From NCBI GenBank assembly GCA_021776075.1, contig JAJFGQ010000044.1:1-43883 (forward strand): a stretch of DNA of 43,883 nt, written 5' to 3'. A program made the translations under genes and the position numbers. Below the pieces are notes generated by a model, which searched no databases, was not told the origin of the DNA, and saw only the letters and a list, made by a program, of their open reading frames with translations. Each line of letters begins with the position of its first letter. The first letter of the stretch is position 1. This document shows, piece by piece, positions 1 through 43,883 of this stretch. Source of the stretch: Alphaproteobacteria bacterium (GTDB taxonomy: Bacteria; Pseudomonadota; Alphaproteobacteria; Micavibrionales; Micavibrionaceae).

Positions 1-3
1 TTA

Positions 4-1095
4 TTACCAGATGGCCGCATTTTCATCCACGGAATCGCCCATGGAATCGCCTTGGGGAAAAATTTTACGGGCCAGATTTATGTCCCGAAAGGGTACGTTA
101 TTAACCATCGTAACTTCCATATCATATATCAGATGAAATAAATGCGTCTGGTTGATCGGATCATTCATACCGGCAAAAAACGGGTCCTTTTTAATTGTGT
201 TGCCCAATCCTTCCAAATAACAAATATCGTCGGGTAAAATAGACAGGGCTTCAATAAGCGTTACGCACGAATCTTTTTGGCCGAAAGAATTATTTGTGCC
301 TTGGTCCTGTAAAAGGCTATCCAGCGATTCCAGCGTTTCATGGTCACATCCATCAACACGGTTTTCATCGGCATACCATTGTCGAAAGGCATAAGATAGC
401 GCCGCTCCATCAAATAAAGCGGTGGGGTCACGTTCCAGAAAACGGGTGAAAACCATAGCCATATCCCCCTCTTCCGATCCCAGCAAGTGCCGCCACACAT
501 CAGTATAACCGGCGCCCCGTAATTCCCAGCAAACCAAAACAGTAACTGTGTCACAATCGGCGGCCCGCACACGCTCCAGCATTAATACGGCTTCGGGGGC
601 ATATCCCTCTTCAAACGCCCCAAAACAAATCTCATGTCCAATGTCACGCAAAGCATGGACGAAAGTCATCAGAACGGCGTTGCGAAAATAAATAGACCGG
701 CCCAAGGCTGAGGGCACCATGGAAAAATGATCGAGATAAAGTGTCTTCTGTGGAATATCGACATAAAAGCCGCCATTTTTTAAATCGGTCAGCCCTACAG
801 ACCATCCCTTTTCTTCTGCTTCCTGCCACAATAATTTTGCAGTCGGGCTTTCAGCCACGATCGCCGCGCACCAGATCATAATGTCCGCCTCATTCTCAAA
901 AGCATAAGGAAGGGTTATAATGTCTTCATAACTTATGTTTCCCTGTTGCCGTAAAGCAGATAACGAAAAAGTACTCTGCGCAGCATTTTCGGATTCCGTC
1001 AGGTCATAAAGAGGCACAGCCACACCATCGACCAGGGCCGGTAAAGCCGCATGCTTTTTAAGATGTGTTTTTCTTGTGAAACGCTCAGCTCTCAT
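4..1095 (-). CDS. Conserved hypothetical, degenerate DUF6782-like (putative metallopeptidase) paralog A
   Basis: A 363-aa protein, probably cytoplasmic, with no signal peptide. It is the second gene of a tandem pair and lies 13 bp after the stop of the upstream gene at 1109-2464. The reading frame stays open upstream to 1425, but that extension lies inside the neighbour's coding region, so I chose the ATG at 1095. The body resembles its neighbour: a segment like LYLDHFSM, a helix around VHALRDIGHE, a 'VCWELRGAGY' segment and an 'RQWYADENR' segment. I recall this pattern from a family annotated as DUF6782, a putative metallopeptidase domain. That family's HELRH-type motif reads HALRD here, so the catalytic Glu appears lost. 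The family assignment is from memory and moderate; catalysis seems unlikely. No substrate or partner can be named. Confidence 0.55.
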   Translation of the reverse strand: MRAERFTRKTHLKKHAALPALVDGVAVPLYDLTESENAAQSTFSLSALRQQGNISYEDIITLPYAFENEADIMIWCAAIVAESPTAKLLWQEAEEKGWSVGLTDLKNGGFYVDIPQKTLYLDHFSMVPSALGRSIYFRNAVLMTFVHALRDIGHEICFGAFEEGYAPEAVLMLERVRAADCDTVTVLVCWELRGAGYTDVWRHLLGSEEGDMAMVFTRFLERDPTALFDGAALSYAFRQWYADENRVDGCDHETLESLDSLLQDQGTNNSFGQKDSCVTLIEALSILPDDICYLEGLGNTIKKDPFFAGMNDPINQTHLFHLIYDMEVTMVNNVPFRDINLARKIFPQGDSMGDSVDENAAIW

Positions 1096-1108
1096 ATCTT
1101 CTAGCCCA

Positions 1109-2464
1109 TCACCCTTCTCCCGATCTGTGTCGGAATTCCTGAAGTTTGATAATCTTGGCTCCTCCGCTTGAAGAGAGGCCAACCGGTGCTTCGGTAAAAG
1201 AGGAGCCGGCCTTGCCGTCGGGCAAGGTAATAATGTCTGCCGTTTTTTCATCTTCGCCAATCCGTTTTTGTTTTTTATAGGAATCACCATGAGAGTCCCC
1301 ACGGCTGTGGATAGTCTCAGTACTCTGCAATTCCTGTTCCGTTTCACGGAAAGAGCGTTCAAACTTGATGAACCAAAGGAAATTCGCATTGGAGCGATCC
1401 CTGACATCGGTAAAAACAGCATCACTTGTAATGGTATTCACATAGGGTGCCAGGTAATTTTTGCCGAATGGCATAGTACCCAAAGCAACAACCAACCCTG
1501 CCCTGACGTGGCCGGAAGATTGCTCGGCATCAAAAACATAACCTCTGTAATCAGCCAGCATTTCCTGTATCAGTTTTCTGTCTTCATGCTGACAACGATC
1601 GGATAAAAACCAGGCTTCAAACACAGCACTACAGGCAGAGCCGTTATTCAGCGTCCTGAAATCAAGACAGGATTCACGGGCAAAAGCACGCCCCAAATCT
1701 GCCAGTGATGACGTCTCAATACGGTCCCACGGTTCTTTGTCTCCGGCTAATTGAAGCTCCCATGCTATACGCACCATTACGACACTTAAGTCTGCCATTT
1801 GGGCCCGGTTAACCAAAATGGCCTGATCGGGTTGAAAAATCAGAGGATTAAGAAGAGAGCCGTTACGGTGTTGCCACAAACGTCTTAGCTCACGAGCAAC
1901 AAGAAGAACCTGATTGGTTCTGTCTAAATAAGGGTTAATAAAAATATGACCGCTTTTCCGATCATAAAACGCCGTATCGGTTTGGGCGCTCATATAAATG
2001 CTGCCCTTATGCTGTGCAGCAAAATCGAGAAAAGAAGCGGCCAAACGACTGCGCTTCAAAATATCTGTAATCTCGGCTATATTTTTTTCTTCGTCTGCTT
2101 CTTTGCCCGTCTCTTTAGAAGCCAAATGCGGGGCCGTTGCAAACGAAGTATCTTCAAGAAAAAGCTCCATTGTTTTAATGGCAGAAGAAGCGCCCTCTAA
2201 AGACATTTCAGCATTTATCCCGCTGGCCCCGGAAATTTTTTCCTGCATGGCCAACACACCTCTCTCGATTTCATCAATTTCCGAGAAAAAATCATCGAAA
2301 CCCTCCTCTTCATCAAGGGCCCCTTCAAAATCCATATAGAAAAAGGGTTGATCCCCAATGATGGTACAGCGCACGGGCTGTTCATCATTTATTGTATATG
2401 CTACGCGGCAACAAGATGTCTGTCCTGTGTCCGATCCCCAAAAATTCTCCGGTATTTCACTCAT
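1109..2464 (-). CDS. Conserved hypothetical, degenerate DUF6782-like (putative metallopeptidase) paralog B
   Basis: A 451-aa protein from ATG 2464; a TTG nine bases earlier (2473) is an alternative start. It has an acidic N-terminal third (DEEEGFDDFF, about residues 50-65) and then a domain shared with paralog A. That domain contains a 'SGHIFINPYL' strand, a 'VARELRRLWQHR' helix, 'QAILVNRAQMADLSV', 'RIAWELQLAGD' and 'VFEAWFLSDR'. The layout fits my memory of the DUF6782 putative metallopeptidase family, in which the helix carries HELRHxWQ. Here both His positions are Arg (RELRR), so zinc binding looks lost. The C-terminus ends in an IIKL-containing, basic tail. It is probably the first gene of a two-gene operon. 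A CtrA-type box lies about 165 bp upstream (2629-2643), oriented to match this gene. Confidence 0.55.
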   Translation of the reverse strand: MSEIPENFWGSDTGQTSCCRVAYTINDEQPVRCTIIGDQPFFYMDFEGALDEEEGFDDFFSEIDEIERGVLAMQEKISGASGINAEMSLEGASSAIKTMELFLEDTSFATAPHLASKETGKEADEEKNIAEITDILKRSRLAASFLDFAAQHKGSIYMSAQTDTAFYDRKSGHIFINPYLDRTNQVLLVARELRRLWQHRNGSLLNPLIFQPDQAILVNRAQMADLSVVMVRIAWELQLAGDKEPWDRIETSSLADLGRAFARESCLDFRTLNNGSACSAVFEAWFLSDRCQHEDRKLIQEMLADYRGYVFDAEQSSGHVRAGLVVALGTMPFGKNYLAPYVNTITSDAVFTDVRDRSNANFLWFIKFERSFRETEQELQSTETIHSRGDSHGDSYKKQKRIGEDEKTADIITLPDGKAGSSFTEAPVGLSSSGGAKIIKLQEFRHRSGEG

Positions 2465-2628
2465 GAACCCCAACCACTTCTAAACTTGTTTCAGATTTTC
2501 TTTTTTTGCTTTTCTTAAGATTTCCGCGCTTTACAGCGTGGTATGAGTTTATTATGCGCGCTGTTTATTAACGCTTTCCTACCAAAAAGTAAGAAAAACT
2601 CTCTTTTTGTGAAAAAGTTTGCTGTTCG

Positions 2629-2643
2629 TTAACAGGGGTTTAA
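2629..2643 (-). promoter_or_regulatory. Candidate CtrA-binding site
   Basis: Read on the minus strand the site is TTAA, seven bases (ACCCCTG), then TTAAC, a full match to the alphaproteobacterial CtrA consensus TTAA-N7-TTAAC. It lies in the 219-bp intergenic gap between two leftward genes and faces the tandem gene pair beginning at 2464. That CtrA acts here is inference; the motif match is seen directly. Confidence 0.45.
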
Positions 2644-2683
2644 AAGATGATTAACAGAGTCCTAAAAAACGGCGCATTATTTT

Positions 2684-4066
2684 CTATAATACCGGGCCCG
2701 GTAAAGCTTTTGTCATTTTTTCTTTAAGCTGCTCGACGGCATTTTCGCAATCTTCGTGTTTTTGGCTAATGGCGCGCAGAATTTTGCTGTCAAACCTATC
2801 AGAACGAAGATTACTCTCGACTTCCTTCTTCATGGCGTCAAAAACATGTTCATCAAGTCCCTGTTTCTGCGTTTCGTTGAAAAGCGCCTTCAGGCTTCTG
2901 CTCACACGCCATTTTTCCAGCCGTGATCCTTTTTTAACAGCCTTTAGCGCCTGCCGGGCATTAATCATGTAATAACCCAGCGCCGCATAGTTTCTAAATT
3001 TCTGAAGATCCTCTTTATAGGACCCTTCGGGTAAAGCTTTAATCTTCCTATCCAGTTTTTTTAACGCTTTTTTGGGTGCTCTACGCGGTGATTCAAAACC
3101 AAAAAGCAATGTAGCGGGTAAGCTTAAGGTGCCTCCGTAAAAAGCGCCTCCACCAACGAGGGCTTTACCGAAGAACGTGCCAATGACAGCCCATCCAATA
3201 CCGGCGGAAACAAGACCCACAGCAAAACCCCCTATAGCACCAAAGACAGCTGTACTGGGAAAACTTCCCTCCTGATCATACCAGTCTTTAAACCATTTTT
3301 TTCTGGCGATAGGGCCATAATGATGCTTATCGGCATATTCAAAGGCATCTTTTAAATTCTCAACAGCCTTAACGGATTTCTCAAACGGCTTTGCATGGTT
3401 TTTAATTTGAAGAGCACCATCTGTCTTGCTTTTTATCGTCTCTATATAATTGTCTATATTGTCCGGGCTCTCTATAAGAGCATTATCCTGAAATAAAACA
3501 GGCAGATTTGACCGAGTCTTTATAACGGGTTGGGAAAAATCGACCTTTTGTAAGGGCGGGCTTTGTTCCGCAATTCTATGCGCCCCGGTGGGGAAGTTTC
3601 CGTTTGTATGAATAACGCCGTCAAAAGCAACATGGGGCAGTCCGGCTTCGTCAAAAGGAATGCCGGCTTGTTCCTCCGCAAAAAACTTATAATGACGCTT
3701 TTCTGATTCTGTCGTACCGCGAACAACCGTTCTTTTAAAAGTAGGTTTTTCCTGCGTTTCAAACAAGGCGAGGCTGTAAAGCGCATCGAAAAAGCTAACC
3801 TCTTCCAGAATGGGGCTTCTTTTTTCCATGAAGCCGGATAACTCAAGACTCGTCATGCATTGAATAACATTCCAGAGTTTCGTGCCGGGTATCGCTATAG
3901 CTTCCCGCCACCGTGTATTCTGTTCTGTCGCTAATCCGGATACTCTTGTCCGAAACATGTGTCCTTCCGTGGGCTGAATAGCACGCGCCATAACAGCCAG
4001 ATTGGGCGAAAGCGAATCCGTATGAAGCTTTTCCTTACGAACCTGTCTTTTTTTATTTCCAGCCAT
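2684..4066 (-). CDS. Member 1 of a four-copy membrane-hairpin family of unknown function
   Basis: A 460-aa protein. ATG 4066 is preceded by GAAGGG at good spacing; an in-frame TTG at 4072 would sit too close to it. I do not recognise the family, but three more members lie at 9862-13981. Shared blocks, in order: LHTDS at the N-terminus, FRTR, RWREA followed by a Trp, FFDALYSLALFE, HYKFFAEE, and LKDAFEYADKHHYG. Then comes a Gly/Ala-rich hydrophobic stretch (about residues 270-325) that could form a transmembrane hairpin. It is followed by KKLDRKIKALPEG, a helical segment with INARQALKAVKKGS, and the end LPGPVL. The hydrophobic stretch has no preceding signal peptide, suggesting an inner-membrane protein with both soluble parts on the same side (inference). 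This copy is separated from its relatives by the origin and the hem-rho block. Confidence 0.8.
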   Translation of the reverse strand: MAGNKKRQVRKEKLHTDSLSPNLAVMARAIQPTEGHMFRTRVSGLATEQNTRWREAIAIPGTKLWNVIQCMTSLELSGFMEKRSPILEEVSFFDALYSLALFETQEKPTFKRTVVRGTTESEKRHYKFFAEEQAGIPFDEAGLPHVAFDGVIHTNGNFPTGAHRIAEQSPPLQKVDFSQPVIKTRSNLPVLFQDNALIESPDNIDNYIETIKSKTDGALQIKNHAKPFEKSVKAVENLKDAFEYADKHHYGPIARKKWFKDWYDQEGSFPSTAVFGAIGGFAVGLVSAGIGWAVIGTFFGKALVGGGAFYGGTLSLPATLLFGFESPRRAPKKALKKLDRKIKALPEGSYKEDLQKFRNYAALGYYMINARQALKAVKKGSRLEKWRVSRSLKALFNETQKQGLDEHVFDAMKKEVESNLRSDRFDSKILRAISQKHEDCENAVEQLKEKMTKALPGPVL

Positions 4067-4151
4067 GCACAATGCCCTTCAAGGCCATTATAAAACAATA
4101 CACCGTGTCTTAGCACACAACTATGGAAAAAGCAAGTTTTACGGAAAAGGG

Positions 4152-4766
4152 CTACTGGCCAAAAATATCATCCAGAACAGGCATATCTTCAACCAGCAAT
4201 TCTTCGTCAGACAGATTAACAAGCCCGGACGGCGATACAATTACACTGGTTTTAAACAAAGAATCTTTAAACATCATACTGGCAACAAGATGATAGGACC
4301 CGTCATCATCAATCTTTGTTACAAGAACAGATTCTATCATTTTTCCGATAGCTTTACGGGCGGCGGGCGGCGGTTCTTCTTTCCACTGAATATCATCAAC
4401 AGTCTCGGTGATAATAAACCGGCCATGCTTTCCTTTCACATAGCTGAAAAAAAACTGAACATAATCAACAGCTGTATTTTCATCCAGAAGAAGGGGCGCT
4501 TTTTCATTCAGGGCGTAAACGGGTTCATTTGTCCCGTTCAGAACAACGACATCGCCGGGCTTATATATAATGAAGCGTCTTGCGTGCGGCACGACCTCAT
4601 AATCAGCAATATCAAGAAACCGGTAATCGGGATAAAAAGAAAGCTTCTGTCCTAAAATTGTAACTGTTTCACTGTCAAAAGAACTTCCCTCCAAAACAGG
4701 GTTTATGTCTTCCAGCACCGTTTCGGATTCAAGCGCATCCAGTTTTATAAAAGCATCCTGAAACAT
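4152..4766 (-). CDS. Conserved hypothetical protein next to the putative origin
   Basis: A 204-aa soluble protein with no signal peptide or membrane segment, made up of alternating beta-like stretches such as RFIIYKPGDVVVLNG and RFIITETVDDIQW. The start is ATG 4766, preceded by GAGGGA at eight bases; an adjacent in-frame TTG at 4769 is less well placed. I do not recognise a family. It is the first gene to the left of the putative origin and is transcribed away from it. That is the position held by a conserved gene opposite hemE in Caulobacter and Rickettsia, but I see no similarity that would let me equate them. The 85-bp gap to the next gene (2684-4066) allows co-transcription. Confidence 0.75.
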   Translation of the reverse strand: MFQDAFIKLDALESETVLEDINPVLEGSSFDSETVTILGQKLSFYPDYRFLDIADYEVVPHARRFIIYKPGDVVVLNGTNEPVYALNEKAPLLLDENTAVDYVQFFFSYVKGKHGRFIITETVDDIQWKEEPPPAARKAIGKMIESVLVTKIDDDGSYHLVASMMFKDSLFKTSVIVSPSGLVNLSDEELLVEDMPVLDDIFGQ

Positions 4767-4769
4767 CAA

Positions 4770-5182
4770 AAAAATTCCCTCTGTTTTCCGTCTTCTCCCA
4801 TAACATATATCATAATCTTACAGGGAAGTGATTCGGTTTTTTTATCCTCAGGGTCCTGTGGAAAGTCGGCCATAAGCTATCTGCAAAAAAGAGGGATGAA
4901 ACTTATTCATGATTCATTCTATCTGTTTTAAACCGAGTCATGCCCTGTGCGAAACTCTAAAACAGATCCTGTGGAAAAGTGGGCAATAAAAAGCGACTCG
5001 GTAAAGAACAAGACCACACAGAAGTTAACAATGTGTTAAGGAATCGGGTATATTTTTTAATCCTCGTAATTCACAGGCATCAAATACAATCTAATCCTTT
5101 AAATAAATATCTTTTTATATTGTTATTGATTTGCTTTCATAGCGTCCATGTTAAAACGAATTGCAAAACAGGACACGTTGAA
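4770..5182. other. Putative chromosomal replication origin (oriC) region
   Basis: This 413-bp non-coding gap lies between divergent gene blocks, directly upstream of hemE, where oriC lies in Caulobacter and Rickettsia. It contains two DnaA-like boxes sharing TCCTGTGGAAA (4858-4866 and 4970-4978; reverse complements CTTTCCACA and TTTTCCACA), each close to TTATCCACA. A CtrA-type box lies at 5025-5039. Five GANTC sites lie within 216 bp (4830, 4911, 4935, 4995, 5041). There are two inverted repeats: ATCTGTTTTA 4921-4930 with TAAAACAGAT 4958-4967, and ACCGAGTC 4932-4939 with GACTCGGT 4995-5002. An AT-rich stretch at about 5047-5140 could be the unwinding element. Genes on both sides run outward. 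The features are seen directly; origin function is inferred from context. The hemE promoter must also lie here. Confidence 0.7.
5025..5039. promoter_or_regulatory. Candidate CtrA box in the putative origin
   Basis: TTAA, seven bases (CAATGTG), TTAA. The minus strand also supplies the trailing C of the TTAA-N7-TTAAC consensus. In Caulobacter, CtrA binds such boxes in the origin and blocks initiation; the same role here is inferred from the position next to hemE. Confidence 0.55.
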
Positions 5183-6235
5183 ATGAAACCCTTTCTGGCA
5201 ACACTTCAAGGCACAGTACAGAAAACACCGCCCTTTTGGTTTATGCGACAAGCGGGGCGTTATTTACCTGAATACAGGGAGCTTCGTGCCAAAGCAGGGG
5301 GTTTCCTCAATATGGTGTTTAATCCGGATATGGCCGTAGAGGTCACATTGCAACCGTTACGCCGATTTAATATGGACGCGGCCATTTTATTTTCGGACAT
5401 TTTGGTTATACCTCACGCCCTGAATCAAAATGTTTCTTTCACAGCAGGGGAAGGTCCTAAATTGAACCCGTTACGCTGTGAGGCGGATTTGTCCCTTTTG
5501 TCCAAAGATCGTTTTGATGAAATTCTCGAACCTGTTTATGAAACGGTAAGAGGAATCAGAAAAAATATGATCCGGGAAAAATTCTCTGATACGGCGTTAA
5601 TAGGTTTTGCCGGAGCGCCATGGACCGTTGCGTGCTATATGGTTGAAGGTGGAGGAAGCCGTGATTTTATTAATATAAAAAACTGGATTTATACTGATCC
5701 GGAAGGTTTTTCCAAACTGATTGATATCGTGGTTGAGGCCACTATTTGTTATTTAAAAAAACAGATTGAAGCTGGTGCAGAAGCGATACAAATTTTTGAT
5801 AGTTGGTCCGGCGTTTTGGACGAAAAACAATTTCGCCGCTGGGTTATAGATCCAACGCACCGTATCACTCAAAATTTGAAAAAAACATATCCTGATATTC
5901 CAATTATTGGCTTTCCACGGGGCGCCGGACCGCTTTATCGCGATTACGTACAAAAAACAGGTATAACGGCAATATCCATAGATTCCCAGATTCCAACAGA
6001 ATGGGCCGTTGAAAACCTGCAAACACAACAATCGGTACAAATGTCGATACAGGGCAATCTTGATCCGGCTTGTTTGCTGGCGGGGGGTGATATGTTGCGT
6101 GAAACAGCGGAAAATATAATGGCCACTTTTTCCGGAAAGCCTTTCATATTTAATCTGGGGCACGGTATCATAAAGGAAACGCCTCCGGAACATGTGGAAC
6201 AGCTTGTTTCCGTTATAAGAAGGGGTGTTTCATGA
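5183..6235 (+). CDS. hemE: Uroporphyrinogen decarboxylase
   Basis: HemE removes four carboxylates from uroporphyrinogen III to give coproporphyrinogen III in cytosolic haem synthesis. The 350-aa length is normal for the family. The signature PFWFMRQAGRYLPEYRE lies at the N-terminus, with the substrate-binding Arg pair, and GFAGAPWTVACYMVEGG and NLGHGI follow in the expected order. The frame stays open upstream to 4979, but that part is non-coding origin-like sequence; ATG 5183 gives the conserved N-terminus (MKPFLATL). Its stop overlaps the hemH start in ATGA, so translational coupling is likely. It heads hemE-hemH-hemJ. Confidence 0.97.
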   Translation: MKPFLATLQGTVQKTPPFWFMRQAGRYLPEYRELRAKAGGFLNMVFNPDMAVEVTLQPLRRFNMDAAILFSDILVIPHALNQNVSFTAGEGPKLNPLRCEADLSLLSKDRFDEILEPVYETVRGIRKNMIREKFSDTALIGFAGAPWTVACYMVEGGGSRDFINIKNWIYTDPEGFSKLIDIVVEATICYLKKQIEAGAEAIQIFDSWSGVLDEKQFRRWVIDPTHRITQNLKKTYPDIPIIGFPRGAGPLYRDYVQKTGITAISIDSQIPTEWAVENLQTQQSVQMSIQGNLDPACLLAGGDMLRETAENIMATFSGKPFIFNLGHGIIKETPPEHVEQLVSVIRRGVS

Positions 6236-7239
6236 AGGTTGCTGTTGTTCTTTTTAATCTGGGTGGGCCGGATAATATTAAAGCCATTGAACCATTTCTG
6301 TTTAATTTTTTCAGAGATAAAAACATTATTTCTCTCCCTTTACCCTTGCGATGGCTGTTGGCGAAGTTTATATCCGTCACGCGCTCAAAAGGGAAGGCTC
6401 GCGAAGTTTATCAAGCATTGGGCGGGTGTTCACCTTTGCTGGAAAACACAAAATCACAGGCCAGGGCTCTGGGGGCTGTTTTAAAACAGGATAAAGCCTG
6501 TGACTTTAAGGTCTTTGTCTCAATGCGGCACTGGCATCCTATGGCCGGCGATGTTGTGCAGAAGGTGAAAGCATATAAACCCGATCGTATTGTATTGCTC
6601 CCGCTTTATCCGCAATTTTCAAAAACAACAACGGGCTCTTCTCTGGAAAACTGGAACAGGGAAGCAAAAAAGGTGGGTTTGGACATAGAAACACGGATTG
6701 TTCGTTCTTATCCGGTAGAAGAAGGCTTTATAGAAGCTTCGGCAAAGCTTGTAAAAGAGGCCTACAAAAAAGCCTTAGAAGAGGCAGAAAATAAAAACCC
6801 GCCCCGGATATTGTTTTCCGCCCACGGGTTGCCGGAAAGCCTTATAAAAAAAGGGGATCCCTATCAGGAACAATGCGAAGAAACAGCTGAAGCCATTGTA
6901 AAAAAACTGGCTATTCCTTCATTGGATTGGACCATTTGCTATCAAAGCCGTGTCGGGCCAAAAAAATGGATAGGGCCCTCTACAGAGGAAGAGCTTGTAC
7001 GGGCGGGCGCTGATAAAACGCCCGTTATAGTTTACCCCCACGCCTTTATTAGCGAGCATGTGGAAACATTGGTAGAAATTGAAATTGAATACAGAAAGAA
7101 GGCAGCGTCTCTGGGGGTTCCCGCTTTTATCCGTGTTCCTACGGTGGGAACGAATGATTTTTTTATAAAGGGACTCGCCGCCATGATAAATAAAGAAATC
7201 GGTGAAAATAAAAACAGATCAGGAGAAGATAAAGAATGA
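6232..7239 (+). CDS. hemH: Ferrochelatase
   Basis: HemH inserts Fe2+ into protoporphyrin IX, the last step of haem synthesis, normally at the inner membrane face. The 335-aa protein begins KVAVVLFNLGGPD, the family's start, and contains the RHWHP-like segment (MRHWHPM), the LYPQFS strand, the FSAHGLPESL signature with the metal-site His, and YQSRVGPKKWIGPST. The later YPHAFISEHVETL carries the acidic pair typical of the family. Both ends use ATGA overlaps (with hemE before and hemJ after), so the three genes form a translationally coupled operon. No anomalies seen. Confidence 0.96.
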   Translation: MKVAVVLFNLGGPDNIKAIEPFLFNFFRDKNIISLPLPLRWLLAKFISVTRSKGKAREVYQALGGCSPLLENTKSQARALGAVLKQDKACDFKVFVSMRHWHPMAGDVVQKVKAYKPDRIVLLPLYPQFSKTTTGSSLENWNREAKKVGLDIETRIVRSYPVEEGFIEASAKLVKEAYKKALEEAENKNPPRILFSAHGLPESLIKKGDPYQEQCEETAEAIVKKLAIPSLDWTICYQSRVGPKKWIGPSTEEELVRAGADKTPVIVYPHAFISEHVETLVEIEIEYRKKAASLGVPAFIRVPTVGTNDFFIKGLAAMINKEIGENKNRSGEDKE

Positions 7240-7688
7240 ACGCATGGTTGGCTGACTATACAATATATCAAATTATCAAAGCCCTTCATGTCATCTCCGT
7301 TATGGCGTGGATGGCAGGAATGCTCTATTTACCGCGTCTTTTTGTGTACCACGCTGATGCCGAAAAAGGATCTGAAAAATCTGAAACCTTTAAAGTAATG
7401 GAGCGGCGTTTATTGCGCGCTATTATGAATCCGGCCATGTGCGCTGTTTGGCTGTTTGGTATTCTTATGTTGATAGCCAATCCCGGGCTTTTTTCTATGG
7501 GCTGGATGCAAGTAAAGCTGGGTTGTATTGTTATGATGACGGTAATTCACCATATCTATGGGCGGTGGCGAAAAACGTTTGAACGCGATGAAAACCAGCG
7601 ATCGGCAAAATACTATAGAATGTGGAATGAAATACCGACAATTCTTATGATTGTTATTGTTATAATGGCTATTGTTGAGCCGTTTTAA
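7236..7688 (+). CDS. hemJ: Protoporphyrinogen oxidase HemJ
   Basis: HemJ is the membrane protoporphyrinogen IX oxidase of many alphaproteobacteria, converting protoporphyrinogen to protoporphyrin just before ferrochelatase. The 150-aa protein has about four transmembrane segments and the signature KALHVISVMAWMAGMLYLPR near residue 15, with the conserved His used for haem binding. Another conserved region is the basic YGRWRKTFERDEN loop. It overlaps hemH by ATGA, completing a terminal haem operon. No clear terminator follows before the rho promoter. Confidence 0.94.
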   Translation: MNAWLADYTIYQIIKALHVISVMAWMAGMLYLPRLFVYHADAEKGSEKSETFKVMERRLLRAIMNPAMCAVWLFGILMLIANPGLFSMGWMQVKLGCIVMMTVIHHIYGRWRKTFERDENQRSAKYYRMWNEIPTILMIVIVIMAIVEPF

Positions 7689-7708
7689 CTTTTATTACCC
7701 GAATACTG

Positions 7709-7737
7709 TTGACTCTTTATTGGGGGCTATATATAAC
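7709..7737 (+). promoter_or_regulatory. Sigma70-type promoter of rho, with a GANTC site
   Basis: TTGACT (7709-7714), a 17-base spacer and TATAAC (7732-7737) make a near-consensus promoter. Transcription would leave a leader of about 190 bases before the rho ATG at 7932. GACTC at 7711-7715, a CcrM methylation sequence, overlaps the -35 box. Long leaders allow Rho to control its own attenuation in other bacteria; that this happens here is inference. Confidence 0.65.
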
Positions 7738-7931
7738 CCTAAGTATCTTAACAGAAAGAACCCCTCGAAATTAAAGGTTTTTGGCAGAAAGCGGCATAAC
7801 ACCGCGTGTTTTTAGAAACAAATTTAGTTAAGTCTGTCATCTCTGATACAAAAAAACATTAACAACATCACGGAAATTAAAAATTGTCTCCCCAAGCGTC
7901 ACAGGAATTTAGAACAGATAAAGCGTATTTT

Positions 7932-9188
7932 ATGAATCTGCAGGAACTTAAAGCAAGGTCTCCGGCAGAGCTTTTGGCTTTCGCTGAAGAACTGGGCATT
8001 GAGAATTGCGGCTCTATGCGTAAGCAGGACATGATGTTTGCTATTCTTAAGGAGTTGGCAAATCAGGGTGTTCCCATATCGGGGACGGGCGTTTTAGAGG
8101 TTTTGCAGGATGGTTTTGGTTTTTTACGCAGTCCGGAAGAAAATTATCTTCCCGGACCAGATGACATATATGTGTCGCCCAGTCAGGTGCGGCGTTTCGG
8201 TCTTCGTACGGGTGATGCCGTAGAGGGTGAAATACGCTCCCCCAAGGATTCAGAGCGTTATTTTGCGTTGTTGAAAGTGGGCATGATTAATAATGAAACA
8301 CCGGATAAAATACGTCACCGAATTAATTTTGACAATTTAACGCCGCTTTATCCGGAACGTAAAGTTAACCTGGAAAGACAGGACCCGACCCAGGATGGGA
8401 TGACCCAGCGTATTATTGAACTGGTGGCGCCTATTGGTTTTGGACAAAGGGCTTTGATTGTGGCCCCGCCTCGCACGGGTAAAACGGTTATATTGCAGAA
8501 TATAGCAACATCTATCGCGGAAAATCATCCGGAAGCTTATCTTATTGTGCTGCTGATTGATGAGCGGCCGGAAGAAGTAACGGATATGGCCCGGTCTGTT
8601 CGGGGAGAGGTTATTTCCTCGACATTTGATGAGCCCGCCACGCGTCACGTGCAAGTGGCCGAAATGGTAATGGAAAAGGCTAAAAGGCTTGTGGAGCAAA
8701 AGCGCGATGTTATTATTTTGCTGGATTCTATTACACGTCTGGCGCGGGCTTATAATACGGTTGTACCCAGTTCCGGTAAGGTTTTAACGGGTGGTGTTGA
8801 TGCGAATGCTTTGCAACGCCCGAAAAGATTCTTTGGTGCAGCCCGGAACATCGAACAAGGCGGCTCTCTGACTATTATTGCAACGGCTTTGATTGAAACC
8901 GGAAGCCGTATGGATGAAGTTATTTTTGAAGAATTTAAGGGTACGGGCAACTCAGAAATTGTGTTGGACCGTAAAATTTCCGATAAACGCGTCTTCCCTT
9001 CCATTGATATTCAGAAGTCCGGCACACGGAAAGAAGAGTTGTTGGTTGATAAAAGCATGCTTTCAAAAATGTGGGTCTTGCGTCGTATTCTTAATCCGAT
9101 GGGAACAGTGGATGCTGTAGAATTCTTAATCGGTAAGTTGAAAGATACGAAGACAAACGATGATTTCTTCCAATCGATGAATCAATAA
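7932..9188 (+). CDS. rho: Transcription termination factor Rho
   Basis: Rho is the hexameric RNA helicase that ends transcription at rho-dependent sites. I chose ATG 7932, which gives [11 protein letters not shown], the usual start, and 418 aa (E. coli has 419). An upstream TTG (7884) would add 16 unlikely residues. Order: N-terminal helical domain, the cold-shock-like RNA-binding domain with [16 protein letters not shown] (about residues 50-70), then the RecA-like ATPase with P-loop APPRTGKT, Walker [17 protein letters not shown], and the Q-loop and R-loop regions. It sits after hemJ, as in other alphaproteobacteria, but has its own promoter. Confidence 0.97.
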
Positions 9189-9230
9189 AAACCCAGAAAA
9201 CCGCTGTTTCTCGCGTTTTTTTGCAATTCC

Positions 9231-9239
9231 TGTTATAAT
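9231..9239 (+). promoter_or_regulatory. Extended -10 promoter
   Basis: TGT-TATAAT is a perfect -10 box with an upstream TG, which can work without a good -35. It lies 36 bases before the lipoprotein start at 9275. No convincing -35 was found. Confidence 0.5.
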
Positions 9240-9274
9240 GAAAATACAATTAAACATTAATTGTAGGAATATTG

Positions 9275-9865
9275 ATGAACAAACCCGCAAAAAAAAGTGG
9301 GACGATCATCGGGAGGTTTCTTACTTTTGCGCTTATGTTGATATTTGTGTCGATGTTGAGCGCTTGCGCCACGGACCCATCTCTTCATACGATGGCTCCG
9401 CCGCCGCCTGTAACCCGTGATGCGTCTTTTCCAGTGCCAAAATCAGGCCTCGTATTGTCTGTTCCACCCCATTATGCCGTAGAAAAGCGAAACACAAACC
9501 CTCTTTCCTCTCCTTTACAGGACGCAGCCTATGAAGTTGCTTTGAATAGCAAAAACAAAGGGGGCGGAAAATGCCGTATAAAAGACAGGTTTGACCGAAA
9601 GATGTTGTTGGCCTATGAGTTTGATGATGATCAAAGCCGGTTGGGTTTTGATGTAGATGGCGTTGGTTTTGATAATATGAATATAGAACAGGTTAGATTT
9701 GAATTTAATTATAAATTTAGTCCCGGGAAAACGAAAAAACAAAAATGCCGTTATCGCTCTTCTTTTCAGGGTATAGCGGGGTCTGCTTATAATGAATTAT
9801 TCATCAGGGATAAAGATACAATTTGGACGGAACTGGATGAACGCGGCCTGAGCTGGTGGCGTTAA
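9275..9865 (+). CDS. Putative lipoprotein of unknown function
   Basis: A 196-aa protein; ATG 9275 is preceded by AGGA at suitable spacing. The N-terminus is basic (NKPAKKSG), followed by a hydrophobic stretch and a lipobox ending LSAC at about residue 30, so it should be lipid-modified and anchored in a membrane. A Pro-rich linker (APPPPPV) follows, then a domain with KCRIKDRFDRKMLLAYEFDDD and a second Cys-containing segment KKQKCRYRSSF. The two Cys could pair in the periplasm. I do not recognise the domain. Its stop overlaps that of the convergent gene at 9862. Confidence 0.8.
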   Translation: MNKPAKKSGTIIGRFLTFALMLIFVSMLSACATDPSLHTMAPPPPVTRDASFPVPKSGLVLSVPPHYAVEKRNTNPLSSPLQDAAYEVALNSKNKGGGKCRIKDRFDRKMLLAYEFDDDQSRLGFDVDGVGFDNMNIEQVRFEFNYKFSPGKTKKQKCRYRSSFQGIAGSAYNELFIRDKDTIWTELDERGLSWWR

Positions 9866-11232
9866 GTGTTTTTAGGCGCCATTAGGGCCGCCATGGTTTT
9901 TACCTTCATTGTTTTTAATGTATCGGTGGTGCCAAGTAATTTTTTTATGCGGTTTTCCCGGTCTTTTTTCGCGGCTTTTTCAAATTTAAATGATTGAGAA
10001 TCTTTTCTGAGTGTCATGGAAAGGGCCGCTATACTTTCCTTATTCGGTTTTTCGTGATTTTCTCCGCTTCGTTCCTGTTTTTGCGCTATTTTGGCCATAT
10101 CTTTTTGGCACGCCATAGCACGTCGGTTTTCCCACCATGAGTCCTTTTTAATTTGGCGGTAAGCATGAAGTGCGCGCGCCGTATAAAAGCTTAATTCAAT
10201 ATCATCCGTTAGGCTTTCCAGCGCCTGTTTATAATCAACACCCTTCACATGAACACCATCAGGAAGAGCCGTTGCCTTTTTTCTGAGATCCGACAGCTTT
10301 TTTTCAAAACGGCGTTTAGGGCACGCCATTTCTGGTTTGTTCTCCAGCTTTGTACCGACAGCCCTGCCCAGAACATTTGCCGCTGTAAAGCCGCCCCATA
10401 CCCAGGCCGCCATTGTGGGGCTGAAAAGGAGGTAGCTTGCTATAGTCGGGAAGGAAATCAAATGATCCAGCGGTGTAAAAATGGTGTTTACGGCCATATA
10501 TCTAGGGAGGTTGGCCTTTTGTTTGCGGCTATCTTCATGCCACGCAAATGTATAATCTCCCTTTTTTATAAAGCTGTTATAGTCATTTTCAACGGCATAA
10601 TCGAAGGCCTCCTTCAGATCAATAAGGGCTGTTTGAATACCGTTCAGGCTTTGTTCAAGCTTATGGGCTTTTTTTAAGGCTAATTTGTTACCTTGTAATG
10701 TTTCCAGACTGTTTGTGGCAGGTTTTTGGATAGCAAGGCGGTATTTTTCCGTCGGCGCCGCATCCGTTTTTTCACGAATGTCCGGCATAGGTTTATACAT
10801 ATTATCAAATTCGATATTCGCGCGGGCGGCAAAGTTTTTATAATAAACATCACCTAATTGAGAAATAGTTTCACCGACCAGTTTGCGCTCTTGCCCCGGC
10901 AAAGGAACATTTTCAAACAGGGCACAGCTATGCAAGACATCGCAAAGGTTGCCTTCTTTTATAAGGGCTCCTTTATCTGCTTGGGTCTCTATGTTTGTTG
11001 TTTCGGTTTTAAAATCCGGGGCTGTTTTATATTGATAAAGATTCCAGCCTTTTTTGCTGTTGCGTTCTGCTTCCAGCCAGACAATATTCCAGTCCCGCTC
11101 ACCCCGTAGCTTGTCCTGAAAGGCGCGCGTGCGAAACGGACCGCCTTCGGGAACATCATAATTTTTCAGAAGCCTTTTGAGAGCCGCATCTTTAATGGAA
11201 TCGGTATAAAGTTTTCTTGTTTGTTTTGTCAT
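9862..11232 (-). CDS. Member 2 of the four-copy membrane-hairpin family
   Basis: A 456-aa protein, the last gene of a three-gene leftward operon, whose ATG overlaps the stop of the previous member in ATGA. Family blocks: KLYTDSIKD, FRTR, VWLEA followed by a Trp, LCDVLHSCALFE, YYKNFAARANIEFD, LKEAFDYAVENDYN, a hydrophobic stretch (about residues 245-295), LRKKATALPDG, and ELSFYTARALHAYRQIKKDS. This copy is the most divergent at the C-terminus: a Lys-rich tail replaces the LLGP-type ending of the others. Function unknown. It converges on the lipoprotein gene, with stops overlapping by four bases. Confidence 0.82.
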   Translation of the reverse strand: MTKQTRKLYTDSIKDAALKRLLKNYDVPEGGPFRTRAFQDKLRGERDWNIVWLEAERNSKKGWNLYQYKTAPDFKTETTNIETQADKGALIKEGNLCDVLHSCALFENVPLPGQERKLVGETISQLGDVYYKNFAARANIEFDNMYKPMPDIREKTDAAPTEKYRLAIQKPATNSLETLQGNKLALKKAHKLEQSLNGIQTALIDLKEAFDYAVENDYNSFIKKGDYTFAWHEDSRKQKANLPRYMAVNTIFTPLDHLISFPTIASYLLFSPTMAAWVWGGFTAANVLGRAVGTKLENKPEMACPKRRFEKKLSDLRKKATALPDGVHVKGVDYKQALESLTDDIELSFYTARALHAYRQIKKDSWWENRRAMACQKDMAKIAQKQERSGENHEKPNKESIAALSMTLRKDSQSFKFEKAAKKDRENRIKKLLGTTDTLKTMKVKTMAALMAPKNT

Positions 11233-12539
11233 TTTGGGCCCAATCGGAGAAGGTTGTTTGCATTGTCACTAAAACCATAGATGTCTTTTTCTATGCTTAA
11301 TAAAAGTGTTTTGTCATAGGTTTTTTCTGTCAGTCTGTTAGGTAGGGACAGTTTTAATTCTGTTATTTCATTACCCTCCCAGCCCTGTTTTACGGCTATT
11401 TTTTCGATACGTTTTAAAGCCCGGTCGATATAACTTTTTGATTTTTTTCCGACAGCAGCATCGCGAAAAACCTGCCGGGCCCAGAGGATATGGAATCCCA
11501 TTTCGACTTTATCAGAGAAGTGCCGCAGGGCGTCTTTCTGTGGCCCTTCAGGATAGCGGGCAACATCTCTGTTTAACTGCGCCAACCTGTTTTTAAAGGC
11601 CCGGCGCGGCAGGTTAACACCTTGTTTGATACAGAGATATACGCTAGAAGCGACACCGCCAAAAATTGTTGATAAGACGGCCGTGCCGGAAGCGTCGGAC
11701 GATACTATTGCTAAGGGAATTATGGGAAGAATCCCCCCCAACACGGGCGCAAAAAGGAGACCGGGCCCGTTATCAAGATGGTCCCAGATATTGAATTTTT
11801 TCTTTACGGTGTAATTGAACTCTGTTTCCAGTTTTTTGATAATACCCAGTGTTTGGTGGAAACGGGAGCTGACTTCTATTTTTTGTTCAATCTCTTGCTT
11901 TTCGTTATCGTTCAACAGAGCCATAGCCACAGATCCATTTTCATAGGTGGGTAGCGGCGGCGTGCTTCGTGATGGCGGTACGGGGCGCTTTACAGGCTCA
12001 TCTTTTCTTTTTTCGGCTGTCTCGTACGCAACGGGTAGGAAGTTTCCTTCTGTCACAATGCGTCCTTTGACCGGCGGATGGGGCATGCCATCCGTATCAA
12101 GAGGAATACCTTCCTCTTTGGCAAAATCTTTATAATGTGAGATACCCTTTTGTGTTTCTTCTTCTTGGTCCGTGACGGTGCGTCTTAAATCGTTTTCACC
12201 CTTTTCAAGATAAGCACAATAATGAAGGGCATCAAAAAGACAGAGGTCTGGAAGAAATCCTTTGCGGCGTATAGCCAGATCAGGTGAAGCAACTTCACCG
12301 GCGGGGAGGTTTTTGCTGCACGTGAAGATGTCCCATTGTTGTGTGACGGGGTTTAGATTTGCTTCCCACCAGCGTGTGCTTATTTCAGAGTTTTTGTGAG
12401 TGCGGGACGCTTTTGTGCAAAAGGCGGTGTTCTTGCCTAACCCCGTCATCATACGCGCAACATCACGCAGCCATAACGGTTCTGCCGTATTGGTGTACAG
12501 GTTTTTGCGTAAGCTATTATTTTTGTTGTTTTTTGCCAT
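11229..12539 (-). CDS. Member 3 of the four-copy membrane-hairpin family
   Basis: A 436-aa protein starting at ATG 12539 behind AGGA. Family blocks: NLYTNT, FCTK in place of FRTR, RWWEA followed by a Trp, LFDALHYCAYLE, HYKDFAKEEGIPLD followed by GMPHPP, LETEFNYTVKKKFN, a clear double hydrophobic stretch (about residues 255-305), LNRDVARYPEG, and EMGFHILWARQVFRDAAVG. It ends in LLRLGPK. The GNF segment (TEGNFLPV) after the PH motif is shared only with member 1 (NGNFPTG), so members 1 and 3 look like closer relatives, and 2 and 4 form the other pair. Middle gene of the operon; overlaps member 2 by ATGA. Confidence 0.82.
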   Translation of the reverse strand: MAKNNKNNSLRKNLYTNTAEPLWLRDVARMMTGLGKNTAFCTKASRTHKNSEISTRWWEANLNPVTQQWDIFTCSKNLPAGEVASPDLAIRRKGFLPDLCLFDALHYCAYLEKGENDLRRTVTDQEEETQKGISHYKDFAKEEGIPLDTDGMPHPPVKGRIVTEGNFLPVAYETAEKRKDEPVKRPVPPSRSTPPLPTYENGSVAMALLNDNEKQEIEQKIEVSSRFHQTLGIIKKLETEFNYTVKKKFNIWDHLDNGPGLLFAPVLGGILPIIPLAIVSSDASGTAVLSTIFGGVASSVYLCIKQGVNLPRRAFKNRLAQLNRDVARYPEGPQKDALRHFSDKVEMGFHILWARQVFRDAAVGKKSKSYIDRALKRIEKIAVKQGWEGNEITELKLSLPNRLTEKTYDKTLLLSIEKDIYGFSDNANNLLRLGPK

Positions 12540-12562
12540 GTTCCTTGTCCTATGCCCCTTAC

Positions 12563-13981
12563 TTATGTGACTGCCGGGCCGAGAAGGCGCGATTTTTTTT
12601 GTTCATCCAGTGCCAGAAAACGGTCTTCACTGCCCTCTGATTCTTTGATAAGAGTGCTTACATTATTAATGAGGTCTGTATCAAAGTCATAGGAGTCGAG
12701 GTTTTGTTGCAAGTTTAGGGATAAGGCATTGATCTGTTCTTTTGTGCAGCCTTGTTTTGCCGCCACATTAAAATGGTCTTTTGTACTTTTCCAGATACGG
12801 AATTGTTCCCTCAGACTACCTGTTTTCATGTCCCGGTGGGCTTGCCGGGTGCGTAACGTGTAAAAAGTAAGCTCCGTTTCATCGGCTATATTGTGCAGCA
12901 TTTTTTTTAATTCAACGCCGTCCTTATTGTGTAGCCCGTCCGGCAGGGCTTCAATTTTACGGCGGAACCTGGATAAAGATCTTTTAAACTGTCCTTTCGG
13001 CAGTTCAAATATGGGGCGCTCTTCTATGTCGTTGTGATAGGTATAGCTCTGTCCAAATAAGAAGAGATAACCAACAAGGCCCGTTACAAGCATGTAGGTG
13101 CCACCGCCCAGCATCATCCCCGTCATTGATGATTCTGTGAGGGCACAAATAGATAACCCCATGGGCGCACCCAAGGCAGACCCGCTTCCTATATATCGAG
13201 CCACAAATTTATCAAGACCCGGTTCTGTTTTATGACCGAAGGCCCCCCTATAGTTAAAGCGCCATTCTCCTTCTTGAGAAAAGGTTTTATAATTATGCTC
13301 CCGTGCAATCTCAAAAGCGTCTGTCAGTGTTGTTAAAGCATGGGCGCAATTGCTGAATTTTGCCGTAAATTGTTCCGCCCGCCGGGTAATTTTTTGTTCT
13401 TCTTTCTGTATACGCACCAAGGATTTTTGTTCGATTTTGGCCTTTGCTGCCTTTTCTTTAGCGGTTTGCCGCAATTGTTGCGGGTTTGTTAAAGCCGGGT
13501 TCAGATTTCGCGGCGCGATCATGTATTTTTGCAGGGCCGATTTCTTTTTTTGGCCCGGTGTCGGTAAATGCGGCCTGTTTTGTTTGTCGAATGTAATATC
13601 CTCTTTTGCTGCGAATTCTTCGTAATGCATTATGTCTGAATTATTTGTTGTCGGAATGCGGTCCTGCAAATCGACTTTTTCAAACAGGGCGCAATTGTAA
13701 AGCGCATCCATCACGCTGGTTTTTTCAAGAACCGGCGTTTCTTCTTTTTTGGTACTAAACCCCCCGTTTTGATTAAGTCCGGCTTTGATATCAGGCTTTA
13801 TAACGGTTTCATAAACGGTCCAAAGGCTGTTGTCTTTATCTTGTCGCGCCTCCCGGTGTCGGATTTCCTCCAGCGTCTTATATTGAAAAGACGCTGTGCG
13901 GAAGGAAGCGCCGTGCAGTGCCTTGAAATTTTGGGCCTGACGTTTTTTTTCCGGGTCTTTGATTGAATCGGTATAAAGCAT
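12563..13981 (-). CDS. Member 4 of the four-copy membrane-hairpin family
   Basis: A 472-aa protein and first gene of the three-gene operon. An upstream in-frame GTG (14017) exists, but ATG 13981 gives MLYTDSIKDPEKKR, matching member 2, and follows AGGA. Family blocks: FRTA, RHREA followed by a Trp, VMDALYNCALFE, HYEEFAAKEDITFD, a long basic coiled-coil-like segment rich in Lys, Glu and Gln (about residues 165-210), LTDAFEIAREHNYK, a Gly-rich hydrophobic hairpin (about residues 255-320), FRRKIEALPDG, ELTFYTLRTRQAHRDMKTGS, and the end LLGPAVT. Only 23 bases separate it from member 3. Function unknown. Confidence 0.82.
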   Translation of the reverse strand: MLYTDSIKDPEKKRQAQNFKALHGASFRTASFQYKTLEEIRHREARQDKDNSLWTVYETVIKPDIKAGLNQNGGFSTKKEETPVLEKTSVMDALYNCALFEKVDLQDRIPTTNNSDIMHYEEFAAKEDITFDKQNRPHLPTPGQKKKSALQKYMIAPRNLNPALTNPQQLRQTAKEKAAKAKIEQKSLVRIQKEEQKITRRAEQFTAKFSNCAHALTTLTDAFEIAREHNYKTFSQEGEWRFNYRGAFGHKTEPGLDKFVARYIGSGSALGAPMGLSICALTESSMTGMMLGGGTYMLVTGLVGYLFLFGQSYTYHNDIEERPIFELPKGQFKRSLSRFRRKIEALPDGLHNKDGVELKKMLHNIADETELTFYTLRTRQAHRDMKTGSLREQFRIWKSTKDHFNVAAKQGCTKEQINALSLNLQQNLDSYDFDTDLINNVSTLIKESEGSEDRFLALDEQKKSRLLGPAVT

Positions 13982-14311
13982 TTTTACTTTTTCCTGTGCT
14001 GCATTTACATAGCACACCTGTTTCCAGAATACAAATATAATTTTTGATATGTTTCAGGGGGCCAAGCTATTCTTTTGGCAGGAAAGTTTTAGATATAGCG
14101 ACTATATTTTTTAAAAACCCGGGCAAAATATAATAAAATTATTCTTATTTTTTAATGACTTACGCGTTAATTTCGAAACGATAATGTTTGCCATAATGCT
14201 ATTTTTGTGTTTAAACTGAGATTAGGTGCCAACGGGTATCTGAAACGATCTGCGGTTATAAAAATTAAGCTTCGATCTTTGTGATAACGAAGCATTAGGG
14301 TGGGAAAACAA
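13982..14311. promoter_or_regulatory. AT-rich divergent intergenic region with inverted repeat
   Basis: A 330-bp gap between divergent genes; it must hold the promoters of the three-gene family operon (leftward) and of the 172-aa protein (rightward). An inverted repeat ATATAG-CGA-CTATAT lies at 14093-14107, about 110 bp before the operon start. A weaker one, GCTTCG/CGAAGC, lies near the rightward start. I see no confident -35/-10 pair. Confidence 0.4.
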
Positions 14312-14830
14312 ATGAGCATGATATACAAACCAAGCGGTGTTTATAGCACCGACGAAAACGGTCACCTGTCTTTGCGCCGTATGCGCGCTTTGACGGTATT
14401 TTCAATCTTTATTCTTTTCGTTTGCCTTGTTGTCTTCAACGGCCCGGCCTGGTCTTTAGAGCGGGAAAGCGGTTTCGTTGCGGGAACGGGAAGTGAAAAG
14501 TCTTTAACCTCCTCCAAACCGGCCATCACGGAAGATGCCTGTCTTCCTTTGCTGAAAACTGTTAGTCACAGTCCGGCTTTATCTGCGATGGATCGGGACC
14601 GGCGTTCTGCCGGAAATGCGGCGGTTTTAGGTCTGGTCTTTGGAGTTCGCTTTGCTTTGGGCCCAAAGGAAGTCATGAAACCGGGTAAAGGCCGGGCGGC
14701 TGTCGGGTTTGAAGTTTTGCAACAGCGTGAAACGGGCGGTATGCACGCGTTAGCTGTGTCCGAGTACCGTCGTTGCAGAAATGAGAAGGCTTTAAAAGCG
14801 TTATCCGATGATTGGCGCTGGAGTCGCTAG
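14312..14830 (+). CDS. Small membrane-anchored or secreted hypothetical protein
   Basis: A 172-aa protein. ATG 14312 follows AGGGTGGG; a GTG at 14300 is also in frame. About 25 polar residues precede one strong hydrophobic segment (residues 29-48, VFSIFILFVCLVVF), followed by GPAWSLE, which looks like a signal-peptidase site. It is therefore either cleaved and periplasmic or an anchored protein. The mature part has two Cys (DACLPLL and YRRCRNE) that could pair, and a Gly-rich middle (AVLGLVFGVRFALGP). It ends in the aromatic/basic DDWRWSR. No family recognised. A strong terminator lies 80 bp downstream. Confidence 0.6.
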   Translation: MSMIYKPSGVYSTDENGHLSLRRMRALTVFSIFILFVCLVVFNGPAWSLERESGFVAGTGSEKSLTSSKPAITEDACLPLLKTVSHSPALSAMDRDRRSAGNAAVLGLVFGVRFALGPKEVMKPGKGRAAVGFEVLQQRETGGMHALAVSEYRRCRNEKALKALSDDWRWSR

Positions 14831-14910
14831 CTTTTCTGAAAGGGCGCAATGCCCTGAATAGACGATTTTACCAAAACTGTTCGACCTCGTATCTTCCTTG
14901 TTTACCTTTT

Positions 14911-14961
14911 GCCGTCCTGTGTGGGCTCTGCCCCTTTTTTCATACAGGACGGCATTTTTTT
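14911..14961. terminator. Rho-independent terminator
   Basis: A perfect 10-bp stem, GCCGTCCTGT (14911-14920) with ACAGGACGGC (14944-14953), is followed by a run of seven T. It ends the rightward gene at 14830. The T run overlaps the stop of the leftward gene at 14960, so the same hairpin may also serve that gene, although the A/T tract on its far side is weaker. Confidence 0.85.
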
Positions 14962-16666
14962 ATGAGAGGCCGGCTATTTTTAACAAGGCCGTATGCCAGC
15001 CCGGCGCAAGCATACCCGTAGCAATCGCTGTTTCCAGCATTATAAAGTAAACAATAAATCCGCCAGCATATCCCCATAAGGCGCTTTGCCCGGCTTTCGG
15101 CATGAGGGTTTTTTTCTTTTTTTGCGGCAGGAGTTTCCCGATGGCATCATGAAGTGCTTTGGCCGCCGTGTATTGTATGACAAGCGTTGTCAGGGTTCCG
15201 CCCAGCAGGATCAGAAAGAAATCAATAAAGAATTCAGCCGGACCCGCTGGAATATAGGGCATCAATGAGGCCCTGCCGGGTCCGATATAATAAAGGCCGT
15301 ATAAGGCCATTGCGACAACCAGCCCAATCAGAAGGCCGATGGTGCGGGGTTTTTTTGTAACGCGCTTTAAAGCCAGATCAGATTGCTTCACCATTTTTTC
15401 AATGGTTTGACTTGAAAACCCAAACGGGTAGCGCTCATGCATGGTTTCGATAGCGCGTTTTTTGCTATGGCGGGCAGAGGCAAGAAAGGCCTCCCCGATG
15501 GCACGGAAGCGCACAGCCTCATTAATTTTTGCGCTGACATTGCCGGGTGCGTGAGCTGCGGCATCCAGGGAGCTTAGCCCGCGTTTTGCTGTTTTTTCAA
15601 GAAAGGGCGGTATATCAATCAAAGCGGGTTGAAAACCGAACAGTTTGCCTTTCAGCGTTTTGCCCTGAAGTGAAAATACTATATCACCCCAAGGCAAACG
15701 GACATGATAGGGGATGATGTATTCGTTTTCTTTGCTGGCTCGTTCAAGTTCTTCCTCTCTGGTTTTGTCTTCTATGAAGGTTATATCGGCATGTTCTTCC
15801 GTTACAAGCTCAGAGCGCAAGTCTTCAATTAAAGCCGGGACGCCCTCTGGAAATTCGTAACGCTCTTCTTCAGGAAGGAGTTCGCGTTTGTAATCAAAAA
15901 GACTTTTTGAGCGGACTTCCAGATGTGAAACAAGACTGTTCCAGCCCGTGCCCGCACAGTTTTTACAGGGTATTTTTCCAGAGGCTTTGCATACTTTACA
16001 GGGTATTTCCCCGGTTTGGTGACAAAGGTCACAGGCCATTTTTCCACGACCATGGCACTGTATGCATTGTTGTTTACCATCCGGCGTGTTCTGAAATTGT
16101 GTGCCCTGACAAAAAGTGCAGGTCATTTCCTTTTGGCCGCGGCATTGTGTGCAATGAGCTCGCCCATCACCATGGCAGGTCTGACAAAGAACGGCCATGG
16201 CACCGCTACAGGTCGTGCATTGCTCATGGACGACAAAAATCTTTTTAAAACGATCGAGCAGAATAAAGAGATTGTCTTGCCCAAAGCCCAAATCGTCTCT
16301 TTTGTCCAAAATTGAGATGGTCTGTTTTTTGACGTCTTTATTTTGGGTTACTTTTTCCATTGTGTTACGAATTTTCGCCCGGAGCTCCTGAACGGATCCC
16401 AGCACTTCACCCTGTTCACGCCCGGTTTGATGCTTTTCGCCGATTTTGGGTTCAATTTCAAAGCGTTCCCAGGCTTCAAAATTAAGAACTTCGCCCTCAA
16501 AACTTTTAAGGTCAACACTCTCCGGTTTTATACCATTGCCACGAACGAGGCTGCGGAAGAGAGCGAGCGCTTTTTTTAAAAGAGCCGGAGGAACTTCTTC
16601 TCTTTCTTCCTCTTCGATTTTTTCTTCTGTCGCTTCTTCAGTGTCTGTGTTTTCGGTTTCAGTCAC
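14960..16666 (-). CDS. DnaJ-type zinc-ribbon membrane protein with eight CxxC motifs
   Basis: A 568-aa protein starting at GTG 16666, which overlaps the stop of the upstream hydrolase in GTGA. The N-terminus is very acidic (residues 1-25). Residues 150-237 hold eight CxxC motifs (at 150, 161, 172, 183, 201, 212, 223, 234) of the CxxCxGxG kind found in DnaJ, spaced every 11 residues apart from one 18-residue gap. Three hydrophobic segments follow at about 442-461, 478-500 and 530-552. There is no J-domain. DnaJ-like zinc fingers bind unfolded proteins or act in thiol chemistry; this longer repeat fused to a membrane domain is not a family I can name. A chaperone or redox role at the membrane is inference only. 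Confidence 0.82.
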   Translation of the reverse strand: MTETENTDTEEATEEKIEEEEREEVPPALLKKALALFRSLVRGNGIKPESVDLKSFEGEVLNFEAWERFEIEPKIGEKHQTGREQGEVLGSVQELRAKIRNTMEKVTQNKDVKKQTISILDKRDDLGFGQDNLFILLDRFKKIFVVHEQCTTCSGAMAVLCQTCHGDGRAHCTQCRGQKEMTCTFCQGTQFQNTPDGKQQCIQCHGRGKMACDLCHQTGEIPCKVCKASGKIPCKNCAGTGWNSLVSHLEVRSKSLFDYKRELLPEEERYEFPEGVPALIEDLRSELVTEEHADITFIEDKTREEELERASKENEYIIPYHVRLPWGDIVFSLQGKTLKGKLFGFQPALIDIPPFLEKTAKRGLSSLDAAAHAPGNVSAKINEAVRFRAIGEAFLASARHSKKRAIETMHERYPFGFSSQTIEKMVKQSDLALKRVTKKPRTIGLLIGLVVAMALYGLYYIGPGRASLMPYIPAGPAEFFIDFFLILLGGTLTTLVIQYTAAKALHDAIGKLLPQKKKKTLMPKAGQSALWGYAGGFIVYFIMLETAIATGMLAPGWHTALLKIAGLS

Positions 16667-17373
16667 GCTGCTTTGGCCCCGTTTAAATTTGCTTTCAGAA
16701 AATCCATTGTGCAGGAGTGGGCTAATGCTGCAGCACTTTCATTATAATTTTCGCCATTTCCACGTGCAAAGGCGTGATCTACACCGGGATAGCTGTAGAT
16801 TGAAACTTGCGTGCCGCCTTCCATATTTTCTTTTATTTTTTGCTGCGCTTCCGGGGAAACAAATTTATCATCTTCTGCAATATGAAGCATCAACGGATTC
16901 TTTATATTGATGGATTCTTCCAAAAGGTCTTCCAGCCCGACGCCGTAATAACTGATAGCACAGTCAACATTGGTGCGGGTCGCCATAAGGTAAGCCAGTT
17001 TGCCGCCAAGGCAATAACCGACGCACCCAACCCGGCCCGTACTATGGGCGTGGCCCTTGAAAGCATGCTCTGTGGCCCTTAAATCTTCTATGCCCTGGTC
17101 AACATCAAAGCGGTTATAGAGGTCAAAGGCTTTTTGCCATTCCTCTTCACTTTTGTCGGTAAGTTGGATACCCGGCTCCAAACGCCAGAAAATATCCGGG
17201 CAAACAGCAATGAAGCCTTCTTTTGCCAGGTCGTCGCATTTTGTGCGCATTTCCTGATTAACGCCAAAAATTTCCTGAATGACAACGACAACCGGCGCCG
17301 GCAGAGTGTCCGGTTCAGCCACATAAGCTGTAAAAGAGCCGCCATCTTTGGAGGGAATTGTAATCTCGCTCAT
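16663..17373 (-). CDS. Dienelactone hydrolase family protein
   Basis: An alpha/beta hydrolase of the carboxymethylenebutenolidase type, 236 aa, cytosolic. From ATG 17373 (GGGG six bases upstream; an earlier ATG at 17385 has no ribosome site) the catalytic triad reads Cys121 in GYCLGG, an Asp at about 168-169 in HIAEDDKF, and His200 in PGVDHAFAR. Glu34 in IQEIFG is also typical. The family hydrolyses dienelactones and related esters, but most members have unknown physiological substrates, and no aromatic degradation genes lie nearby. It is translationally coupled to the CxxC membrane protein. Confidence 0.92.
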   Translation of the reverse strand: MSEITIPSKDGGSFTAYVAEPDTLPAPVVVVIQEIFGVNQEMRTKCDDLAKEGFIAVCPDIFWRLEPGIQLTDKSEEEWQKAFDLYNRFDVDQGIEDLRATEHAFKGHAHSTGRVGCVGYCLGGKLAYLMATRTNVDCAISYYGVGLEDLLEESINIKNPLMLHIAEDDKFVSPEAQQKIKENMEGGTQVSIYSYPGVDHAFARGNGENYNESAAALAHSCTMDFLKANLNGAKAA

Positions 17374-17440
17374 TTTGTACCCCATGATCGTTAAATGGTT
17401 GATTTATACCATACGATGATCAGGGGTTTTGAAAAACCCT

Positions 17441-17785
17441 TTAATGATCTTCTTTATTGCGTCCCTTAAGGCGATCGAGAACAAGCCGATAACCATTATG
17501 GGACTCTTGTTGTAGAAAGCGTGCGACGCGCCCTACTGTTGTTGTGCTGGCCCCCGTGCGGGTGCTTATCTCGCGGTAAGAAAGGGCCTCCCTGTTCAAT
17601 AGCCGGGCAATAAGCCAACGCTCGGTCAGTGCTTCTCTTTCTTTTGGTGTACACAGATCGGTGAAGAAACTGCGGCATTCGTCAATTGTTTGCAGACAAA
17701 GAACGGCCTCATAAAGAGCCGTTTCCCCGTAAAGCTCCCCTTCTTTACAGGGTACCGCAGTTTCTTTCTTTCCGTCTGGTATCAT
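17441..17785 (-). CDS. TrpR/YerC-family transcriptional regulator
   Basis: A 114-aa protein. Residues 28-105 match the Trp repressor superfamily of the YerC/YecD branch: an FFTDLCTPKEREALTERWLIARLL helix bundle followed by the helix-turn-helix SYREISTRTGASTTTVGRVARFL. In TrpR the corresponding domain binds operator DNA with tryptophan as co-repressor; YerC proteins are less well understood and their ligand is uncertain. It starts at ATG 17785, divergent from the DUF6489 gene. A promoter with a palindrome over its -10 box lies in the shared gap, which would suit autoregulation. Confidence 0.88.
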   Translation of the reverse strand: MIPDGKKETAVPCKEGELYGETALYEAVLCLQTIDECRSFFTDLCTPKEREALTERWLIARLLNREALSYREISTRTGASTTTVGRVARFLQQESHNGYRLVLDRLKGRNKEDH

Positions 17786-17814
17786 TTTTACTCTGTTTCT
17801 TCGGTTGTGTTATC

Positions 17815-17844
17815 ATAGTACTACATTAATACAAAAGAGGTCAA
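17815..17844 (-). promoter_or_regulatory. Promoter of the YerC-like gene with overlapping palindrome
   Basis: Read leftward: TTGACC (17844-17839), an 18-base spacer, TACTAT (17820-17815). The 8-bp palindrome TAGTACTA (17816-17823) covers the -10 box and would be a natural operator for a dimeric TrpR-like repressor. The promoter is moderately supported; the operator is a guess from position and symmetry. Confidence 0.45.
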
Positions 17845-17913
17845 GAAGAATGTTCTTATTTTTTTAAAACTGCTATATCGTAATGAACAAACAGAAGAGA
17901 AGGAGCGCTTGCT

Positions 17914-18180
17914 ATGAAATTTACAATAGATCTTGATTGCACGCCGGAAGAGGCCCGCGCCTTCATCGGGCTGCCGAATATAGCGCCGTTACAGGATGCT
18001 GTAATGGGTGAGTTGGAGGAAAAGATGCGGGAGAATATCCGCACACTTGATCCGGAGACGTTTGTTAAAACCTGGATGTCGCCAACGGTGCAGGGTTGGG
18101 GTGATATGCAGAAAATGTTCTGGGGGCAGATGGGGGTTGATCCCGCTGCCGCACAGGAAAATCTGAAGCAGAAAAAATGA
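17914..18180 (+). CDS. DUF6489 family protein
   Basis: An 88-aa acidic soluble protein whose start, MKFTIDLDCTPEEARAFIGLP, and the MFWGQMG segment near residue 70 match a small alphaproteobacterial family I know as DUF6489. Function unknown. The ribosome site AAGGAGCG is strong. Its stop overlaps the next start in ATGA, and the gene after that is mnmE, also overlapping, so it is the first gene of a tightly coupled set leading into mnmE. Confidence 0.85.
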   Translation: MKFTIDLDCTPEEARAFIGLPNIAPLQDAVMGELEEKMRENIRTLDPETFVKTWMSPTVQGWGDMQKMFWGQMGVDPAAAQENLKQKK

Positions 18181-18413
18181 ATTCTGACTTTAAAGTAAGG
18201 GTTACAAAAGGCTGGTTATACAGGAAACTGGTTTTTACGTACGAAGGAGAAGAATTTGTGGTCGCGTATAATGGCCGGGAGTTTGTGCCTGTCTTTATTT
18301 TTACTATTTTTGACAGGGCGGCCCGCCTTGAAGTGCGGGTTTGGCCGTGGATTGCAACAAGGTCTTTACGTCTGTTCCTGGAAAACAAAGAGATATATGC
18401 AGAAGGCACATGA
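18177..18413 (+). CDS. Small hypothetical protein coupled to mnmE
   Basis: A 78-aa protein, basic and beta-rich (KGWLYRKLVFTYEGEEFVVAYNG), with a short hydrophobic patch (VPVFIFTIF) not long enough to be clearly transmembrane. I do not recognise it. Support for it being real is its position: ATGA overlaps at both ends, with the DUF6489 gene before and mnmE after. It could be a lineage-specific gene whose translation is needed for mnmE initiation. Confidence 0.65.
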   Translation: MNSDFKVRVTKGWLYRKLVFTYEGEEFVVAYNGREFVPVFIFTIFDRAARLEVRVWPWIATRSLRLFLENKEIYAEGT

Positions 18414-19789
18414 CAGATACGATTTATGCATTAGCAACCGCACCGGGGCGGGCAAGCGTTGCGATAGTCCGTGTTTCCGGCCCCTGTGCGCATGAAAGCC
18501 GGAGGCTTATTGCGGAAAGGCCGTTTGAAAGAGCCCCTCTTGGAGTGATTCCTTTTGGGATACCTCCTGGCGCTCCTCTTAAAACCCCCTCCCCCACCCA
18601 TGTATTATGTAAATTAATAAACCCTGTTTCACGTGAAACAATAGACCGGGCGCTGGTTTTGTCTTTTGAGTCACCGGCCAGCTTTACGGGCGAAGACGTT
18701 GTTGAGTATCAGCTTCATGGTGGTCCTGCTATTGTATCCTCCTTGTTGGCGGTGCTTTCAAGCCAGCCCGGCCACCGGATGGCGGAGCCGGGGGAGTTCA
18801 CGCGCCGTGCTTTCGAAAACGGCAAAATGGACTTAACGGCAGCGGAGGCGGTGGCAGATTTAATCAATGCCGAAACACAGGCCCAAAAAGCACAGGCTCT
18901 GTCACAAATGGAGGGTTCTTTGTCCCGTCTTTATGATGGGTGGCGGGAAGATCTATCCCGGGCGCTGGCTTATTTGGAGGCGGACATAGACTTTCCCGAT
19001 GAAGATTTGCCTGGTGGCGCTATGTCACAGGTCCGCCCTGCCCTTGAGGCCATTCTCTCTGCTATAAAAGAACATCTGGATGATAAAAATCGTGGGGAGC
19101 GTTTGCGGAGCGGTATTCAGGTTGCTGTTATAGGCGCACCGAATGCGGGTAAATCGAGCTTGGTAAATGCTCTTGCGAAACGGGATGTGGTTATTGTTTC
19201 TGCTCATGCCGGAACAACGCGGGATGTGATTGAAGTTCATCTGGATTTGGGGGGTTATCCGGTTATCCTTGCGGATACGGCCGGCTTGCGCCCCGACCAA
19301 CTCCGGGGTACAGCGCAGGATTCTATAGAATCCGAAGGCATAAGACGGGCGCTTGATCGGGCGAAGCAGGCGGATATTCGTGTGCTGTTATTTGATATGA
19401 CACAGGAAGAAGAGGATACCCATACGCTGGCCTTGCAAGACGATCAGTCGATTAAGGTTTTTAATAAATGTGACCAGTCCGTTGCCGGGAATGAACTGGC
19501 GGTTTCCGCTAAAACCGGAGAGGGCCTCGATGTTTTGATAGAGACATTGACGGCCCGGATTAAAGATATTCTGGGGACCCGTGAGACTCCTTCTCTCACC
19601 CAACACCGTCATCGTGAGGCTTTGGAAGAGTGTCTCGGTTCTTTATTGCGGGCGCAGACAGGAACGCAGGCGGAGCTTGTTGCTGAGGATGTGCGTCTTG
19701 CTATGCGGGCGCTGGGTCGTATTACAGGGCGTGTGGATGTAGAAGATTTACTGGATGTTATTTTCCGCGATTTCTGTATCGGGAAGTAA
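18410..19789 (+). CDS. mnmE: tRNA modification GTPase MnmE
   Basis: MnmE works with MnmG to place the 5-carboxymethylaminomethyl group on U34 of certain tRNAs. From ATG 18410 (AAGG upstream) it is 459 aa and begins DTIYALATAPGRASVAIVRVSG, the conserved formyl-THF-binding domain start. Then come the helical domain and the inserted G domain with P-loop GAPNAGKSSLVNAL, DTAGLR and NKCD. The C-terminus is FCIGK, which carries the essential Cys. An earlier in-frame start at 18341 overlaps the upstream gene and is rejected. The coding sequence holds a perfect parS site at 18625-18640. Confidence 0.97.
   Translation: MTDTIYALATAPGRASVAIVRVSGPCAHESRRLIAERPFERAPLGVIPFGIPPGAPLKTPSPTHVLCKLINPVSRETIDRALVLSFESPASFTGEDVVEYQLHGGPAIVSSLLAVLSSQPGHRMAEPGEFTRRAFENGKMDLTAAEAVADLINAETQAQKAQALSQMEGSLSRLYDGWREDLSRALAYLEADIDFPDEDLPGGAMSQVRPALEAILSAIKEHLDDKNRGERLRSGIQVAVIGAPNAGKSSLVNALAKRDVVIVSAHAGTTRDVIEVHLDLGGYPVILADTAGLRPDQLRGTAQDSIESEGIRRALDRAKQADIRVLLFDMTQEEEDTHTLALQDDQSIKVFNKCDQSVAGNELAVSAKTGEGLDVLIETLTARIKDILGTRETPSLTQHRHREALEECLGSLLRAQTGTQAELVAEDVRLAMRALGRITGRVDVEDLLDVIFRDFCIGK
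18625..18640. other. parS centromere site 1
   Basis: TGTTTCACGTGAAACA is an exact match to the universal parS palindrome bound by ParB. It lies inside mnmE, where it encodes VSRET, about 13.6 kb from the putative origin and 4.6 kb from parB. Confidence 0.95.
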
Positions 19790-19854
19790 CCCGGGGGAAA
19801 TAATCAGGGGATTTAACTGGCAATTTTTCTTGTAATCGGGGTATAACACCCGCC

Positions 19855-21720
19855 ATGGAAAAACTTTTTGATGTCATTGTTGTTGGTGGAGGGCATGCGG
19901 GCTGTGAGGCGGCTGCGGCTGCGGCCCGTATGGGGGCAAAGACCGCTCTGCTTACCCATAAACTCAGCACTATTGGTGTGATGTCCTGTAACCCCGCGAT
20001 TGGTGGGCTGGGCAAGGGCCATCTGGTCAGAGAAATTGATGCGCTGGACGGTTTGATGGGGCGCGTTATTGATCGGGCCGGGATTCAGTTCCGGATGTTG
20101 AATTCTTCTAAAGGGCCGGCCGTACGGGGTCCGCGGGCGCAGGCGGACCGAAAGCTCTATAAAGAAGCAATGCAGGATATGTTGAATGACTATCTTAACC
20201 TGACCTTGCTGGAAGGTGGTGCGGACGATTTATTGTTGGATGATGATGGTGCTATTAAAGGCCTTCTAACGCTCGCGGGTGAAGAATTTTTCTGCCCCGC
20301 TGTTGTTTTGACAACCGGCACTTTTTTGCGGGGGACAATCCATAGAGGCGAGGAGCAAACACCTGCCGGACGTGTGGGTGAAGCGCCGACGATCGGGTTG
20401 GCTGAGACGCTGGAGCGTCTGCAATTTCCGTTGGGGCGTTTAAAAACCGGAACGCCGCCCCGCCTTGATGGGCGAACGATTGACTGGAGCGTATTAGAGG
20501 AACAGCCGGGCGATACGCCACCGATTCCCTTTTCTTTCATGAACAATGAAATTACAGTTCCTCAGATCAAATGCCACATCACTTATACGAATAAAGAAAC
20601 ACACAGAATTATCCAGCAGGATATCCACAGGGCGCCGATTTATTCAGGCCAGATTGAGGGCGTAGGACCGCGTTATTGCCCATCGATTGAGGATAAAGTT
20701 ATGCGGTTTGCCGACAAAGACAGGCATCAGATTTTTCTGGAGCCGGAGGGTCTGGATGATCATACGGTTTATCCCAATGGGATTTCAACATCCCTGCCTG
20801 TCGATGTTCAGGAGGCCCTTTTAAAGACCATTCCCGGGCTGGAAAATATAGAGGTTTTAGAGTGGGGGTATGCGGTAGAGTATGACTATGTCGATCCCCG
20901 TGATTTAAAGGCTACATTGGAGTCCCGTCGTTTGAAGGGCTTGTTTCTGGCCGGGCAAATCAATGGTACGACGGGCTATGAGGAGGCCGCGGCGCAGGGT
21001 TTGATGGCGGGCGTTAATGCGGCTTTAAGGGGTGGTGACGGCGATAAAAATAGCGACTTTACTTTGGACCGCGCCGAAGCCTATATAGGCGTTCTTATTG
21101 ATGATTTGATTACGCGGGGTGCGCCGGAGCCGTACAGGATGTTTACCAGCCGGGCTGAATATCGCTTGCGTTTACGGGCGGATAATGCCGATCAGCGCCT
21201 TACAGACAGAGGCATAGAAATAGGTTGTGTGGGTGCTGAAAGGACGGCTCTGTGGGGTGCAAAAAGCGCGGCTTTAGCCCATGGCCGTGAGGTGCTAGAG
21301 GCCTTGCGGGCGACGCCGAATGAATTACAAAAGCAGGGTATAGAGGTTAACCTGGACGGGGTGCGCCGAACGGCGTTTGATTTGCTGCGTTTTCCTCATA
21401 TCGGATGGTCTGATTTGAGCCGGATATGGCCGGTGCTTCTAACAATAAAGCCGGCGGTGGCCGAGCAGATTGAAATTGATGCGCTTTATGCCGGTTACAT
21501 GGCGCGGCATGATGCGGATATTAAAGCCTATCGTAAAGACGAAAACCTTCTTTTGCCCGTTGATCTTGATTATGATCATGTTGGCAGCCTTTCTAATGAG
21601 GCGCGCCAAAAGCTAGAAATCGCCCGTCCGGAAACGCTTGGGGCGGCCTCTCGTATTCCGGGTGTGACGCCGGCTGCTGTCGTTGCTCTTCTTCGACACG
21701 TTAAACGGAAGGCCGCCTGA
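19855..21720 (+). CDS. mnmG: tRNA uridine-5-carboxymethylaminomethyl(34) synthesis enzyme MnmG
   Basis: MnmG (GidA) is the FAD- and NADH-dependent partner of MnmE in wobble-uridine modification. The 621-aa length is normal. The N-terminal FAD motif [12 protein letters not shown] is intact, followed by the signatures [23 protein letters not shown] and [36 protein letters not shown] and [16 protein letters not shown] lie in the second half. The C-terminal domain ends with [17 protein letters not shown], the MnmE-binding region. It starts 65 bp after mnmE and is followed after 1 bp by rsmG. Confidence 0.97.
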
Positions 21721-21721
21721 T

Positions 21722-22318
21722 ATGGAGGCTTCTTCCGAAACCCGCGCCCGTCTGGATCAATATCAGGCCCTGTTGTTGAAGTGGCAAAAGGCCGTTAATC
21801 TGGTGAGTGGGAAGACGCTGGACGAGGTCTGGGATAGGCATTTTGTAGATTCCGCACAATTGCTGCCGCTCATCCCCGCAGGAAAGAAAACGCTTTTTGA
21901 TATAGGAAGCGGGGCGGGGTTTCCAGGTCTTGTGCTCGCGATTATGAATCCGGCACTGGATGTTCATTTGATAGAATCTGATCACAAAAAATGCACATTC
22001 TTATCCACTGTTTCACGTGAAACAAAAACACCCGTAACAATACATAGTGAGCGTGTTGAAAACATGTCAAAGAAAATTGTCCCCGCTATTGTAACGGCGC
22101 GGGCCTTAGCTTCTCTGGATAAGTTGATGGCGTATTGTCTGCCCTGGGCAGAGAGGAATCCGGCGCTTATTATGTTGTTTTTAAAGGGTGAAAAGGCAGA
22201 GGCGGAAATTAAAGAAGCGCGCAAAAAATTTAGCTTCGGTCTTCAAAAACACCAGAGTCAGACAATGGATAATGCGGCTATTTTGGAGGTTTCGAATCTG
22301 TGTATAACCAGTAGGTGA
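21722..22318 (+). CDS. rsmG: 16S rRNA (guanine527-N7)-methyltransferase
   Basis: RsmG (GidB) methylates G527 in the 530 loop of 16S rRNA using S-adenosylmethionine. The protein is 198 aa from ATG 21722, one base after the mnmG stop, with GGAAGG upstream. Family marks are LLLKWQKAVNLVSGKTLDEVWDRHFVDSAQL, the SAM-binding DIGSGAGFPGLVLAI, IESDHKKCTFL, and VTARALASLDKLMAY. A second parS site lies within it and replaces part of the usual sequence after the IESD motif with VSRET. The C-terminus is a little shorter than in some relatives. Confidence 0.95.
   Translation: MEASSETRARLDQYQALLLKWQKAVNLVSGKTLDEVWDRHFVDSAQLLPLIPAGKKTLFDIGSGAGFPGLVLAIMNPALDVHLIESDHKKCTFLSTVSRETKTPVTIHSERVENMSKKIVPAIVTARALASLDKLMAYCLPWAERNPALIMLFLKGEKAEAEIKEARKKFSFGLQKHQSQTMDNAAILEVSNLCITSR
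22009..22024. other. parS centromere site 2
   Basis: A second exact TGTTTCACGTGAAACA, inside rsmG, also read as VSRET. It is 3.4 kb from the first site and about 0.4 kb before parA. Two perfect sites near parAB are normal for bacterial chromosomes. Confidence 0.95.
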
Positions 22319-22410
22319 GAAACCGTTTTTCTTGACCAATGGGCGCGATTTCTGGCATCGTAGCCTTTGTTCCAGACAAACAATTTAGCCAGTGGAGTGA
22401 GACCGCCATC

Positions 22411-23274
22411 ATGACGCAATATCCAGCGCGCTATCCCCTGACTTCAAAGCCGCCCCGTACGTCATCATCTGTAACGGTATCCCGTATCCCCCGTATTCTG
22501 GCTGTTGCCAATCAAAAGGGCGGTGTGGGTAAAACGACGACAGCCATTAATTTGGCAACCGGTCTTTGTGCTGTAGGAAAACGTGTTCTTTTGGTCGATC
22601 TTGATCCGCAGGGTAACGCCTCTACGGGGTTGGGGGTCAGGCGCTCAACGATCCAGAAAAGCACTTATGATGTTATTTTCGGCGATGTAAATGTTCTGGA
22701 TGCTCTTGTGAAAACCAAGGTACCCGGCCTGTCTGTGGTGCCCTCTTCTGTCCATTTGTCGGGGGCCGAAATCGAACTGGTTACGGCCAAGCGCCGGGAA
22801 TACAGGCTGCGGGAGGCCTTGCGCAACCCCATGCCCTACGATTACATTATCATTGATTGCCCCCCCTCTCTGAATTTGCTGACGCTTAATGCGCTGGTGG
22901 CGACCGATTCGATTGTTGTTCCGCTGCAATGCGAATTTTATGCTCTGGAAGGGCTTAGCCATCTGGTGAAAACGGTGGAGCGTGTCAAGAAGACCTATAA
23001 CCCCCGTTTGAATATTCACGGTGTGTTGTTAACCATGTATGACAAGCGGAATAATTTATCCGGTATGGTCGCCCGTGACGTTCGTAAATTTTTTGGTGAT
23101 AAGGTTTATAAAACGGTTATTCCCCGCAATGTCAGGGTATCAGAAGCCCCTTCTTATGGCTTGCCGGCCATTGTCTATGATATGAGATGCCCCGGTGCGC
23201 AGGCGTACATACATCTGGCTGGTGAAGTTTTGAAGCGCGAACGTAAATTAATGGGCCAAAGCAGGGCGGCGTGA
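22411..23274 (+). CDS. parA: Chromosome partitioning ATPase ParA
   Basis: ParA is a deviant-Walker ATPase that binds DNA non-specifically and moves ParB-parS complexes. From ATG 22411 it is 287 aa; a start at 22339 is also open but adds an unlike N-terminus. It carries the deviant Walker A motif QKGGVGKTTTA, DLDPQGNASTGLG, YIIIDCPPSLNLLTLNAL and VPLQCEFYALEGL, all classic. It also has VIPRNVRVSEAPSYG, shared by chromosomal ParA/Soj. The roughly 25-residue N-terminal extension before the ATPase fold is Ser/Pro rich. It sits 92 bp after rsmG and runs directly into parB. Confidence 0.96.
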   Translation: MTQYPARYPLTSKPPRTSSSVTVSRIPRILAVANQKGGVGKTTTAINLATGLCAVGKRVLLVDLDPQGNASTGLGVRRSTIQKSTYDVIFGDVNVLDALVKTKVPGLSVVPSSVHLSGAEIELVTAKRREYRLREALRNPMPYDYIIIDCPPSLNLLTLNALVATDSIVVPLQCEFYALEGLSHLVKTVERVKKTYNPRLNIHGVLLTMYDKRNNLSGMVARDVRKFFGDKVYKTVIPRNVRVSEAPSYGLPAIVYDMRCPGAQAYIHLAGEVLKRERKLMGQSRAA

Positions 23275-23279
23275 TTTCC

Positions 23280-24224
23280 ATGACTGACAGTGATATTCCA
23301 GAAGAAAAAACAGACGAGGCCATAGATCCTAAAAATCGCGGTCTGGGGCGCGGTCTGGGCGCGTTGTTTGAGGATGAGGAGGGTGTTTACCCACAGGTTG
23401 GTTCGGAGGGGCACACGCCCGGCTCAAAGCGCCTTATGATGGGAGTCGGCGAGCTGGAGCCGGGAACGTATCAGCCCCGGCGTGATTTTCATGATGATAC
23501 CCTGAAAGAGCTAGCCGAATCGATTGCCGTGCATGGTGTTTTGCAGCCGCTGATCGTCCGGAAAAAAAGTGGTTTTGATGATTTGTATGAGATTATTGCC
23601 GGGGAACGCCGCTGGCGTGCCGCACAAATAGCGCAGCTTCATGAGGTTCCTGTTATTGTTCATAAGCTGGATGATAAAGCCTGTCTTGAGATTGCTCTGA
23701 TCGAGAACTTACAGCGCGAAGACCTTAATTCCATTGATGAAGCACGCGGCTATAGCGATTTAATAGAAGAGTTCGGCCATACGCAGGAAAAGTTGGCGGC
23801 GATTGTGGGGAAAAGCCGTAGCCATATTGCAAATACCGTGCGGCTGCTGAGCCTGCCTTCCGGTGTTTGTAAGCTTGTGCGGGAGGGTAAGCTAAGCGCC
23901 GGCCATGCGCGGGCGCTTATCACGGCAAAGAACCCCGAGGAGCTGGCAAAAATTATTGTAAATCAAGGGCTTAGCGTTCGAGAAACAGAGCGGTTGGTTG
24001 CCGATGAAGGTGACCGTCCAGACAAGGCGAAAAAACAGAAAGCGGAAAAAAGTGTCGACACGCTGGCTCTGGAAGAGGAAATATCAAACGCATTGGGAAT
24101 GAAGGTTGCGATTAGTGTAAAGGGCCAGTCAGGTGCCATGAAAATTTCCTTTAAAAATCTCGATCAATTAGATGAGGTTTTGCATCGTTTGTCCCATTAT
24201 CCCGGGCGCTCTCAGGCAGGCTGA
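23280..24224 (+). CDS. parB: Chromosome partitioning protein ParB
   Basis: ParB binds parS and spreads as a CTP-dependent clamp, serving segregation and origin positioning. From ATG 23280 it is 314 aa; a GTG at 23271 that overlaps the parA stop is an alternative. It begins with the RGLGRGLGALF segment seen in chromosomal ParB. The CTP-binding parts include QPRRDF, the GERRWRAAQIA box and ENLQREDLN. The helix-turn-helix (GHTQEKLAAIVGKSRSHIANTVRLLSLP) and a C-terminal dimer domain follow. Its sites at 18625 and 22009 are close by. A stem-loop follows the gene. Confidence 0.96.
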   Translation: MTDSDIPEEKTDEAIDPKNRGLGRGLGALFEDEEGVYPQVGSEGHTPGSKRLMMGVGELEPGTYQPRRDFHDDTLKELAESIAVHGVLQPLIVRKKSGFDDLYEIIAGERRWRAAQIAQLHEVPVIVHKLDDKACLEIALIENLQREDLNSIDEARGYSDLIEEFGHTQEKLAAIVGKSRSHIANTVRLLSLPSGVCKLVREGKLSAGHARALITAKNPEELAKIIVNQGLSVRETERLVADEGDRPDKAKKQKAEKSVDTLALEEEISNALGMKVAISVKGQSGAMKISFKNLDQLDEVLHRLSHYPGRSQAG

Positions 24225-24255
24225 TCATTGTCTGGATGTGGCTGGTTTCATAAAT

Positions 24256-24285
24256 AAAGGCCGGACAATCTCTTGCCCGGCCTTT
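24256..24285. terminator. Stem-loop between convergent genes, probable bidirectional terminator
   Basis: A 9-bp perfect stem, AAAGGCCGG (24256-24264) with CCGGCCTTT (24277-24285), lies between the convergent parB and ankyrin genes. The T tract is short on the plus side and slightly better on the minus side. Confidence 0.6.
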
Positions 24286-24318
24286 GGTGTTCATTTTATA
24301 TTGAATCGAAACAATTTG

Positions 24319-24669
24319 CTAGCATTGCGGCGTTGTAGACTCATTTTTTCTTGTTTGAGCCCCATGTTTTTTCAATGTTTCTGCCGTTTCATTAAAGCCT
24401 CTTGTTTGAGCAAGGCCCAAAGGTGTCTGGCCCTTATTGTCAACGGCGTTAATAATATTTGTAAGGCTGCTGCCGTCTTCTGACATTTGTTCCAGAAGCT
24501 GCCCAAGGACAGAATTTCTGTTGGCGGCAGCAAACCAATGGACAAGATTGCGGCCCATAACGGAGTCCTTTTCGGCAATATCGACTTCACTACAGGTCAG
24601 AACACAATCTTCACCGTTATAGGCAGCTTTCGCGCACTTTGTTAATGTTTGCGGTGAGTCTGTATTCAT
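24319..24669 (-). CDS. Small ankyrin-like repeat protein
   Basis: A 116-aa protein with an excellent ribosome site (AAGGAGAAG). Residues 40-105 resemble ankyrin repeats: GRNLVHWFAAANRNSVLGQLLEQ, then NAVDNKGQTPLGLAQTRGFNETAETLKKHGA, which fits the ankyrin pattern of a D-x-G-x-T-P-L turn, a helix and a second helix. Only about two repeats are present, so it is probably a small protein-binding unit. It lies between the convergent parB and the holA operon. A terminator follows it, and two striking palindromes precede it (24697-24714 and 24733-24746). Cys residues are frequent near the N-terminus. Confidence 0.75.
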   Translation of the reverse strand: MNTDSPQTLTKCAKAAYNGEDCVLTCSEVDIAEKDSVMGRNLVHWFAAANRNSVLGQLLEQMSEDGSSLTNIINAVDNKGQTPLGLAQTRGFNETAETLKKHGAQTRKNESTTPQC

Positions 24670-24696
24670 TTTTCTTCTCCTTAAAGGTTAAAAACG

Positions 24697-24714
24697 CCAT
24701 ATAAATTTATATGG
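24697..24714. promoter_or_regulatory. Perfect 18-bp palindrome upstream of the ankyrin gene
   Basis: CCATATAAATTTATATGG reads the same on both strands with no spacer, 28 bp before the ankyrin start at 24669. It could be an operator for a dimeric regulator. No known regulator site is matched. Confidence 0.45.
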
Positions 24715-24732
24715 TCCTTTTACATATCATTA

Positions 24733-24746
24733 TAATAATATTATTA
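24733..24746. promoter_or_regulatory. Perfect 14-bp AT-only palindrome
   Basis: TAATAATATTATTA is perfectly symmetric, 64 bp upstream of the ankyrin start and 18 bp from the previous palindrome. Being made only of A and T it may be chance in an AT-rich gap, or part of the same control region. Confidence 0.3.
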
Positions 24747-24804
24747 CAATAAAAAAGAACGATAGCGGGAGTTTTTTTTAGAGAAAGAAACAAAAAATCA
24801 AAAA

Positions 24805-25851
24805 TCAGGCCGCTTTGGCAATATTTTTGCTAATACCCAGCAGGGTTTGGCTGCAGAGTGTTTCAACGGGCATGCCTGTTTTTTTACATTGGGCTTCCAG
24901 AACAGTCAGGCGCTGCAATGTGCTCTCTATACGCCCCAGCGGCCAGCGTTGTAATTGCATTTTAAAGGCCGATTCCTGTTTGAAAAAGACAGGTGGCCTA
25001 AGAGATTTTATCGCCTGATTTAGGTCTTGTCCTGACTCTATACGGGCTTTGGTGATGTGAAGTCGACGAAGGTGATTTTGTAAGGTGCGTAGAACGGCAA
25101 TAACCGATACGCCTTCATTTATTAAGTGGGAATAGGTTTTTAAGGCCGTTTCCGTGTTTCCCCCGATAACGCTGTAAACAAGGTCTTCCAGTGATTGAAC
25201 GCCAGCTTCTCCGCAACAGGTCTGTACGTCATGCAGCATTATTGCTTGTTGAGCAGATTTTTCTGAGGAGGGGCCGCCCATATAGGTTATAAGCTTCTCG
25301 ATACCGCTACGCGCCTGCCCCCGGTCTCCGGTCAGGTTACTTGCCAGCCAGTTCAGGGCGTCCGGTTCTATTTTGTGACCGGTTTGGTTAAGTTCCTGAC
25401 GAATGAGAACAGTTAAGTCGCGCTCCCCTTCCACGTAGCAGGGCACGGCGGCCGTATTTTTTTCTTTTTCAAAAAGTTTACGTAGGGCAGAGCGGGGGCT
25501 TAATTCCCCAGCCTCCAGAACAAGCAGATTTTGCAGGCTGGGATTTTGCAGATAATTTTTGAGTGCCGGGGCAATCTTATCACTACTGTCCTCAATACGG
25601 ATCAGACGATCTCCCCCCATCATGGATAAAGCATGGGCTTCATCCATCAGGCGGGCCGGGTCTTCCAACAAAGCCCCTGCCGACAGGGTGACCGCATTAA
25701 AAGGGTCGTTCAAATCATCAACTATCGTTTTCCCAAGAGTTTGAGCGCGTTCCCGCATCAAACCGTTATCCGGCCCGTAAATCAGGATAGCCCGTATTTT
25801 GGGGTCGGGTTTTTTAATAAAAGGCTCAATATCCCGAAATTGAATTTTCAT
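24805..25851 (-). CDS. holA: DNA polymerase III delta subunit
   Basis: HolA is the clamp-loader subunit that opens the beta sliding clamp during replication. The 348-aa length is normal. The N-terminal AAA-like domain includes IRAILIYGPDNGLMRERA, where the P-loop is degenerate as in all delta subunits. LVLEAGELSPRSALRKLFE and ALNWLASNLTGDRGQARSGIEKL follow. The collar domain carries SVIGGNTETALKTYSHLINEGVS and LQNHLRRL. Its ATG overlaps the lptE stop in ATGA. The leuS-lptE-holA order is conserved in alphaproteobacteria near parB. Confidence 0.94.
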   Translation of the reverse strand: MKIQFRDIEPFIKKPDPKIRAILIYGPDNGLMRERAQTLGKTIVDDLNDPFNAVTLSAGALLEDPARLMDEAHALSMMGGDRLIRIEDSSDKIAPALKNYLQNPSLQNLLVLEAGELSPRSALRKLFEKEKNTAAVPCYVEGERDLTVLIRQELNQTGHKIEPDALNWLASNLTGDRGQARSGIEKLITYMGGPSSEKSAQQAIMLHDVQTCCGEAGVQSLEDLVYSVIGGNTETALKTYSHLINEGVSVIAVLRTLQNHLRRLHITKARIESGQDLNQAIKSLRPPVFFKQESAFKMQLQRWPLGRIESTLQRLTVLEAQCKKTGMPVETLCSQTLLGISKNIAKAA

Positions 25852-26381
25852 GGCTGAGTCTGGGGTTGTGAAGCGCGAGCAAAATACAAGGACAGTTGCA
25901 TCTCTATTTGTCGTGCCAGTTCATCCAGAGCATTCAGGCGGGCATTGTCTTCGGAAACGCGGGTTGTAAATTGGCTTTTAAGAACATTGTAGCTTGTGAT
26001 TGCGGTTAAGTTGCGGGTCACCAACGGTTTATCAGCGTTTTTACCTGTAAGAATCACGGTTATTCTCAGCCGCAATTGCGCCCGTGTAGCGTCTGAGCTT
26101 TTCGTGATATCAAGGTCTGTTTTTGCTTCCTGAATAGAAGAAACGCTCAGATTATATTCCGGATTTGCGGGGCGCGCTGTTTTGTAAAAACGGTCGATCA
26201 GGGCATTACGCAGATATTGTCCTTCGCGATCAGGGATGTTTTCAATGTAAACGCGGCTAAAATTTTCTGTAACGCTGCTTTGATAAAGCCCGCTGTGATT
26301 CGTGCCATAGACGGGCTGGAAGCCGCAGGCATTCAGGAGCAAGCAAAAAACTAAAAATAGAGTCGAAAATAATATTTTCAT
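25848..26381 (-). CDS. lptE: LPS-assembly lipoprotein LptE
   Basis: LptE plugs the LptD barrel and helps place lipopolysaccharide in the outer membrane. From ATG 26381 it is 177 aa, with signal peptide MKILFSTLFLVFCLLLNAC; the lipobox is LNAC with Cys19, followed by GFQPVYG, the hallmark start of alphaproteobacterial LptE. The frame stays open to 26474 but that part overlaps leuS. The ribosome site for 26381 is weak, and a GTG at 26399 is possible. The assignment rests on the GFxPxYG motif, the length and the position between holA and leuS. Confidence 0.88.
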   Translation of the reverse strand: MKILFSTLFLVFCLLLNACGFQPVYGTNHSGLYQSSVTENFSRVYIENIPDREGQYLRNALIDRFYKTARPANPEYNLSVSSIQEAKTDLDITKSSDATRAQLRLRITVILTGKNADKPLVTRNLTAITSYNVLKSQFTTRVSEDNARLNALDELARQIEMQLSLYFARASQPQTQP

Positions 26382-26406
26382 GACTGACAGTTTAACCACG
26401 AAGACT

Positions 26407-28989
26407 CTAGGAAACAACAACATTGACGATCCGGCCGGGGACAACAATGACTTTACGGATTTTCTTACCTTCAACGGCCTTTTGTATGCCGGGGTCAGCT
26501 AATGCCGTATCTTCTGTCGTTTTTTGATCGGCATCGGCAGGTAAGGTGATGGTAGCCCGGACTTTGCCGTTAATTTGTACGCCAATTGTGACAGTATCTG
26601 TTTTTAGCAGGGTCTTGTCAGCCTGTGGCCATGCGGTGTCTACCAACGGGATGTCATGTCCGAGTTGAAGCCATAAGTCTTCGGCCAGATGGGGAATCAT
26701 AGGATTCATGAGCATCACAAGCGTTTCGAGCCCCTCCCGCAGAACGCAGAAATCATCGTTATTGTCGGATTTAAAGTCGCCCAGAGCGTTTGAAAGCTCA
26801 CGAATTTTGGCAACGGCCTTGTTCATATGAAAGGCTTCAATGTCCGTTGTAACGCCTATAATTGTTTTGTGAATGACACAGCGTAAAGCGGCGGCGTCTT
26901 CTCCGATATTATCCGGTATCGTTGTTCCAGGGGCGGGCAGGCTGCCTTTTGCTTCGGCAATCAGGCGGTAAAGCTTATTGATGTAACGCCATGCGCCCTC
27001 AATGCCGGAGGCCGTCCATTCCAGATCCCGTTCCGGCGGTGAGTCAGAGAGGATAAACAGCCGCGCCGAATCCGCACCATAGGCTTTTATGATCTCCTCC
27101 GGGTCGACAACATTCTTTTTGGATTTTGACATCTTGATGGAAGGGCCGACTTTTACTGGTTTTTGATCTTTTTCGGTCAGGCAAACCCCGCCTTCCGATT
27201 TTTCTATTTCAGTAGGGTTTAGCCATTTACCATCACTGTCCTGATAGGTTTCATGCGTAATCATGCCCTGCGTAAAAAGGCCGGCAAAAGGTTCTGCCGT
27301 ATCCAGATAGCCGCAATCTTTTAAAGCACGGGTGAAAAAGCGGGAATAAAGCAGATGCAAAACGGCATGTTCAACCCCCCCGATATACTGATCAACCGGC
27401 AGCCAGCGTTCGACTTTATTTTTGTCAAAGGCGCTGTTTTCATTGCGGGGGTCGGCATAGCGCGCAAAATACCAGCTCGATTCAAAGAAGGTATCAAATG
27501 TATCCGTTTCCCGCCGGGCTTCTTTGCCACAAGCCGGGCAATCAACTTTTTTCCATGTCGGGTGGTGTTCCAGAGGGTTTCCGGGTTTATCAAAGGTCAC
27601 GTCTTCGGGCAGGATAACGGGCAACTGGTCTTCCGGAACAGGAACAATGCCGCATTCTGCGCAGTGAACGAAAGGAACAGGACAGCCCCAGTAGCGCTGC
27701 CGTGATACGCCCCAGTCCCGCAAACGGTACTGAATTGTACCAAATCCAGTATCCTGTTCTTCTATTTTAGCGATAATGGTTTTTTTGGCGTCTTCGACAC
27801 TCATACCGTCCAGAAATTCAGAATTGGCCAGTTTGCCGGGGCCGTTATAAGCCTCTTTGTCGATGACAAAATGATCCGGGTCTTCTCCTTCAGGAATAAC
27901 GACAGGCCGGAGGGGCAGGTTATATTTATGAGCGAAATCACAATCCCGTTGGTCGTGCGCGGGAACGCCGAAAATCGCGCCTGTACCGTAATCCATCAGG
28001 ATAAAATTAGCGACATAAACGGGAAGTTGCCGATCGGCCACAAACGGGTGCTGCACCGTATGACCCGTATCAAACCCAAGCTTTTCAGCCTGTTCAATGG
28101 CGGCTTCGGAGGTGCCGATAGACTGGCATTGTTGCACAAAAGCATCAAACCCGGGTTTGTCGCCCGCCAGTTTTTGAGCCATGGGATGATCCGGTGCCAG
28201 AGCAACGAAGGAGGCGCCGAAAATCGTATCGGGCCGGGTGGTGAAGACTTCGATTTGTTCATTTGTTTGCCCGTCAGCACCGACAACACCCCACTTAAAC
28301 TGTAGTCCTTCGGACTTTCCGATCCAGTTTTCCTGCATGATGCGGACTTTTTCCGGCCAGTTGGGGAGGGTTTTCAGGCCTTCCAGCAAATCTTCGGCAT
28401 AATTGGTGATTTTCAGGAACCACTGATTTAGCTTCCGGCGTTCAACCGGTACACCGGAGCGCCACCCGCAGCCGTCAACAACCTGTTCATTGGCCAGAAC
28501 CGTATTTTCCACCGGATCCCAGTTCACAACGGATTCTTTGCGGTAAGCGAGGTCTTTTTTGTAAAAATCGAGGAACATTTTTTGTTCGTGCTTGTAATAT
28601 TCCGGGTGGCAGGTGGCTATTTCGCGGTTCCAGTCAAAGGAAAAGCCAAGAGATTTAAGCTGTTCACGCATAATAGCGATATTGGCGTAAGTCCATTTTG
28701 CCGGATGTTCATTTTTTTCAATGGCGGCGTTTTCCGCCGGAAGGCCAAAGGCATCCCAGCCCATCGGGTGGAGAACGCTGTAACCTTTTGCCTTTTGGTA
28801 GCGGGCGGCGACATCGCCCAGTGTATAAACGCGGACATGTCCCATATGAAGACGACCGGACGGATAGGGGAATTGTTCAAGGACGTAACATTTTTCTTTT
28901 GTGCAATCATCCGGGACAACGAAGCTCTGGCGTTCATCCCAGAGTTTTTGCCATTTCTTTTCTGCTTCTTTTATATTGTAGCGGGTCAT
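26407..28989 (-). CDS. leuS: Leucyl-tRNA synthetase
   Basis: LeuS charges tRNA-Leu with leucine. The 860-aa class I enzyme has the HIGH motif as HMGH in [19 protein letters not shown] and the KMSKS motif intact in [18 protein letters not shown]1 editing domain contains [12 protein letters not shown] and the editing-site [16 protein letters not shown] zinc-ribbon segment with CAECG and CPACG is present, as is the anticodon-binding and C-terminal domain ending GRIVNVVVS. It starts 3 bp after the DUF3576-type gene and continues into lptE and holA, one likely operon. Confidence 0.97.
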
Positions 28990-28992
28990 TTT

Positions 28993-29544
28993 TTATTGGT
29001 CATTGCCCATTTGTGCCACACGCATTTGGCGGGCGCGGGTCAGGATGGCATCTTCAAGTTCCCGCCCTGTTTCCAGAGAGGGTGTTGTGTCCTGCCACTC
29101 ATTATTACGGCGGGTTTGTTTGAAAATCTTAACCTGAATACCGTCAGAACGAAGCTGCCGGTCAAGAATAAAGACATTCAGCTTAAAGCGCTCCGAAGGG
29201 CTGCTTGGTGGGGCATACCAGTCCGTCAGGATAACGCCGCCAAAAGGATCGGCGCTTGCCAGCGGCATGAAGGACACAGTGTCCAGTGACGCGCGCCATA
29301 GGAAGCTGTTCACCCCAATGCCGGTTGTGCCTTTGTCTTCCTTGCTGCGTCCGAACAGGCCGGAGCCTTCATTTCCGAAGATGCCCTCCGGCTGGCTATA
29401 GATGTCATTGGCATTGGCCGAGCTGTTGCGGTCCATCCCCGTCGGGTACTTGGCTTCTCTTTTTATGTCGCTGCCGCAGGCGGAAAGCCCCGTTAAAGCC
29501 ACGACTGTTATTATTGCCACTATAAGCGGACGCAAACCGTTCAT
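28993..29544 (-). CDS. DUF3576-type putative lipoprotein
   Basis: A 183-aa protein with a signal sequence and lipobox LSAC (Cys at about 23), so probably an outer-membrane or periplasmic-facing lipoprotein. The body (GIGVNSFLWRASLDTVSFMPLASADPFGGVILTDWY) matches the DUF3576 family, which in alphaproteobacteria commonly lies beside leuS and lptE. The function is unknown; the linkage to LPS assembly genes hints at an envelope role (inference). It is the first gene of the leuS-lptE-holA group, with only 3 bp to leuS. The ribosome site is GAGGGTGAG. Confidence 0.88.
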   Translation of the reverse strand: MNGLRPLIVAIITVVALTGLSACGSDIKREAKYPTGMDRNSSANANDIYSQPEGIFGNEGSGLFGRSKEDKGTTGIGVNSFLWRASLDTVSFMPLASADPFGGVILTDWYAPPSSPSERFKLNVFILDRQLRSDGIQVKIFKQTRRNNEWQDTTPSLETGRELEDAILTRARQMRVAQMGNDQ

Positions 29545-29683
29545 GAGTTACTCACCCTCGTTGTCTATATACAAAAATAAAACAATCCGCTTTCTAGCAC
29601 GCTCTGAAAAATGCCTCAAGAGAAGAGTTTTATAAGGCCCCATTATATCCGTAGCACATTCCCATTCTCCCCCCCCTCTTCAC

Positions 29684-29790
29684 GTCACCCCGTTCCCCCG
29701 CCTTCGCGGAGGACAGGCTGCGGACGGGGTCCATTTTATCAGTCATCACGAAGGCGGGACAATAGATTCCGGCCTGCGCCGGAATGACGT
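29684..29790. repeat. Intergenic palindromic repeat cluster A
   Basis: Within the 543-bp gap before the porin, ACCCCGT (29687-29693) pairs with ACGGGGT (29724-29730). CGAAGGCGGG (29749-29758) is complementary to the GC-rich arm before it. ATTCCGGC (29766-29773), a 4-base loop and GCCGGAAT (29778-29785) form a perfect 8-bp hairpin followed by GAC. Similar units occur at 31526-31604 and 32368-32541. The rest of the gap shows only a weak promoter-like TTGACG at 29958. Confidence 0.75.
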
Positions 29791-30087
29791 AAAAGAAGTT
29801 GGCGCGTTTCTTTTGCGCGGGCTGCCAATCTGTCAGCGCATTACATAACACTTACAGGGGTGACGGGAGAGTGTGAGGCGATAATAACGCCCGTCAAACA
29901 CCTGTTGTAAAAATGCAACATCCCTTTAAAAAACGTGACATATTTGCACAACTTACCTTGACGCTGCGCTTAAACACAGGCTTACTAGGGCGGTCATTGC
30001 TTAACGGTGGTGATTCTATTGTGATCCCTTCTGGATCCCTATTCAACTAAACTGGTCTATTTTTTAATTGTGATTGGAGAAACGACA

Positions 30088-31371
30088 ATGAAAAAACTAC
30101 TACTTGGCAGTGCTGCCATTCTAATGGGTCTAGCTGTGACTTCACCGGCGCAAGCTGGCGAAGGCGTGAAGCTTGACCTTGGGGGCCATTTCAAAGGCTA
30201 TGTATCTTATCTGGATCAAGACGAACGTCGCGATATCGACACTGATGGAGCGGCTGATGATACACGGACTTTTGATGTCCTGCGTGAAACAGAAATCCAC
30301 ATGTCCGGTGAAACAACACTGGATAACGGCTTGACAGTCGGTGCGCATTTCGAAATGGAAGCAGACGGTTCCGATACATCCGGTACAACAAGAGATTCTT
30401 TCGAAGTTGAAGAATCATATGTGTATTTCTCCGGTTCATGGGGCCGCGTCAACTTTGGTGCTGAAGACGGCGCATCTTACCTCTTGCAGGTTGCTGCTCC
30501 TTCTGCAGACTCAAACTTTGACGGCATTCGTCAGTACGTAAACCCGGTTAACTATGCTGTAACAGATGATGCCGTAGTTGGTGTTGGTGCTGGTATTAGT
30601 GATCTCGGTGATTTATCTGCTGCCGGTTTGACACGGTTTGACTATGATAACAACCTGTCTACCAAAGCCAACAAAATCACTTATATGACACCTGTCTTTA
30701 ACGGCTTCCAGGGTGGTATCTCTTATACGCCTGAATTGGATGACAGTGGTGTTGTTCCTGATGGTTCTAATGCCCTTCTTGGTAACAGCATTGATGATCT
30801 TGAAGATGATTACGGCGATGTTTGGGATGTTTCGGCCCGTTATGAAGGTCAGTTTGATGAACTGGGCGTCACATTGGGTGCTGGTTTCTCCCATGCGGAA
30901 CTTGAAGATAACGATGCGCTCGGTGCCGGTGGTTCATCCTTGCTTGATGATCGTGAGCAATGGAATGTCGGTGTTGACTTTGACTGGGGTGCCTTTGGTC
31001 TTGGTGTTGCTTACACAGAAGATGATCTGGGTACAACAATAAGCGGTGATCAGGAAACACTGGTTGTTGGTGCTGATTATACGACAGGCCCTTACAAACT
31101 GGGCGTTAGTTACTACACACAGGATCTGAACCTGGCTGGTGCTGCAAGTCTTACCGGTACACCTCTCTTTGTTGGTGTTAATGGTATCGCTGCCGCTGCA
31201 ACAGGTGACATGGAAACAGAACGCTGGACGGCAGGTGTTGTTTACACTTACGGCCCCGGCATGACGTTCCGTGGTTCCGTGAGCTTCATCGAAAACGAAA
31301 TGCCTACAACGGCTGATGCGGCTGATTTCGAAGCCACAACAGTTCTGTTGGGTACGCAAATCAACTTCTAA
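30088..31371 (+). CDS. Outer-membrane porin
   Basis: A 427-aa Gram-negative porin. ATG 30088 follows GGAGA at eight bases. The signal peptide runs MKKLLLGSAAILMGLAVTSPAQA with cleavage after AQA. The mature chain begins GEGVKLDLGGHFKGYVSYLDQD, typical of the alphaproteobacterial porin-4 family, and continues as alternating beta strands rich in Gly, Asp and aromatic residues. It ends VLLGTQINF, with the terminal Phe needed for assembly by the BAM complex. Strongly acidic loops (many Asp/Glu) are evident, which may favour cations; the solute is unknown. Codon use is more uniform than in neighbours (many GGT, GTT, ACA), as expected for an abundant protein. A strong terminator follows. Confidence 0.92.
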   Translation: MKKLLLGSAAILMGLAVTSPAQAGEGVKLDLGGHFKGYVSYLDQDERRDIDTDGAADDTRTFDVLRETEIHMSGETTLDNGLTVGAHFEMEADGSDTSGTTRDSFEVEESYVYFSGSWGRVNFGAEDGASYLLQVAAPSADSNFDGIRQYVNPVNYAVTDDAVVGVGAGISDLGDLSAAGLTRFDYDNNLSTKANKITYMTPVFNGFQGGISYTPELDDSGVVPDGSNALLGNSIDDLEDDYGDVWDVSARYEGQFDELGVTLGAGFSHAELEDNDALGAGGSSLLDDREQWNVGVDFDWGAFGLGVAYTEDDLGTTISGDQETLVVGADYTTGPYKLGVSYYTQDLNLAGAASLTGTPLFVGVNGIAAAATGDMETERWTAGVVYTYGPGMTFRGSVSFIENEMPTTADAADFEATTVLLGTQINF

Positions 31372-31401
31372 TCATCTGATTGGAAGATTACGATTTAAAG
31401 G

Positions 31402-31433
31402 AAGGGGTATGGTTTCGGCCATGCCCCTTTTTT
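31402..31433 (+). terminator. Rho-independent terminator of the porin gene
   Basis: AAGGGGTATGG (31402-31412) pairs with CCATGCCCCTT (31419-31429), with one G-T pair and a 6-base loop, followed by a run of T. It lies 30 bp after the porin stop. Confidence 0.9.
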
Positions 31434-31525
31434 ATGTTTTTTCGAGGTGGTTTTTACCATCAAGCCATCAAGCCATCAGGGCATTACAGACTCTGAGATC
31501 GTTGTGTTCACCCTCTTCGTCTTTC

Positions 31526-31604
31526 GTCACCCCGGTGAAGACCGGGGTCTATTGACCCACAGCGTGCAGGTCTATGAATGGATTCCGGCCTTCGCCGGAA
31601 TGAC
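31526..31604. repeat. Intergenic palindromic repeat cluster B
   Basis: Two hairpins: ACCCCGGT (31529-31536), loop GAAG, ACCGGGGT (31541-31548); and ATTCCGGC (31582-31589), a 4-base loop, GCCGGAAT (31594-31601) followed by GAC. The second is nearly identical to the last hairpin of cluster A. The remainder of the 321-bp gap before yggS holds the porin terminator and nothing else I can identify. Confidence 0.75.
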
Positions 31605-31692
31605 GATAAAAAAACTTGCTGTCTTCGTGTCTTGGTGGTTTAAAAATAATCCAGCCATGCTGGCTTTTTAATAGGACGAAGTATAGAAAAAG

Positions 31693-32355
31693 ATGACAGC
31701 AATTTCTGAAAATAGAACGATTATTCAAGATAAAATAAGGGCGGCGGCCAAAAAAGCAGGCCGTGACCTTTCTACGATTAACCTTGTGGCGGTCAGCAAA
31801 AAACAGACTCCGGCACGTATTCAGGAGGCTCTTGATGCCGGGATGCGCCTGTTCGGTGAAAACAGGGTGCAGGAGGCCTATGAGCATTGGGCGGCGTTGA
31901 AACCGTCTTATCCCGGCCTGAAACTTCATTTGATTGGCCCGCTTCAAAGCAATAAGGCAGTAGAGGCTGTGGCTTTGTTCGACTGTATTGAAACAATAGA
32001 CAGGCCTAATCTGGTTGATGCTTTGACGTCAGAAATGAAAAAGCAGGGTAAGTCTTTTCCCTGCTTCATACAGGTGAATACGGGGGAAGAGCCGCAGAAA
32101 TCGGGTATATTACCGGCGGACTTACCGGATTTGCTGATTTATTGTGGTGAAAAGGGCTTAAAAATTAACGGATTAATGTGTATGCCGCCCGCCGCCGAAC
32201 CCCCTGCTCTCCATTTTTCTTTTTTAAAAAAACTGGCACAGCGGCATGGTTTACCAAATTTGAGTATGGGGATGAGCGGTGATTTTGAAAAAGCTGTTTT
32301 ATCCGGCGCAACCCATATTCGTGTGGGAACGGCCTTGTTTGGTGAACGGGAATGA
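31693..32355 (+). CDS. yggS: YggS-family pyridoxal phosphate homeostasis protein
   Basis: A 220-aa protein of the PLP-binding YggS/PROSC family, which buffers free pyridoxal 5'-phosphate and affects amino-acid metabolism without known catalysis. The PLP lysine is K36 in VAVSKKQT, followed by FGENRVQEAYEHW, HLIGPLQSNKAVEAV, VNTGEEPQKSG and GLMCMPP. LSMGMSGDFEKAVLSGATHIRVGTALFG, which includes the phosphate-binding segment, closes the barrel. It is flanked on both sides by repeat clusters and appears to be transcribed alone. Confidence 0.95.
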   Translation: MTAISENRTIIQDKIRAAAKKAGRDLSTINLVAVSKKQTPARIQEALDAGMRLFGENRVQEAYEHWAALKPSYPGLKLHLIGPLQSNKAVEAVALFDCIETIDRPNLVDALTSEMKKQGKSFPCFIQVNTGEEPQKSGILPADLPDLLIYCGEKGLKINGLMCMPPAAEPPALHFSFLKKLAQRHGLPNLSMGMSGDFEKAVLSGATHIRVGTALFGERE

Positions 32356-32367
32356 AACACATCTGTT

Positions 32368-32541
32368 GTCACCCCCGCGGTTCGCGAAGGCGAACTTATC
32401 GGCGGGGGTCTGGTTATAGAGAGCATCTTTGCTGCACACCACAGGCCCCGGATGCCCGCACGCAATTGGTTCGAAGCGGAAAGCCGCGTGAACCGTAGCG
32501 CCCACGCAGCTCCGCTGCTTCGGGCGCATGAACGCGGGCAT
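32368..32541. repeat. Intergenic palindromic repeat cluster C (nested hairpins)
   Basis: Two nested structures fill the gap after yggS. First: outer arms ACCCCCGC (32371-32378) and GCGGGGGT (32402-32409), inner hairpin GTTCGC-GAAG-GCGAAC (32380-32395). Second: outer arms ATGCCCGC (32452-32459) and GCGGGCAT (32534-32541) enclosing GCGCCC (32498-32503) with GGGCGC (32522-32527), itself enclosing GCAGC-TCC-GCTGC. GTCACCCC at one edge and GGGGTC or GCATGACGG at the other resemble the edges of clusters A and B. Confidence 0.7.
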
Positions 32542-32570
32542 GACGGTGTTTTATCACTTCCAAGACGCCT

Positions 32571-33233
32571 TTAATCATTAAAGACGTAACGCGCGATGCT
32601 GCGGGGCTGTGTTGGCGCCGGTTCCGGGGGGCCAAGGGCTGCAAAACTGAGGGTGCTTCCCGGTAAATCACTCACGCTGTGGTTTTCCTGTTCTGCAAGA
32701 GCCTTGTTAATGCGGTTTTCTGGATGATCCGTTTCCTGTTGTCGGAAGGTTGGCGTTTTTCCCTCTGTTACCATCGCCATAACGTTGTCGGTAATATCTT
32801 TTCCTGTCTCATACTCAACCATCACATTGACAAGGCCTGCGGCACCCCCTGCCGGGCCGCCATAAAGTGTACCGCCGATAATTTTGGAAATCGGTTTGGC
32901 CTCATCGCCGGTTATATCGCGGTAAATATGGTTGATTATGGGGATATGTTGTAAGGGATTGATCATATCCAACAAGTCACCAAAGGTAAATTCTTCCGGT
33001 GCGGAGAGGTGCGGAGAGGAAGAATTTTCTGCATAAGAGAGCGCGGGCCCGGTTTGATCTGCTTTATGTTGTTCGGTAAGAGAGAGGCGGGTGCTTATAG
33101 CGTCTTTGGCCGTATCCTGCCGTTCCCATACAGGGATAGAGCCGGCCATGCGCTTATGCTTTCTCATCGTCAGGACAACCCTGCCGCTTTTTTGTGCGGG
33201 CTCGGTTACTGTATTATATGCCGCTTCGATCAT
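32571..33233 (-). CDS. Conserved hypothetical protein with Gly-rich segment
   Basis: A 220-aa protein; ATG 33233 follows GAGAGG, while the frame is open ten residues further. The conserved-looking core is LLDMINPLQHIPIINHIYRDITGDEAKPISKIIGGTLYGGPAGG, at about residues 90-135. It reads as an amphipathic helix followed by a Gly-rich patch and AAGLVNVMVEYETGKDI. I have seen similar cores in unnamed alphaproteobacterial proteins beside yggS, but no function is known to me. The N-terminal half is polar and probably disordered. The Gly-rich patch is too short to be a clear membrane span. Confidence 0.7.
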   Translation of the reverse strand: MIEAAYNTVTEPAQKSGRVVLTMRKHKRMAGSIPVWERQDTAKDAISTRLSLTEQHKADQTGPALSYAENSSSPHLSAPEEFTFGDLLDMINPLQHIPIINHIYRDITGDEAKPISKIIGGTLYGGPAGGAAGLVNVMVEYETGKDITDNVMAMVTEGKTPTFRQQETDHPENRINKALAEQENHSVSDLPGSTLSFAALGPPEPAPTQPRSIARYVFND

Positions 33234-33398
33234 TAAAACCTCTCTATAGGCTTTGTGTTGCAAAGGATGTGCCAGCTTTTCCGCCTCGTTTTTTGTTTTG
33301 CTGGAAAAATATGGGAAAAAGATGCCGTGTGGCGTTTTCTACCTTAAAAAGCTTTCAATATTTGATAGACTTTTCTCCAAAAGAGGGAAGACCATAAA

Positions 33399-34094
33399 AT
33401 GAATATAAAAGCCGGTAAAATTATTGCCGTTATTTCCGATGATGTTTTGCGGGCCTTACTGGAAGATGCCTTTAAACGCTATATTGTCGGTGATGTCGTT
33501 TTTTATAAAACGGGGCAGGCGGCGCTTGAGGATATTCAAGAGATGCAGGATCATATACAAGCGGGCGTTGTTCTGCTGTTTGATTCATTGCCGGATATGG
33601 ATACAGAGGCCTTTCATGGGGAAGTCAGGAAAGGGACAAGGGCTTTACCGCTCATGATTGTTTTTCCTTCTGCTGAAGTCGGTAATATTGATATTCCAAA
33701 AAATGATGTATTTCACTGGCCTTTACGGATGGGAACTTTTCTTGATCGCATAGAAAAACACAGACGGCAGGAGCAGCTTTCATGGAGCGGTGTTAAAATC
33801 TGTATTGGTCCGTACAGGCTTATGCCGGAGGAAGGGCTTTTGGTTGGTGACGGCGATCACTGTACTGTGCGTCTGACAGAAAAAGAACGCGATATTCTGT
33901 TGAAATTATATCAGCAAAAAGGTGAAATTATAGACCGCCGTGAATTGTTGGATGATGTCTGGGGGTATGTGGAGGGCATGGAAACGCACACACTGGAAAC
34001 GCATATATACCGTTTGCGGCAAAAGCTGGAAGAAGACCCTGCAAAACCGCTCTATCTGGTAACGGACGGTATGGGCTATAAGCTGGCTGTTTAG
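33399..34094 (+). CDS. OmpR/PhoB-like response regulator with atypical receiver
   Basis: A 231-aa two-domain protein. Residues 1-120 form a receiver-like domain with the acidic pair Asp14-Asp15 and a candidate phospho-acceptor Asp62 (LLFDSLPDMD). The conserved Lys of the K-P motif is Trp107 (HWPLR), and the usual Thr/Ser switch position is unclear (FPSAE). Residues 130-231 form a winged helix of the OmpR type: RLTEKERDILLKLYQQ, RRELLDDVWGYVEGMETHTLETHIYRLRQKL, then the wing YLVTDGMGYKLAV. It should bind DNA, but normal phosphorylation-driven switching is doubtful. No histidine kinase is adjacent. Its stop overlaps that of the convergent gene at 34091. Confidence 0.88.
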   Translation: MNIKAGKIIAVISDDVLRALLEDAFKRYIVGDVVFYKTGQAALEDIQEMQDHIQAGVVLLFDSLPDMDTEAFHGEVRKGTRALPLMIVFPSAEVGNIDIPKNDVFHWPLRMGTFLDRIEKHRRQEQLSWSGVKICIGPYRLMPEEGLLVGDGDHCTVRLTEKERDILLKLYQQKGEIIDRRELLDDVWGYVEGMETHTLETHIYRLRQKLEEDPAKPLYLVTDGMGYKLAV

Positions 34095-34639
34095 CTTTGT
34101 TTTATCTTTTTAACGGCATTAACCAGACTTTGCAGGAAACTGCTGTCGCGTGAAAGGGTGAGCTCTTCAATGTGGCGCGTAGCTGCCAGTTCATTTAGAT
34201 CGGCAATAAGCTGATGAATGGTGCGCAACTCCTGAGGGGTTAATGTGGGGGCGTTCTCCCCTTTTGTTGTTTCACGGACTTCCGGGGGCTTTTGTTGTTC
34301 ATGATGAACGGCGCGGGACGTGCTTTCATAGGCCTTTGCCGCCTTTGCAGCCGCCGGGGAAGATGGTTTTTTTGCGCTCGGTGTTTTGATATTTTCTTGC
34401 GGTGTTATATTCTGTTGCGGTTGCGGGCCTTTAACCAGACCATCCAGAAAAGCTTTTAAAGCGCTGATCGAAACAATCGTGCTGTCTTCCCACAGCGATG
34501 ATTCCGTTCCCTCGTCTTCGCTATCATGTTTTTTGCGGCGGTTTTCGTCTTTCTCCTCGTGCCTGATACCCAGCCTTGTATTTGTAGATTCTGTGCGGTG
34601 GAATGTGCTTTTAAACAGGGGGTCAAGGCGTGAATACAT
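34091..34639 (-). CDS. Hypothetical protein, low complexity with helical C-terminus
   Basis: A 182-aa hydrophilic protein without signal peptide. The N-terminus MYSRLDPLFKSTFHRTESTNTRLGI is ordered-looking. It is followed by a charged linker (KDENRRKKHDSEDEG), a Gln/Pro/Ala/Lys-rich low-complexity region (about residues 72-130), and a helical end (LTPQELRTIHQLIADLNELAATRHIEEL). I do not recognise a family. It is convergent with the response regulator, stops overlapping by four bases, and lies 17 bp after the hypothetical gene at 34657, with which it may share an mRNA. Confidence 0.65.
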   Translation of the reverse strand: MYSRLDPLFKSTFHRTESTNTRLGIRHEEKDENRRKKHDSEDEGTESSLWEDSTIVSISALKAFLDGLVKGPQPQQNITPQENIKTPSAKKPSSPAAAKAAKAYESTSRAVHHEQQKPPEVRETTKGENAPTLTPQELRTIHQLIADLNELAATRHIEELTLSRDSSFLQSLVNAVKKIKQS

Positions 34640-34656
34640 AACGAAGGCCTTATCCT

Positions 34657-35418
34657 TTATTTATTAAATAGATCTTGTAGAAGCTTATATTCGTCTGAGA
34701 CAAACCAGTCTTCTTCATAAGACCAGATGAAGCTGTCATGGTTGGGCGACCATATTTCTATGCTTCCGATTTCTGTCAGAACCATCCACAATTCTATATT
34801 ATCTACAATAAAAGGCGCCTCTTTACCGGCAGAAACAGGACGAAGGCGCAGGACAAGTTCGGCGTTTAATTGTATGGCTTCTGCCTTCATTCTTAGACGT
34901 TTGGCAAAAAGAACAAACTCTTTTGATGTAAATTGAAGGGATAAGGCGTTTTCTATTTCATTGGGGATAAGGGTTACCCATATATCGCCAGCCTGAAAGG
35001 GAAAGTGACTTTCTTTTATATCTGTAAAAACAATATTAACGGGTATTTTTTGGCGTTTTTTAACTAGATCTTCTCTCTCAAGGGCGTTGGGAAATTTAAT
35101 CATGACTTTGGCCTTAATAACGCTTAAATCCTCATCCGGAAAATAGTCACGAAACCCCTGTTCAAGGCGATAAGAGTCCTTTTGTAGGATTTTATCCTGA
35201 TCTTCAGGCTGTGCCTTCAGGTAACTATCTGAATATTTTACCCAGTCGTAGAAATCCGGTGCCATGTTAGAAAGCCTGTAAAAGGCAAAGCCCGCTTTTT
35301 CAGCCTCTGAATATTTATCCTTATCCAAAAGCGCATAGGCGTCAGAGGGGAAGAAGAAAAGGAAAACCCCGAGAAGAGCAACCATTGTGAATGCGCGCAT
35401 TTTTTTTGTATCTTCCAT
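34657..35418 (-). CDS. Secreted hypothetical protein
   Basis: About 253 aa from ATG 35418, or 247 from ATG 35400; the latter has a GGAAGA upstream but at long spacing. A signal peptide (MRAFTMVALLGVFLFFFPSDAYA) ends at AYA, so the mature protein, starting LLDKDKYSEAEKAG, is periplasmic or exported. It is a mixed alpha/beta protein with KVMIKFPNALEREDLVKKRQKIPVNIVF and a segment FPFQAGDIWVTLIPNEIENALSLQF. I think it may belong to an unnamed family such as DUF4852, but cannot confirm this. It is divergent from the Smr gene, with under 100 bp between the starts. Confidence 0.65.
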   Translation of the reverse strand: MEDTKKMRAFTMVALLGVFLFFFPSDAYALLDKDKYSEAEKAGFAFYRLSNMAPDFYDWVKYSDSYLKAQPEDQDKILQKDSYRLEQGFRDYFPDEDLSVIKAKVMIKFPNALEREDLVKKRQKIPVNIVFTDIKESHFPFQAGDIWVTLIPNEIENALSLQFTSKEFVLFAKRLRMKAEAIQLNAELVLRLRPVSAGKEAPFIVDNIELWMVLTEIGSIEIWSPNHDSFIWSYEEDWFVSDEYKLLQDLFNK

Positions 35419-35514
35419 AAAATTTCTACAGTTTTTGAGCCGCAACGAATTATATATTATACTGATATTATGCACTATCTTGTTCTGTTTTCGCAATTAA
35501 CAAGCGGTTTTTTT

Positions 35515-36060
35515 ATGGATCATTCTGATGATGAAAGTGACGAGCTCTGGGATTACGTGACCCGTAATGTGGAGAAATTGGAGAAAGACGATCCCGTTCA
35601 AGCGGCTGATTCCAAAAAGAAAAAACAGGAAATCCGCCCTGTTGAGACGGTGAAAACACCTCTTTCTTCTTCTGTTGAAAAAGAAAAACAGAAACTTTCT
35701 TCATCTTTGGGGCTTGATCGCCGTACGGATGAAAAGCTTCGGCGGGGTCAAATGTCGGTTGAAGCGATACTGGATTTACACGGCCTTTCACAAAGGGAGG
35801 CCTCTCCGGCCTTAACAAGCTTTATAAACACGGCTTATGAACAGGGAAAGCGTTGCGTTCTTGTTGTAACAGGAAAGGGCAAAAACAGCAGGAAACAGGA
35901 AGACGGTGAATTTGTATCTTCTCCCGGTGTTTTGCGGCAACGTGTGCCGGAATGGTTGCGGGACGATCCGCTAGGCTATCTCGTTTTGCGTTTTTACCCC
36001 GCTAAGCCACAGCACGGTGGTGACGGTGCTTTTTACGTTCTTCTTAAAAGAAAAAGATGA
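35515..36060 (+). CDS. Smr domain protein
   Basis: A 181-aa protein from ATG 35515 (earlier in-frame starts lie in the promoter region). The N-terminal half is charged and probably disordered. The C-terminal Smr domain carries LDLHG (about residue 85) and VTGKGK (about residue 120), then GVLRQRVPEWL and HGGDGAFYVLLKRKR, all standard for the family. Smr domains are nucleases or nucleic-acid binders; single-domain alphaproteobacterial members have unclear roles, some linked to RNA processing in other bacteria. The usual neighbours of this family near parAB in alphaproteobacteria (mltA, tim44) are absent. Confidence 0.88.
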   Translation: MDHSDDESDELWDYVTRNVEKLEKDDPVQAADSKKKKQEIRPVETVKTPLSSSVEKEKQKLSSSLGLDRRTDEKLRRGQMSVEAILDLHGLSQREASPALTSFINTAYEQGKRCVLVVTGKGKNSRKQEDGEFVSSPGVLRQRVPEWLRDDPLGYLVLRFYPAKPQHGGDGAFYVLLKRKR

Positions 36061-36066
36061 ACCCCG

Positions 36067-37083
36067 TTATTTTACCGTTATTTCACGGGAAATTCGGCGC
36101 GTGAAACTGTTGCCATCCGGTGATATTCTGGTTAAACGCAGGGTGCCGGTATATGTGCCCGGAACAAGGCTGTTATTGCGTATTTTTTTGCCGACATAAT
36201 AAAATTGCCGGGCCCTGTTTTTCTCTTGTTCTGTTGTCCGGGTGGCAAAGATACGACCGTATGAATCCTGAATTTCAAGCGTGATCATGTCACCTTTGAC
36301 AGCCCCGTACAGGCCGGCCCAGAAGGTAAGCGCGGGTATATTGGCAGGGAGCGTGTCCGGGGAAGATATGTCTTGTTTGATGGCATCGAAATCAGGAACG
36401 TCCGCTTTAAATCCGGCGGCATAAAGCGAAACAGGCTCATAGTTTATCGCGGATTTTGATTTCCACAAACTTGTTCCGTTTTGAGCGCATCCCTTCATAT
36501 CGTCAAAACCTGTGAAGGGGTCAATCGTGTGGGATTCAAAAAAGGCACCGAAATGCAAATGCGGAAATTCAGCAATGCCGGAATGACCTATTTCACCTAT
36601 TTTGTCTCCGGCTTTGACAGTCTGGTCAGGTTTTACAACAATGCTGTCTTGTTTCATGTGGCAATAAATAGTTTGCCAGCCATAGCCGTGTTTGAGAACA
36701 ACACCGTTGCCGCAGCCTTTATTCTCCGCCTTCATATTTTTGATGTCTTCCGGAGAGGGAAGGCGGTCTTCGCTTTCATTACGGACCCGCAGGACAGTGC
36801 CGCCGGCTGCGGCATGAACAGCAACGCCTTTTTCCATGGTTTTCCAGTCGGCAATGCCGATATCGGTACCATGATGGGCGTCATAAGTCAGGTGACCGCA
36901 GTGAAAGTCACTGGCAGAGTCGGGCTCCGGGTCAACATCAACATAATTGACGATCCAGCATGTTTCTCCTATGCGGCAGTCAACCGGGGCGGATAAACGA
37001 AGGCTCCTGTTTGCCATAGCGGAAAGAGGGGCAAACAGAGGCAAGAGGAGAAAAATCATAAAAAGCAGAACTTTAGTTGACAT
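36067..37083 (-). CDS. M23-family metallopeptidase homologue, secreted
   Basis: A 338-aa protein with signal peptide (MSTKVLLFMIFLLLPLFAPLSAMA). The LytM/M23 core is present: the HxGxD motif with H70 and D74 (HHGTDIG), TIYCHM, GDKIGEIGHSG and the HLHFG motif. These zinc sites look complete, so it may cleave peptidoglycan cross-links in the periplasm or act as an amidase activator. Several extra Cys (C36, C42, C62, plus CGNG and CAQNG) suggest disulfides. A C-terminal beta domain of about 110 residues follows, not one I can name. It converges on the Smr gene with 6 bp between stops. Confidence 0.9.
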   Translation of the reverse strand: MSTKVLLFMIFLLLPLFAPLSAMANRSLRLSAPVDCRIGETCWIVNYVDVDPEPDSASDFHCGHLTYDAHHGTDIGIADWKTMEKGVAVHAAAGGTVLRVRNESEDRLPSPEDIKNMKAENKGCGNGVVLKHGYGWQTIYCHMKQDSIVVKPDQTVKAGDKIGEIGHSGIAEFPHLHFGAFFESHTIDPFTGFDDMKGCAQNGTSLWKSKSAINYEPVSLYAAGFKADVPDFDAIKQDISSPDTLPANIPALTFWAGLYGAVKGDMITLEIQDSYGRIFATRTTEQEKNRARQFYYVGKKIRNNSLVPGTYTGTLRLTRISPDGNSFTRRISREITVK

Positions 37084-37145
37084 AACTTAGTGTTTCCCTG
37101 TAGTGTCCTCATCTTATGTAACACAGAAAAACGGAATAAGCAGCT

Positions 37146-38111
37146 ATGAAGCGCGTAAGAAAAATTGATCCCTTTACGGGAGAGCATGAAGGCCGGAAAC
37201 AGTCTCGCGATATGACCGAAGAGACGCGGTATAAGTGGGATTTTCGTTGTCTGAGCGAAGAATGTAATGCGGCGTTTTACTGGGTGCGTCCCCATAGAAA
37301 GTTTGAAAATACAAAGGAAGTTGATTCTACATTCCGGCGTTTTTCAAAAAGTCCTCACCAGGAAGATTGCCGGTTTGATTTTGAAAACAAGGTTTCCGCT
37401 CATAAAAACCTCACTTTTTTCAAAAATGGGCAGTTTCATTTACGGATCAATTTTCCGCTGGGGTCTTCATGGGCGGACCAAAATCCTGAAAAAGGACGTT
37501 TAACACGCGCACAAAAACGGGCGGCAGAAAACAATAAAGGCCTAAAGGCTGTCAGCAGTCTTTCCGAAATGGTCCATTTTCTGGAACGTGAATTTGGAAG
37601 TCTGGAGGATGAGGCGCTCGAAAACCTGGTCCTTGATTATCAGGGGCGTTCCTACCCCTGGCGGGAGATCTTTGCCGGAAACCGTCATTATTCAAAACTG
37701 TTTTCGGCGGCTACGGATGAAAATGAAGATGAATCGCGCTCTGTGTTAGCGGTATTACGGCCGGAAAAAGAAATAGCAGGGAACGCCAAAGGTAAACGCC
37801 GTTTTGTTTGTGCCATGCAGTCGGGACAAACGGAACGTGGCGCAGAAAATATTAAGCCTGTGATTACATGTGAAACAAAACTGTCAGTGTTGTCTGTAGA
37901 AGCAGCTATTCGTAACAATAAAACAGTTCTTATGGCCGTGCGGCCTTTTGTTTCCCCAACAACACTGACTTTGAAAAACAGACAAAATACACCTGTTTAT
38001 CTGTACGCGTACAGCCACAACCAGATAACTGAAGTGAAAGCAGAGTACTGGAAAGCCGAGGCAGGCCAGAAAAAACAACCTGTGCAGCGTCTCCTTTTTG
38101 ATAGTCCCTAA
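37146..38111 (+). CDS. Hypothetical protein with N-terminal Cys/His zinc-like motif
   Basis: A 321-aa soluble protein. Near the N-terminus C35, C40, H71 and C75 (FRCLSEEC, then PHQEDC) form a pattern like the zinc site at the start of CoiA-type competence nucleases, but I see no nuclease core (no PD-ExK pattern) in the rest. The middle is charged ([17 protein letters not shown]) and the C-terminal half is beta-rich ([21 protein letters not shown]). No family name is supported. It ends convergently with hslU, stops overlapping by four bases. The start has only a weak ribosome site (GGAATAAG). Confidence 0.65.
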
Positions 38112-39478
38112 AGAATAAATTTGCTCAAATCTGTATTCTCGGCGAGCTCCGAAACGTTTTTCTTCACGTCTGATTTTGTGATGGTAATGCTTTCCCCTTT
38201 GCGCTCGCTGGCGGTAAAGCTGATGTCGTCCAGCAATTTCTCCATGACAGTCAGAAGGCGGCGCGCACCAATATTTTCTACTGTTTCATTGACTTCAAAG
38301 GCGACGCGGGCAATCTCATCAATCGCCCCGTCTTCAAAGTCCAGTGTTAAACCCTCTGTTTCCATCAGGGCTTTGTACTGAACAGGTAAAGAGGCCTCTG
38401 TTTCAGTCAATATGCGTTTGAAGTCATCTTGTGTTAAGGCGCGCAATTCCACGCGGATGGGCAGGCGGCCCTGTAATTCAGCTAAAAGGTCTGACGGTTT
38501 TGCATAGTGAAAGGCACCGCTGGCGATGAAGAGGATATGGTCTGTTTTGACAGGCCCGTATTTTGTGGTGACCGTTGTGCCTTCAATTAATGGTAATAAA
38601 TCGCGTTGTACGCCTTCGCGGGAAACGTCGCCACTGCGCCCGTCTTGCCGCGATGTTATTTTGTCCACCTCATCGAGGAAGACGATACCGTTTTGCTGCA
38701 CCAATTCCAGAGCAGAGGCGACAAGTTTATCTTCATCCAGCAACTTATCGGATTCTTCAGCAATCAGGACATCATATGAATCTTTAACTTTTATTTTCTT
38801 CTTCTTTGTTCTTGTGCCGAAAGCCTTGCCAAACATGTCATTCATATTGACCATACTCATGGATGCGCCGGGCATACCGGGGATATCCATGCTAGGCATA
38901 ATGTCTGATTTATCTTCTACTTCAATTTCAATTTCGCGATCATTTAACTCCCCGGACCGTAATTTGGTCCGGAAGTTATCGCGTGTGCCTTCCGAGGCTG
39001 TATCACCAACCAGCGCATCAAGTACGCGTTCCTCAGCATAAGTTCCCGCCTGTGCCGTAACGGTTGCGCGCATCTTTTCCTGTGTCATATGAATAGCCAT
39101 CTCCGTCAGATCGCGGATAATGGCTTCAACATCCTTGCCGACATAGCCGACTTCAGTAAATTTTGTGGCTTCAACCTTGATAAACGGTGCTTGTGCAAGC
39201 TTTGCAAGACGGCGCGCTATTTCTGTTTTTCCGACGCCGGTCGGGCCGATCATCAGAATGTTTTTGGGATAGACCTCTTCCTGCAGGGCCGGATCAATTT
39301 GCATGCGGCGCCAGCGGTTGCGCAAGGCAATAGCAACGGCGCGTTTGGCATCATTCTGGCCGATAATATAGCGGTCAAGCTCGAGCACAATTTCCTGTGG
39401 TGAGAGGGCTTGCATATCTCTGCTTCCCGTTTCATCCATTATTTTATCTTCATCTATTTTTTGAACGGCGTCACTCAT
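38108..39478 (-). CDS. hslU: ATP-dependent protease ATPase subunit HslU
   Basis: HslU (ClpY) is the AAA+ unfoldase that feeds substrates to the HslV peptidase. The protein is 456 aa from ATG 39478; the conserved part begins near M22 ([32 protein letters not shown]), so the extra N-terminus may be real or a later start may be used. The Walker A motif GPTGVGKTE starts at residue 78. Walker B is FLDEVDKI, the pore loop is GYVGKDVE, and the sensor region is [13 protein letters not shown]. The C-terminal tail FIL docks into HslV. It should follow hslV directly, but two genes lie between. Confidence 0.96.
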
Positions 39479-39511
39479 AAGGACCTTAGATAGTCATAGA
39501 ATGGCAAAAAA

Positions 39512-39955
39512 TCAAGAAAATAAAGGCGTTTTGAGTGTTTTGAGTTTATGCCGCAGTTCCGGATGACGGTGCCCGACCCCCATGCTGATTTCAGCAAAGG
39601 CTCGCAAAAATTCTGTTTGTCGGGCCGTATTGCCGGAAGAGCAGAGCTGTGTGCCTATATTTTCAAGCAGGACCTGTGCTGTTTGGTCATGTCCGCGCAG
39701 GAGGGCGTTAAACAAGGGGGAAATTTTGCGCCGGTTGTCCTTTATTTGTGGCGCCAGCGCGGATACGGCTTGATGGTCACCGGCTACGGCCATTTTAAAC
39801 AAAGCCCGCTCTTTCGCTCTTTCAAGATCAATATCATCCTGTGCGGCCACTTCATTTTTTGGGGGTTCTGGCTGTTTTTTTGTTTCTGTTTTTTCTTCAA
39901 GCATGAAGGCAGCATCAGCTTGTTGAAAAGCCGTGTTCGGTTGTAACTCAGACAT
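39512..39955 (-). CDS. Ankyrin-like small protein inside the hslV-hslU cluster
   Basis: A 147-aa protein with a polar N-terminus and an ankyrin-like core at about residues 45-100. LERAKERALFKMAVAGDHQAVSALAPQIKDN is followed by KISPLFNALLRGHDQTAQVLLENIG, matching the helix-turn-helix pattern of two ankyrin repeats without the usual D-G-T-P-L consensus. The ribosome site is GAGGA. It lies 33 bp before hslU and 123 bp after the 347-aa hypothetical gene, so it probably shares the hslV promoter. Its role may be an adaptor for the HslUV protease; that is speculation from position. Confidence 0.68.
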   Translation of the reverse strand: MSELQPNTAFQQADAAFMLEEKTETKKQPEPPKNEVAAQDDIDLERAKERALFKMAVAGDHQAVSALAPQIKDNRRKISPLFNALLRGHDQTAQVLLENIGTQLCSSGNTARQTEFLRAFAEISMGVGHRHPELRHKLKTLKTPLFS

Positions 39956-40078
39956 TTTTTATAATTCCTCTATCGCCAGATTTTTTATTTTTATTCGTAG
40001 AGGCATTAATGACGCAGATGCACAAAAGAGCGCAACAAAAATCTTTCTACCATCGATAAAAAGAAATAATATTTCTCT

Positions 40079-41122
40079 TTATGTGGGGGCCGGGCCGGAT
40101 TTTTTGTGGGGTTTTGCCAGAGAAGTTTTTGAAAGAGGATCGCTTTTGTTTTCACTTATCATGTCCTGAATTCTTTCATAGGCCCGGCTCGCTTCTTTTT
40201 TATCGACATAGAAAATGGTGCTTTCAACGGGAATGATATCACCCAACAGGCCATAATGAGGTTTATAGAGCAGGATAATCCGGTCTTCACGTTGCTGAAC
40301 GGCTGCGATATCAGAGGGGCGTGTGTAATAAGGGTGTCCGATGTCATTATTGAGGACAAGCCCCCTTACTTCTGGCATTTTACAGGCGATTTTAAAGGCC
40401 AAATCATGCTGGTATTTCCGGGTGACCGCGTCTTTGGTAAGGCGGGCATCGTTAAAGGCTTTTGCTATACCTTCGTTCGTGCCGTCATGCCTTTCCCGGA
40501 GATTGTCTAGAATTTGGTTCATGTTCTGATCTTGCGGCGCGTGAAGGCTAAGAAGTCCTGCTTTTTTGAATTCTATGTGCAACTCATTTAAATCACCAAA
40601 AATCCGTCCGATATGGGCTGTGTTGAGTAATACATGACCTGCTTGGGAAATATCTGTCAGCGCTTCTGAGGATTCGATTTTAAGAATTTCATTCTTGCGA
40701 AGAGCCCGCTCCCAACGAAAATAGAAGGGCCAGAAATAAGACATATCCAGCGCTTTTGTTTTAACGGTCCCTTTCCCGACAACACCTATCGTGACGTCTG
40801 TTTCCAATGGATTGTCATAGGAATCAGGTTCGACAGGAACCGATGTGGAAATATAAGAGACAGCGTACGGTCGGGCATACAGCGTTTCTTCCTGACCGTT
40901 GTTCTTATAAGAAAAAGGGAAAAGTTCCATACCGGCAGCAGATGTTTTTTCCAGACATTTTTCCATGCTGGCCTGTTTTTCATGGAGACGTAGAACGGGC
41001 CCGTCTTCAGTGAAGAAATGGATCACTCCTGTTTCTTTATTATGTGTGATCGCTGTGAGCATGGCAGTTTCAACCTCCCGTGCTTGTTGTCCTCTCGGTG
41101 CAAAATTTATAATATGAGTCAT
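40079..41122 (-). CDS. Hypothetical protein inserted between hslV and hslU
   Basis: A 347-aa soluble-looking protein, with no signal peptide or membrane segment. It is alpha/beta, with THNKETGVIHFFTEDGPVLRLHE near the start and VRGLVLNNDIGHPYYTRPSDIAAVQQREDRIILLYKPHYGLLG in the C-terminal third. That third resembles a solvent-exposed beta sheet with a helix. I do not recognise a family and see no catalytic motif. It starts 35 bp after hslV, so it is very likely in the same transcript. The Pro/Lys-rich tail (AKPHKKSGPAPT) looks disordered. Confidence 0.75.
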   Translation of the reverse strand: MTHIINFAPRGQQAREVETAMLTAITHNKETGVIHFFTEDGPVLRLHEKQASMEKCLEKTSAAGMELFPFSYKNNGQEETLYARPYAVSYISTSVPVEPDSYDNPLETDVTIGVVGKGTVKTKALDMSYFWPFYFRWERALRKNEILKIESSEALTDISQAGHVLLNTAHIGRIFGDLNELHIEFKKAGLLSLHAPQDQNMNQILDNLRERHDGTNEGIAKAFNDARLTKDAVTRKYQHDLAFKIACKMPEVRGLVLNNDIGHPYYTRPSDIAAVQQREDRIILLYKPHYGLLGDIIPVESTIFYVDKKEASRAYERIQDMISENKSDPLSKTSLAKPHKKSGPAPT

Positions 41123-41157
41123 GGGGACAACGCACTTTTTAAAGCTTATGAAAACAT

Positions 41158-41715
41158 TTAAAGCTTTTCTACAACAATATTGTTATTGGTGTAAACACAA
41201 ATTTGCGCGGCGACTTCCAGACCCTTACGGGCAATCGCTTCGGCATCCATATCTTTACGGTCAGCCAGTGCCCGGGCGGCGGCTAACGCATAATTACCAC
41301 CGGACCCAATGCCGATAATGCCATCTTCAGGTTCAACGACATCACCCGTACCGGTGAGAATCAGGGACGTGTCCTTGTCACAGACGACCATCAAAGCCTC
41401 CAACCGGCGCAGATATTTATCCGTGCGCCAGTCTTTGGCGAGCTCTACGCAGGCGCGGGTTAGTTGCCCCGGGTGACTTTCCAGTTTGGCTTCCAGCCGT
41501 TCGAAAAGGGTGAAGGCATCTGCCGTAGCCCCAGCAAACCCTGCAATGATATTATTATCTTTTCCCAGACGGCGGACCTTACGGGCATTGGATTTCAGAA
41601 CGGTTTGTCCCATGCTGACCTGCCCGTCTCCGGCAATGACAACATTTTTACCTTTACGAATGGAGAGGATAGTTGTCCCGCGCCAGAGACTCGCATCTGC
41701 ATAATCGGAAGGCAT
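41158..41715 (-). CDS. hslV: ATP-dependent protease peptidase subunit HslV
   Basis: HslV (ClpQ) is the threonine peptidase of the HslUV heat-shock protease, forming a double hexamer capped by HslU. The protein is 185 aa. The catalytic Thr is T14 in [12 protein letters not shown], freed after removal of 13 residues. Family features follow: [26 protein letters not shown] with the base-acting Lys, [21 protein letters not shown], and [17 protein letters not shown] sigma32-like promoter lies directly upstream. The next gene is not hslU, which lies 1.7 kb further along. Confidence 0.97.
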
Positions 41716-41747
41716 ATGGTTTCCTTTCTTTTTCTCTTTAGCGCTAT

Positions 41748-41777
41748 TAAATGGGCTGAAAATCAGGATACGTCAAG
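41748..41777 (-). promoter_or_regulatory. Sigma32-type (RpoH) heat-shock promoter of hslV
   Basis: Read leftward: CTTGACG (41777-41771), a 14-base spacer, GCCCATTTA (41756-41748). This matches the RpoH pattern CTTGAAA-N11-16-CCCCATnT well, 33 bases before the hslV start. Heat-shock control of hslVU is established in other bacteria; here it would also drive the two genes between hslV and hslU. Confidence 0.65.
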
Positions 41778-41874
41778 CCCGTCTTGTCTTGAAAAGGCGT
41801 ATTGTTTCGTGTAGTATGTAGACATAATAAAAAATAAACAATAAACAATAAACAAAGACAGGGAGCTTATATAT

Positions 41875-42168
41875 ATGAAAGATCTTTCCACAACGTTTCA
41901 CCGTGTTCTCTCCGGTTTTGAAAAAAATGCGCACAGGGTTATGGAGACTTTGCGCGATGTCTGGGCAACCGTGTCCCATCCAGAGGCGATGCCCGACTCT
42001 GACAGGAGAATGAGCGAAGCAGAATTTGTAGCGGGCGTTGGAGAGATACTGATTGCCCCACAGGCACCGGGTGGTGTTTTTATGATTGTGGACGGAATCA
42101 GGCGATTATCGGGGCCGGGTCATCGCTGGCGCATGCGGCATAATGTACATCGTTTCGCCAGAATATAA
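41875..42168 (+). CDS. Small hypothetical protein
   Basis: A 97-aa protein that starts at ATG 41875 behind AGGGAG (ten bases, slightly long). It is helical and basic, ending in RWRMRHNVHRFARI; a short hydrophobic segment (GEILIAPQAPGGVFMIVDGI) is not a clear membrane span. No family is recognised. It stands alone, divergent from hslV. The intergenic region downstream has an inverted repeat. Confidence 0.5.
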   Translation: MKDLSTTFHRVLSGFEKNAHRVMETLRDVWATVSHPEAMPDSDRRMSEAEFVAGVGEILIAPQAPGGVFMIVDGIRRLSGPGHRWRMRHNVHRFARI

Positions 42169-42231
42169 TTCTGGTTTATCCGCTGTTTCTAAAAGAAAAG
42201 CCCCTCTTTCTTGTATGCGGCGCATTCTTAT

Positions 42232-42252
42232 TATGTTGTCATGCACAACATA
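42232..42252. promoter_or_regulatory. Inverted repeat in the gap before the GNAT gene
   Basis: TATGTTGT, a 5-base spacer, ACAACATA. The arms are perfect, and the helix-like spacing suits a dimeric regulator. It lies 130 bp before the acetyltransferase start in a 213-bp gap that is otherwise AT-rich without other recognisable signals. It could also be a weak transcript hairpin, but no T run follows. Confidence 0.45.
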
Positions 42253-42381
42253 CAGGGGAACACATTTCTTATTTTATTCATCTTTTTGTGTTTTAATAAA
42301 GTTATCATCTATGTAACCTGAGGCTGTCTTCTCCCGAAGTTTATCAAAGGGGTAGGGTAGATTAAGCAAGGGAGGTTTCTA

Positions 42382-42966
42382 ATGATCGATCAAGGGCACC
42401 AGGGACAGATAAAGTCTGTCAAACCCGTCTTAACGGTTGCGCATGTGACAGAATTATCCCCGGCAGATTTACATGATTTGTGCGACGCAACAGACGAAGC
42501 TATTCGGGCCGGTGGTGGTTTCGGCTGGGTTAAGCTTCCTGCCCGCGACGTGATTGAACGCTATTGGCAGGGTGTCTTAACGATGCCCGCCCGCTTGCTT
42601 TTTGTAGCGCGAATGGACGGTGTTGTCTGCGGTACGGCCCAGCTTGTTGTCCCTGTAAAAAATAATGAAGCACAAAGTTTTTCCGTGACTCTGACGGCCA
42701 ATTTTATTGCGCCATGGGGCCGGGGTTACGGTTTGGCGCGGATGCTTTTGGAAGAGGTGGAGAAAAAAGCGCTCTCCGAAGGCTATGCCGTGATTAATCT
42801 GGATGTACGGGAAACGCTGGATGTCGCCATTCGTCTTTATGAAAGCATGGATTACATTCACTGTGGGACACACCCCTTTTATGCGAAAGTCGAAGATAAG
42901 ATGATCAAGGGCCGTTATTATTACAAAGTTATCGACCCGAAAGCGATCGGGCCAGAAGTTGACTGA
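42382..42966 (+). CDS. GNAT-family N-acetyltransferase
   Basis: A 194-aa acetyltransferase. The acetyl-CoA binding motif is APWGRGYGLARMLLEEVEKKAL (the R/Q-x-x-G-x-G/A element), preceded by the strand VCGTAQLVVPVKNN and followed by NLDVRETLDVAIRLYESMDYIHCGTHPFYA, the classic GNAT C-terminal part. The substrate cannot be told from sequence. The gene follows an AGGGAGG-type ribosome site and converges on panD with 10 bp between stops. Confidence 0.92.
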   Translation: MIDQGHQGQIKSVKPVLTVAHVTELSPADLHDLCDATDEAIRAGGGFGWVKLPARDVIERYWQGVLTMPARLLFVARMDGVVCGTAQLVVPVKNNEAQSFSVTLTANFIAPWGRGYGLARMLLEEVEKKALSEGYAVINLDVRETLDVAIRLYESMDYIHCGTHPFYAKVEDKMIKGRYYYKVIDPKAIGPEVD

Positions 42967-42976
42967 GTCCTAATCC

Positions 42977-43333
42977 TTAGATAATGGTTTTTATTGTATT
43001 GTCCGGGTTCATGGTCAGAACGGTCGGTTTATAATTGCGGGCATATTCCTGTTCCATCTGGCCATAGGCGCAAATAATGATTTCGTCGCCTGTCTGTGCC
43101 AGTCTTGCGGCCGCACCATTAATACCGATTGTTCCTTTGCCGCGTTCCCCTTCAATTGCATAGGTGGTAAAGCGTACGCCGCTATTGATGTTCAGGACAT
43201 CGACCTGCTCATAGGGAAGGATGCCGGATTCATCCATAAGGGCCCGGTCAATTGTGATGGAGCCCTCATAATAAATATCCGTTTGCGTGACAAGGGCACG
43301 ATGGATTTTTGCTTTCAGAAGTGTCAAAATCAT
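42977..43333 (-). CDS. panD: Aspartate 1-decarboxylase
   Basis: PanD makes beta-alanine from aspartate for pantothenate and coenzyme A synthesis. It is made as a proenzyme that cleaves itself at Gly24-Ser25 to give a pyruvoyl group. Counting from ATG 43333, the site is [14 protein letters not shown] with G24-S25 in place, and the protein is 118 aa. [25 protein letters not shown] is also standard. The frame is open 23 residues further, but ATG 43333 has GAGGGC upstream and the right N-terminus ([13 protein letters not shown]). No panC or panB is nearby. Confidence 0.95.
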
Positions 43334-43379
43334 AAAGCCCTCATAGCAGGGTTTTTCGTATGACGGAAGGAAGAAATTA

Positions 43380-43736
43380 ATGGCAACGTATGATGAAGGC
43401 AATATTTTTGCAAAAATTTTATGCGGAGAAATCCCGTGTGATAAGGTTTATGAAGATGATTATGCGCTGGCTTTTAACGACATAAACCCACAGGCGCCAG
43501 TCCATATTTTGGTAATTCCGAAGGGAAAGTATGTGTCAATTGCCGATTTTGGAGCCCAAGCAACATCGGAAGAAATTACCGGATTTTACAGGGCTGTGGC
43601 CCAAATTGCGGAAGAGCATTCTTTATCGGAAGGCGGTTTCCGTACTATTGCCAATACAGGGCTTAACGGTGGTCAGGAAGTGCCGCATTTCCATGTTCAC
43701 CTTTTGGGAGGACGGGCATTGGGGCCTATGTTGTAG
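43380..43736 (+). CDS. HIT-family (HinT-like) nucleotide-binding protein
   Basis: A 118-aa histidine-triad hydrolase of the HinT branch, which removes AMP or GMP from nucleoside phosphoramidates. The start [48 protein letters not shown] is typical, and the triad is HFHVHLLGG near residue 105. The ribosome site is GGAAGGAAG. It is divergent from panD, 46 bp apart. Physiological substrate unknown. It ends 147 bases before the window edge. Confidence 0.93.
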
Positions 43737-43883
43737 CTATTGCCATCAATAATCGGACGGTTTGTGGCTGTGGAAAAAATCGTAGCGCAGCGATCGGTGC
43801 CCGTATATGAGGCGTTGTGGTGTTACCCCACCGCAAGACGAATAAACGGGTATCCGAACGGCTTTTAACGCGCCATCCAAAGG
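43737..43883. other. Unassigned end of the window
   Basis: Short frames are open here (for example a minus-strand frame that runs from the edge to a stop at 43746), but none gives a protein I recognise. One copy of TGTGGAAAA is present (43769-43777), resembling the DnaA-like boxes of the putative origin. Confidence 0.3.

Follow-up and report, generated by a model that had tools for sequence, protein, structure and literature searches.

RESULTS AND DISCUSSION

The divergent gap beside hemE

The window, by which we mean the whole stretch of 43883 nt analysed here, contains a divergent gap of 413 bp (4770–5182) that was assigned as a putative oriC from its sequence elements and the skew minimum of the window. 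The flanking genes point outward on both sides, as described earlier from the sequence. On the right, the gap adjoins hemE (5183–6235, + strand), encoding uroporphyrinogen decarboxylase (PF01208, E = 1.9e-113), and on the left it is bordered by an ORF of ~204 amino acids (4152–4769, − strand), which is kept at this place across the order. The best named match of HemE was found in the Micavibrio MAG L032 (54%), where the left border gene is also present (50%), suggesting a place for the host in or near the Micavibrionales. This left gene gave no match in Pfam or NCBIfam, and its product, for which a confident AlphaFold model was obtained (pLDDT 93), had no convincing fold match in the PDB (best Foldseek E = 0.08; best Z 4.7 over 53 residues), so that its assignment to a known factor was rejected. 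It borders oriC in about 47 genomes, has more distant paralogues elsewhere in its own genome, and shows a C-terminal match within larger proteins of other alphaproteobacteria. A search of Rfam with positions 4000–6000 gave no match.

Several other ORFs of the neighbourhood were noted. Four diverged paralogues of ~440–480 amino acids with 23–29% identity (2684–4072, 9862–11232, 11229–12539 and 12563–14017, − strand) flank oriC on both sides, the first of them being without a Pfam match. The ORFs at 4–1425 and 1109–2473 (− strand) form a related pair, one of which matches DUF6782, a putative metallopeptidase. Also in the origin region, the ORF at 33399–34094 (+ strand) encodes a protein with an OmpR-type DNA-binding domain, in which Pfam finds no receiver domain.

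Origin identity and encoded machinery

The cumulative GC skew of the window reached its minimum at 5233, 50 bp past the gap. Since the host assembly consists of 87 contigs, the origin skew was drawn from the window together with the chromosomes of three relatives (G021, G022 and G023; two single-contig and one with a main contig of 2.13 Mb), each sampled as twenty 20-kb stretches. All three showed a sign change at hemE and a peak far away. Within the 20-kb loci of several other relatives the minimum fell away from hemE, which we attribute to local noise or rearrangement. In addition, the window carries two perfect parS sites, TGTTTCACGTGAAACA at 18625–18640 and a second at 22009–22024 (both + strand), compared with 0.13 expected even when three mismatches are allowed, and parA and parB follow at 22339–24224 (+ strand), placing both parS sites and parAB within 20 kb of the gap. 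An mnmE-gidA-gidB cluster is encoded in the window as well. The sequence features looked for in a hemE-type alphaproteobacterial oriC were all found, namely the skew minimum, the hemE border, DnaA boxes with an AT-rich tract, and parS/parAB. Judged from these sequence features, the gap is almost certainly the chromosomal replication origin. The origin function proposed by the sequence-only reading is therefore supported by the skew of the window, the sampled skew of the three relatives, parS/parAB and an unwinding module common to the family (see below).

The host genome encodes GcrA, a single DnaA, CtrA (NF045991, 418 bits, cut-off 350) and CcrM. The best PDB match of the last was 6pbd (E = 3e-156), and it scored 627 bits against NF050803, which is under the Caulobacter-specific equivalog cut-off of 830. 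Among the 38 genomes searched (own and relatives), the RAMA domain, the C-terminal domain of CcrM, was present in 37 and GcrA in 36. The dnaA, ctrA and ccrM genes looked for in the host were thus all found, and the origin proposal faces neither a skew minimum elsewhere nor a genome lacking ctrA and ccrM with unconserved boxes.

DnaA boxes and a predicted unwinding module

Three DnaA-like boxes were located in the left and central parts of the gap: TTATCCTCA at 4842–4850 (+ strand), with one mismatch to TTATCCACA; CTTTCCACA plus GGA at 4854–4865 (− strand); and TTTTCCACA plus GGA at 4967–4978 (− strand). The latter two are the pair reported earlier, with the common 11-base core TCCTGTGGAAA at 4854 and 4967. 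The DnaA boxes of the window are weak, having 1–2 mismatches. Across the family, DnaA-type boxes numbered 25 compared with 3.6 in shuffles, and CACAGG was enriched. Two inverted repeats (4921–4930/4958–4967, 100%; 4924–4939/4995–5010, 81%) and an AT-rich tract at about 5050–5130 with 21–27% GC were also present as described, and composition predicts an AT-rich duplex unwinding element at 5098–5133, a position common to the family.

Alignment with relatives delimited a putative unwinding module at 5053–5118 (+ strand), which reaches the start of the AT-rich tract and is composed of the box TAATCCTCG (5058–5066), TTCACAGG (5070–5077) and a degenerate trio-like stretch (5078–5097). Between 5058 and 5111 the window reads TAATCCTCG-TAATTCACAGG-CATCAAATACAATCTAATCC-TTTAAATAAATATC, with the box and TCACAGG kept. 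Relatives aligned on hemE showed WATCCCC-N5-TCACAG, then CCCTACTATNTA in most, AAAACC and the AT-rich tract. The module lies beside hemE in at least 25 of the 31 genera of the family, as counted by eye, the automatic placement having missed or misplaced a few (L009 and L028 were visible in another alignment). No clear copy was seen for L016, L096, L188 and L190 in the hemE-anchored alignment. Between the box and the AT-rich tract, most relatives carry a CCTACTAT-like, putative trio stretch, which is degenerate in the window. We take the CTACTA-like stretch of the relatives to resemble the DnaA-trio described in 2016 by Richardson et al. (cited in PMC5043019). The relatives share with the Bacillus subtilis type the order of DnaA box, GC-rich spacer, CTACTA-like repeats and AT-rich tract. 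The likeness stops at the degenerate trio of the window, and the trio of the relatives is a predicted one.

Some relatives gave no hemE match. Two of them (L276 and L279) keep the left gene but show no module and no GANTC in the adjoining DNA, and may have their origin at another place. Among the relatives without a hemE match, two contigs break 211–238 bp from the left gene and two have moved left genes, so that these genomes do not separate a promoter from an origin role of the sites.

A GANTC array at the origins of the family

As claimed earlier, five GANTC sites fall within 216 bp of the gap, with starts at 4830, 4911, 4935, 4995 and 5041. Site 1 (4830–4834; TGATTCG) and site 4 (4995–4999; CGACTCG) have the extended YGAKTCG form, of which there are only five in all 43.9 kb. 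Site 2 occupies 4911–4915, and site 3 (4935–4939) lies in GAGTCATGCCCTGTGCGAAA, GANTC-TGTG-GAAA segments like this one being visible in several relatives. Site 5 (5041–5045) is flanked by a promoter-like −35 and a promoter-like −10. Outside the oriC neighbourhood, no part of the window had a count above 3, and Markov shuffles of the gap gave five sites in 216 bp in 0.4% of cases. The chance rate of one per 256 bp assumed earlier was a little high, as the window holds 2.55 sites/kb. In a 306-kb sample of the host genome, such clusters occurred about once per 75 kb, and the cluster is therefore only mildly unusual within one genome. Its strength comes from conservation across the family.

In the 450 bp upstream of hemE, 123 GANTC sites were found in 24 genera compared with 42±6 in dinucleotide shuffles (z = 13), and 153 in 31 genera compared with 46.7 expected from composition. 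The observed/expected ratio in the family genomes was 0.52 in coding and 0.82 in other intergenic DNA. When all 16 XYNY'X' patterns were compared, GANTC alone was enriched, at a ratio of 3.28 with the next at 1.24; this comparison controls for relatedness because all of the patterns have the same ancestry. The density was confined to about −450 to −100 from hemE, peaking ~200 bp upstream of the gene and left of the AT-rich tract. Enrichment was 2.7-fold in other families of the order and 2.0-fold in the class, the latter value meaning little because GANTC is ~1.5-fold enriched in the intergenic DNA of CcrM-bearing orders (PMC3973325). Genomes of the class with a RAMA/CcrM match had a higher enrichment than those without (2.03 compared with 1.60), which was in the same direction but not significant (p = 0.15), and some members of the negative set may be incomplete genomes or have origins not beside hemE. 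Two members of family f7 (L198 and L199) carry 11–13 sites in this 450 bp, in runs spaced 11–15 bp. The GANTC counts indicate that the array at the family origins is very probably under selection. That the gap is ordinary AT-rich intergenic DNA with a chance cluster would fit the frequency of such clusters in the host genome; given the family-wide enrichment, the skew, parS and the common unwinding module, we regard it as scarcely credible.

The bases around the sites were also biased. Among the family origin sites, 39% had the YGAKTCG form compared with 8% in the background, and 23% were CGANTCG compared with 4.5%. The YGAKTCG form is specific to the family, accounting for 15% of sites elsewhere in the order and 12% in the class. 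Exact 10-bp pairs numbered 9 compared with about 1.5 expected from background spacing. PMC7987155 describes YGAKTCG as the extended motif found at methylated promoters that GcrA activates in Caulobacter crescentus (Haakonsen et al. 2015). Methylation of GANTC improves its binding by GcrA (PMC3667746). The flanking-base preference and the 10-bp spacing suggest that a protein may read the array.

Such a reader would be dispensable if methylation of the GANTC sites itself altered the binding of DnaA or the stability of the duplex. GANTC sites bracket the WATCCCC box in L082, L186, L187, L198 and L199, which favours this explanation. Over the family, adjacency of GANTC to DnaA boxes was not convincing (p = 0.19, 0.03 and 0.33 at three gap limits), and together with the flanking bases and spacing this makes a direct effect improbable. 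A placement like that of GATC beside the DnaA boxes of Escherichia coli was rejected, as the adjacency was not significant overall.

The main rival explanation is that the array serves hemE transcription. In its wider form, the GANTC sites are promoter elements through which GcrA and sigma70 control hemE or the left gene, and their placement at an origin is incidental. It draws on the reported GcrA-activation motif (PMC7987155) and on site 5, which lies between promoter-like elements directed toward hemE. Promoter-like hits were no more frequent than chance (1 compared with 1.5 expected), so the placement of site 5 is only a lead. Moreover, 4–8 sites over ~350 bp in many relatives exceed the need of a promoter, and the position of the density peak, left of the AT-rich tract, also counts against it. 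The absence of sites and module from the two relatives with the left gene and without hemE speaks against the promoter of the left gene, not that of hemE. On balance we consider the promoter explanation unlikely, while ranking it first among the rivals.

The CtrA-like site is not conserved

The TTAA-N7-TTAA box noted earlier is present at 5025–5039, one of four in the window, and overlaps a promoter-like −35 (TTAACA at 5025). Caulobacter-type licensing, in which phosphorylated CtrA would bind this box and exclude DnaA, is favoured by the presence of CtrA in the genome and of a full consensus in the gap, which arose at least once in 3.6% of Markov shuffles. In the relatives, however, TTAA-N7-TTAA was at chance level (2 in 24 genera compared with 1.2 by shuffling), TTAACCAT was not found in any of the 24 genera, and whether the family, the order or the class was considered, CtrA-like sites amounted to about 0.1 per origin. 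Licensing by CtrA, as put forward in the sequence-only reading, was therefore rejected and appears very unlikely. For the accompanying proposal of licensing by CcrM, the enzyme is encoded and its clustered sites are conserved; the words 'as Caulobacter does' were too strong, since C. crescentus lacking ccrM replicates normally, with a normal replication profile and DNA content (PMC3973325).

Proposed mechanism and comparison with known systems

Taken together, our results suggest that the gap is an alphaproteobacterial oriC of the standard kind, in which the array of methylation sites is unusually strong. The best overall explanation, to which we give a probability of roughly three in four, is an oriC with a selected CcrM array, possibly timed by methylation and with GcrA as the likeliest reader. 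DnaA would bind the weak boxes found across the gap. It would then unwind the AT-rich tract that immediately precedes hemE, at the family-wide module of box, TCACAG, trio-like stretch and AT-rich DNA. The selected CcrM-site array would sit to the left of this module. CcrM would methylate the array late in the cycle, and each firing would leave it hemimethylated until CcrM returned. A GANTC-methylation reader, most likely GcrA, may then shift its occupancy with the methylation state and thereby time or limit initiation, or transcription through the origin. Taken singly, methylation-timed control of initiation falls somewhat short of an even chance: the normal replication of C. crescentus without ccrM counts against it, as do the non-significant box adjacency and the class-wide CcrM comparison. 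The overall explanation is further weakened by the restriction of the extended motif to the family, by the CcrM score under the Caulobacter-specific cut-off and by the relatives whose local skew minimum lies away from hemE. The identification of GcrA as the reader of the array is more tentative. More speculative still is the proposal that CcrM sets once-per-cycle initiation in the family by methylating a GANTC array with helical spacing, for which GcrA or another protein would be the reader, as a CcrM counterpart of Dam/SeqA replacing CtrA silencing.

The closest parallel is Cori of C. crescentus, which has the hemE border, weak DnaA boxes, an AT-rich tract and the CtrA/CcrM/GcrA/DnaA gene set in common with the present locus; several GANTC sites have been reported in that origin (PMC3973325). 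As compared without alignment, the family differs from Cori in having no conserved CtrA sites, a GANTC array enriched ~3.3-fold with the YGAKTCG form and 10-bp pairs, and a conserved TCACAG and trio-like unwinding module. The Dam/SeqA GATC cluster of E. coli oriC is alike by analogy only, as a dense set of adenine-methylation sites at an origin, whereas here the methylase is CcrM, the site is GANTC and the overlap with boxes is not significant. In repABC replicons and Agrobacterium tumefaciens ori2, GANTC sites likewise occur in the replication/promoter region, and CcrM and GcrA affect replication (PMC11514494); those are plasmid-like origins with a RepC-type initiator, unlike the DnaA oriC described here.

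CcrM sites at alphaproteobacterial origins were already known, and their role stayed open because the replication control of Caulobacter survives their loss. A family with selected GANTC sites at oriC and without conserved CtrA sites is thus a natural test system for two questions, namely whether adenine methylation can control when an origin fires in organisms outside the Dam/SeqA lineage, and whether the action of GcrA extends to origins.
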